A DNA stretch of 38,541 bases. Source: Planctomycetota bacterium (GTDB lineage: Bacteria > Planctomycetota > Phycisphaerae > Phycisphaerales > SM1A02). The notes beneath the pieces are model-generated. The model saw nothing but the letters and a program-made list of their open reading frames with translations, had not been told where the DNA came from and made no database searches. The stretch is taken from contig JADFNO010000015.1 in NCBI GenBank assembly GCA_022563315.1, forward strand, positions 1 to 38,541, read 5' to 3'. Of the stretch, positions 1 to 38,541 are shown in pieces; positions within the stretch are counted from its first letter, which is position 1, and each line of letters begins with the position of its first letter. A program made the translations under genes and the position numbers.

Positions 1-1
1 A

Positions 2-75
2 TAGGCGATACAGGACTCGAACCTGTGACCTCACGGGTGTGATCCGTGCGCTCTAGCCAACTGAGCTAATCGCCC
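2..75 (-). tRNA. tRNA-Val (anticodon CAC)
   Basis: The minus strand folds into a full cloverleaf of 74 nt. The acceptor GGGCGAT pairs with ATCGCCT (one G-U pair), the D-arm is GCTC...GAGC, and the anticodon stem CACGG/CCGTG closes the loop ATCACAC, which gives anticodon CAC and reads GTG. The T-arm is ACAGG TTCGAGT CCTGT and the discriminator is A. CCA is not encoded: the base after the discriminator is T. The gene lies at the very edge of the window. Confidence 0.93.
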
Positions 76-126
76 GAGGGCCTGAGTATATCCCATCACG
101 CCCCGCGCGGCAGCGGCCCGAGACAG

Positions 127-1560
127 TCAGGGGAACTGGATCGCAGCATCGGCGGGACGCTGAATGATCTCACCAACGTGTTTCGCCAGCGCGCTGACCG
201 CATCCTGGCGAGCCGGCGCCAACGGGCGATACCCGGAGGAATCGACGCCCGCGATCCGCGACCAAGCGGGCTGGTTCCGCGCTTGCTGCAACGTCACCGG
301 GAGCTTCGGAGCTGACACCGTGGGCAGATTCAATCGACGCGGTTGGTCCATCGACACCGGCTGTTGCGCCGCATGCCCCCGCCGCAGCAGGGCGCGGGTC
401 AGCATGATTTGGCGCGTACCCAGGAGGCGCAGCGTCGCATCATCGATGCGCAACTCCGTCTCACCTTGGGCGCGGCGCATCAGACGCCGGCCATGCGATC
501 GCCCCGCCCCGATCACGCCACCGACCGCGGCGCCGATCGCGGTCAATGCCCCGAGACTCGCCCCGGCCGTCATCATCTCCAGCACAAATCCGATCGCCGC
601 CCCCGTCGCCGCCCCACCGCCTACCTTGATCCCAAACTGCTTGAGCGCTTCGGGCGCAAACAGATCAAGCCCCCACTTCCCGTTCTCGATCGGAATCGCC
701 TCCGACTCGCAATCGTCCGAGCTGAATCGATGCAATTCCAGAAGTTGATCCACGCACCGCTGCTCGCGCGCACACACGTCATTGCGAAGCCTTTTGAGCG
801 CGGCCTCGGCTTGGCCCGCATCGCTCATCGGCACGAACATCGCGTACGCAGCGGCGTCGATCAGCAGATCGGAGACAAGATCAGCGGAGGCCTTGATGAC
901 CGCTACCCGCTGGCGGCGGCGATCCTCGATCAACGTATTGAGCGTGGCCTCGTGCGCATCGAGCAGCGTTCGCATCTTCTCATACAGCCGTTGCTCGCAG
1001 ACCTCATCGAACACCACGGTGTCGAACTCGGCCACGGCATGCATGTTCACGCGGGACAAATGCTCACGCCACAGACTCACCTTCGCATCGTCGAACGCGG
1101 TGAAGTTCAACACCGGCACAATCGGCGTGGCGCAGCGCCCAAGAATCTCCAACTCGTCACGGTGCTTGCCCAGCACACGATCGCGGGCATCGATCACGTA
1201 CAGCGCGACGTCGCTTACCAGCACTTGACGAAGCGCCTTGGCTTCCTGGGCAAAGTCGGATTCGGCCTTGGGGCTGTCCAGGAACTGTATCACAAGCTCA
1301 ATACCATCGGCACGTCGACCACCGGCCAGACCGTCAAGATGCTCCAGGAGCCCGATGGAATCTTCAAGGCCGGGCGTATCGTAGAGCGCCATGACCTTGC
1401 GGCCGTTCGCAAGCACAGCCGCGCCCTCGACGTGTCGCGTGGTGGCGGGGTGAATGGAAACTTCGCCGAAGCCGGCGTCGCGCATCAATGTTCTCATAAG
1501 CGAAGTCTTGCCGGTGTTGGTGTGCCCGACCACGGCGACGGTTAGCATTGAGTCGCTCAC
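127..1560 (-). CDS. GTPase with C-terminal DUF3482-like region
   Basis: P-loop GTPase of the TRAFAC class. From the GTG start the Walker A motif GHTNTGKT is at residues 12-19 and the G3 motif DTPGLED follows about 60 residues later. A NFTAFDD segment stands where NKxD is expected, so the G4 motif is atypical. The C-terminal half is helical and contains a long Gly/Ala-rich hydrophobic stretch (GGGAATGAAIGFVLEMM onwards), suggesting membrane insertion or a glycine zipper. GTG is chosen because it overlaps the upstream stop as GTGA; an ATG four codons later is the alternative. The gene is translationally coupled to the DUF2868-like gene before it, a pairing also known in proteobacteria. The cellular role is unknown. 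Calling it DUF3482 is recognition from sequence and was not tested against a profile. Confidence 0.8.
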   Translation of the reverse strand: MSDSMLTVAVVGHTNTGKTSLMRTLMRDAGFGEVSIHPATTRHVEGAAVLANGRKVMALYDTPGLEDSIGLLEHLDGLAGGRRADGIELVIQFLDSPKAESDFAQEAKALRQVLVSDVALYVIDARDRVLGKHRDELEILGRCATPIVPVLNFTAFDDAKVSLWREHLSRVNMHAVAEFDTVVFDEVCEQRLYEKMRTLLDAHEATLNTLIEDRRRQRVAVIKASADLVSDLLIDAAAYAMFVPMSDAGQAEAALKRLRNDVCAREQRCVDQLLELHRFSSDDCESEAIPIENGKWGLDLFAPEALKQFGIKVGGGAATGAAIGFVLEMMTAGASLGALTAIGAAVGGVIGAGRSHGRRLMRRAQGETELRIDDATLRLLGTRQIMLTRALLRRGHAAQQPVSMDQPRRLNLPTVSAPKLPVTLQQARNQPAWSRIAGVDSSGYRPLAPARQDAVSALAKHVGEIIQRPADAAIQFP

Positions 1561-3746
1561 AGCCGCGCCTCCTTCGCCAGCGCCAGATCCAGGCGGTGGC
1601 GCATGTCGTCGAGCCACCGTCGCGCGGCATCAAGCGCATCAACGTCAGTGGCATCGTCCTGAGCGATCGCTTGATCGAGGATACGGGTAATGGCGACCTC
1701 ATCACGGCCTTGCAGCTCCAACAAAAGCGCAAAGAGCGCCGCGGCCCGAAGGGCATCACCTCGCGCAGCCGAATTTGTTGTTCCACCGTCTGCGGGTTCG
1801 GCGTCCACCGACTTGACCGCTTTGGTCGCCGTGGCGACAGCGGCGCCGATCGCCGTCCACATCGGCAATGCGGCGATGGCGACCGGTGAGAGCAGCGTCG
1901 CGGCGGCAACGCATCCAAGCGCCCCGGCCAGCGCGCCGCACGCCATCCAGCGGGCATCGACGCGAAGCCGCGGCGGCAAAAGGTTCGTAACGCGCTGGAC
2001 ACTAGTTCGAAATGGCGCGGTTACATCGCCTTTCAAGTCCAGCGGCGCACCAAGGAGTTTACGCCACGACTCATGCTCATCGCGATACAGTGCGCCGATC
2101 GCTTGGTGCAGTTGAGCCTGTTCTTTCACCGTCGGTGATTCCGGCCAGCGTCGATAGTGATCGAGAATCAGGTCGAACGCCGCTTCGACACGCCGCAGCA
2201 CGGGACGTTGAGGCGGCGCTCCGACAAGGTCCGCGAGCTTAGCGAGGTTCGCTTGCGTCATATGATCCAGATCCACTTCGACGACGCGCTGCTCAGGCAC
2301 GCCCGCTGCCGCCGCCAACGCGCGCCAATCTTCAACCCGAGTTCGCATCTGCTGGGCGTCCCCTCGAACGCGCAGCGCCTGACCGCCCGTAAGGACCAAT
2401 CCAACGGGACAACCGGCGGCGATCTGAACTTGTTTGACAAACGCGCTGATACCGCGATCAGGCGTGGTGGTCAGGGCCGTCACGATGACCATGATTTGCG
2501 GTTGAGTGGCGGATGCTTGCAGTTCATCGAGTACGCGACGCCGATCGTTGCGATCGTCAACGAATCCGAGGTCGTTCCAAGCAATGCCATCCATGGGCGG
2601 CGGCCACGTTGCCGGTGGCGTGTCGATTTCTAAACCCAGTACAGCGGGCGGACCAACATCGCGCTGGGCATTGTGGGCCGAGGTGGATGTAGCCGTCGCC
2701 GGGGGCATCGAACGTGCTGCACGATCGTGATCCACGATGCCCAGCGACGCCGAGGACGGCATCAACCGCGCTTGTAAACGCAGATAGCCCGGCTGTGAAG
2801 TATCCAGCCGCCATCGAGCCTGCGCGCGGCGCCGACGCTGAAGGCACAGGCCGAGCAAGAGCAGGCGCGGCAGAAGTCCGTACACGATGACGCTTCCGAT
2901 CAACAATCCCGACCACGCACCTTGGGCTTGCTCGGCGGCGGCGCGATCGGTGATCGGCCAGCGCGCTTCGATGATCTGCTGGGCGGATGGGGTCGGGAAG
3001 CCTGCCGCCTGCGGCCCGATCGCGATCGCTCGGGTGAGCGGAGTGTAGGTGTCAGCGGCGAGAATCGTCGTCTCCCAAGTGAATAGGTAATGTCCGGTAC
3101 TGAGCATGATGACGACGAGCACGAGCGCACCGACATTGAACGCCGCCCAAGCCCCGTGACTAATCGCCCCCAGCGTCCACCGGCCGAGCGGGGATCGCCT
3201 CAGCACAACTCCGTGCGCTTGAATCGCAGCGGCGTGCGCGGGTCCGGTGTGGAACTTGGCCGCTAGCCAGCGCGTTGCCCACAGGGCAAGCGACCCGAGC
3301 GATCCCCTGGCCAAGGCGGACGGCCGCACGAGCATCACCACAAACCAGACGACGAGCAGCACCGTCTGTATCCCCACCAACCCACCAAGCAGGCGAAAGA
3401 AGTTGACCGGGACCTCGCGAGGAACATCAAGCAAGGCCCGGGCCGCGCCGACCCCAGCCGCCAAGGCCAGCAACACGAGCACGGCGACAACCGTGGCCGC
3501 GGTACGATCGACGCGCCGAAGGGACGTTCGAAGCTCCCCGGCGATCGACAAGGCCCCGGCCCGCGCGACCAGGCGCTGCTCGAACCCTCCGCCGGACTCG
3601 ATCGCCAACGCTTGGGCCTGTGGCTCGTCGATGGCGGCGGCGCCGTCCTGCTCCAATGCTCGGACGGACTCAGTGAGCAACCGATCGGCAAAGACAACCG
3701 GTGCGCCGGAACCACGGGCGGGACTGGTTTGGGAACGGCGGCTCAT
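1557..3746 (-). CDS. DUF2868-like multi-pass membrane protein
   Basis: A 729-residue protein. After an N-terminal soluble region of about 85 residues come hydrophobic segments (TVVAVLVLLALAAGVGAA, GIQTVLLVVWFVVMLV, AFNVGALVLVVIMLSTGHYLF, LLIGSVIVYGLLPRLLLLGL). A large cytoplasmic domain follows, then a weak hydrophobic patch near residue 600. The stop overlaps the GTG start of the GTPase gene by four bases, so the two are almost certainly one operon, and a membrane protein/GTPase complex is the natural inference. It is longer than typical DUF2868 proteins, which I recall as about 450-500 residues; the extra length is mostly C-terminal. The start ATG at 3746 follows an open intergenic gap. No enzymatic motif was recognised. 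Confidence 0.75.
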   Translation of the reverse strand: MSRRSQTSPARGSGAPVVFADRLLTESVRALEQDGAAAIDEPQAQALAIESGGGFEQRLVARAGALSIAGELRTSLRRVDRTAATVVAVLVLLALAAGVGAARALLDVPREVPVNFFRLLGGLVGIQTVLLVVWFVVMLVRPSALARGSLGSLALWATRWLAAKFHTGPAHAAAIQAHGVVLRRSPLGRWTLGAISHGAWAAFNVGALVLVVIMLSTGHYLFTWETTILAADTYTPLTRAIAIGPQAAGFPTPSAQQIIEARWPITDRAAAEQAQGAWSGLLIGSVIVYGLLPRLLLLGLCLQRRRRAQARWRLDTSQPGYLRLQARLMPSSASLGIVDHDRAARSMPPATATSTSAHNAQRDVGPPAVLGLEIDTPPATWPPPMDGIAWNDLGFVDDRNDRRRVLDELQASATQPQIMVIVTALTTTPDRGISAFVKQVQIAAGCPVGLVLTGGQALRVRGDAQQMRTRVEDWRALAAAAGVPEQRVVEVDLDHMTQANLAKLADLVGAPPQRPVLRRVEAAFDLILDHYRRWPESPTVKEQAQLHQAIGALYRDEHESWRKLLGAPLDLKGDVTAPFRTSVQRVTNLLPPRLRVDARWMACGALAGALGCVAAATLLSPVAIAALPMWTAIGAAVATATKAVKSVDAEPADGGTTNSAARGDALRAAALFALLLELQGRDEVAITRILDQAIAQDDATDVDALDAARRWLDDMRHRLDLALAKEARL

Positions 3747-3827
3747 AGCCCCATAGTACGATCGGCCGCAGCGGTCAGGGCTGAGGCATGGACAGCGTGA
3801 ATTGTTGGGAGACTATGAAGCGGGCTT

Positions 3828-4166
3828 TCAGGCGGGAGAATCGTCATCCGACTTTTGGGTGCTGACAACTTTCTCCGCCTCACCGGCCGAGCTGGCGGAT
3901 TCTTCCTGCCGAGCGGAAGATTCCAGCGACTGCTTCGGCCAATCCTTCATTTGCTGGGCCGGCTTGGAAGACTCGTCTTCTATATCGTCGTCGAGGCCCT
4001 TGATGCCGCGCTTGAACTCGACGATCCCCCGCCCCAAGCTCCGCCCAACCTCAGGGAGCCGCCGGCCGAAGATCAACAATCCCAGCACCAGCAGGACAAT
4101 CCATTCATATCCGCCGGGCAGTCCGAAGGCGAGCAAGCGCTCGCCAAGCAAGCCGAATGTCGTCAT
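3828..4166 (-). CDS. tatA: Sec-independent protein translocase subunit TatA/TatE
   Basis: Small single-span protein of 112 residues. It has a short N-terminus, one transmembrane helix around residues 19-33 (YEWIVLLVLGLLIFG), and then the TatA-family hinge and amphipathic helix (GRRLPEVGRSLGRGIVEFKRG). The tail is acidic and Ser/Lys-rich. The FG-x-x-x-LPE hallmark is clear. TatA oligomers form the twin-arginine export pore for folded proteins at the cytoplasmic membrane. An AGAGGA Shine-Dalgarno sequence lies seven bases before the ATG. No tatB or tatC is seen next to it, so the rest of the system must be elsewhere. It lies about 80 bases upstream of the DUF2868-like gene on the same strand, but there is no evidence of a shared job. 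A TatB assignment is less likely because of the short polar tail. Confidence 0.9.
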   Translation of the reverse strand: MTTFGLLGERLLAFGLPGGYEWIVLLVLGLLIFGRRLPEVGRSLGRGIVEFKRGIKGLDDDIEDESSKPAQQMKDWPKQSLESSARQEESASSAGEAEKVVSTQKSDDDSPA

Positions 4167-4658
4167 CGCATCGTCCTCTAAAAGGAGCGGTCCTGCTCCT
4201 CACTACGCCATTGTAGGGCACGATCGCAGCCGGTGATCTCTTCGGCCAAGACGCGGACCGATCTGGCGGATATTGCGTGATTTGAGGCAGTTTGGCAAAA
4301 CCAAAGGACTTGGGGCGACCGTTTTCCCGGCGGCGTCATCTGCAATCGGTCCCCGGCGGCTCGGTTCTGTTTGATGGATCACCAGTTTGCGCTGATTGCT
4401 TGGTGGGACGGGCTTCCAGCCCGTCCGTTTCACTGTCTCAGACGGGCAAGATGCCCGTCCCACTATCCATCAGACACAACCTGATCGCTGGGGCGTGGCT
4501 GACTGTCGCGTCGATCGACCCCGTCGAGCCGGCCCGCCCAGACCGTTGCGATTGTCAATGACCCGCGGGAGGTTGATCCGATACTCGCCAATGGAGTCAG
4601 CGAGATTCGCAACTTCAGTCATCACAACCATCGTTTGGAAGAAGGGTTGGCCCACATC
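4167..4658. other. Intergenic region between tatA and mltA
   Basis: These 492 bases lie between divergently transcribed genes. They hold the tatA ribosome-binding site, a small inverted repeat AGGAGC...GCTCCT near 4182-4199, and palindrome family D at 4403-4463. Both promoters must lie here, but no sigma-70-like pair stands out. Short open frames across the repeat only translate the palindrome and are not credible genes. Confidence 0.6.
4403..4463. repeat. Palindromic repeat family D (double hairpin)
   Basis: An outer 11-bp inverted repeat, GTGGGACGGGC (4403-4413) and GCCCGTCCCAC (4453-4463), encloses two matching hairpins. GACGGGC-TTCCA-GCCCGTC lies at 4407-4425 and GACGGGC-AAGAT-GCCCGTC at 4441-4459, each with a 7-bp stem and 5-nt loop. 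Two REP-like hairpins in mirror orientation form a BIME-like unit. Only one unit of this family is seen here, with no transposase beside it. Confidence 0.8.
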
Positions 4659-5912
4659 ATGATGCGCTTCAGAGCCGTGGCAGTTTGTGTCGTTCTTTGC
4701 ACGTTGATCGGCTGCGCAACTAAGCAAGTCGCGCAGATGCCGGTGGAGCCCAAACCGGATTACGCCCGGGCGCTCTCAGATGGCGCGAGCGCCCTGAGCC
4801 TGATCACCGACCCCACGCGGCTGCCCGATCTGGCGGCGGCCTATGCCAATCATGACTCCACGCTGCTGGCGGCGATCGAGCAGAGCCTGGCATGGTTCGC
4901 GGCCCCCTCCAGCCGTCAGTTCTTTCCCTTTGAGCAGATCACACACGAACAGGCACAGGCCAGCCTTCGCGCACTTTACGATCTGCTGGCGAACTCGTAC
5001 GACGAGCCGGCGTTCGTGGCCGACCTCCAGCGGATGTTCGATGTCTATGAATCGGTTGGGTACAACGGCCGGGGCGTCGTGCTGTTCACCGGGTATTACG
5101 CGCCGACGTTCCGCGCCAGCCGAACCCGCACCAGCCGGTTCGCCTATCCGCTTTACAAGCGCCCGCCTGATCTCGTCACTGATCCGGTGACGGGGGAGCC
5201 GCGGGGGCGCAGACGCCTGGACGATTCGATCGGTTCGTACTACACCAGACGCCAGATCGACCAGTCGCGGATGTTTGCGGGCAAGGAGCTGGTGTGGCTC
5301 CAAGACCCACTGTCAGCGTATATTGTCCACATCAATGGCTCGGCGAAACTTCGCCTTGCCGACGGCTCGCTGATGTACATCGGGTATGCGGGCAAGACCG
5401 ATCGCCCCTACACGGGCCTGGGGCAGTCGATGCTCGACGAGGGTTTGCTGCGCACCGAGGAGCTGAGTCTGCCCGCGGTTCGGCGTGTGTATGAACAGAA
5501 TCCGAAGATGGTCACCGAGCTGATCTACCGCAACGAGAACTACGTGTTCTTCACCGAATACGATGGCGACACGTGGCCGGCGGGATCACTGGGCGTGCCG
5601 GTGACGGCACAGCGCACGTTGGCCACCGACAAGAAGGTCTATCCGCGGGGCGGTCTCGTGCTGGTCGATACCAAAGCGGTAACGTTCAGTGAAGGGCAGC
5701 GCGACTTTCTTCAGTTCATGCTCGATCAAGATACGGGCGGCGCGATCCAGGCCCCGGGTCGAGCCGACATTTTCATGGGTGTCGGCGCCAGCGCCGAGAT
5801 TCTCGCCGGCGGCCAGTACGCCGAAGGACGGTTGTATTACTTCTTCCTCAAGGGCGAGTACGTGGGTCAGTACTCGCCGTCCGACCTTGCCGGCGTGGAG
5901 CGAAACCCGTAG
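4659..5912 (+). CDS. mltA: Membrane-bound lytic murein transglycosylase A
   Basis: Lipoprotein enzyme that cleaves peptidoglycan glycan strands non-hydrolytically, giving 1,6-anhydromuropeptides at the inner face of the outer membrane. Starting at the ATG-ATG pair, residues 1-19 form a lipoprotein signal peptide ending in the lipobox LIGC (lipidated Cys19). The MltA domain shows FTGYYAPTF, SAYIVHINGSAKLRLADGS and GQSMLDEG. The 3D-domain segment DTGGAIQAPGRADIFMGVG carries the expected catalytic Asp in GRAD. About 417 residues, near the family norm. An upstream in-frame TTG at 4635 would add eight residues before the signal peptide and is less likely. The TAG stop lies inside a family A palindrome. 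The gene converges on the transglutaminase-like gene. Confidence 0.93.
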   Translation: MMRFRAVAVCVVLCTLIGCATKQVAQMPVEPKPDYARALSDGASALSLITDPTRLPDLAAAYANHDSTLLAAIEQSLAWFAAPSSRQFFPFEQITHEQAQASLRALYDLLANSYDEPAFVADLQRMFDVYESVGYNGRGVVLFTGYYAPTFRASRTRTSRFAYPLYKRPPDLVTDPVTGEPRGRRRLDDSIGSYYTRRQIDQSRMFAGKELVWLQDPLSAYIVHINGSAKLRLADGSLMYIGYAGKTDRPYTGLGQSMLDEGLLRTEELSLPAVRRVYEQNPKMVTELIYRNENYVFFTEYDGDTWPAGSLGVPVTAQRTLATDKKVYPRGGLVLVDTKAVTFSEGQRDFLQFMLDQDTGGAIQAPGRADIFMGVGASAEILAGGQYAEGRLYYFFLKGEYVGQYSPSDLAGVERNP

Positions 5913-5972
5913 GGTCCGCTGTGCGGACCATTGGGCTGCGAACAGCAAGTGGTCCGCACAGCGGACCCTACG
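5908..5972. repeat. Palindromic repeat family A, inverted pair
   Basis: Two copies of a 23-bp element (5908-5930 and 5950-5972) form a perfect inverted repeat around a 19-base spacer. Each copy has its own hairpin, GGTCCGC-TGT-GCGGACC, preceded by CGTA. The TAG of the left copy (5910-5912) is the stop of mltA. The TAG of the right copy, read on the minus strand (5968-5970), is the stop of the converging gene. It is BIME-like and could act as a bidirectional transcription terminator. It matches the copies around the RAYT gene near 34 kb. Confidence 0.95.
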
Positions 5973-7809
5973 AACTGCCGATCTGCCTGAGCACGGCGGC
6001 CGCCTGCTGATGGAGCCCCGCTTCTTGTAAGCGCTGCGCGTACATTTTGCCAACGCGATAGAAATTGCTTTGGCGAAAGAACGGCCCGGCCATGTCCTTG
6101 GGCTTGTTGATGCTATTGAACGCCCGGTCGTAGAGCATCAGGATCTTGCGCCCCTGAGCGGCCGTGCGCAGAATCTTCTCCGCTCGCCGCAGCGCCGTCA
6201 CAACGAACGGCCCGGCATTGGCGTAACGCAAGATGACATCCTCATAGCACGCACCCGCTTTGGTTGGCTCACCCGCGTTCTGCCACATCAATCCCTGGGC
6301 CAGGCGCACTTCCGCCGCAAGATCATGACGATCTGCAAACAGCGCGAACGCCTTGTTCCACATCGCGTTCTGCTCTGTCGTCTCGTCGATGCTCTCGATC
6401 ATCGGCCGAAGGATCGTCAGATAAAAGTCCGGATAGTGCGACCCGCACAGTCGATGAAGCACGGCCGACCAGTGTTTCTTTTGCGTGAGCGTCAGATGCC
6501 CGTTCTCGGCGAGGTCGCGAACAACCATCCAGGCCGCGGCATGACCGGGCGAGATGCGCAGGGCAGTTTCGATCAATTCAAGGATCGTCTCAACGTCCAG
6601 GTCCTCGACTACTCGCGCCGGTCTCGGCGCATCTTCAACAAAGCCGCCGGTCGGTTCGGCGGTCGCCTGCGAACCGCTCAAGAGGCGCAACGCGGCGTCG
6701 GTGAACGCGGCCGCCGCCTGTCGATCGGCGCGCGAGGTTCGAGCCAACTCCGCCAGGAGCGAGATGAAACTGTCGGGGATACGGCGACGAATCTGTGGAT
6801 CGAAAACGTTGCCGCGCACGCCTTGATACTCAGCGTAGCGCCCCATGTCGAAGTTCCACCAGGCGTTTGCGCCGCGCGCCTGGAGGAACCCGACCCACGC
6901 GTGACTGACCGTGCTGGCGCGACCCGAGGCGTAGGCGGTCGGCACGCCGATCGACTTGCCCACCGACATCGCGTAGTACGCTTGATCCGCGCACACCCCG
7001 CCGTACCGAAGAATGTTCGGCAAGTTATAGCCGGCGAGGGTCACCTTTTTCGGCTGACCCCGGCGAAAGTGATCCAGGTCGTACTCAATATCGAAGAATC
7101 GAGCCCCCACCGCCGGATCGCCGGCATATCGACTCAACGCCCACGTCATCTCCGCCACGCTGGCGGTGGTATCGACGACATAGATCAGCAACTCGGCCGG
7201 GACGTCGCGAATGCCGAAGAGCATGCGCTTCTCGTTGGCGACGAAGTAGTCAAAAATTGCCAGGGCGTCGGGTGACTGTCCCACGTTCTCATTCACGCGA
7301 CGCCGAAACGGATCCTCATGCACGACACAAATCGCCGCAACGAGATTCGCGTAGTCGTCGAGCCGATCCGCGCGGTGATTGCGCAGCTTGTTCAACAAGG
7401 CATAGACCTTCGCCGGATCGTCGCGATCGGGCTTGATGAGAAACGCCAGGGTGGTAGCCAGCGCAGCGTTGTCTTGCAGATACTTCAACAGCTCCACGCG
7501 AACCGCTTCGTCCACCTGCTTCAATTGCCGAACCATTCGCAGCGCAAACGCCGCATCGCGAAACAGTTGCTTGTCCTTGCGATCGGCTGAAGCGATGACC
7601 TGATCGAATTGCTGCTGCAGCGCTGCTTGGGCTTGCTCAAAGTCTCCGGATTGCTCAAGTGCATCCAGCGCGGCCGTGGTCTGCCCCCGGATTTGATCCG
7701 CCAATTCGTCAGCTGAAGCGTGGCGCGACACAACGGTTGTCATTGCGAACACCACAATGGCCAGATATTGCGTGATGACTCTTCGTCTTGGAATCAGTGT
7801 GACGATCAA
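5968..7809 (-). CDS. Secreted transglutaminase-like protein
   Basis: Large protein with a central transglutaminase-like cysteine-peptidase core. Numbered from the chosen TTG start, Cys273 lies in GGVCADQAYY, His303 in VSHAWVGF and Asp321 in WNFDMGRY, the expected Cys-His-Asp order. The N-terminus has a basic-then-hydrophobic signal peptide (RRRVITQYLAIVVFAMTTVVSRHASA). About 270 helical residues precede the core and a TPR-like helical region follows it. The frame is open much further upstream but would overlap the preceding gene. TTG at 7809 has GGAG ten bases before it and starts just after that gene's stop. It could be a cell-surface peptidase or cross-linker; the substrate is unknown. The TAG stop is supplied by a family A palindrome. 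Confidence 0.7.
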   Translation of the reverse strand: MIVTLIPRRRVITQYLAIVVFAMTTVVSRHASADELADQIRGQTTAALDALEQSGDFEQAQAALQQQFDQVIASADRKDKQLFRDAAFALRMVRQLKQVDEAVRVELLKYLQDNAALATTLAFLIKPDRDDPAKVYALLNKLRNHRADRLDDYANLVAAICVVHEDPFRRRVNENVGQSPDALAIFDYFVANEKRMLFGIRDVPAELLIYVVDTTASVAEMTWALSRYAGDPAVGARFFDIEYDLDHFRRGQPKKVTLAGYNLPNILRYGGVCADQAYYAMSVGKSIGVPTAYASGRASTVSHAWVGFLQARGANAWWNFDMGRYAEYQGVRGNVFDPQIRRRIPDSFISLLAELARTSRADRQAAAAFTDAALRLLSGSQATAEPTGGFVEDAPRPARVVEDLDVETILELIETALRISPGHAAAWMVVRDLAENGHLTLTQKKHWSAVLHRLCGSHYPDFYLTILRPMIESIDETTEQNAMWNKAFALFADRHDLAAEVRLAQGLMWQNAGEPTKAGACYEDVILRYANAGPFVVTALRRAEKILRTAAQGRKILMLYDRAFNSINKPKDMAGPFFRQSNFYRVGKMYAQRLQEAGLHQQAAAVLRQIGSS

Positions 7810-7822
7810 CTCGGTCAATCTC

Positions 7823-8443
7823 CTACTCGGAATCTGCCTTGGTCGGCGCCGGAGGTGAGAAGTAGTGGATACTAAACGCACCACCCTGTGCAGTGAAATA
7901 CCCCTGATCAACATCCCAAACAAGGTAGCCATTCCCAGGCCAACGGCGATCGCGCAGCAAACTGTCCCGTCCCTTGAGAGCCTCAGCTTCAGCCTCCTTG
8001 CGGAACGCGGCTTCGTCCGCAACCAACCAGCCCTCACTCGCAATAGACCCGACAATCCAAGCGATCAGTGCGAAAGCGGCAAATCGCCTGGCCATCGCCC
8101 AAGTGAATCGATAGGGATCAGGCTGAATCATGCGCGTACCACATTCTTGGCAAATATCACCGCCCGAGGGCGCGACCGGATAGCGGCAAGCCGGGCACAA
8201 GCCGTTCTTGAAACGGCGTCGCTGCACCGTCCGGCTATAGACCTCGGGCAGATCAGATAAGGCAACCGCCGGCGCCAACGGAAGCAGCATCAGCAACGCA
8301 AACAGTGTCGAGCCGATCGCTGTGTTCAGATCAAACCCAAAGCCGTGCTGTTGTGTTCGTGCCAGGGCGTACATGACCAAGACGTGCCCCGCCATCAGCA
8401 GCACGAAAACAATCCGGAAGATGTTGGTCCACGACATCGGCAC
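7823..8443 (-). CDS. Membrane protein with CPxC...CxxC zinc ribbon
   Basis: About 206 residues with hydrophobic segments near residues 9-28, 44-62 and 120-138. A cytosolic zinc ribbon (CPACRYPV and CQECG, Cys83, 86, 98 and 101) lies between the second and third segments. The tail after the last helix is polar and would be outside. The start is uncertain. GTG at 8443 has AGGA nine bases upstream; ATG at 8437 and a TTG overlapping the ubiD stop (8482) are alternatives. It lies directly behind the ubiD-family gene and 14 bases before the transglutaminase-like gene, so the three probably share a transcript. The ribbon resembles that of the small gene at 18222. Function unknown. Confidence 0.65.
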   Translation of the reverse strand: MPMSWTNIFRIVFVLLMAGHVLVMYALARTQQHGFGFDLNTAIGSTLFALLMLLPLAPAVALSDLPEVYSRTVQRRRFKNGLCPACRYPVAPSGGDICQECGTRMIQPDPYRFTWAMARRFAAFALIAWIVGSIASEGWLVADEAAFRKEAEAEALKGRDSLLRDRRWPGNGYLVWDVDQGYFTAQGGAFSIHYFSPPAPTKADSE

Positions 8444-8478
8444 AACGAGGCATCCTATCCGGACGGATGAAACACGGT

Positions 8479-10497
8479 TCAAGTGAAGTTATAGGAAGTC
8501 CACCGCTCGTCAACGCGCTGTTTGATCTCGTCACACATCTCCATGTATGGCGGATAGTCCCGCACGCGTTGGTCATTGCGCTCATCACCGGGCAACTTCT
8601 TCGTCGCGTCGAACCCGATGCGATGATCGCGCGCGACCATATCTCGGCCGGGGTCGGTGTTCGCGCAGAAGTGAAAGAGCACTTGCTCCCAGTCTTGAAC
8701 GTTGATCGAGTCATTGACCGCGATAACAAAATCAGCGTCGCATGCTTGCCACACCGTCTCGATCGCCGAGACTCCCTGTCCCGGCTGGGTCTTGCTGAGC
8801 GCGACAAACACGCATCGCCCGCGACCGAACGGCGGGGCAGCGGCGTCGACGATATCGGCCCGTCCGATGACTTTGTTCAATTCCATAGCAAGCTGTGACG
8901 AATCGTGCCTTCGCGATCCGCCCCCCACGGGCACGCCGCGCACTTCTTCTCCGGGCCAGGCGCGCGTGGCATCGATCCCGAGCTTGTGCCCAGCCCCCAA
9001 CCGCGGTGCGGCATGATCCAGAATATCCAGCGGGCCGTTGACCAACTCGAGGTCGCGCTTGAAGTCGCAGTGGTCAAAGATCGCGCCCAGCACCGCCGAT
9101 TCATCATGCACGTTCACATCATCGTCAACGACAATGATGAACTTCGTCCAGGACATTTGCCCGGCCCCCCACACCGCGTGCATGACGCGCCGAGCCTGTA
9201 GCGGATACGCCTTGGTGATCTTGATGAACGCGCAATTGTGGAAGCAGCCAAACCGCGGCAGATGGTAATCCGCGATATCGGGAATGATCATTTTCAGCAG
9301 GGGCAGGAAGATGCGCTCCGTCGCTTTGGCGAGGTAGTAATCTTCTTGGGGCGGCGGCCCGACGACGGTGGCGGGAAAGACGGCGTTGCGGCGATGGGTG
9401 ACGGCAGTGACGTCCATAATCGGATACCGGTCCGGCATGGAGTAGTAACCGGTGTGATCGCCGAACGGCCCTTCGAGGATCGCGCCGGGCCCGAGCGGTT
9501 CGCCGTGTCGCGGGTCGTACCCGATGTCGCCGCACGCGGTGCTCACATACCCTTCGATTACGATCTCGCTGTTGGCCGGCACCCATAGCGGTACGGTCTG
9601 AGCACGAACCAGCGGAATACCGCGGCCGTTGAGGAACCCCGCCATCAACAGTTCGCTCATACCAGGAGGTAACGGCGCGGTCGCTGCATACGGCAGCACC
9701 GATTCGCCGCCGAAGCAGATGGCGATCGGCATAGGCTTGCCCTTGCGCTTCCACGACCGCCAGTGCGCAGCCCCATCGTGATGCACGTGCCAGTGCATGC
9801 CGAGGTGCGTTGCATCCAACAGCGGCGCACGATACATGCCGATGTTGTGACTCGCCGGCTTGGCGACGCCCTCATCATCCGCATGGATCGTGTGCATGCC
9901 CGCGATGGTGATGTAGCGCCCTTCGCCCTCGGCCGTCCCTGCTTGCTCGGCGCTCATCGCGAAACCGACCGCCGCCGGATCACCATCCAGCGGCCAGCAC
10001 TTGATCATCGGCAGACGCCGTAGATCAACTTCGCCACGCTTCGTAAGTCGGACGACGTCCTGGCACACGCCGCGACGAACTCGCCTCGGCGGCGTGCGCA
10101 ACAGCGGCAGGAACATCTTTGCCTTGCTCAGCAAGTCCCGTAGTGATCGAGGCGGCTGCGGTTTGGTCAGGGCGGCGATGCGCTGTGCGATCGACTCGAA
10201 GCCGTCCCGTCCGGTGCACCCCAGCGCCATCTCCATTCGGTGATACGAACCGAACACATTGATCGCCAAGGGGAAGTCGCAGCCCTCGACCTTATCAAAT
10301 AACAGCGCCTTACCCCCCTGCCCGCAGTGGTCCGGGTCGAACGATGCCGCAGCAAGACTCGGCGTCGAGCACGGCAACTTGCTCTGGCGATCGGCGAGTT
10401 CGGTGATCTCCAGAATGGGCGAGACCGTCGCCGTAACGCGATGCAATTCGCCGGCGGCGTCGAGCACCTTGAGAAAATCTTGAAGCGTGCGAGACAT
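8479..10497 (-). CDS. UbiD-family prenylated-FMN decarboxylase
   Basis: Reversible aromatic-acid decarboxylase fold that uses prenylated FMN. Residues 217-246 contain the cofactor-binding signature HNIGMYR followed by MHWHVHHDGAAHW. EGPFGDHTGYYS (342-353) and VVDDDVNVHD (456-465) supply the acidic active-site region. At 672 residues it is longer than E. coli UbiD (497). There is an insert near 325-340, and a C-terminal section that repeats the end of the catalytic domain (FVIAVNDSINVQDW, then IGFDATKKLPGDE, echoing VVDDDVNVHD and LGIDATRAWPGEE). In such bacteria the likeliest job is menaquinone synthesis, but the substrate cannot be read from sequence and no other quinone gene is nearby. The partner UbiX is not in the window. 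Confidence 0.88.
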   Translation of the reverse strand: MSRTLQDFLKVLDAAGELHRVTATVSPILEITELADRQSKLPCSTPSLAAASFDPDHCGQGGKALLFDKVEGCDFPLAINVFGSYHRMEMALGCTGRDGFESIAQRIAALTKPQPPRSLRDLLSKAKMFLPLLRTPPRRVRRGVCQDVVRLTKRGEVDLRRLPMIKCWPLDGDPAAVGFAMSAEQAGTAEGEGRYITIAGMHTIHADDEGVAKPASHNIGMYRAPLLDATHLGMHWHVHHDGAAHWRSWKRKGKPMPIAICFGGESVLPYAATAPLPPGMSELLMAGFLNGRGIPLVRAQTVPLWVPANSEIVIEGYVSTACGDIGYDPRHGEPLGPGAILEGPFGDHTGYYSMPDRYPIMDVTAVTHRRNAVFPATVVGPPPQEDYYLAKATERIFLPLLKMIIPDIADYHLPRFGCFHNCAFIKITKAYPLQARRVMHAVWGAGQMSWTKFIIVVDDDVNVHDESAVLGAIFDHCDFKRDLELVNGPLDILDHAAPRLGAGHKLGIDATRAWPGEEVRGVPVGGGSRRHDSSQLAMELNKVIGRADIVDAAAPPFGRGRCVFVALSKTQPGQGVSAIETVWQACDADFVIAVNDSINVQDWEQVLFHFCANTDPGRDMVARDHRIGFDATKKLPGDERNDQRVRDYPPYMEMCDEIKQRVDERWTSYNFT

Positions 10498-10641
10498 CGC
10501 CGAAAAGCATACTCGGCCGTGCCGATCGGCGGCGGCGACCGGGCTCGAAGCGTCCGGCGCACCTGGCCGAGCGTGAAATGGCGACCGCGCTTTCCCTGAT
10601 AAGATCGTGGGTAGGATGCGCCTGGGGCAGGAGTCGGGTTC

Positions 10642-11640
10642 TTGGACGGATCAAACGGCCAGTTTGCGATCGATCTCCACCATGTAGAGAAGATCTACAA
10701 GGGGAAGGTCCATGCCTTGCGCGGGATCGAGATGCGGGTCCATCACGGCGAGATCTTCGGGCTGCTGGGTCCCAATGGGGCCGGCAAGACCACGCTGGTC
10801 AAGATCATGATGACGGTGGTGCGCCCGACCAAGGCTCGGGGCACGGTGCTGGGGCAACCCGTCGGCCACAAACCCACGCTGGCTCGAGTCGGCTACCTGC
10901 CGGAGCATCATCGGTTTCCACAATACCTGACCGGTCGGCAGGTGTTGGAGTTCTACGCGGCGTTAGCCAAGGTCGATCGCAAGACGCGCCGCAAGCGTTC
11001 GTTGTCTCTGCTGGATCTGGTCGGCATGAAGGAATGGGGCAACAAGAAAATCGCGACGTATTCCAAAGGCATGATGCAGCGGGTGGGCTTGGCTCAAGCA
11101 TTGATGAATGACCCGGATTTGATCGTGCTTGATGAGCCAACCGACGGCGTCGATCCAGTCGGCCGGCGCGACATTCGCGATGTCCTCGTGAAACTCAAGG
11201 CCAAAGGCAAGACGGTTTTTCTCAACAGCCATCTGCTAAGTGAATTAGAGATGGTTTGTGATCGCGTCGCGATTCTCGTCCAAGGCAATGTCGCCACCCA
11301 AGGAACCATCGAAGATCTGACGGCTGAGAGTCAGCGGTATGAGATCGAGATCGATGGTGGAACGCCTACGTGGCTGAACGAGTTTGCCGATCTGCGCGCC
11401 GAGTCGGGCTCGAGCGGCCGGACCGTGCTTATTCTGCGCGGATCTGATCCAAGTAAGGTGCAGCCCATCATCGATCGTTTGCGCAGTACGAACCAGACGA
11501 TCCATTCCATCAAGCCGGTGCGCGAAAGTCTTGAAGATCTGTTCATGCGTGCGGTGACGAATCCGGAAACGGGCGAAGTGTTTGCACCCGGCGCGGCGGT
11601 GACAAGACGACCAACAGCGAAGGCGAGACAACGCTCATGA
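10642..11640 (+). CDS. ABC transporter ATP-binding protein
   Basis: ATPase subunit of an ABC-2 type exporter, 332 residues. Walker A is GPNGAGKTT, the signature is YSKGMMQRVGLAQAL, Walker B with the following loop is LIVLDEPTDGVDP, and the H-loop is NSHLLSE. The last 100 residues form the usual accessory domain of exporter-type ATPases. The start is TTG at 10642, supported by GGAG eight bases before it; no ATG fits before Walker A. Its last four bases (ATGA) are shared with the start of the permease gene, so the two are co-translated. The substrate is unknown; this architecture is common for lipid, drug, antibiotic and gliding-type exporters. Confidence 0.9.
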   Translation: MDGSNGQFAIDLHHVEKIYKGKVHALRGIEMRVHHGEIFGLLGPNGAGKTTLVKIMMTVVRPTKARGTVLGQPVGHKPTLARVGYLPEHHRFPQYLTGRQVLEFYAALAKVDRKTRRKRSLSLLDLVGMKEWGNKKIATYSKGMMQRVGLAQALMNDPDLIVLDEPTDGVDPVGRRDIRDVLVKLKAKGKTVFLNSHLLSELEMVCDRVAILVQGNVATQGTIEDLTAESQRYEIEIDGGTPTWLNEFADLRAESGSSGRTVLILRGSDPSKVQPIIDRLRSTNQTIHSIKPVRESLEDLFMRAVTNPETGEVFAPGAAVTRRPTAKARQRS

Positions 11641-12746
11641 CGCAAACGCTCGCACTGTTTGTTGACGCCTACCGCCAGTTGAACGCCCGGAAGATGTTCT
11701 GGGTCACAATGCTTCTCTCCGCCGTTGTGTTGAGCGTGCTTTTCGCCGTTAGTATCAGCGAAAACCCCGATGCCACGTCACTCTTTGATAGTCGTCATCT
11801 CAAACTCATGTTCTGGGATACGCCGTTCCCGGTTCCTCCGGGGATGGAACTCGAAACACTGCTCAAAGGAACGTTCCTTACCATAGGATTGGGACTTTGG
11901 CTGACGTGGGCCGCGGCTATTCTCGCGCTCATCTCGACGGCGAGCATCATCCCAGATTTCCTCAGCGCCGGCTCGATCGATTTGATCCTCTCCAAGCCAA
12001 TCGGGCGCTTGCGCGCGTACCTTACGAAGTACGCGGGCGGATTGTTGTTTGTGGCAATACAAGTGACGGTCTTCTCGGCCGCTGCGTTCTTGATCATCGG
12101 ATTTCGGACCGGTGCTTGGGAATTCGGACTGTTCATCGCAGTTCCGCTGGTCGTGGCGTTCTTCAGTTATTTGTTCAGCGTCTGCGCACTCGTCGGCACC
12201 GTTACGCGCTCCGCCATCACCTCACTGCTGGTTACGATGCTCTTTTGGTTGCTACTTTTCGCGGCCAATTTCTCCGACGAAGCCCTGGCAATGCCGCGCG
12301 TCGCCAACGAGATCTATGTCCAGAAGCTGGAGGAAAAAGCAGACGAGCTTCGTACTTCAGAGGCCCAAGACGCATCCATCCGACTCGTTGTCCTTGAGTC
12401 CCAACTCCAAGAAGCGATTGCCTCACGCGATCTGTGGCGTCGCTGGCACGGCCTGATCGTCGGGATGAAAACCTCATTGCCCAAGACGAGCGAGACGATC
12501 GGCCTCATGGAACGATGGTTGATCGAGATTGTGGATTTGCCCGACACCGGTGATGAGCCCAACGCGCAGATTCCGTTCATAACCCCCAAGATGCGGGCCG
12601 CAGGAGTGCGGAGCAATACTGTGGCTAGGCGGGTACAGGAGATCTACCGAGATCGTTCCGCACTATGGGTGCTCGGCACGTCGTTCATCTTCGAGGGGAT
12701 CGTTCTTGGGCTTGCGTGTATCATCTTCGTCCGCCGAGATTACTGA
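11637..12746 (+). CDS. ABC-2 type transporter permease
   Basis: Integral membrane partner of the preceding ATPase, 369 residues. Hydrophobic helices lie near residues 20-42, 75-105, 130-150, 158-182, 188-208 and 342-362. A roughly 130-residue polar, partly coiled-coil section (YVQKLEEKADELRTSEAQD and beyond) between the last two helices is probably periplasmic. Unlike many ABC-2 permeases, this large loop sits before the final helix. Translation is coupled to the ATPase by ATGA overlap. The 3' end overlaps the converging proC gene by seven bases. No substrate can be inferred. Confidence 0.85.
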   Translation: MTQTLALFVDAYRQLNARKMFWVTMLLSAVVLSVLFAVSISENPDATSLFDSRHLKLMFWDTPFPVPPGMELETLLKGTFLTIGLGLWLTWAAAILALISTASIIPDFLSAGSIDLILSKPIGRLRAYLTKYAGGLLFVAIQVTVFSAAAFLIIGFRTGAWEFGLFIAVPLVVAFFSYLFSVCALVGTVTRSAITSLLVTMLFWLLLFAANFSDEALAMPRVANEIYVQKLEEKADELRTSEAQDASIRLVVLESQLQEAIASRDLWRRWHGLIVGMKTSLPKTSETIGLMERWLIEIVDLPDTGDEPNAQIPFITPKMRAAGVRSNTVARRVQEIYRDRSALWVLGTSFIFEGIVLGLACIIFVRRDY

Positions 12747-13537
12747 TCCAACTCCGCGCTGCGATCGTGCGCTGCTTTGATCGCCTCACGGACGATCGCC
12801 GGCAGATCGCGCCGAAGTATCACTTCCATCGCCGCTTGTGTTGTTCCGCCGGGACTTGTTACAACTCGGCGTAATTCAGCCGCGTCCTCGTCCGCCTCAA
12901 CGAGCAGTTTCCCGGCGCCACAGATCGTCTGATTCACAAGCAACTGCGCAGTCGCCTGATCCATCCCCAGATCGACGGCGGCCTGTTGCATCGCCTCGGC
13001 CAGAAGAAAAACATACGCAGGCCCCGATCCGCTCACGGCCGTGACCGTGTGCATCAATGACTCGTCCACGATCGTCGTTCGTCCAAGCGAGTCGAAGATC
13101 GCAACGGCCAACGCTTCATCACCTGCGTTGGCGCCCTGTCCCAACGCGATCGCCGTCATGCCCGCGCCAATGCGGCACGGCGTATTGGGCATCACGCGCA
13201 CGATTCGGGCATGCTCACCAAGCGCCGCGCGAATGACACGGCTGCTCAATCCCGCCATGATCGAAATCACGACCTTCGGCTCGGGCAACGGTCCAATCAC
13301 GGTTGCGATGTTGGTAAACACCTGCGGTTTGACCGCAAGCATGATCTGTTCGCAACCAACAGCCGAGGCCGGATCTTCCGTGGTCGTGCAGCCGAGACAT
13401 GCCAGTTCCTGGCGACGCATGGGATCGATCTCGGCCACGAGCACGTCGCCGGACTTCATGATGCCGGCCGCGATCGATCCACGAACGATCGCCTGTCCCA
13501 TGTTGCCCCCGCCGATGATGCCGAGTCGATGAGTCAT
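12740..13537 (-). CDS. proC: Pyrroline-5-carboxylate reductase
   Basis: Last step of proline synthesis: NAD(P)H-dependent reduction of 1-pyrroline-5-carboxylate in the cytoplasm. The N-terminal Rossmann motif GIIGGGNMGQA follows the start at once. Conserved MPNTPCRIGAGMTA and the C-terminal dimer/active-site elements SGPAYVFLLAEAMQQAAVDLGM (split by position) and VTSPGGTTQAAM are present. About 265 residues, the family norm. The ATG at 13537 is chosen because it lies three codons before the Rossmann strand; the open frame extends further upstream without homology. The gene is single, flanked by genes on the other strand. Confidence 0.95.
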   Translation of the reverse strand: MTHRLGIIGGGNMGQAIVRGSIAAGIMKSGDVLVAEIDPMRRQELACLGCTTTEDPASAVGCEQIMLAVKPQVFTNIATVIGPLPEPKVVISIMAGLSSRVIRAALGEHARIVRVMPNTPCRIGAGMTAIALGQGANAGDEALAVAIFDSLGRTTIVDESLMHTVTAVSGSGPAYVFLLAEAMQQAAVDLGMDQATAQLLVNQTICGAGKLLVEADEDAAELRRVVTSPGGTTQAAMEVILRRDLPAIVREAIKAAHDRSAELDQ

Positions 13538-13701
13538 GGCAAGACGAGAAGATACCACGATCAGTCCGAGCGAGCGTGGTTGCAAACTGAATCGAGAGCC
13601 AAGACATCGGCGGAGGTCCGGGCGACTATCCCGCTGGCGCCTCGGTGCCTACACTGACGGCCGGTTGGGGCCGGACCGCTTGGAACCGGAGTCGCGAGTC
13701 G

Positions 13702-14700
13702 ATGGCCAAGACAAGTCGATACGGCAGCACGTACACGCTTGCGTTCGAGCAGCCGGTCATTGAGTTGGACAAGCAGATTCAGCTGCTGAAGGATCGGTCC
13801 AACTCCGCGGCGTACGCCGACGAGTTGGCCGGCCTCGAGACCAATCGCAAGCGCCTGCTTGAGAAGCTGTACCAGGAACTGACGCCGTGGGACGTCGTGA
13901 TGGTGGCGAGGCATCCACAGCGCCCGCAAACATCGGACTACATCCAGATGATGTGCCACGATTTCTGCGAGCTGCACGGCGATCGATGTTTCGGCGACGA
14001 CCCGGCGATCATCACGGGCTTCGGCCGGATCGGCCCGCACAAGATCATGATCATCGGGCACCAAAAAGGCCGAACGACGCAGGAAAAAATCGCCTGCCAC
14101 TTCGGCTGCGCGCATCCGGAGGGATACCGCAAGGCGCTTCAAAAGATGAAGCTGGCGGAGAAATTCGGCTTGCCGATCTTGACGCTCATCGACACCCCCG
14201 GGGCGTACCCCGGCTTGAAAGCCGAAGAGCGCGGCCAAGCCGAGGCCATCGCCGTCAATCTCCGGGAGATGAGCCGACTCCGAACGCCGATCGTCTGTGT
14301 CGTGATCGGCGAGGGCGGGTCCGGAGGCGCGCTGGGCATCGGCGTAGGGGATCGGGTGGCGATGCTAAGGTTTGCCTGGTACTCAGTCATTAGTCCCGAA
14401 GGTTGTGCAGCAATCCTGTGGAAGGAATCCAACGAGCAAACAAACATCGCCGCCGCGTCGGCGTTAGCGCTGACGTCCCTGGACAATCTTTCCAACGGCT
14501 TGATTGATGATGTCATCCCCGAGCCGCCGACCGGAGCGCACCGCGATCCGCAAGCCGCGGCCAAGCAGTTGCAAATGTGGATCGTTGATCGAATACGTGA
14601 ACTGAAACGGTTCAAGCCCGAGACGTTGGTGCAGCGGCGCTATGAGAAGCTTCGCAAGATCGGCGAGGTGGCGTTGGCAGGCACGCCGCCCTCGCATTGA
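13702..14700 (+). CDS. accA: Acetyl-CoA carboxylase carboxyltransferase subunit alpha
   Basis: Carboxyltransferase alpha subunit. With AccD it moves CO2 from biotin-BCCP to acetyl-CoA to make malonyl-CoA for fatty acid synthesis. The sequence shows the AccA N-terminal helices (FEQPVIELDKQIQLLK), a crotonase-type core (KFGLPILTLIDTPGAYPG) and GEGGSGGALGIGVGDRVAML, then SVISPEGCAAILWK. 332 residues, close to the E. coli length of 319. The ATG at 13702 matches the family N-terminus; the frame is open for 19 more codons upstream with no conservation. accD is not adjacent. About 110 bases separate it from the DksA-like gene on the same strand, so co-transcription is possible but not shown. Confidence 0.96.
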   Translation: MAKTSRYGSTYTLAFEQPVIELDKQIQLLKDRSNSAAYADELAGLETNRKRLLEKLYQELTPWDVVMVARHPQRPQTSDYIQMMCHDFCELHGDRCFGDDPAIITGFGRIGPHKIMIIGHQKGRTTQEKIACHFGCAHPEGYRKALQKMKLAEKFGLPILTLIDTPGAYPGLKAEERGQAEAIAVNLREMSRLRTPIVCVVIGEGGSGGALGIGVGDRVAMLRFAWYSVISPEGCAAILWKESNEQTNIAAASALALTSLDNLSNGLIDDVIPEPPTGAHRDPQAAAKQLQMWIVDRIRELKRFKPETLVQRRYEKLRKIGEVALAGTPPSH

Positions 14701-14808
14701 CCAAGGCAATGGCTGTTCCTACGATAGCCGAGTTCTCGATCACCCCAGACCGCACAGCTTCTGTATGGGAAGGTTTTGCGTGTCGCGGCAGCGTGAGGTG
14801 CCCTTGGC

Positions 14809-15711
14809 GTGGCCAAAAAGAAGGTAACCAAGAAGAAATCCCGCCCCACCGCCCGCCGCGCCACAAGTCAGCGCGCCGCCCCGAAGCGAACCACGACAAA
14901 GAAGACCGCCAAGAAGCGGCCCACGCCGCGCGCGTCCGTAGCCGAATCCCCTAAGAAGACCGCCGCGGCCGAGACAACCCTCAAGAAGAAGCCCGCAACG
15001 AAGGCGTCAACCGCGCGCTCGACCAAGAGCGCGGCCACCAACGCCCCGAGCAAGCCATCCCCGTCAGCCCCGGCCAAGAAGTCGTTCTCGTCGAAAGCTT
15101 CATCCTCCCCCAAGCGCCGTTCCGCACGCGGCGGGAAAGCCCGGCTGGGGTCCAGCTCCGTCGCCGAAGCCGCCAGCGCTGCGTCGGCTGATGCGCAGGG
15201 ATATGTGTTCATCAACGGACGGCGGGTACGCATGATCACCACACGAAAGACGGCTGCGCCAACGAAGAAGCCGCGCACCGAAGCCGCGAGCAGCGTTCCC
15301 ATGGAGCCTGAACCAAAGCCGAGCAAGCCGATCAAGTCAAGGCTGTCCCCCAAGACGCTCAACGAGTACCAATCCTTGCTGCTGATCAAGCGAGCCGAGC
15401 TGGTCGGTGATCTCAGCGCAATGGAGGCGAAGGCGCTGCGGTCCGACGGCGGGAACCTTTCCAACGTGCCGATCCACATGGCGGATGTCGGCTCCGATAC
15501 CTATGACCAGGATTTCATGCTCGGGCTGGCCGAGAAGGAACGCGAACGTCTGCGCGAGATTGATGAGGCGTTGCGTCGGATCGACGACCGCACATACGGC
15601 GTTTGCCAGATGACCGGCAAGGCGATTCCCAAAGCCCGCCTCGCCGCCAAGCCGTGGGCGAAATACACCATAGAAGCCGCACGCGAGGTCGAGGCCGGCT
15701 GGGGCTCCTGA
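14809..15711 (+). CDS. DksA/TraR-like protein with long Lys/Ala-rich N-terminal tail
   Basis: 300 residues in two parts. Residues 1-170 are low-complexity and rich in Lys, Ala, Ser and Pro (for example AKKKVTKKKSRPTARR), resembling histone H1-like tails that bind nucleic acid. Residues 185-295 match the coiled-coil and C4-finger region of the DksA/TraR family: SLLLIKRAELVGDLSAME, then DQDFMLGLAEKERERLREIDEAL and YGVCQMTGKAIPKARL. Only one finger cysteine remains (Cys266), so a zinc site of the classical kind cannot form. DksA proteins bind the RNA polymerase secondary channel; whether this one does is inference. GTG start at 14809 with GAGG about ten bases upstream. The TGA stop overlaps the ATG of lspA by one base. 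Confidence 0.8.
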   Translation: MAKKKVTKKKSRPTARRATSQRAAPKRTTTKKTAKKRPTPRASVAESPKKTAAAETTLKKKPATKASTARSTKSAATNAPSKPSPSAPAKKSFSSKASSSPKRRSARGGKARLGSSSVAEAASAASADAQGYVFINGRRVRMITTRKTAAPTKKPRTEAASSVPMEPEPKPSKPIKSRLSPKTLNEYQSLLLIKRAELVGDLSAMEAKALRSDGGNLSNVPIHMADVGSDTYDQDFMLGLAEKERERLREIDEALRRIDDRTYGVCQMTGKAIPKARLAAKPWAKYTIEAAREVEAGWGS

Positions 15712-16406
15712 TGTCCGACCGATCTGAGCCCGGGAGCGCCGCCGTGCCGGAGACATCCGTCCGCGCGTCTCGCTCGGCTCGGGCGTGGCTTGTCCTGCTC
15801 ACCGTCCTGGCGATCGGACTCAGCGTGGACCTTGGGCTCAAACGATGGAGCTTTGAGACGCTCGCGAATGAGCCGGTGATTCTGGACCGCGAACAGCTCC
15901 TGCACGACCCGTATTGGCGAATTCCCCACCACGAAGCCTTCACCGTCATTCCACGTGTGCTGGAGTTGCACCTCGTTGAGAACCGCGGCGCCGTCTTCGG
16001 CATCGGCGTCGATCAGCGAATCTTCTTCATCGTGTTCACGATCGGCGCCCTGTTGGCGGCGCTCGTGGTCTTCTCGCGATGGACAACCAACAAATCCCAC
16101 ATGGCCCATATCGGCTTGGGGCTGATCCTGGCGGGGGGAATCGGCAACCTCTACGACCGCGTGCAATTCGGCGTCGTGCGCGACTTCCTGCATCTGTTCC
16201 CCGGCTGGGCCCTGCCGTTCGGCTGGCGCTGGCCGGGGGAATCCAATGAAGTCTTTCCCTGGGTGTTCAATATGGCCGACCTCATGCTCCTGGCCGGCAT
16301 GGGCATGCTTATGCTGCACCTCAATCGCAGGGATCGCCAACGACGCGCCGCACGCTCCCGCGCGGCTCAACAGGCCGACGATCAAACTCAGCCCGAGTCT
16401 ACCTGA
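15711..16406 (+). CDS. lspA: Lipoprotein signal peptidase (signal peptidase II)
   Basis: Aspartic membrane protease that removes signal peptides from prolipoproteins such as MltA in this window. Four hydrophobic segments lie near residues 24-42, 103-122, 132-147 and 184-204. The catalytic pair is Asp158 in GVVRDFL and Asp190 in FNMADLML, with GNLYDR just before the first. An extra hydrophobic/aromatic stretch (FPGWALPFGWRWPGESNE) separates the two catalytic motifs and makes the protein longer (231 residues) than the usual 160-170, together with long polar ends. ATG at 15711 overlaps the preceding stop as TGATG, so translation is coupled to the DksA-like gene. The 3' end overlaps truB by 19 bases. 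Confidence 0.93.
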   Translation: MSDRSEPGSAAVPETSVRASRSARAWLVLLTVLAIGLSVDLGLKRWSFETLANEPVILDREQLLHDPYWRIPHHEAFTVIPRVLELHLVENRGAVFGIGVDQRIFFIVFTIGALLAALVVFSRWTTNKSHMAHIGLGLILAGGIGNLYDRVQFGVVRDFLHLFPGWALPFGWRWPGESNEVFPWVFNMADLMLLAGMGMLMLHLNRRDRQRRAARSRAAQQADDQTQPEST

Positions 16407-17149
16407 CCAAACCGCCGCGTGTGGTCGTCGATCAACTGAAGCGCAGCGTCGATCGGAATGAGATCATGCTCGGTCAACGGATCGGGCACTTGCTCCAATA
16501 CAGCCGCAGCATCTTCAACAAACGGCCCCACGGCAAGGCGGCGCAGGCTGTGACAATGACCGCCCGTCCCCAACGCCTCCCCGATGTCACGAGCCAGGCT
16601 TCGAATGTACGTCCCCTTGCCGCAGTGCACGTACAGTTCCAGTTCAGGCCAGTCGTACCGGCGGATCTCAAGGCGATATACATCAACGGGCCGGGCCGGT
16701 ATCTCGACCGTCTCGCCTCGTCGAGAAAGCGCGTACGCCCGTTGCCCGCCGATCTTGATTGCGCTGCGTTGTGGGGGCCGTTGCATGATTCGGCCGGTGA
16801 ACTTCTCCAGCACCACTAGCACGTCTGATTCGGACGGTGGCTGCGCGACGTCCACTTCGGTCCGCTCGCCCTCCATGTCGTCCGTCGTGGTAAAGGCGGT
16901 CAGATCGATGACGGTGGCGTAGCGCTTGTCGGTGGCCATGAAGTGACTGATCTCTTTGGTCGCCTTGCCCAGCGCCAGGACGAGAACGCCGGTGGCCAGT
17001 GGATCGAGCGTGCCCGCGTGGCCGGTTCTCGTTCCGCCGGCTCTGGCGCGAACCACGTTGACCGCCGCCATCGAGCTTATCCCCAGCGGTTTGTCGACCA
17101 CCAGGATGCCGGTGACGACGGGTCGCGGTGGCTTGTTCGGCCGGCCCAT
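16388..17149 (-). CDS. truB: tRNA pseudouridine(55) synthase
   Basis: Makes pseudouridine at U55 of the T-loop in most tRNAs. The sequence opens with GILVVDKPLGISSMAAVN. The catalytic Asp49 lies in GHAGTLDPLATGVL, and the later conserved block GKGTYIRSLARDIGEALG is intact. 253 residues is short because the C-terminal PUA-like part is reduced, as in several bacteria. Convergent with lspA, overlapping by 19 bases. It sits just upstream, and divergent, of a tRNA gene pair. Confidence 0.95.
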   Translation of the reverse strand: MGRPNKPPRPVVTGILVVDKPLGISSMAAVNVVRARAGGTRTGHAGTLDPLATGVLVLALGKATKEISHFMATDKRYATVIDLTAFTTTDDMEGERTEVDVAQPPSESDVLVVLEKFTGRIMQRPPQRSAIKIGGQRAYALSRRGETVEIPARPVDVYRLEIRRYDWPELELYVHCGKGTYIRSLARDIGEALGTGGHCHSLRRLAVGPFVEDAAAVLEQVPDPLTEHDLIPIDAALQLIDDHTRRFGQVDSG

Positions 17150-17173
17150 GCCGATACACTAGAGCATTGTTGG

Positions 17174-17261
17174 GGACAGGTGTCCGAGCGGCTGAAGGAG
17201 CGGCACTGGAAATGCCGTGTGCGCGTTACGCGTACCGTGGGTTCGAATCCCACCCTGTCCG
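17174..17261 (+). tRNA. tRNA-Ser (anticodon GGA)
   Basis: An 88-nt class II tRNA. The acceptor GGACAGG pairs with CCTGTCC, and the anticodon stem CGGCA/TGCCG encloses CTGGAAA, giving anticodon GGA for TCC/TCT. A long variable arm (TGTGCGCGTTACGCGTACC region) marks it as Ser. The T-arm GTGGG TTCGAAT CCCAC is intact and the discriminator is G. No CCA is encoded. Confidence 0.95.
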
Positions 17262-17273
17262 CTTTTGAGTAGC

Positions 17274-17336
17274 GGTCAGCCGTCAGCGGTCAGCTGTCTG
17301 TCGGAGAAAGCTGATAGCTGATAGCTGATAGCTGAA
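17274..17336. repeat. Short tandem heptads in mirrored arrangement
   Basis: Between the two tRNA genes, about three 7-8 base units around TCAGC (GGTCAGC-CGTCAGC-GGTCAGC, 17274-17294) face four tandem copies of AGCTGAT-type heptads (17309-17336). The halves are roughly inverse complements (TCAGC against GCTGA), so transcripts could form a slipped hairpin. No coding potential. Confidence 0.6.
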
Positions 17337-17350
17337 CGCTTCTTCTCTCA

Positions 17351-17425
17351 CGGGCTGTAGCGCAGCTTGGTTAGCGCGTCTGACTGGGGGTCAGAAGGTC
17401 GGCGGTTCGAATCCGCCCAGCCCGA
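17351..17425 (+). tRNA. tRNA-Pro (anticodon GGG)
   Basis: A 75-nt cloverleaf. The acceptor CGGGCTG pairs with CAGCCCG, the D-arm is GCGC...GCGC, and the anticodon stem TCTGA/TCAGA encloses CTGGGGG, giving anticodon GGG for CCC/CCT. The T-arm is GGCGG TTCGAAT CCGCC and the discriminator is A. CCA is not encoded. It lies 89 bases after tRNA-Ser on the same strand, probably one transcript. Confidence 0.95.
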
Positions 17426-17434
17426 TTGCGGCAC

Positions 17435-17509
17435 TGTAAAGCCGGCGATGGCATCGCCGGGGAACTGCACCAACCGTCCTACCCCGGCGATGCCATCGCC
17501 GGCTTTACA
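17435..17509. repeat. Palindromic repeat family B, inverted pair
   Basis: Two arms of 28 bases (17435-17462 and 17482-17509) form a perfect inverted repeat around a 19-base loop. Each arm contains the near-perfect palindrome CCGGCGATGGCATCGCCGG or its complement and begins or ends in TGTAAAG/CTTTACA. The unit sits ten bases after tRNA-Pro and 21 bases before the transposase start, so it is the upstream flank of that element. Confidence 0.93.
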
Positions 17510-17530
17510 CAGATTGTGTAAAGTCTTCTC

Positions 17531-18058
17531 ATGCCGCGAACACTTGGGTATCACTATGTGAAATCCGGCTACGGCTTGTGGTTGCCCGGTGATGCTCGTG
17601 GTTCTTGGTCGGAGGCGTGGGACGATCAAATCGGTTTTACCGAGCCGCACACGTTGAATCCGGGCGATCCGGTACGTCAGCGCATGGCCCATGAGCGAAT
17701 GAAGCACCAACCGGTCCGACTCGATGCCACAATGATCGCCGCAGTTGTTGGCGAGATCGACCGATGCGCGGCGTCATCCCCATGGCAAATCGCCGCAGCA
17801 AGCATCGAGTCGACGCACATGCACTTGCTTATCACCTACAGCGGCCTTGATATCAAACGCACCGTCAAATGGCTCGCGCAACAGACAACCAAGGCTGTGC
17901 ATCGTCATACCAATCACGTTGGCCCGGTTTGGTGCCAGGGATATTGGTGCAGCTACGTCTTCGATACAGCCTACTGGACGAATCTGGTTCAATACATCCA
18001 GAGGCACAATCTGCGTCACCGCGAATCCGCCCAACCGTATTCAGTCCTCGCCCTGTAA
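17531..18058 (+). CDS. Y1 (HUH) transposase of the IS200/RAYT type, family B
   Basis: 175-residue single-domain transposase of the Y1/HUH superfamily. The metal-binding motif is HMH at residues 96-98 (IESTHMHLLITYSG), and the likely nucleophile is Tyr155 in LVQYIQRHN. The N-terminus has GYGLWLPGDARGSWSEAWDD. Such enzymes nick and join single-stranded DNA at hairpins. No terminal inverted repeats or second ORF are visible. Instead, matching palindromes lie on both sides (17435-17509 and 18054-18079), as expected for a REP-associated single-copy gene. The TAA stop falls within the downstream palindrome copy. The ATG at 17531 is the first start after the upstream palindromes. Domesticated function is inferred, not shown. 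Confidence 0.85.
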   Translation: MPRTLGYHYVKSGYGLWLPGDARGSWSEAWDDQIGFTEPHTLNPGDPVRQRMAHERMKHQPVRLDATMIAAVVGEIDRCAASSPWQIAAASIESTHMHLLITYSGLDIKRTVKWLAQQTTKAVHRHTNHVGPVWCQGYWCSYVFDTAYWTNLVQYIQRHNLRHRESAQPYSVLAL

Positions 18059-18079
18059 CCCCGGCGATGGCATCGCCGG
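18054..18079 (+). repeat. Palindromic repeat family B, downstream copy
   Basis: A 26-base copy matching the left arm at 17435-17460 in 24 positions. It contains CCGGCGATGGCATCGCCGG at 18061-18079. It begins TGTAA, and the TAA (18056-18058) is the stop codon of the transposase. Confidence 0.9.
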
Positions 18080-18195
18080 TCTCTACTCCACCGGCAAACT
18101 CCTAAAGTGCCAGTCTGCCGAACCGATCGGCACGGCGTTTGCGTTCTTCGTTCAGCATGGCATTGGCCACGCTTTACTGAACTCTTCAATCAACT

Positions 18196-18630
18196 GTTAG
18201 GCACACTCCAAGGTACCGGCCATGACTACCCAGCGCGACATCCGCGGATATCTGAAGTCCATCCCGAAATCGACACGCAGAGCCCTTCGCTCTGACGCCA
18301 TTTGCTCGACGTATGGTCCATTCTCCGTGGTAGTCTGCTGGGGTCTCGCCACGGTCGTGGCGATGTTCGGGGCTGCACCTGGTGTCCCCCTCATCGGCAC
18401 GTCCATCGTTTCTGCCCTCTGGGTCCTTCCCGGTATGGCTTTGGGCGTAACCGTCGGCTTCGCGCTCACCCGGTGGTTGGGCAACCGGGCGGTGCGTCAA
18501 TTCCTCACGCACATCTGCGCCAATGGACACCTCCCTTACTGCCCCGCTTGCCGTTACGACCTACGAGCAACACACACGCCCCAGTGCCCGAAGTGTGGCT
18601 GCCCCGTCGTCATACCGGAGGGTGCCTAAC
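18196..18630 (+). other. Possible integron-like cassette boundaries
   Basis: GTTAGGCAC (18196-18204) and its exact inverse GTGCCTAAC (18622-18630) bracket one small gene. These match the integron core consensus GTTRRRY and inverse core RYYYAAC. The gene starts 18 bases after the first site and its TAA stop lies inside the second, both typical of gene cassettes. Against this, no complete attC hairpin ending in another GTTRRRY was found downstream, and there is no integrase in the window. Confidence 0.3.
18222..18629 (+). CDS. Small membrane protein with C-terminal zinc ribbon
   Basis: 135 residues with two hydrophobic helices (about 33-53 and 58-82) and then a C-terminal zinc ribbon CPACRYDL...CPKCGCP (Cys107, 110, 122 and 125). 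The CxxCRYDLR form is familiar from small membrane proteins of planctomycetes. It resembles the ribbon of the gene at 7823-8443, though the order of helices and ribbon differs. No clear Shine-Dalgarno sequence precedes the ATG. It stands alone on the plus strand between the family B transposase and a long stretch without genes, and it is bracketed by integron-like core sequences. No function assigned. Confidence 0.65.
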   Translation: MTTQRDIRGYLKSIPKSTRRALRSDAICSTYGPFSVVVCWGLATVVAMFGAAPGVPLIGTSIVSALWVLPGMALGVTVGFALTRWLGNRAVRQFLTHICANGHLPYCPACRYDLRATHTPQCPKCGCPVVIPEGA

Positions 18631-19446
18631 CATTCGCTGCCCCTCTCGGTCCACCCGTCGCGCAGCAAGGGGATCCGCTCGCCGCGGCGGCTGCTTTGCC
18701 GGCCGCTACGACGTATTGCGTTTGGGCGGTGGCGAGCGTAGGGCGCGCAAGATCGCGTCGCGCGTCCAGCGCTGTGGGTCGCCGTGGGACGGCCTCCGGG
18801 CCGCGACGCTGCACAGGAGGATGGCCAGGCGAGATCGCAGCACCGTCGGCGCCGACGAGCGAGCTGGTCGCCGCTGCCATGGCCCGACCGCCCAACACGC
18901 CCACCATGGACGAGCCCCTCACGGCTCGGCTCGCTCGCCGCGGCTGACCCGCCTTGGGCCCGCCCCGCCCCGCCCGGCCGCTCCCGGATTGGTTTCACGG
19001 TGTCAGCTGGGATTTCTCCGAGGACCACAGCCAGTTCACGGTAGAAACGCACAATCGTCTCCGTATCCAGCCTCACTAGGGAAAACCCTGGCGAACAAGG
19101 TAAAACCCTGGCCTTCGGTCAGCCACCGAGACATTTTGCCGTCGTAACGTCCCCTGCGAGACCCCAGCGCTCGCCGACAACGGCGCCCCCCGGAACCAGC
19201 GCCGCCGTCCGGGCTGCTCAAAACAAAAGAAGATGTGATCCGACCGATTCACGTTGGCTTAGGCGATCACGAATTGATCTTTTTATGAACACATTTAGAT
19301 CATAGGCAGTGTACGTCGCCTCGCGCAAATGGCAAGCAATAATGTGACCCGGCCCTGATCACGTCGCGCGCGTCGCGTTCCTCGCCACCGTTGGCAGGGC
19401 GCCCAGAGGTGGTGCAGGGCGGTTATGTGGATGTGACCGGGAAGTC
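18631..19446. other. 816-base stretch without a convincing gene
   Basis: All six frames contain open stretches, but composition is GC-skewed and repetitive (CGCCCCGCCCCGCCCGGCC near 18960) and none has a good start plus protein-like sequence. A minus-strand frame beginning near 19076 (MRLDTETIVRFYREL) looks protein-like for about 30 residues and then decays, so a gene remnant is possible. AAAACCCTGGC occurs twice within 35 bases (about 19082-19112). A more AT-rich island at 19215-19310 holds TTGATC, 16 bases, then TAGATC, with TGATCT/AGATCA as an inverted repeat. This is a weak candidate promoter or operator for the next gene. Confidence 0.45.
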
Positions 19447-19878
19447 ATGGCAATTCCTTCTGTCCGCGAAGATGACTGGGATCGGCTGGCGCTTCAGGTG
19501 CCGGCGGCGCTGGTGAAACAGTTCCGCGAGCTTGCGCATACCGAGGAGCGTCAGCGCGGGGTGAAGCTGGCCGGCACCGCGGCGGTCGCGCTGTGGGTGG
19601 GGCTGCCCGGGACGGTCCGCGCATCGTTGTTGGATTGGGCGTCGCGGGTGGAGCGCGATCCCAAGTTGGCAGAATCACCGGAAGCAGCGGCGATCGTTTT
19701 CGCCACGATCCTTCGGTCACTCATCGAACTTCGCGGCGCCGACGCGCCCGCGGAAACCGACGCCGACCAACCCCAACCGCCCGAGGACACCGGCTGGTTC
19801 GTCGATCGAATTCTCGACCCACAAATCTTGTTGCCCAAGGATAAACGAGGCAAAGAATCAAAGGCCGGCACCGCCTGA
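19447..19878 (+). CDS. Hypothetical protein
   Basis: 143 residues, soluble, no signal peptide or membrane segment. The sequence starts MAIPSVREDDWDRLALQVP and has a helical core (ALVKQFRELAHTEERQ, then VRASLLDWASRVERDPKLAE) and an acidic Pro-rich tail before a C-terminal GWFVDRILDPQ segment and a basic end. Codon use matches the neighbours. GGGAAG lies just before the ATG but closer than usual. No family recognised and no operon partner; the next genes downstream are on the other strand. Confidence 0.55.
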   Translation: MAIPSVREDDWDRLALQVPAALVKQFRELAHTEERQRGVKLAGTAAVALWVGLPGTVRASLLDWASRVERDPKLAESPEAAAIVFATILRSLIELRGADAPAETDADQPQPPEDTGWFVDRILDPQILLPKDKRGKESKAGTA

Positions 19879-20001
19879 CATTCGTTCGCCGACACGCTGC
19901 GCATTCGTTGCGGTCATCGCCCCGATCGGATCACCCCCGACCTCTGGGCGCGGCAGTATGCATATCAAGCGGTGAGTCAAAACCTTATGCGGGCGTAGAA
20001 A

Positions 20002-20023
20002 CCCACGGGCTCGAGCCCGTGGG
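20002..20023. repeat. Perfect 22-bp palindrome, family C
   Basis: CCCACGGGCTC followed directly by its complement GAGCCCGTGGG. It is a self-complementary REP-like element with no loop, in the gap between the hypothetical gene and the 3' end of the YkgJ-type gene. Single copy in this window; possibly a terminator for either flank. Confidence 0.75.
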
Positions 20024-20118
20024 CTTCAGCGGATCATGCCGGGGGTAAATCTCGTTCGCCGCACCGCGTGAGACCATGTGTGTCACCAGGGAGGTTCAGC
20101 GGCGAGCGATGCTCACGC

Positions 20119-20583
20119 TCATTCCGGCGTTGTGTCGCGCATGATTCGGATCTGTGTAACCGGCACGCGCTGACCGCTGTCCATCCCCGGGCAGGGCGTT
20201 TGGCGTTTGACATCTTCCCAGGCCTGGGGGGTCGTGAGGTTTTCCGGCCAGAACGGCCAGGTGCGACATTGCGCCGGCCGGGCGCCATAGATCGAGCAGA
20301 GCGCCTTGCCCGGCTCGGACTTGCGATCCAAAAAGATGCAGTCATACCCGTGCTCGGTCTTGTGTTCGACGAGCGACCATCGGCCGCGCAGTTTGCGCGC
20401 ATAACGATCGACAAATGTCCGCTGACCGAGTTTGAAGTGCTTCGCCATCTGCGCGATATCGTCATCGGTAATCCAGACATAGCCCGCTGGGCCCGTGCAA
20501 CAGTTACCACACTGGGTACAGGTAAACCGCAATCCGTCGGCGTACCACTGGTGGTTGTGCGATGTCGAAGATCGTTCAGTCAT
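20119..20583 (-). CDS. YkgJ-type cysteine-cluster protein
   Basis: 154 residues from the ATG at 20583. It has the family pattern CxxCGxCC (Cys22, 25, 28 and 29), followed by Cys82, Cys96, Cys106 (RPAQCRTWPFWP) and Cys131. Such proteins bind zinc or an iron-sulfur cluster; the biochemical role is not established. The start is chosen because it lies just before the cluster and overlaps the stop of the upstream gene by eight bases (ATGACTGA), so the two are co-translated. The frame remains open further upstream but only over the other gene. Confidence 0.85.
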   Translation of the reverse strand: MTERSSTSHNHQWYADGLRFTCTQCGNCCTGPAGYVWITDDDIAQMAKHFKLGQRTFVDRYARKLRGRWSLVEHKTEHGYDCIFLDRKSEPGKALCSIYGARPAQCRTWPFWPENLTTPQAWEDVKRQTPCPGMDSGQRVPVTQIRIMRDTTPE

Positions 20584-21565
20584 GCCTGGCTTGGTCCGGC
20601 GGGGCGATCCACGGTTCGACCTGCACGAGATGGACCTCGGCTTCACGGCGCTTGGGCGGAAGATCGGCAAGCTCGTCCGGCCGCTCATCGAACGCAACAC
20701 GATCCACGGCAAAGATTTCCGCCAGCCGCCACTGGGGACGGCTGTTCAGCGCCTCGTCGATCAATTCATCCAGTTGATCCAGAGAATCGGCGGTCGCCCA
20801 GAGGACGATATCCGCGCCTCGGCTCGGATCGCCCGCGGCATCGTCCACGCCTACGACGGCCCGCCAGAGGGTGAAGCCGAGATTCCGTCCGGCGTCATCG
20901 ACGTTGGTATGCAGATCGACGTCCAGTTCGAGCCGCCAGTCGTATCGAAGTTCAAGCAGCAGATCGTCAAGGTCCAGCGCGTCGTCATCGTCGTGTTGGA
21001 TCACCGAGCGGATCTGCGACGTGGACACGGCTTGCTCATCGTCGTCCGCCCAGGTCTGCGGCACCTCCTCCAGGTCGAAACGGTCGAGCATCGCCTCGAC
21101 CTGATCGCGCAGCGGCAACGGCGCGATGATCGAGAGCCCCTTCCACTGGTCGAGAAACACCTCGATGAAGGGATCCTCACTGTTGGCGCCGGCCCCGAGC
21201 GCGGCGTCCTCCAAGAGGACGGTCTCGAAGCGCCGCCAGGTCCGGAGGAAGTCGCGGACCGCCACCGGCTCATGGCCGACGTAGATGTCCACGGCGCGAT
21301 ATGCATCGCGGGAACTGATCTCGACGATGCCGAGCACTTGCTCCGGCAGCAGCTCAAAGGCCCGGTGCAGGATGGGTGCGATCCGTTCGTGGGACACGAC
21401 GACGTGGAAGGTATAGGTATCGGATTCGTCGTCCCGCGGCGTGTTGTACGCGATGGTGTAGCCTTGCGTGGGCGGCTGAATGCCCCCGGGGACAATCCCC
21501 AGGGGAAAGGCGAAGCCGTCGAGGACGGCTCGCTGCAGGCCGGTACCCAGCCTCAATTGCCTCAT
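20576..21565 (-). CDS. Acidic protein of unknown function
   Basis: 329 residues, highly acidic (DDDEQAVST, QHDDDDALDLDDLLLEL), no signal peptide or membrane segment. The N-terminal half reads YTIAYNTPRDDESDTYTFHVVVSHERIAPILHRAFELLP and then AVDIYVGHEPVAVRDFLRTW. The second half mixes beta strands with a D/E-rich loop. A conserved-looking WRAVVGVDDAAGDPSRGADIVLW segment follows. No catalytic motif recognised. Translational coupling with the Cys-cluster gene suggests a shared role, perhaps metal handling, but that is speculation. ATG at 21565 is preferred to the adjacent TTG. (Quoted segments are read in pieces from the translation.). Confidence 0.7.
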   Translation of the reverse strand: MRQLRLGTGLQRAVLDGFAFPLGIVPGGIQPPTQGYTIAYNTPRDDESDTYTFHVVVSHERIAPILHRAFELLPEQVLGIVEISSRDAYRAVDIYVGHEPVAVRDFLRTWRRFETVLLEDAALGAGANSEDPFIEVFLDQWKGLSIIAPLPLRDQVEAMLDRFDLEEVPQTWADDDEQAVSTSQIRSVIQHDDDDALDLDDLLLELRYDWRLELDVDLHTNVDDAGRNLGFTLWRAVVGVDDAAGDPSRGADIVLWATADSLDQLDELIDEALNSRPQWRLAEIFAVDRVAFDERPDELADLPPKRREAEVHLVQVEPWIAPPDQARHD

Positions 21566-21685
21566 CAAGAGATCATCGTAGCCCGGGACTGAACATCAGG
21601 CCGCGCCGGGCTCGTCGGTCCCTTGAGGCAGGCAGGCGGTCATGTATCATCCGCCCCATCCTCGAGCCAGCACAAGGGGCAACGC

Positions 21686-23101
21686 ATGGCCGAACAACGA
21701 GCACAATGGGGCAGCCGGTTGGGATTCATCCTCGCCGCGGCGGGATCAGCGGTGGGCCTGGGCAATATCTGGAAGTTCCCCTACATCACCGGCGAGAACG
21801 GTGGCGGGTGGTTCGTTCTGATCTATCTGATGTGCATTGCGTTCGTGGGCTTGCCCATCATGATGGCGGAGATCCTCATTGGGCGCACTGCTCAGAACTC
21901 GCCCGTGGGGGCATTTCGCACTTTGTCGAGACCGGGCAGCCCCTGGCTGGGGGTGGGCTGGCTGGGCGTGGCGGCTGCGTTCGTCATCCTCTCCTACTAC
22001 AGCGTCGTCGCCGGCTGGGCCATGCACTACACCTGGATCTCGCTGACCGAAACGTTCACCGGCAAGAGTCCAGAGCAGATTGGCGACACCTTCGACGCAC
22101 TCTTTGAGAGCCCCAAGCTCAACCTCTTCTGGCACACGTTGTTCATGGCGATCACCATCGGCATCGTCATGGCCGGCGTCCGCAGGGGCCTCGAACTGTG
22201 CGCGAAGATCCTGATGCCCACGTTGTTTCTCCTGCTGCTTGTCCTTTTCCTTTACGCCACGACGACCGACGGGTTCGGCAAGGCGTTTACATTTATCTTC
22301 GCCCCTAATGCCGAGAAGTTGACCCCCGCCGGCGTCCTGGAGGCGCTTGGGCACAGTTTCTTCACGCTCAGCCTGGGCATGGGAGCGATGATCACCTACG
22401 GCAGCTATTTGAAGCGCGAAGATGACCTCGTCGCCGCGTCGATCACGGTGAGCGTGCTGGATACGACGGTGGCGCTGCTCGCGTGCCTGATGTTGTTTCC
22501 GATCATTTTCACCGTGGGTCTAGAGCCCGCCGCTGGACCCGGGCTGGTGTTCATCAGCATTCCGATCGCCTTCGCACAAATGCCCGGCGGAGCGCTCTTG
22601 GCGCCGACGTTCTTCGTTCTCCTGACGTTCGCCGCCCTGACCAGTGCCATTTCCTTACTCGAGGTTGCCGTCAGTTACTTCATTGACGAACGAGGCTGGC
22701 ACCGAGTCAAAGCCACACTCGTCTGCGGCGGCTCGATTCTCGTAATCGGAATCCCCTCGGCCCTGAGCGGCGGGACCAAGCTGTTCGGTGAATCCTTCCA
22801 GAGCTTGACAAAGTATCTGCACGTCAACGAAGGCAAGGGCTTCAACTGGTTTGACTTCTTCGATTACGTGGCGACCAACTGGATGCTGCCGCTGGGCGGG
22901 CTGGGAATCGCCCTCTTCGCGGCCTGGCGGGTCGGCGCTAAGGCGCGCGAAGAAGGATTCAAGGCTGGCACCAAGTTCGCCAAGCTCTACTGGGGATGGG
23001 TCTTACTGCTGCGATTTGTCGTTCCCATCGCGGTCTTACTGGTTTTCCTCAACGCCATCGGCGTGCTTCAAAGGCTGGGTCTGACCGGCAATGGACCCTG
23101 A
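21686..23101 (+). CDS. Sodium-dependent transporter, SNF (NSS) family
   Basis: Neurotransmitter:sodium symporter family (LeuT fold), 471 residues. The unwound TM1 sodium/substrate site is clear in AAGSAVGLGNIWKFPY followed by TGENGGG. About eleven to twelve hydrophobic helices follow, ending near residue 460. These carriers import amino acids or related amines with Na+. The ATG at 21686 has AAGGGG nine bases upstream and starts MAEQRAQWGSRLGF, the normal family N-terminus. It lies 112 bases upstream of the AGCS transporter on the same strand; the two may be co-regulated. Substrate not predictable. Confidence 0.92.
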   Translation: MAEQRAQWGSRLGFILAAAGSAVGLGNIWKFPYITGENGGGWFVLIYLMCIAFVGLPIMMAEILIGRTAQNSPVGAFRTLSRPGSPWLGVGWLGVAAAFVILSYYSVVAGWAMHYTWISLTETFTGKSPEQIGDTFDALFESPKLNLFWHTLFMAITIGIVMAGVRRGLELCAKILMPTLFLLLLVLFLYATTTDGFGKAFTFIFAPNAEKLTPAGVLEALGHSFFTLSLGMGAMITYGSYLKREDDLVAASITVSVLDTTVALLACLMLFPIIFTVGLEPAAGPGLVFISIPIAFAQMPGGALLAPTFFVLLTFAALTSAISLLEVAVSYFIDERGWHRVKATLVCGGSILVIGIPSALSGGTKLFGESFQSLTKYLHVNEGKGFNWFDFFDYVATNWMLPLGGLGIALFAAWRVGAKAREEGFKAGTKFAKLYWGWVLLLRFVVPIAVLLVFLNAIGVLQRLGLTGNGP

Positions 23102-23213
23102 CTTCGCACATCCGTTGGACCGTACTCAGCTCGCCGGGGATTGCACTTGACCACGAAACCGGCCATGATCTGCCGCGATACTCCCGGCCAGACTCCCCTA
23201 CCCCGGAGACGAC

Positions 23214-25004
23214 ATGGACGCACTGAACAATATTCTCGAGCCAATTAACGCCATCATCTGGCACAACTACGTTCTGTACATTGTGCTGGGGGTCGGAGTT
23301 CTTTTTACGATCTGGAGCGGTGTCTGCCAGTTCCGCTCTCTCACGCACGGCGTGTCGGTCACCAGGGGCAAGTACGACAACCCCGACGACCCAGGCGCGA
23401 TCAATCACTTCCAAGCACTCTCTGCGGCGCTCTCAGCGACGGTCGGACTCGGCAACATTGCCGGCGTCGGGGTGGCGGTCGCTTTGGGTGGTCCAGGCGC
23501 CGTCTTCTGGATGTGGATGGTCGGCATCTTCGGCATGGCCATCAAAACCACGGAAGTCACCCTGTCGATGCTTTATCGCAACACCGACGATCCTGACAAC
23601 CCACACGGCGGCCCGATGTTCGTCGCCGCCAAAGCGTTCAAGGAGAAGGGGTGGCCCCGCTTAGGTAAATTCATCGGTGGACTGTTCGTGGCGACGCTCC
23701 TGATCTCCACGATTACCGGCGGCAACATGTTCCAGTCCTGGAGCGTCGGTGAAATCACGGAGAACTACTTCCACGTGCCATCGATTGTTTGCGGGATCGT
23801 CCTCGCGGTGTTGGTCGCCGCAGTCATCATCGGCGGGATCAAGCGAATCGGCGCGGTCGCCGGCCGCATCGTTCCAATCATGTGTGGGCTGTATCTCGTC
23901 GCCGCGGTCATTGTCTTGATCATGAACTTTGGGGAAATCCCCGCCATGCTCAAGCTGATCGTTGTTGAAGCGTTTAGTCCGTCAGAGGCGCAAGGGGCGT
24001 TCCTGGGTGGAACTGCGGGCTACGCACTTCTCTGGGGAATGAAGCGAGCGCTCTTTTCCAGTGAGGCTGGTCAAGGCTCGTCTCCGATCGCTCACTCCGC
24101 GGCAAAGACGGACGAGCCGGTCCGAGAAGGCGTCGTGGCCGGACTCGAGCCCTTCATCGATACGCTCGTCGTTTGCACGCTCACCGCGATGGTGATCCTC
24201 ACCACCGGCGCGTATAACCGAGGCCCGGAAGCGAATTTCGAAAGTTCTATGTTCGTCCGCGTGGCTACGGTGGATTTGGATTCCGATGGAATTCAAGACA
24301 CCGATTCGAAGGATGTCCCGCTTTGGACGATCGAAAGTTCGGTCATCCCTCCACGAAACCAAGAAGCTCGTAATACTTCAGGCCCCTGGGCCGGGGACGA
24401 GGACGTGTTCATCCTCGTTCATGGAGACCCAGATTCCAACACAGGCCACGACCTGCATCGCATGGGGGGCAGGATTCAACTGGACGAAGACGGTAACGCT
24501 GTTGCCGCGTGGAAAACAAACTTCGCCTCAGCGATCCGACCGACGCTTGCCCATGATGATGGTCGCATTTACGTGGACTATCCCGGGCCATCGTTGACCG
24601 GACACGCCTTCGATCGGGCCATCCCCGGTCTGGGCAAGTGGCTCGTCACGCTTGCGGCCTGGCTCTTTGCGCTTTCGACCATGATCTCGTGGAGCTACTA
24701 CGGCGAACAGGGGGTGGTTTTCCTCTTCGGAGACAAAGCCGTATTCACCTACAAAGTCATCTACTGCATCATGATCGTCGTGGCCGCATCTGGGTTCATT
24801 CAGACTGATAAGGAACTGGACAATCTCACCGCGCTGGGAACCGGCGTCATGCTCTGGGCCAACATCCCGATCATGTTGATCTTCGGTTCGATCGCGATGA
24901 AGGCCTACCACACCTATATCGGCAAGCTCAAGCGCGGCGAGTTCCATCCGCATGCCGCTCCGTCGATCACTGATGTAATGGCCGGCAAGGACGGTCGGAA
25001 GTAA
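23214..25004 (+). CDS. Alanine/glycine:cation symporter (AGCS) with large insert
   Basis: AGCS-family importer of alanine or glycine with Na+ or H+. Family motifs are present: QALSAALSATVGLGNIAGVG (65-84), FSSEAGQGSSPIAHSAAKTD (281-300), and late helices around 475-495 and 515-560. At 596 residues it is longer than usual (about 450-500) because residues about 338-463 form a hydrophilic insert between helices. This insert includes DLDSDGIQDTDSKD (354-367), which resembles a calcium-binding Asp-rich loop, followed by a beta-rich segment. The ATG has GGAG five bases before ACGACATG. A 30-bp perfect palindrome follows the stop. With ald in the same window, alanine use is likely. Confidence 0.9.
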   Translation: MDALNNILEPINAIIWHNYVLYIVLGVGVLFTIWSGVCQFRSLTHGVSVTRGKYDNPDDPGAINHFQALSAALSATVGLGNIAGVGVAVALGGPGAVFWMWMVGIFGMAIKTTEVTLSMLYRNTDDPDNPHGGPMFVAAKAFKEKGWPRLGKFIGGLFVATLLISTITGGNMFQSWSVGEITENYFHVPSIVCGIVLAVLVAAVIIGGIKRIGAVAGRIVPIMCGLYLVAAVIVLIMNFGEIPAMLKLIVVEAFSPSEAQGAFLGGTAGYALLWGMKRALFSSEAGQGSSPIAHSAAKTDEPVREGVVAGLEPFIDTLVVCTLTAMVILTTGAYNRGPEANFESSMFVRVATVDLDSDGIQDTDSKDVPLWTIESSVIPPRNQEARNTSGPWAGDEDVFILVHGDPDSNTGHDLHRMGGRIQLDEDGNAVAAWKTNFASAIRPTLAHDDGRIYVDYPGPSLTGHAFDRAIPGLGKWLVTLAAWLFALSTMISWSYYGEQGVVFLFGDKAVFTYKVIYCIMIVVAASGFIQTDKELDNLTALGTGVMLWANIPIMLIFGSIAMKAYHTYIGKLKRGEFHPHAAPSITDVMAGKDGRK

Positions 25005-25027
25005 ACTGGCTCGCGTGATGATCGACG

Positions 25028-25057
25028 AAAGCCCATGCCGTGCACGGCATGGGCTTT
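25028..25057. terminator. Perfect 30-bp palindrome, terminator-like
   Basis: AAAGCCCATGCCGTG is followed directly by its exact complement, giving a 15-bp stem with A-run and T-run ends. Placed 24 bases after the AGCS stop, it can serve as an intrinsic terminator in either direction. It may equally be another REP-like element. The T-run is only three bases. Confidence 0.55.
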
Positions 25058-25090
25058 GGGCTGGGGGCGGCCGGCGAGTATGATGCGCCC

Positions 25091-25729
25091 ATGTGGTCCG
25101 TGGCCGAAATCGCGGATGCGGTCGAAGCCGGTTTGGTCGGCGAAGCCGAACGGCTGGACGCTGAGCACGCGGTCTCCGGGCTCGATGCCCTGGAGGAGGT
25201 GGACGTTCACCCACTTCTTGCGGCGGCGTTCACGCAGGCAGGCTACGGCGTCCACCGCGAGCAGCGTTACCCCGCCCACCGAAAGAGATCCAAACGCAGC
25301 GAAGGCGAACGTTGCGATTTCGTGCTGACCCCCAACGGCCGAGCCCTGGCCTCGCCCGATCAGGCGCCGACGCTGTTCGATCCCCCTGACGCCGTTGCGC
25401 TGGAGGATGCGTTCTGGCTGGAGGTGAAGGTGGTCGCCCAGTACACGCGCGAGGGCCCCAACCACAACTACACGTCGCAGTTTCTCGCCCCGGCCCAAAA
25501 GGACATACGCAAGCTGTTCAAGGATCCGCACACTCACCACGGGGGGTTACTGATTGTGCTGTTTTCCCAGGACGAGCGGGTGGCCGAGCACGATCTGGCC
25601 GCGTGGCTCAGTCGCGGCCTGGCCCACGACTTGCCCGTCGAATCCCCCAGCCTGCGCGAGTTTGCGATCACCGATCGGCTGGGCAACGCGCTATGTGCGC
25701 TGGCGCTCTACCCGATCGCACACGCTTGA
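25091..25729 (+). CDS. PD-(D/E)XK nuclease-like hypothetical protein
   Basis: 212 residues, soluble. It carries a sequence compatible with a PD-(D/E)XK nuclease core: Asp76 in RCDFVLTPNG, then about 35 residues later Glu111-Val-Lys113 in FWLEVKVV, with an N-terminal helix containing VDVHPLLAAAF and HREQRYP before it. The C-terminal half (GGLLIVLFSQDERVAEHDLAAWL) is also like such folds. No methylase or other restriction partner is adjacent, so a stand-alone repair, defence or inactive role is possible. The ATG at 25091 is chosen because an upstream in-frame ATG at 25040 lies within a palindrome. The nuclease call rests on motif spacing only. Confidence 0.55.
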   Translation: MWSVAEIADAVEAGLVGEAERLDAEHAVSGLDALEEVDVHPLLAAAFTQAGYGVHREQRYPAHRKRSKRSEGERCDFVLTPNGRALASPDQAPTLFDPPDAVALEDAFWLEVKVVAQYTREGPNHNYTSQFLAPAQKDIRKLFKDPHTHHGGLLIVLFSQDERVAEHDLAAWLSRGLAHDLPVESPSLREFAITDRLGNALCALALYPIAHA

Positions 25730-25880
25730 TTGAACGGCCTGAGGGTGCCACGCACAGCACAGTCGTGCGTATCGATCGCGCGTCGTTCGTTCATTCGCAC
25801 CAACGACTTGCCCCGACGCGCCCGGAGCCGCTGTCAGTGGCTCGCCGGGAGAATATCGCCCCGGCCGCGGCCCCCTGATC

Positions 25881-25922
25881 CGACTCCTCACCCCTACTTC
25901 CCACAAAAGGGGTCGGGAGTCG
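25881..25922 (+). terminator. Stem-loop followed by TTT
   Basis: CGACTCCTCACCCCT (25881-25895) pairs with AGGGGTCGGGAGTCG (25908-25922) at 13 of 15 positions, with a 12-base loop, then TTTCT. It may terminate transcription of the nuclease-like gene about 150 bases upstream, or be a dispersed repeat. Confidence 0.5.
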
Positions 25923-26059
25923 TTTCTGGGGTTGCGAGTGGATCAGAACTTATTTATTTGCAGGGACTTAGGCTATCCAAATGGGACTTATCCGCATTTT
26001 CGTGGAAGTTTCACGAACAGCGAGTGATACGCATTGCAATTGATCCGTGGGCGGGCGCC

Positions 26060-26118
26060 ATGCTTTGACCCGATAGGGCCAAGCATGCTTCATCCCGAGG
26101 CATCGGGAATGAAGCATG
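26060..26118. repeat. Palindromic repeat family E
   Basis: CATGCTTCATCCCGA (26084-26098) faces its complement with one extra A (26103-26118). A second, smaller pairing CATGCTT/AAGCATG (26060-26066 and 26081-26087) shares the central arm, so the element can form alternative hairpins. No related transposase is in the window. Confidence 0.7.
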
Positions 26119-26185
26119 GCACCCGGGCAACGCCTGAGAATCAATCGGGATTCGTATCACTCTGGCCCGGACGGATGCAAAACAG

Positions 26186-27346
26186 CTACGTCACCGGTGT
26201 GCCGGCAATCACCTTGCGGATCAGCCGGGCCGCCTCCTCCGCGGGCTTATGGTTCGCGAAGCGCAGACAGACACGATGTAACTCCTCGCTCTGCACCGCG
26301 GCGTTCTTGGAATCCTGCAAGTATCGGGTCGCCTGCTTGACAATGGGCATCGGCCCGCCGATGTGCGGCACGAACTCCGGCACGATCTCCCGCTCGGCGA
26401 TGATGTTCGGCAGCAGCCGGTACCGTGTCCGAAGCAATATATTCGCGCCGAGCCAGGAGAGCAGCCCGGTCTTGTAGACGCCGACCATCGCTTTGCGCTG
26501 CACTGTAATGTCCAGCGTGATGGTTCCGGAGACGGCCAAGGCCAGGTCGCACCACGCGATGGCGGCGTCGATTGATCCCGTGATCATGTGCAGCCCGGAA
26601 GGAAAGACCTTGATCCGGCGACGAATGAGCCGGGCGAGCTCGGGATTAGCGGCGACGACGACCCCCCCCATGCCCGAATGCCGGCCCTGCAATTCGTTGT
26701 AAACACTCACGAGCAGGCGCGTATTGGCGCGCACTTCCTGGCGGCGCGACCCGGGGAAGATCACCACCCGCGGCGCGCCTTGGGGCAGTCCGTGCATCCG
26801 CTCGCGCAGCTGCTGCAGGTTCACCCGCCGGTTGATGGCAGGATGTCCGATGAACTTGGCCGGCACACGGCGATCGTTGAACCATTGCTCCTCAAAGGGC
26901 AGCAGGCAGAGGACGAGATCGGTGCTACGGCGCAGCTTCCCCATCCGCCAGCGTCCCCAGGCCCACAACTGCGGGGCGGCGAGATGGATCACTTTCGCCC
27001 CCGCCTTTCGCATCACCTTTGCGATCGGAAAGTTCGCGGCTGGCGAATCGACCGCAACGTGGGCCAGGACCCGATGCTCCCGGGCCCACCGTTTGATCCG
27101 CCTCACCTCGCGTCGGATCTCGGAGAACCGGCGCAGCGCGCTGAGCCCCATCGCCCCGGCCTCGACGGTCTGCTCGATGACTGTCGCGCCTGCCCGGTGC
27201 ATCAGCGGCCCGCCCCAGGCGTAGATGGCAAGTTTCGGATCGTGGTGCAGCAGTTGACGAATCACCGGCGCCGCCAGGGCGTCGCCGCTCGGCTCGAAAG
27301 CGGTAAACAGAATCGCCCGACTTGGCTTGGGCGTGCGCTCGGACAA
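26186..27346 (-). CDS. lpxB: Lipid-A-disaccharide synthase
   Basis: Glycosyltransferase (GT19) that condenses UDP-diacylglucosamine with lipid X to the lipid A disaccharide at the inner membrane. Motifs: AFEPSGDALAA (the family's GE-SGD site, here with Phe-Glu), VDSPAANFPIAK, HLAAPQLWAWGRWRMGKL, LCLLPFEEQWF, FIGHPAINR and FPGSRRQEV. The frame opens at 27415, but TTG at 27346 has AAGGA seven bases before it. It gives 386 residues, matching E. coli LpxB (382), so it is preferred. The gene stands alone; lpxA, lpxC and lpxD are not in the window. Its presence indicates an LPS-like outer membrane. Confidence 0.93.
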   Translation of the reverse strand: MSERTPKPSRAILFTAFEPSGDALAAPVIRQLLHHDPKLAIYAWGGPLMHRAGATVIEQTVEAGAMGLSALRRFSEIRREVRRIKRWAREHRVLAHVAVDSPAANFPIAKVMRKAGAKVIHLAAPQLWAWGRWRMGKLRRSTDLVLCLLPFEEQWFNDRRVPAKFIGHPAINRRVNLQQLRERMHGLPQGAPRVVIFPGSRRQEVRANTRLLVSVYNELQGRHSGMGGVVVAANPELARLIRRRIKVFPSGLHMITGSIDAAIAWCDLALAVSGTITLDITVQRKAMVGVYKTGLLSWLGANILLRTRYRLLPNIIAEREIVPEFVPHIGGPMPIVKQATRYLQDSKNAAVQSEELHRVCLRFANHKPAEEAARLIRKVIAGTPVT

Positions 27347-27466
27347 AGGCAGATCCTTCCCGCTCGGCCACGGTTGGCGACGGCGCCCCGGTCTTATCAC
27401 TCTCGCCGGAAACAATTCGTCGCCGCCGCGAGGTGAACTTCAACCCCACCGGCATACCATACGCCG

Positions 27467-28639
27467 ATGTTCGGCTTCGTGCATCCCTCACGACGGCTAT
27501 TGGGACCAGCGGTGCTCGCGGCCGTCGGAGGCTGGGCGGTCATGACGGCGTCGCGGGACGAGAGCGCCTCCAACACCACGAGCCATGCCGCCGTGACCGG
27601 CCCGGCCGGAACCCCGGCGGCACCACCCGCACCCGTAGCTGGCGCTCCCCCCTTGCCGGGCCCCCCCATCCTCGGCTTCGCCATCAACGCGCACCACATC
27701 GACGACCTTTCGGTCTATCTCGCCTCGGTCGATCGCATCGCCGAGGTCGGGGCCAATGCGCTGATCGTCGTCACGCCGATGTTCCAACAGCACGTCGATT
27801 CCACCGACATCCGGTATCTGCCCGGAAAATGCCCCACGGACGAACAGCTTCTGGCCATACTCGCCCGCGCCAAGCAGCGCCACTTGTCCACGACGCTCCT
27901 GCCGATCGTCCTGATCGAGGACCCCGGCGAAAAGGACTGGCGCGGCGTCATCAGTCCCCGCGATTGGGATGCGTGGTGGGTCAGCTACGACCGTCTCATC
28001 GATCGGTTCCTCGACATCGCCGTGGCCGCCGAGGTTGACCGCTTCTGCATCGGCAGCGAGCTGAACACCACCGAGCCGCAGATCGATCGCTGGCGTCGGA
28101 TCATTCAACGTGTCCGCAGCCGTTACAAGGGCACGATCACCTATTCCGCCAATTGGGATCGTTACGACAAAGTCACGATCTGGCCCCTGGTGGATGTGAT
28201 GAGTGTGAGCGCGTACTTCGAGCTGGCGCGAGACGAGCCGGACGCGCCGGTTCAGAAGCTGCGCGAAGCCTGGGTCCGTGAGCGTGATCGGTTACTGCTG
28301 ATCGCCCAGCGTTACGATCGACCGCTGATGATCACCGAAGTTGGGTATCCCTCGCTGCCCTCAGCCGCCGCCTTTCCCTGGGATTATGTGGCTGCCGATG
28401 GCGTGTTGGCCGACCACGAGGCACAAGCCCGCTGCTACGAGGCGTTCTTCGGCGCATGGAGCGAAGTCGTCAGCCGACCGGACAGCCCCGTGCTGGGCTT
28501 CCACTGTTACTATTGGGATCCGTATCACCACGGCGACCGCTTGGACACCGGCTATGGCGTGGACGGCAAGCCCGCGCTGAAGACCATCGCCGATGGATTC
28601 CGGGCCATTCGGCGCCGCGTCGCCAAGAACACCAGCTAG
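27467..28639 (+). CDS. GH113-like TIM-barrel glycoside hydrolase
   Basis: 390 residues. After a short hydrophobic N-terminus (LLGPAVLAAVGGWAVMTAS, possible signal anchor) and a Pro/Ala-rich linker to residue 68, the rest reads as a TIM barrel. The likely acid/base is Glu198 in CIGSELNTTE and the likely nucleophile Glu291 in MITEVGYPS. Conserved NALIVVTPMFQ and FHCYYWDPYHHGD are also present. GH113 members are beta-mannanases, but many relatives are uncharacterised, so the substrate is open. It is probably periplasmic or membrane-anchored. It is divergent from lpxB and shares a 120-base promoter gap with it. Confidence 0.75.
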   Translation: MFGFVHPSRRLLGPAVLAAVGGWAVMTASRDESASNTTSHAAVTGPAGTPAAPPAPVAGAPPLPGPPILGFAINAHHIDDLSVYLASVDRIAEVGANALIVVTPMFQQHVDSTDIRYLPGKCPTDEQLLAILARAKQRHLSTTLLPIVLIEDPGEKDWRGVISPRDWDAWWVSYDRLIDRFLDIAVAAEVDRFCIGSELNTTEPQIDRWRRIIQRVRSRYKGTITYSANWDRYDKVTIWPLVDVMSVSAYFELARDEPDAPVQKLREAWVRERDRLLLIAQRYDRPLMITEVGYPSLPSAAAFPWDYVAADGVLADHEAQARCYEAFFGAWSEVVSRPDSPVLGFHCYYWDPYHHGDRLDTGYGVDGKPALKTIADGFRAIRRRVAKNTS

Positions 28640-28732
28640 CCGAGGCCGTGGCGGACGGCCCGGGCATCGCTAGGATGTCCACCGCTCTAGCGACCGTGTC
28701 GCTGGGCAGCTTCTTGTAAGGTTCAACGCTCA

Positions 28733-30535
28733 ATGCTCAAGCGCACCCACATGTGTGGTGAACTGCGGATCGACCACGACGGCCAAACTGTCACCCTGGC
28801 TGGGTGGGTCAATACCTATCGAGACCAAGGTAAAGGCTTGATCTTCATAGACTTGCGCGACCGGGAGGGGTTGATGCAAGTCGTGTTCGACCTGGAGGAT
28901 GTGGGCGAGCATGTGGTCACCGAGGCCAGATCGCTGCGGCGCGAGGACGTCATCGCCATCACCGGGCTGGTGCGGAAGCGCGTCGGCGATCCCAACCCCC
29001 GGCTGGCGACGGGCGAGGTCGAGGTCATGGCCACGAAGCTGGAGGTGCTCAACAAGACCGAGACCCCGCCGATCCTGCCTGATGAGCATGATGCCCAGAA
29101 GATCGCCGAAGAGAAGCGCCTGCAATATCGCTACATCGATCTACGCCGCCCGCGGATGCAGCATATCCTTCGCAGGCGTTTTGAGGTGACGCGCATCACG
29201 CGGCAATTTTTCGCCGACCACGGCTTCATTGAGATCGAGACGCCTTGCCTGATCAAGACCACACCCGAGGGCGCTCGCGACTTTATCGTCCCCTCGCGCG
29301 CCTACCCCGGCCAGTGGTACGCCCTTCCTCAAAGCCCGCAGATCTTCAAGCAGATTCTCATGGCTTCGGGTTTCGATCGCTATTTGCAGATTGTCCGATG
29401 TTTCCGTGATGAAGATCCGCGCGCCGATCGTCAAGCTGAGTTCAGCCAGATCGACCTGGAGATGAGCTTTGTCGATCGCGATGACATCATCACCCTCATG
29501 AGCGAGTTCACGCGGCACTTGTGGATGAAGATGCTTGACATCGACATCGGTGACATCCCGGTGATGTCACATCAAGAGGCGATGGATCGATTCGGCATCG
29601 ACCGGCCGGACACACGCTTCGATCTGGAGCTCACCGACGTCTCCGACCTCGCGGCAAAGACCGAGTTTCGCGTTTTCCAAGATGCGCTCGCCAAGGACAA
29701 AGGCGTCGTCAAGGCTATCCGCGTGCCCGGCGGCGCCGCCAAGATGTCGCGCAAGATCACGGATGGATACAGCGAATTTGTCAAGACCTTCGGCGCCGGC
29801 GGCGTGCCCACGGTCAAGTACACCGAGAACGGGTACGAAACCGGCGTCGCCAAGTTTGTCGCGCCCATCGCTGATGAACTCAAGCAACGACTCGGCCTCG
29901 AGGTCGGCGACCTCGTGTTCTTCGGAGCTGACACCAATACCGTGGTGTGCCGGGCGCTGGGCGAGTTGCGCAACAAGCTGGCTCGTGATCTTGAGCTGAT
30001 CGACCCAACCGCATGGAACTTCCTCTGGGTCGTGGACTTCCCGATGTTCGAATACGACGCCGAACAAGGCCGGTGGGTCGCGCTGCACCACCCCTTCACG
30101 GGGCCGATGCCCGGCGAGGAAGACAAGCTCGACGACGATCCGGGGGGATGTATCTCAGCAGCGTACGATCTCGTCTGCAACGGCTCGGAAATCGCGGGCG
30201 GGTCGATCCGTATTCATCAGCCGCCGATGCAGCAGAAGGTGTTCCGTCTTCTGGGGATCAACGATGAGGAGGCGGAGCAGAAGTTCGGGTTCCTGTTGCG
30301 GGCACTGCGCTATGGGGCGCCCCCCATGGGCGGCATCGCATTCGGACTCGATCGACTGGTCATGCTGCTGGTTGGGACGAACAATATCCGTGACGTCATC
30401 GCCTTCCCCAAAACCCAAACAGGTCAGGACCTCATGACCGAGGCCCCCGGGCCGGTCGATCCGCAGCAACTAGAGGAATTGCACGTACGTATCGAGTTGC
30501 CTAACGATACGCCGGCTCCCGCTGGTGCCGGCTAG
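28733..30535 (+). CDS. aspS: Aspartyl-tRNA synthetase, bacterial type
   Basis: Class II synthetase of 600 residues that charges tRNA-Asp. The order is an OB-fold anticodon-binding domain (LAGWVNTYRDQGKGLIFIDLRD, in pieces), motif 1 region (FEVTRITRQFFADHGFIEIETP), motif 2 (RCFRDEDPRADRQAEFSQID), the bacterial GAD insertion domain (about 290-420), and motif 3 (GGIAFGLDRLVMLL). Length fits the bacterial long form. Whether it is discriminating or also charges tRNA-Asn was not determined; asnB downstream makes free asparagine. The frame starts at ATG 28733. Confidence 0.97.
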   Translation: MLKRTHMCGELRIDHDGQTVTLAGWVNTYRDQGKGLIFIDLRDREGLMQVVFDLEDVGEHVVTEARSLRREDVIAITGLVRKRVGDPNPRLATGEVEVMATKLEVLNKTETPPILPDEHDAQKIAEEKRLQYRYIDLRRPRMQHILRRRFEVTRITRQFFADHGFIEIETPCLIKTTPEGARDFIVPSRAYPGQWYALPQSPQIFKQILMASGFDRYLQIVRCFRDEDPRADRQAEFSQIDLEMSFVDRDDIITLMSEFTRHLWMKMLDIDIGDIPVMSHQEAMDRFGIDRPDTRFDLELTDVSDLAAKTEFRVFQDALAKDKGVVKAIRVPGGAAKMSRKITDGYSEFVKTFGAGGVPTVKYTENGYETGVAKFVAPIADELKQRLGLEVGDLVFFGADTNTVVCRALGELRNKLARDLELIDPTAWNFLWVVDFPMFEYDAEQGRWVALHHPFTGPMPGEEDKLDDDPGGCISAAYDLVCNGSEIAGGSIRIHQPPMQQKVFRLLGINDEEAEQKFGFLLRALRYGAPPMGGIAFGLDRLVMLLVGTNNIRDVIAFPKTQTGQDLMTEAPGPVDPQQLEELHVRIELPNDTPAPAGAG

Positions 30536-30577
30536 ACACACGCTGCCCAAGCTCCCCGTGTGTCGGCGCAGTCTTAT

Positions 30578-30682
30578 CCCCCCTCCCTTTGAGGGGAGGG
30601 GCGAGGGGGTGGGGTGATTGGTCCGTTGTTCTAACAAGCCCAACCCACCCCCCAACCCCCTCCCTGGAAGGGAGGGGGAGTG
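30578..30682. repeat. C/G-rich inverted pair, family F
   Basis: The left unit (30578-30614: CCCCCCTCCCTTTGAGGGG then a G-rich tail) and the right unit (30639-30682) are inverted, imperfect copies. Each is itself a hairpin of CCCTCCC against GGGAGGG type. They fill the gap between aspS and asnB. A related unit lies inside asnB at 32120-32155. Confidence 0.8.
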
Positions 30683-30725
30683 TGGCGCATCTCTCCGTGC
30701 GCCCTCCCTGCTACCCTTGCGGTGA

Positions 30726-32630
30726 ATGTGCGGCATCGGCGGAATCCTGCGCACGGATGGCGAGCCCATCCCTGAGGAATGGCTCGACGCGATCGATGCG
30801 CGCATCGCCTATCGCGGTCCGGACGGCCAAGGCCGATTTCGTGACCGTGTAGAAATCGATACGCCGGATGGCAAGCGCATTGTTGAAATCGCCTTTGTCC
30901 ACCGTCGCCTCTCGATCATCGACCACGAAGACGGCGGCCAGCCGATGGTTTCACAGCGGGGGCGAAACGAGAACGAAGGCCTCGTTGCCGTCGTCTTCAA
31001 CGGCTGCATCTACAACCATCGCGAAATCCGCCAGGAGTTAGAGGAAAAAGGCCATCACTTCGTCACCGACCACAGCGACACCGAAGTGCTGATCCACGGC
31101 TGGCGCGAGTGGAAGGAAAAACTCACCGATCACCTCGAAGGCATGTATGCGTTCGCGGTGTGGGACCGCGAAGCGGCAAGCCTCTACCTGGCGCGTGATC
31201 CCTTTGGCGAGAAACCGCTTTACCACAGCCCGATGTACCTTGATGGTGACGAAAGAACCCCTTGCGTTGCGTTTGCCAACGAGCCACGGTGCGTCGCACG
31301 CATCAATGAGTTTGACCGTGCCCCACAACAACTGCCGGCCCTTTCAGATTACTTGGGTCGGTATCTGCAGGTTGGCTACGGGTGGAAGCGTCAAACGCCA
31401 TATGGCAACGAAGGAGTTCATGCCCTACAGCCGGGCGAATTCCTCAAGAGCATGTTTGGTCACGATTCATCAGATCGCCTAGCTCGACCGCGCGAGCGGC
31501 CCGAAAGCAGCCAAGATGAGATCGAATGGCTGCTCGAACAGGCTGTGAGGCGCCGCCTGGAAGCGGACGTTCCACTGGGATGTTTCCTAAGCGGCGGCGT
31601 GGACTCATCGCTCATCAGTCACTTCGCCAAGAAATACAAACCTGATCTGCGCACGTTCGCGGTTCGCATGCCTGACCTACGTTTCGACGAATCGAGTTAT
31701 GCCGAGCAGGTTGCGCGGTCTCTTGGAACCGATCACACAACGCTCGACGCAGCGACAGACCCCTCCGGCGATCTCGTCATGCTCATCGAAACGCTTGGTC
31801 AGCCGTTCGGTGATAGTTCAATACTCCCAACATTCTGGGTCAGCAAAGCCGCACGTGAACATGTCAAAGTGGCAATTGCCGGCGACGGCGGGGATGAATT
31901 GTTCGTGGGATACGAGCGCTACCTCGCGGCCAGCCCACTTCGTCGCTTTCATTGGTTGCTCTCCTTCCTACCTTCGGTACTGCTACTCAAGGCACATCCA
32001 AAGAGCCGCCTTCACAAGCTGGGACGGCTTGGCGACATGGCGCGCGACTATCCATCACTGGGCGTCCTTGCGATGGAATCGATCTTCACACAAACGCAAA
32101 TTGCACAGTTGCTCCAACGCCCCTCTCCCCCTGGGACAGGGGTTGGGGGTGAGGGAAGTCCGGATGCAATCGCTGCCTTGCGCGACGCCGACATCGAAAA
32201 TTATTTGCCCAACGATCTGCTGCGAAAAGTCGACACCGCATCCATGGCTTGCGGATTGGAAGTCCGTTGCCCGTTCCTCGATCGTGATCTCGCTCGCGCC
32301 GTCCTGGCCATGCCGATCGAAAAACTCATCCCCGGCGGCAAACGCAAGGGGCTGCTCCGCCGGATCGCCCGCAAATATCTCCCAACTGAGATCGTCGATC
32401 GACCCAAAATGGGGTTCGCCATCCCCATCGGCGAATGGTTTCGCAGCGATTATGGCGGCATGAAAGCCTTGCTGCTAGATCACTTACAGTCCACCGACCC
32501 CTTCGGCCCGATCGACTTGAACCGCAAAGCGGTGCAGCGATTCATCGACGAGCACATGAGCGGAAAATGCGACCACAGCCAGCGGTTGTTCACATTGCTG
32601 ACCCTCTCAATCTGGGCCAAGTCGCTCTAG
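30726..32630 (+). CDS. asnB: Asparagine synthase (glutamine-hydrolysing)
   Basis: 634 residues. After Met1 is removed, Cys2 (MCGIGGIL) is the glutaminase nucleophile of the N-terminal Ntn domain, with AYRGPDGQG and VVFNGCIYNHREIR. The C-terminal synthetase domain has the ATP pyrophosphatase loop LSGGVDSSL (about 290) and ENYLPNDLLRKVDTASMACGLEVRCPFLD. It makes asparagine from aspartate, glutamine and ATP; related enzymes amidate other substrates, such as cell-wall or sugar intermediates. Residues about 465-477 (RPSPPGTGVGGEG) are the translation of a family F palindrome and interrupt the region before ADIENYLP. The frame is kept, so the enzyme is probably still functional. The start has only GGTGA just before ATG. 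Confidence 0.92.
   Translation: MCGIGGILRTDGEPIPEEWLDAIDARIAYRGPDGQGRFRDRVEIDTPDGKRIVEIAFVHRRLSIIDHEDGGQPMVSQRGRNENEGLVAVVFNGCIYNHREIRQELEEKGHHFVTDHSDTEVLIHGWREWKEKLTDHLEGMYAFAVWDREAASLYLARDPFGEKPLYHSPMYLDGDERTPCVAFANEPRCVARINEFDRAPQQLPALSDYLGRYLQVGYGWKRQTPYGNEGVHALQPGEFLKSMFGHDSSDRLARPRERPESSQDEIEWLLEQAVRRRLEADVPLGCFLSGGVDSSLISHFAKKYKPDLRTFAVRMPDLRFDESSYAEQVARSLGTDHTTLDAATDPSGDLVMLIETLGQPFGDSSILPTFWVSKAAREHVKVAIAGDGGDELFVGYERYLAASPLRRFHWLLSFLPSVLLLKAHPKSRLHKLGRLGDMARDYPSLGVLAMESIFTQTQIAQLLQRPSPPGTGVGGEGSPDAIAALRDADIENYLPNDLLRKVDTASMACGLEVRCPFLDRDLARAVLAMPIEKLIPGGKRKGLLRRIARKYLPTEIVDRPKMGFAIPIGEWFRSDYGGMKALLLDHLQSTDPFGPIDLNRKAVQRFIDEHMSGKCDHSQRLFTLLTLSIWAKSL
32120..32155 (+). repeat. Family F palindrome inside asnB
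   Basis: CCCCTCTCCCCCTG is followed by CAGGGGTTGGGGGTGAGGG with a short spacer, a hairpin with a GG bulge. Composition and structure match the pair at 30578-30682 more than the surrounding codons. It adds about 12 residues rich in Pro and Gly and preserves the reading frame. Confidence 0.75.
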
Positions 32631-32673
32631 CCCTCCCTGCAAAGCTCGGCCGTTGGCGGTACCCTTTGCGGCC

Positions 32674-34020
32674 ATGAAGCACGGAAACCTGCTCACCGTT
32701 CTGATTCTGATCGGCCTGGCGGCTGGTTGTGTGTACGGACAGTTCGTGCTGTTCGGATCGATGGGCGACGATCCGGATGCGCACTGGACCAAACAGGCGG
32801 GCGATCTAATTCTCATCCGCCCGTTGTTCCTGCTCATCATCCCGCTGGTCTTCGTCAGTGTCGTCGTCGGCATGACATCGATCGGCGATCCATCCAAGTT
32901 GGGTCTGATCGGCTCCTCAACTGTTCTTTACTATCTCGTGACCATGCTGATCGCGGTGACGATCGGCGCGATCTTGGTAACCTCGTTTCGACCGGGCGAT
33001 CTTTCGGATGAAGCGGCGGCCAAACTTCGCGGCGATGCCCAGGTTGAATACGACGCCTCGGATATCAAGGGCAACATCGAGGAGGCAGCCGACCGCGGCC
33101 AGGATCGCCTCGGCGGAGCGTGGATGAACATTCTGCGCCAGATGGTGCCGCGGAATATCTTTGACGAGATGGCCAAGGGGCGCACATTAGGCGTCATCAT
33201 GTTCGCGATACTATTTGGCTTGGCGTTAGCGGCGGGCGGCGATGCGACCAAACCCGTGATACGGCTGTTTGAAGGTCTTTTTGCCGCCGTCATGAAACTG
33301 GTTCTGTGGGTCATCTGGCTCACCCCAGCCGGGGTCTTTCTGCTCGTCGCGTGGACGGTCGGCAAGGTGGGCTTTGGAGAACTGGTCGGCCCACTTTCCA
33401 AATACATTGCGGTGGTGCTGACGGGATTGGCCATTCACGGATTCATCGTGCTGCCGTTGATTCTCTTGCTGTTCACCCGCAAGAACCCGTATCGGTACAT
33501 GTTCCAGATGCGGCGGGCCCTGATGACCGCATTCGGCACCGACTCCAGCGCAGCCACGCTTCCGGTGACGCTTGAAAGCGCCCAGGGCGAGGGCGGGTGC
33601 TCCAAGCGCGCCGCGAACTTTGTTCTGCCGCTGGGCGCAACCGTCAACATGGATGGCACCGCGCTCTACGAAGCCGTCGCCGTCGTCTTCCTCTTCCAGC
33701 TCTGGGGGATCGATCTCAGCTTCACCGAGCTGCTCATCGTGATCATCACCGCGACCTTGGCGGCCGTCGGCGCGGCCGGCATCCCATCCGCCGGCACCAT
33801 CACCATGGTCATCGTCATCCTCGCCGTCAATCAAGGCCTGCAAGGTCGAGGCTTCGCTCAATCCGAGTTGCTGCCGACCGCCGCGATCGGCGTGATCATC
33901 GGCGTGGATCGCATCGTCGATATGTGCCGAACCACCGTCAACGTGTGGGGCGACGCCGTCGGGGCGAAGATCATCACCAAACTCGCGCCGGACCCCGAGC
34001 AGGATTTGGAAGCACCGTAG
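32674..34020 (+). CDS. Dicarboxylate/amino acid:cation symporter (DAACS family)
   Basis: GltP/DctA-type secondary transporter of 448 residues for glutamate, aspartate or C4-dicarboxylates with Na+ or H+. Signature blocks: LPLGATVNMDGTALYEAVAV (NMDGT), AAGIPSAGTITMVIV (HP2 loop) and VDRIVDMCRTTVNVWGDAVG. A charged insert of about 45 residues (SDEAAAKLRGDAQVEYDA and beyond) lies between early helices. ATG at 32674 is chosen over an in-frame TTG at 32653 because the first helix (LLTVLILIGLAAGCVYG) follows closely. The stop TAG (34018-34020) is part of a family A palindrome that borders the RAYT gene. Exact substrate not predictable. Confidence 0.92.
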   Translation: MKHGNLLTVLILIGLAAGCVYGQFVLFGSMGDDPDAHWTKQAGDLILIRPLFLLIIPLVFVSVVVGMTSIGDPSKLGLIGSSTVLYYLVTMLIAVTIGAILVTSFRPGDLSDEAAAKLRGDAQVEYDASDIKGNIEEAADRGQDRLGGAWMNILRQMVPRNIFDEMAKGRTLGVIMFAILFGLALAAGGDATKPVIRLFEGLFAAVMKLVLWVIWLTPAGVFLLVAWTVGKVGFGELVGPLSKYIAVVLTGLAIHGFIVLPLILLLFTRKNPYRYMFQMRRALMTAFGTDSSAATLPVTLESAQGEGGCSKRAANFVLPLGATVNMDGTALYEAVAVVFLFQLWGIDLSFTELLIVIITATLAAVGAAGIPSAGTITMVIVILAVNQGLQGRGFAQSELLPTAAIGVIIGVDRIVDMCRTTVNVWGDAVGAKIITKLAPDPEQDLEAP

Positions 34021-34066
34021 GGTCCGCTGTGCGGACCATCTTCCCCCCACCGCTGTGCGGACCATC
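34016..34066 (+). repeat. Palindromic repeat family A, RAYT upstream copies
   Basis: A full copy (34016-34038) is followed by a partial one (34049-34066) that shares CCGCTGTGCGGACCATC. The TAG of the first (34018-34020) stops the symporter gene. The GTG inside the second (34055-34057) is the only plausible start of the transposase. Confidence 0.93.
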
Positions 34067-34663
34067 CGGGCGCGATACGATACTCAAATTCCCAACTATC
34101 GACGGGTCTACATCCCAGGAGGCACGTTCTTCTTCACCGTCGTAACGGAAAACCGCGAACCCTTTCTTTGCGACGATCGTGCCCGCGACATCTTGAGAAC
34201 ATCCATCGAAAACTGTCGGCACAAATGGCCGATGACGATCGACGCAATCGTGCTGCTTCCAGATCACCTTCATACGATCTGGACGCTGCCCACCAACGAC
34301 AGTGATTACTCCCGGCGATGGGCATGGATCAAGAAGGAGTTCACCAAGGCATGGCTCGCCGGTCATGGAAAAGAACAGCCAAGGAGTGATTCGCGCATCG
34401 CGAATCGCCGGCGCGGCGTTTGGCAACGTCGTTTTTGGGAGCACGCAATCCGAAACGACGACGATTTGATCAATCATGTCGAATACATTCACTACAACCC
34501 GATCAAGCATGGGTTGGTCAAGTGCCCTCACAACTGGCCGTACTCAAGCTTCCATCGGTACGTGGCTCAAGGCGTGTATCCGCAAGATTGGGCGTGCGCA
34601 TGCAAGTCGGATAAGCCACACGTTGCCAATTACGATGAAATCGCCAAGCAAGCAGGAGAATAA
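34055..34663 (+). CDS. REP-associated tyrosine transposase (RAYT), family A
   Basis: 202-residue Y1/HUH transposase of the REP-associated group. The N-terminus has NYRRVYIPGGTFFFTVVTEN. The HUH motif is HLH at 71-73 (LLPDHLHTIWTLP), FWEHAIRNDDDLINH precedes the conserved HVEYIHYNPIKHGLV (nucleophile Tyr144 or Tyr147), and WPYSSFHRYV closes the domain. Such enzymes bind and cut REP hairpins. No ATG lies before the conserved region; the only usual start is GTG at 34055, inside a family A palindrome, which implies that translation begins in the repeat. Five full family A copies flank it (one before, four after). Intact motifs suggest an active or recently active enzyme. Confidence 0.92.
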   Translation: MRTIRARYDTQIPNYRRVYIPGGTFFFTVVTENREPFLCDDRARDILRTSIENCRHKWPMTIDAIVLLPDHLHTIWTLPTNDSDYSRRWAWIKKEFTKAWLAGHGKEQPRSDSRIANRRRGVWQRRFWEHAIRNDDDLINHVEYIHYNPIKHGLVKCPHNWPYSSFHRYVAQGVYPQDWACACKSDKPHVANYDEIAKQAGE

Positions 34664-34713
34664 TTCGGGTACACGGTTCGGTGAGTTGGCCGACTTTGCC
34701 GGCGAATAAGAAT

Positions 34714-34805
34714 GGTCCGCACAGCGGACCCTACGGAGCCCATCTCTATTCGTAGGGTCCGCTGTGCGGACAATCCGCTCCAACCGTAGGGTCCGCTGTG
34801 CGGAC
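34714..34805. repeat. Palindromic repeat family A, three copies
   Basis: One minus-oriented copy (34714-34735) faces two plus-oriented copies (34751-34771 and 34785-34805). All share the hairpin GGTCCGCTGTGCGGAC. Spacers are 15 and 13 bases. Confidence 0.93.
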
Positions 34806-34957
34806 AATCTTCATTGAGCGTCCTGCCGTGGTCGGGTGCTCAACAAGCGACGCCCTTCTATTCCAAGAAGCACTTTCTTTTTGCTACACCGTCCGGACGT
34901 GGAACAATCCAGGTAGGCGGCTCGCAGAATTGGTCGATTCTGCCAGCGAATAAGAAT

Positions 34958-34979
34958 GGTCCGCACAGCGGACCCTACG
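34958..34979 (-). repeat. Palindromic repeat family A, distal copy
   Basis: A minus-oriented copy identical in the core to that at 34714-34735. It is preceded by the same 28-base left flank with four differences. It lies directly downstream of trxB, where it may act as terminator. Confidence 0.92.
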
Positions 34980-34986
34980 CCTACGC

Positions 34987-35961
34987 CTACGCCAATCCCT
35001 GGGTTCCCAGCCAGCGCTCGGCATCGATCGCCGCCTGGCATCCCATGCCCGCTGCCGTCACCGCTTGGCGGTATTCACTGTCCGCCACGTCGCCGCCGGC
35101 AAACACGCCCTCGATGTTCGTTTCGCTACTGCGGTTGGGCAGCTTGACGTAGCCCGCATCATCAAGCTCGATGCCCGAGCCGTTGAGGAATCCCGTGGCC
35201 GGCGTGTGACCGATGGCCACGAACAACCCTTTGACGTCCAGCCGCGTTTCATCACCCGTGACGGTGTCCTTGAGCATCACGGCTTCTATCTTTTCCTCGC
35301 CAACGACTTCGCTAACAATCTTGTTCCACGCAACCTCAACGTTCGGCAACCCAAGCGTCCGCTCCTGCATGATGTTGGAGGCACGCAGTTTGTCGCGACG
35401 ATGGATAATCGTCACCTTCGAGGCGAACTTGCTGAGGTACGCCGATTCCTCCATCGCCGTATCACCACCGCCGACGACCGCTAAGTGCTGATCGCGGAAA
35501 ACCGGCAGCGCTCCATCACATACAGCACACGCACTCACCCCGCCGCCGGTTTGCGCCAAGCGAAGTTCGTTCTCCTGCCCCATCCAATTCGCGGTTGCGC
35601 CCGTCGCGATAATTACCGCGTGGCCTTGCACGACCGATCCGTCAGAGGTTGTGAGTTTAAACGGTCGTGACGAGAAGTCACACGCCTCGATATCCTGTCC
35701 AACCACGCGCGTTCCAAATCGTTCAGCCTGCTTTTGGAAGTGCTGCATCATTTCCGGGCCGGTGATCCCATCCGGAAAGCCCGGATAGTTCTCGACTTCC
35801 GTGGTCAACATGAGCTGCCCGCCGGGCAACACGGGGGCCGGGTTTTGTTTCGGCACGCCGATGAAACAGATCGGATCGAGGTTCGCGCGGGCGGCATAGA
35901 TCGCGGCCGTCCAGCCGGCCGGTCCGCTGCCGATGATGATCAACTTCTCGACTTCGGCCAT
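34987..35961 (-). CDS. trxB: Thioredoxin-disulfide reductase
   Basis: FAD/NADPH enzyme that reduces thioredoxin in the cytoplasm. The FAD-binding motif is GSGPAGWTAAIYAARAN (11-27). The redox pair Cys145 and Cys148 lies in SACAVCDGALP. The NADPH-binding VVGGGDTAMEEA-type segment (here VVGGGDTAMEESAYL) and C-terminal GVFAGGDVADSEYRQAVTAAGMG are intact. 324 residues, the normal low-molecular-weight type. ATG at 35961. It is a single gene with a palindrome at its 3' end; thioredoxin itself is not in the window. Confidence 0.96.
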   Translation of the reverse strand: MAEVEKLIIIGSGPAGWTAAIYAARANLDPICFIGVPKQNPAPVLPGGQLMLTTEVENYPGFPDGITGPEMMQHFQKQAERFGTRVVGQDIEACDFSSRPFKLTTSDGSVVQGHAVIIATGATANWMGQENELRLAQTGGGVSACAVCDGALPVFRDQHLAVVGGGDTAMEESAYLSKFASKVTIIHRRDKLRASNIMQERTLGLPNVEVAWNKIVSEVVGEEKIEAVMLKDTVTGDETRLDVKGLFVAIGHTPATGFLNGSGIELDDAGYVKLPNRSSETNIEGVFAGGDVADSEYRQAVTAAGMGCQAAIDAERWLGTQGLA

Positions 35962-36032
35962 GAGGAGAAAACAACTCGAACGAGCGCGGGAGTATTCCCG
36001 ACCGGTTTTCGTTTGTGGCTGAGAATCAAGCC

Positions 36033-37472
36033 CTATTCGCGAGAGAGAGCCTTGATGGGGGGCCAGAGGACGAGGTCGCCGTCGAGGCCGTCGTCAGAAT
36101 GTTGGCGGGCCCGACCGTCTTCGTGATCCTCACCCCGGGCATACAGCACACAATCATCCGGGTCGAGCCACAGCCGGGCGAACGGCGAGTCCAGCGCCGT
36201 CCTCGTCTTCAGCCGGCGGAAACGAAGGTGGCCGTACGCTTTATCGTACGGATCAATGTCCGAGATCTTCCGCACGTATTGCCCGTACAGTTTCTCTTGG
36301 TTGTCGGGGTAGGTTCCCAGTTCCTTGCGGTAGGCGCAAAGCCCCGCGGAAAGGATCGTGCCACTCACGCCCGCCACCAACTGATTCCTCACGCCGAAAA
36401 CAATCTCGATGTTCTGCATCGAGTAAATGACAGCGGCGTAGCGCACGGGGTTCGTTCGCTCGAACTGGGTATCGCTGTCCAGGATATCATCGTACTGCTG
36501 GACCCGCCAGCGCCGCCACCAGTCATCGTAGACAAGTTTCAGACGATCCTTGGACGCGGCGAGGCTGCTGTGAACAGTCGCGATCATCCGCCATCGTCGA
36601 GCCGCCCCGAACCGCTCCATCGGCGCGTTCTTGGACTGAACGCCCCCAAACGTCGCCGCGAACTGATCCGGATCGGCCTGTTCCCGATTGTCAAACACCT
36701 CATCCAGCAGCGCTTCGGAGATGATCCTGTCGCCCTCGGGGATGGCCAAGTGCTGGCGATCCGGCCGCAGGAACGGCAGTTCGAACCACGCAATGTCCAT
36801 GTACTGTTCAGGCGTGATGTCGTCGAAGTAGCTGTAGAACACGTCCCGCAGGTTCGCCAACGCATCGACGAGCAGTTGAATGCCGTACAGCTTTTCAACA
36901 AGGAATTGGCGATCGCAGAACTGGCGAAGGATGAAGATATGCGCCACCGCCAGGTCAAGACCTTGCTGCGTCTGGCCGGCTTCGAGCAAGCGATACACTT
37001 CAGCCGTCGCAAAGGCCGCGATCGTGTCCACCGCTTGTAAGTAAAGGAACTCACTCCTTCGCAGACTTCCATCGACGGCGATCTGGGCCACGATCCCTGC
37101 CTGCCGGTAGACCGCGTCCACTTCGTCAACGCCGTAGGGCAGACCGATCATGTTCCGGTCTTTGCATTCGAGGATGGCCTCGGCCATGCCCGGGTTGGAC
37201 TCCGCCCAGCCGCTCACCTGTGACCATCCGCTCATTCCGGGATAGATGGTGTAGAGGTTGAAGTCGTCGCCAACCTCAAAGGGCGGCGGATCGAGCGTGA
37301 GATACGCGTCGAAAAGCACGCGATAGCTCTTGATCCCCTCGCTTCCCCGGATCGTGTCGTGGTCGTTGAGTTTTTGGATGACCGGTTCGTGCTGGCCGGC
37401 GACAGGCAGAGCCATCGCCAAGCCTAATCCAAAAGCAACCCACGATATCGCGCCCAATCGAAAATGGTTCAT
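36033..37472 (-). CDS. Secreted protein of unknown function
   Basis: 479 residues from the ATG at 37472, which has AAGGACGG five bases before it. It starts a classical signal peptide (MNHFRLGAISWVAFGLGLAM, then ALPVAG, cleavage near AGQ). The frame is open for about 100 codons upstream, but those lack protein character. The mature protein is mostly helical with many aromatic and acidic residues. Fragments such as NLYTIYPGMSGWSQVSGWAE and KELGTYPDNQEKLYG recall planctomycete secreted proteins, and the end DGDLVLWPP has their typical form. No catalytic motif seen. It is divergent from ald. Confidence 0.7.
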   Translation of the reverse strand: MNHFRLGAISWVAFGLGLAMALPVAGQHEPVIQKLNDHDTIRGSEGIKSYRVLFDAYLTLDPPPFEVGDDFNLYTIYPGMSGWSQVSGWAESNPGMAEAILECKDRNMIGLPYGVDEVDAVYRQAGIVAQIAVDGSLRRSEFLYLQAVDTIAAFATAEVYRLLEAGQTQQGLDLAVAHIFILRQFCDRQFLVEKLYGIQLLVDALANLRDVFYSYFDDITPEQYMDIAWFELPFLRPDRQHLAIPEGDRIISEALLDEVFDNREQADPDQFAATFGGVQSKNAPMERFGAARRWRMIATVHSSLAASKDRLKLVYDDWWRRWRVQQYDDILDSDTQFERTNPVRYAAVIYSMQNIEIVFGVRNQLVAGVSGTILSAGLCAYRKELGTYPDNQEKLYGQYVRKISDIDPYDKAYGHLRFRRLKTRTALDSPFARLWLDPDDCVLYARGEDHEDGRARQHSDDGLDGDLVLWPPIKALSRE

Positions 37473-37665
37473 GCAGTCCGTCCTTCTTTGTTGACTCCCG
37501 GTCTGTAACCTCGAATCGACCATCCTACACGCTCTGGCGGCGCCAGTCAGCCCTTTACCGCCCGGTCTGGCCTCGCCACAGCACCCAAAGGGCATCGACG
37601 ATACCATCCCCCAGTTCCCTCGGCCCTGTGCGCCGCCACCATGCCACGTCAGGAGATCGATGCCG

Positions 37666-38541
37666 ATGATCGTCGGCGTTCCCACCGAAGTAAAGGCTGA
37701 TGAGTACCGCGTCGGGCTTCGACCCGTCGGCTCGGAACTGTTGACCCGACAGGGCCATCGCGTCCTCATCCAGGCTGGGGCCGGCGTCGAGGCCGGATTT
37801 CCCGACCAGGAGTATGACGCTGCGGGTGCTCAGATCGTTCCCTCGGCCGAGGACCTTTGGGCCCAGGCGGACATGATCGTGAAGGTCAAGGAGCCTCAGC
37901 CGGGCGAGGTCGACCTCATCCGTCCGGGGCAGGTCGTCTTCACCTACTTTCACTTCGCCTCGGACAAAAAGCTCACCCTGGGGTGTTTGGAGCACCAGTG
38001 CATCGCCGTGGCCTACGAGACGCTGACCGATGACGAAGGCCGGCTGCCGTTGCTGACCCCCATGAGCGAGATCGCGGGCAAACTGTCAATCCAGGAGGGC
38101 GCGGATTATCTGGAGAATCCACATGGCGGGCGAGGCGTTTTACTCGGAGGTGTGCCAGGCGTTGAGCCAGGTCGAGTTATGGTACTTGGCGGTGGAGTTG
38201 TCGGAACCTGGGCGGCTCGCATTGCTGCTGGTATGGGCTCAAATGTAATCATCCTGGATATCGATATAGACAGATTGCGATATCTCGATGAAACCATGCC
38301 TTCTAACGTTGACACTATTTACTCTGATCCCCATGCGATTCGTGAATATCTCCCTCATGCGGATCTAGTGGTTGGAGCAGTATTAATTCCCGGGGCAGTA
38401 GCTCCCCATCTGATTTCGCGTGAGGATCTAGGGCGAATGAAACCTGGATCTGTAATCGTCGATGTGGCAATCGATCAAGGCGGATGCGTAGAAACCGCAA
38501 AGATGACCACACACTCTGATCCGGTTTATACAGTCGATGGA
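37666..38541 (+). CDS. ald: Alanine dehydrogenase, 3' end cut by window
   Basis: NAD-dependent conversion of L-alanine to pyruvate and ammonia. 292 codons are visible of a family length of about 370. [36 protein letters not shown] (active-site His), [14 protein letters not shown], the NAD fold [17 protein letters not shown] and [14 protein letters not shown] are all intact. AGGAG ten bases before ATG 37666 supports that start; ATG at 37660 is an alternative. Codon use changes abruptly near position 38115. By hand count 36 of the first 50 codons end in G or C, but only 17 of 50 in codons 198-247. The protein alignment stays continuous, so the gene is either a recombinant or an assembly joint. 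Confidence 0.93.

Follow-up and report, generated by a model that had tools for sequence, protein, structure and literature searches.

What allows two convergent genes of a planctomycete to end in TAG codons supplied by one and the same palindrome? The palindrome lies at positions 5908-5972 of the window, by which we mean the whole stretch of 38,541 nucleotides analysed here. It separates mltA (murein transglycosylase A, 4635-5912, forward strand) from a transglutaminase-like gene (5968-8055, reverse strand). The former encodes an MltA domain (E=2e-46) and a 3D domain (E=6e-16), the latter gives a weak, sub-threshold match to Transglut_core (E=0.0013), and both genes have orthologues in relatives.

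An inverted REP doublet between convergent genes

The palindrome is made up of two REP copies. The copy CGTAGGGTCCGCTGTGCGGACCA occupies 5908-5930 on the forward strand, and its TAG (5910-5912) is the stop codon of mltA. Beyond a 19-nt spacer (5931-5949, no strand), the perfect reverse complement of CGTAGGGTCCGCTGTGCGGACCA is found at 5950-5972 (inverted pair I13, 23 nt, 100%), a reverse-strand copy that ends the transglutaminase-like gene with its TAG (5970-5968). Sequence, coordinates and ORF ends agree with the preliminary description of this DNA, which had reported a perfect 23-bp inverted pair holding the TAG stops of two convergent genes. Each copy is composed of a GTAG head and a hairpin, GGTCCGC-TGT-GCGGACC, with a 7-bp GC stem and a TGT loop, and the stem starts at the base right after the TAG. 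The arrangement is that of a GTAG REP, with the tetranucleotide at the base of a short, GC-rich hairpin on its 5' side, and each TAG belongs to one of the two outward-facing GTAG heads of an inverted REP doublet lying between convergent genes. Folding gave -17.6 kcal/mol for a single REP hairpin (z -3.4) and -68.3 kcal/mol for the 65-nt doublet, compared to -37.3 kcal/mol for shuffles (z -8). An Rfam search of the window returned tRNAs only.

The gap between mltA and the transglutaminase-like gene carries REPs in other species as well. In the sister species G001 and in G002, it holds another GTAG-headed hairpin family, GTAGGGCAGGCC-TTG-GGCCTGCC (loci L178 and L179), and in G014 (L180) a related GTAG-headed hairpin is located a few bases past the mltA stop. 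The mltA gene of Planctomycetota MAG B3D1T2 (L080) also stops at the TAG of the REP family from 5908-5972. With GTAG-headed families differing by species, the gap appears to attract REPs as if it were a hot spot. Elsewhere in the window, a GTGG-headed inverted pair, GTGGGACGGGCTTCCAGCCCGTC / GACGGGCAAGATGCCCGTCCCAC, is present upstream of mltA (4403-4463) and looks like a further REP family, and a 38-nt G/C-rich inverted repeat (CCCCCTCCCTTTGAGGGGAGGGG...) lies between two genes at 30579-30678.

REP copies and the RAYT segment

The window contains seven exact copies of the 20-nt REP core, against three in the preliminary description. The whole genome (3.76 Mb, 298 contigs) contains 16 exact copies, or 25 if up to three mismatches are allowed, whereas a reversed control pattern gave none and one, respectively, in the same genome; the copy number of the REP is not due to chance. 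The copies are dispersed over many contigs, and 0/25 lie inside a called gene. Twelve of the 25 have an inverted tail-to-tail partner, with gaps of 23-34 nt between the 20-nt cores, and the paired copies are mostly doublets with the heads outward.

The REP is also carried by two genomes of the same genus and by several members of the family and of the order. Many Planctomycetota MAGs contain the exact 22-mer, and so do Adhaeretor, Botrimarina and members of the Chromatiaceae (Lamprocystis and Thiodictyon, for example), making one REP core identical letter for letter in Planctomycetota and purple sulphur bacteria. It is possible that the RAYT/REP pair was horizontally transferred between Planctomycetota and Chromatiaceae. 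Loci with the exact 22-nt core common to both groups include L060, L065, L070, L078 and L118, among others.

Several of the copies in the window surround a transposase gene. The sodium:dicarboxylate symporter family gene (32653-34020, forward strand; SDF E=3e-111; orthologues in relatives) ends at TAG 34018-34020 inside a forward REP copy (34016-34039), in accordance with the earlier claim that a third copy provides the symporter stop. A partial REP remnant, CCGCTGTGCGGACCATC (34050-34066, forward strand), overlaps the annotated start of the ORF of a REP-associated tyrosine transposase (RAYT; 34055-34663, forward strand), whose start codon is uncertain. The remaining copies are located downstream of the RAYT gene at 34713-34735 (reverse strand), at 34751-34774 and 34785-34805 (both forward) and at 34957-34979 (reverse), the last being 12 nt beyond the stop of a thioredoxin reductase gene (34987-35961, reverse strand).

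The RAYT protein matches the NF047646 profile with E=1e-58 and 197 bits (cut-off 80), and its score with Pfam Y1_Tnp (22.5 bits) is just below the cut-off of 23. It matches E. coli TnpA-REP (PDB 4er8) over 168 residues with E=1.6e-42, and HLH and YIHYNP motifs can be seen in its translation, giving it a Y1 / HUH core of the REP-associated type. The gene, on which the preliminary description is silent, is flanked by the same repeat, sitting between the copies at 34016 and 34713, and this RAYT is likely to mobilise the REP family of the doublet. Three genomes (G014, G026 and G039) contain the REP and gave no close RAYT match, some of these assemblies being incomplete.

On contig C18 of G001 (L250), the REP-flanked RAYT segment (34050-34736 of the window) is inverted between collinear flanks, the segment matching the window in reverse orientation (87.6%) and the flanks in forward orientation (94.8% and 88.7%). 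The RAYT gene of G001 is split over two frames. Recombination between inverted REPs would explain the inversion of this segment. The window encodes a second, IS200-like Y1 transposase (17531-18058, forward strand; Pfam Y1_Tnp E=6e-8; 39 bits to the RAYT model, sub-cut-off). It adjoins a palindromic repeat family of its own, TGTAAAGCCGGCGATGGCATCGCCGG, with copies at 17435-17462, 17482-17509 and 18050-18079, and its TAA stop (18056-18058) falls within a copy of this repeat.

TAG stops, gene ends and orthologues without the REP

To count how often the REP head serves as a stop codon, we used 325 distinct copies with up to two mismatches (25 from this genome, 85 from relatives and 215 from named genomes) and genes called on MAG contigs with a codon model built for this analysis. 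The head is faced by a gene 3' end in 196 copies and by a 5' end in 112, which bears out the earlier proposal that the element inserts at, or is retained at, gene ends. Convergent gaps hold 82 copies, and divergent gaps 24 of 286. In 24 of the 325 copies (19 under stricter gene criteria), the REP TAG ends a gene in frame. The set mixes related genomes, so that its copies are not all independent, and the symporter site, a single ancestral insertion shared by this genome (G000) and G001, enters it twice. Four of the 25 copies in this genome are stops, namely those at mltA, the transglutaminase-like gene, the symporter and mnmE (contig C236). The doublet at 5908-5972 is the only one in the set that serves two genes.

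Position and frame of these stops are both biased. A distance of 0 between gene end and TAG was found for 24 copies, whereas the positions from -5 to -30 together account for 46, or 1.8 per nt (P ~3e-19). Of the roughly 30 genes that run into the head, about 24 do so in the stop frame and about six in another frame (P ~2e-7 versus one third). The expectation that in-frame TAG stops would be in excess among copies of this genome and its relatives is borne out by this sharp peak and frame bias; it is not borne out by comparison with ordinary words near gene ends. Within 150 nt past a gene end, REP heads are in-frame stops in 15% of cases (24/156), compared to 27-32% for control words (ordinary GTAG, CGTAG, GTAGGG and TAG), although the ordinary GTAGs include native stops kept by selection and are not a null for an inserted element. 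Given the higher stop frequency of ordinary GTAGs shortly after gene ends, the data show no special stop-seeking. The special affinity for TAG stops suggested earlier was not supported, and the candidate designation of a special stop-supplying element was discarded.

Since the orthologues without the REP end within a few codons of the REP-bearing gene ends, the proteins are not truncated and the REP is located at the natural gene end. At the symporter, the REP is common to this genome and G001, and the native stop was probably replaced, because REP-less G014 has TAA at the same codon. The mltA genes of G001 and G002 stop about nine codons earlier with TGA and have a different tail sequence, and that of G014 stops two codons earlier with TAA. 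The transglutaminase-like gene of G001 and G002 stops one codon earlier with TAG (TAGGG), followed by GGATTT. At mnmE, the REP-less orthologues of G001 and G014 have their stop at the same codon, likewise TAG, in unrelated sequence, which is the outcome that the preliminary description had named as contradicting its proposal. For a gene of G026 (L290), the REP-less orthologues of G061, G005 and G014 all end with TAG, located three codons earlier, at the same codon and six codons later, respectively. On contig C40 (L018) and at its G001 orthologue (L263), the common REP has diverged and the TAG is still the stop in both. A region of about 130 nt with a REP pair on contig C289 is present in G000 and G001 and absent from G002, and for a G001 copy with an in-frame TAG (L257) no orthologous region was found in G000 or G002.

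Native TAG stops at mnmE, the transglutaminase-like gene and the G026 locus are what one would expect if RAYT insertion recognised TAG in its target and new REPs were laid preferentially over existing TAG stops. The nearest REP-less relative already has TAG in three of five genes, compared to 23-26% of stops generally, a hint at a TAG preference that is suggestive only (P ~0.10, binomial estimate) and not significant. However, other stops stood at the symporter and mltA, the TAG of most copies ends no gene, and near gene ends a REP TAG is less likely than an ordinary GTAG to be a stop; we regard such targeting as quite unlikely. The opposite reading, that REPs land randomly in gene ends with their TAG sometimes in frame by pure coincidence, agrees with the low stop fraction of the REP heads and with the doublet at 5908-5972 being alone in serving two genes. 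It is disfavoured by the peak at distance 0 and by the over-representation of the stop frame, while the low stop fraction was measured against a control holding selected native stops; coincidence alone is very unlikely.

The doublet might instead owe its retention chiefly to bidirectional termination of transcription for the two convergent genes, which would be consistent with its folding far better than shuffles, with the preference for convergent over divergent gaps and with the presence of another REP family in the same gap of the sister species. Nevertheless, no T-tract follows the GC hairpin on the forward strand, for which reason classification as an intrinsic terminator was rejected, and a terminator consensus scan stayed at chance level, with one match (weak, on the reverse strand) versus 0.7 expected. 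The gap of the sister species also does without the REP family of 5908-5972, and we consider retention for termination unlikely.

Proposed explanation and known GTAG REPs

In our opinion, it is highly probable that the palindrome is a GTAG-headed REP doublet spread by the RAYT, inserted at gene 3' ends and retained where its head falls on the native stop or takes its place. The RAYT would move the REP as a single-stranded hairpin, a transposition that we infer rather than observe, and copies would build up at gene 3' ends, where they presumably do least harm. The GTAG at the hairpin foot would be the guide tetranucleotide recognised by the transposase, so the TAG would be present for reasons of transposition. 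When a copy lands at or over the last codons of a gene, the head frame would read TAG and end the protein at once, while the two other frames would read on through the hairpin. Since only the head frame stops at once, the copies kept would be those with TAG in frame at the natural end or laid over a native TAG, and selection against read-through would maintain these in-frame cases. With a head at either outer edge, a single doublet could serve two convergent genes. By analogy with the REPs of E. coli, plausible side effects are that ribosomes stall at these stops and that the 3' end of the mRNA is protected.

The palindrome at 5908-5972 is confirmed as an example of a known behaviour, published in 2013, of an element type that is itself known. 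According to that publication (Di Nocera 2013, PMC3733652), the termini of GTAG REPs "often provide" a TAG stop to flanking ORFs; the same paper mentions GTAG repeats in Planctomycetes and names the TAG stop opal, although TAG is amber. The new part is the orthologue evidence from a planctomycete and its relatives, which does not appear to favour a special stop preference and adds comparisons on a habit of GTAG REPs that is known but has seldom been quantified. This habit needs no stop-seeking, because REP TAGs near gene ends serve as stops less frequently than ordinary GTAGs do.

The repeat resembles the GTAG-tagged REPs and their dimers or BIMEs (PMC3733652; Nunvar 2010, PMC2817692) in its GTAG head, short GC-rich hairpin, inverted doublets, preference for gene 3' ends and termini that give TAG stops. 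In contrast to the REPs of PMC3733652, its copy number is low (25) and no numbered family was matched; a literature search with the exact REP core returned unrelated matches only. TnpA-REP recognises GTAG as its guide sequence (PMC6006769), and the window protein resembles the E. coli enzyme (4er8) by sequence match and by having its gene among repeat copies. Unlike that comparison case, sister species G001 has the RAYT gene split in two frames and the segment inverted. REPs located no more than 15 nt from a stop codon stall the ribosomes of E. coli (Liang 2015, as cited in PMC12306157). The present REPs share with these, as far as that citation describes them, a stable hairpin shortly past the stop codon and differ from them in that the stop lies within the REP, at distance 0, and genes with the stop right against a 7-bp GC hairpin represent natural test cases for REP-induced ribosome stalling.

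Follow-up and report, generated by a model that had tools for sequence, protein, structure and literature searches.

RAYTs (TnpA-REP) are bacterial domesticated transposases, and those of E. coli and two other species have been reported to cleave single-stranded REPs, in which GTAG is an important guide-like tag (PMC8266576). Many of the listed genomes with RAYTs contain hundreds of REP copies, and the REPs are located very near or immediately behind a stop codon (PMC2817692), while GTAG REPs often donate the stop codon TAG to flanking ORFs (PMC3733652). The insertion sequence IS608 uses AAAG as its left guide (GL) and TTAC as the target (PMC5934647), and class 3 of the TnpA-Y1 transposases, found in Planctomycetes, Acidobacteria and Proteobacteria, is described by the foot CnGA and the tyrosine motif YV..EQ (PMC6006769). 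These papers are cited for the sections that deal with the features in question; in literature searches, we found no description of a TAA/TAAAG tag whose stop codon is in register with a transposase gene, nor of such REPINs from planctomycetes.

The window, a stretch of 38,541 nucleotides from a Planctomycetota bacterium (contig JADFNO010000015.1), contains a locus that is a REPtron, in which the gene of a RAYT-type transposase is preceded by a REPIN and followed by one REP. We consider it very probable that it represents a divergent RAYT (TnpA-REP) lineage, in which the nuclease would recognise a hairpin together with an AAAG tag, the REPs are paired into REPINs and the TAA of the tag serves as the stop codon. 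The features of the locus and its counterparts are:

17174-17262: tRNA-Ser(GGA)
17351-17425, + strand: tRNA-Pro(GGG), a neighbour, probably incidental
17435-17509, no strand: REPIN (tag-hairpin, 19-nt spacer, inverted hairpin-tag), which folds as a single 28-bp stem
17435-17441, + strand: 5' tag TGTAAAG of the outer upstream REP
17442-17460, + strand: REP hairpin B, outer upstream (8-bp stem, 3-nt loop)
17484-17502, - strand: inverted REP hairpin B, nearest the gene
17503-17509, - strand: tag of the inverted REP (CTTTACA on the + strand)
17531-18058, + strand: RAYT-like Y1/HUH transposase gene (175 aa; HUH His96/His98, Tyr155)
18054-18060, + strand: variant tag TGTAACC of the downstream REP, including the stop codon TAA (18056-18058)
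18061-18079, + strand: downstream REP hairpin B
Same genome (G000), contig C40, 822-1051, and contig C99, 3043-3586: REP-B near tRNA-Pro genes of other isoacceptors, in paralogous segments

The repeat unit comprises the tag and the hairpin (TGTAAAG plus 19 nt), of which the palindrome is only a part. The 19-mer is found at 17442-17460, 17484-17502 and 18061-18079, giving 6 strand matches in the window (up to 3 mismatches) compared to a mean of 0.07 and a maximum of 2 in 100 shuffles. The upstream arms (17435-17462 and 17482-17509, 28 nt each) are 100% complementary, and the downstream copy (18054-18079) is 92% complementary across 26 nt (24/26). Folding of the single-stranded DNA gave 8 pairs and a 3-nt loop for every hairpin and one 28-bp stem for the upstream pair. 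The transposase gene, the perfect upstream pair, the 24/26 downstream copy and the adjacent tRNA genes all lie where the original prediction had placed them. It had also assigned the stop codon to the downstream copy of the palindrome; the codon is indeed within this copy, but in its degenerate tag and not in the palindrome. Beyond the REPtron, an ORF at 18222-18629 encodes hydrophobic segments and a C-terminal CxxC...CxxC zinc-ribbon-like end, and matched no family above the cut-off.

The window protein was matched by the Pfam Y1_Tnp model (5.6e-8, above the cut-off), while its score for the NCBIfam RAYT model NF047646 was below the cut-off (39.4 bits vs 80). Among 27 members, NF047646 matched 26 at an E-value of 0.01 and Y1_Tnp matched 20 at 1e-3. 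The AF2 model (pLDDT 81) has a confident core, with residues 22-42 below 50. Foldseek reported 4er8 (the E. coli RAYT-REP complex) as the top match for this model (E-value 3.6e-5), followed by IS608 and ISDra2, and VIA-align 2 gave Z-scores of 12.8 to ISDra2/IS608 and 10.9 to 4er8. Thg1-like enzymes and ribosomal protein S6, with lower Z-scores, were not accepted as relatives. On the basis of the model, the window protein is predicted to assume the HUH nuclease fold. H98 and Y155 are invariant and H96 nearly invariant across the 27 aligned members, whose tyrosine motif reads YIxRHN. The dN/dS values of 0.08-0.30 in ten pairs indicate that the protein is under purifying selection. Comparison of the whole-element DNA with phages gave no match, and PHROGs returned a single weak transposase match.

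The genome (3.76 Mb in 298 contigs, 96% complete) encodes three close paralogues of the window protein (62-65% identical) and 13 distant Y1 matches. Almost all hairpins flanking the paralogues have a TAAAG-type tag in front of them, and their stems differ (GCGACCGTTGGTCGC, GCCGGCAGTGCCGGC, GCGAGCAGCGGCTCGC). The tag TGTAAAGCC occurs at 31 sites in this genome, 23 of them followed by a stem in which 6 or more of 8 pairs form. Scanning species genomes yielded 29 more loci, nearly all in records with titles such as Planctomycetota, Phycisphaerales, Phycisphaeraceae or Pirellulales (one is titled Alphaproteobacteria), and most of these relatives, together with the three paralogues, retain the tag (TG or CA, then TAAAG). 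Near 33 genes, 98 of the 142 AAAGC sites are followed by a hairpin, AAAGC being the search anchor, so that AAAG is constant there by construction; of 19 permuted 5-mers used as a control, 18 gave 0 to 2 hairpins and the remaining one 11/29. In a set of 40 distinct hairpins, each of the stem pairs 4 to 8 is found as at least two pair types, changed on both sides, which indicates that compensatory substitutions alter the sequence of the hairpin and preserve its shape. TAAAG is preceded by TG in one section of the tree and by CA in a different one, and this dinucleotide is identical in the upstream and downstream tags in 22/22 loci; the tree has 2 changes, too few for the agreement to serve as a test of independent co-evolution (L080 and L082 were left out, and manual entries were used for the downstream tags of L001, L069 and L078). 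The tetranucleotide GT[A/G]G of the canonical RAYTs (groups 2 and 3) is absent from these tags (TGTAAAG/CATAAAG, foot AAAG). The hairpins with this constant 5' tag flank the gene, occur in inverted pairs and have copies elsewhere in the genome. A dinucleotide CT just 3' of the hairpin was considered as a cleavage site; among 86 distinct contexts, 18 have their first CT at the second base and 50 have none within 10 nt, an excess too modest for us to claim one.

The stop codon TAA lies within the downstream tag in 24 of the 29 genes with an intact end, or 16/20 when counted by 75%-identity clusters. In 20 genes the register is exact, i.e. the TAA of TAAAG is the stop codon and the hairpin follows; this corresponds to 20 of the 25 loci with a tagged hairpin detected near the end, with AAAG beginning at the base that follows the T of the stop codon. 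Four of the 24 genes were added by eye: L001 (TGTAACC), L002 (tag doubled), L069 (CATAATG) and L078 (TGTAAAGT, imperfect hairpin). L070 and L081, which are cut by a contig end, and L080 and L082, with a broken frame, were dropped before counting, while L054 was kept (internal stop, intact end). Five genes (L064, L068, L072, L076, L077) do not end in the tag. In line with the original prediction, gene ends inside repeats recur in the same genome, where 6/13 distant Y1 genes end inside a flanking repeat (L005, L008, L156, L157, L159 and L162; by inspection, with no chance baseline). Other Y1 families of this genome (L005, L006, L007, L008, L156, L158) have hairpins or repeats with TTTAGC-type tags, again with a stop codon in them, and the L005 gene ends within its own hairpin stem. 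It is somewhat probable that the overlap of stop codon and tag, considered apart from the REPtron, is a side effect of the compaction of the element and has no function of its own: both the location of RAYT REPs close to or just behind stop codons (PMC2817692) and the frequent supply of TAG stops by GTAG REPs (PMC3733652), in the respective sections of these papers, agree with this, as does the persistence of 5/29 genes lacking the overlap, while the exact register in 20/25 loci, among genes with different stems, argues against it.

Palindrome B is rare in its own genome: a search for the 19-base core, as originally proposed, found the three copies at the gene, one more exact copy (C20) and four within one mismatch (C40, C99, C102, C170), i.e. 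8 hairpin places, a low copy number. Among 151 family genomes, 11 have the transposase family (E-value up to 1e-30) and 10 have palindrome B with its tag, at no more than 2 mismatches. Palindrome B occurs in 8/11 genomes with the transposase and 2/140 without it (Fisher's test 1.3e-9, the genomes not being independent); counted by genus, the association is 3/6 vs 2/39 (p = 0.013). In the window's own subclade (loci matching L054-L058 or 82-85% identical to the window protein), it is present in 6/6 genomes, compared to 4/145 others (G003, G010, G037, G066), and hence the view of a second enzyme with its own palindrome, whose copies follow the enzyme's subclade, was borne out. The transposase genomes without palindrome B (G008, G030, G031) carry other stems (L072, L069 and L079). 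An abundance of palindrome B in genomes lacking the transposase, named at the outset as an argument against the pairing, partly occurs: G003, the clearest exception, has 7 places and no close transposase in a genome that is 88% complete.

Many isolated copies in the genus g44 are double-tagged (TGTAAAG-hairpin-CTTTRCA or near), and this form accounts for 21/69 hairpin places over ten genomes and 0/18 in the window's genus. Double-tagged palindromes of 33 nt are seen in G071, G091, G104 and G044 (e.g. L129 1499-1531), and some precede genes encoding secreted FG-GAP-like repeat proteins and lie within ~80 nt of shared flank; 105-nt repeats beside some copies translate (by reading) as FG-GAP-like protein repeats and were taken as unrelated to the REPs. 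Isolated copies in related genera share 50-200 nt of flank with one another, and since 7 of the 10 double-tagged places examined have at least 50 nt of flank in common with another, part of their number comes from the duplication of larger pieces, i.e. some copies of palindrome B are spread by larger duplications and not REP by REP. Within the genus of the window, the longer REPIN at the orthologous locus L056 has spacer sequence in common with C20, C40 and C99, which, judged by this similarity, look like remnants of one kind of element. No clean empty site was seen at the same-genus site L108 or among those matches that were examined in flank searches of four double-tagged copies, which gave orthologous or paralogous flanks. 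At L108 (G037:C310), the tRNA-Pro(GGG) site is followed by a tyrosine-integrase-like gene (by reading) in place of the REPtron.

The second system of the window, near 34 kb, includes a canonical RAYT (197 bits, cut-off 80) and palindromes with the tag CGTAGGG. The original prediction described the two systems as unrelated, which they are not: both enzymes are Y1-type transposases that can be aligned (22% identity over 118 aa, E-value 7e-5), and from this comparison they are distant relatives, members of two lineages with different tags. The systems share a RAYT, flanking palindromes and REPIN-like pairs, but the 34-kb system differs in its canonical RAYT score, its CGTAGGG tag, its stem and a stop codon outside the palindrome. 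The proposal that both use the repeat as the gene end is correct insofar as the 34-kb stop codon (34661-34663) lies within a 78-nt repeat (34658-34735), but it precedes the palindrome (at 34712) by ~50 nt. The common design that was suspected exists as two systems of tagged hairpins, but it is the known REP/RAYT design.

The targeting of REP-B to proline tRNA genes is very improbable. Its copies in the same genome are indeed near tRNA-Pro GGG (window), CGG (C40) and TGG (C99), but C40 and C99 belong to paralogous segments with the tRNA and the flanks in common, C20, C102 and C170 have no tRNA within the stretch examined, and only 4/27 tested loci are near tRNA-Pro (two resemble the C40 place, one is L056, the orthologue of the window locus, and one is L055). 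Numerous independent insertions lie away from tRNA-Pro, and the tRNA neighbourhood is not a general feature; with two of the three tRNA-Pro places paralogous and the other places in the genome without tRNA, the idea was dropped, and the adjacent tRNA genes look incidental. Scarcely credible, and even less probable, is the explanation that the hairpins serve neighbouring genes as transcription terminators or mRNA-stability elements and are associated with the transposase by proximity alone: the stems are GC-rich and located at gene ends, and double-tagged copies run AAAGCC...GGCTTT, but no terminator-like site was predicted in 17150-18250 (0 found, 0.8 expected), the tag stays the same next to different stems and goes with the transposase clade, and the presence of REP-B tracks the enzyme.

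It is also unlikely, albeit less so, that the locus is an insertion sequence of the IS200/IS605 type, with the palindromes as subterminal ends of an element that moves as a whole. AAAG directly 5' of the hairpin is indeed the left guide of IS608 according to the relevant part of PMC5934647, the inverted tag CTTTACA contains TTAC, the left cleavage site of IS608, and the predicted fold is as near to IS608/ISDra2 as to 4er8. Against this, no near-identical whole copies were found in the genome (298 contigs, incomplete), the best paralogues being 62-65% identical and having different stems; the tyrosine motif is YIxRHN and not the Y....Q of classes 1 and 3, as these are described in PMC6006769; the hairpins form symmetric, REPIN-like pairs and stand alone elsewhere; and no tnpB-like ORF was seen beside the gene (ORF list, by eye). 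Class 3 itself resembles our system in its occurrence in Planctomycetes and in the non-GTAG hairpins beside the gene, but differs in its CnGA foot and YV..EQ motif, where ours has AAAG and YIxRHN, the class being taken from its description in PMC6006769. The REPtrons of RAYTs/TnpA-REP, as far as they are covered in the sections used here (PMC2817692, PMC3116915, PMC3686654, PMC3733652, PMC6006769, PMC8266576), share with the window locus the HUH/Y1 enzyme and its fold, the flanking tagged hairpins, the REPIN arrangement, dispersed copies, a REP type tied to the cognate enzyme and purifying selection. The window lineage differs from them in the tag ((TG/CA)TAAAG and not GT[A/G]G), the stop codon TAA taken from the tag, the tyrosine motif (YIxRHN, not YIxxNP), the low copy number (8 places vs hundreds, PMC2817692) and a score under the NCBIfam RAYT cut-off. 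The REP/RAYT design and stop donation by GTAG are thus known, and what differs here is the TAAAG-type tag and the TAA stop that it provides.

For this REPtron, we infer the following scheme of binding, cleavage, guide function and mobility. The gene product would be a single-strand-specific HUH/Tyr nuclease that recognises the hairpin and, as the 5' foot of the hairpin inside the tag (TG or CA)TAAAG, the tetranucleotide AAAG. If it works like RAYTs and IS608, the cleavage site would be chosen by the tag, acting as a guide, and the stem would matter for its shape, leaving its sequence free to drift. In the sequences themselves, the REPs are paired in inverted orientation (REPINs) on the upstream side of the gene and often on the downstream side too, a small number of copies is dispersed elsewhere, and the downstream REP abuts the gene so closely that the TAA of its tag is the stop codon. 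As the paralogous enzymes share the tag and not the stem, the specificity probably resides in tag and shape rather than in the 19-mer; likewise, cleavage by the studied RAYTs of REPs with the guide-like GTAG, together with the AAAG guide of IS608, suggests that the window enzyme binds the hairpin by its shape and AAAG. We speculate that the TTAC included in CTTTACA could be a cleavage target. It is doubtful, though somewhat less so than the insertion-sequence explanation, that this is a separate RAYT lineage whose AAAG guide is like that of IS608, with a guide tag that doubles as the stop codon and, read on the other strand (CTTTAC), holds the TTAC target for that guide; in that case guide and target would both be present in each REPIN, and translation would end exactly on the enzyme's own recognition site, so that expression and the state of the repeat could feed back on each other.

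How RAYTs recognise REPs is a question still being worked on. One genome with four paralogous enzymes that have a common tag and differing stems, plus a canonical GTAG system close by within this 38-kb window, provides a natural test set for whether the tag or the stem sets the specificity, and the AAAG-tagged lineage is a possible link between the guides of the IS608 type and the GTAG REPs.
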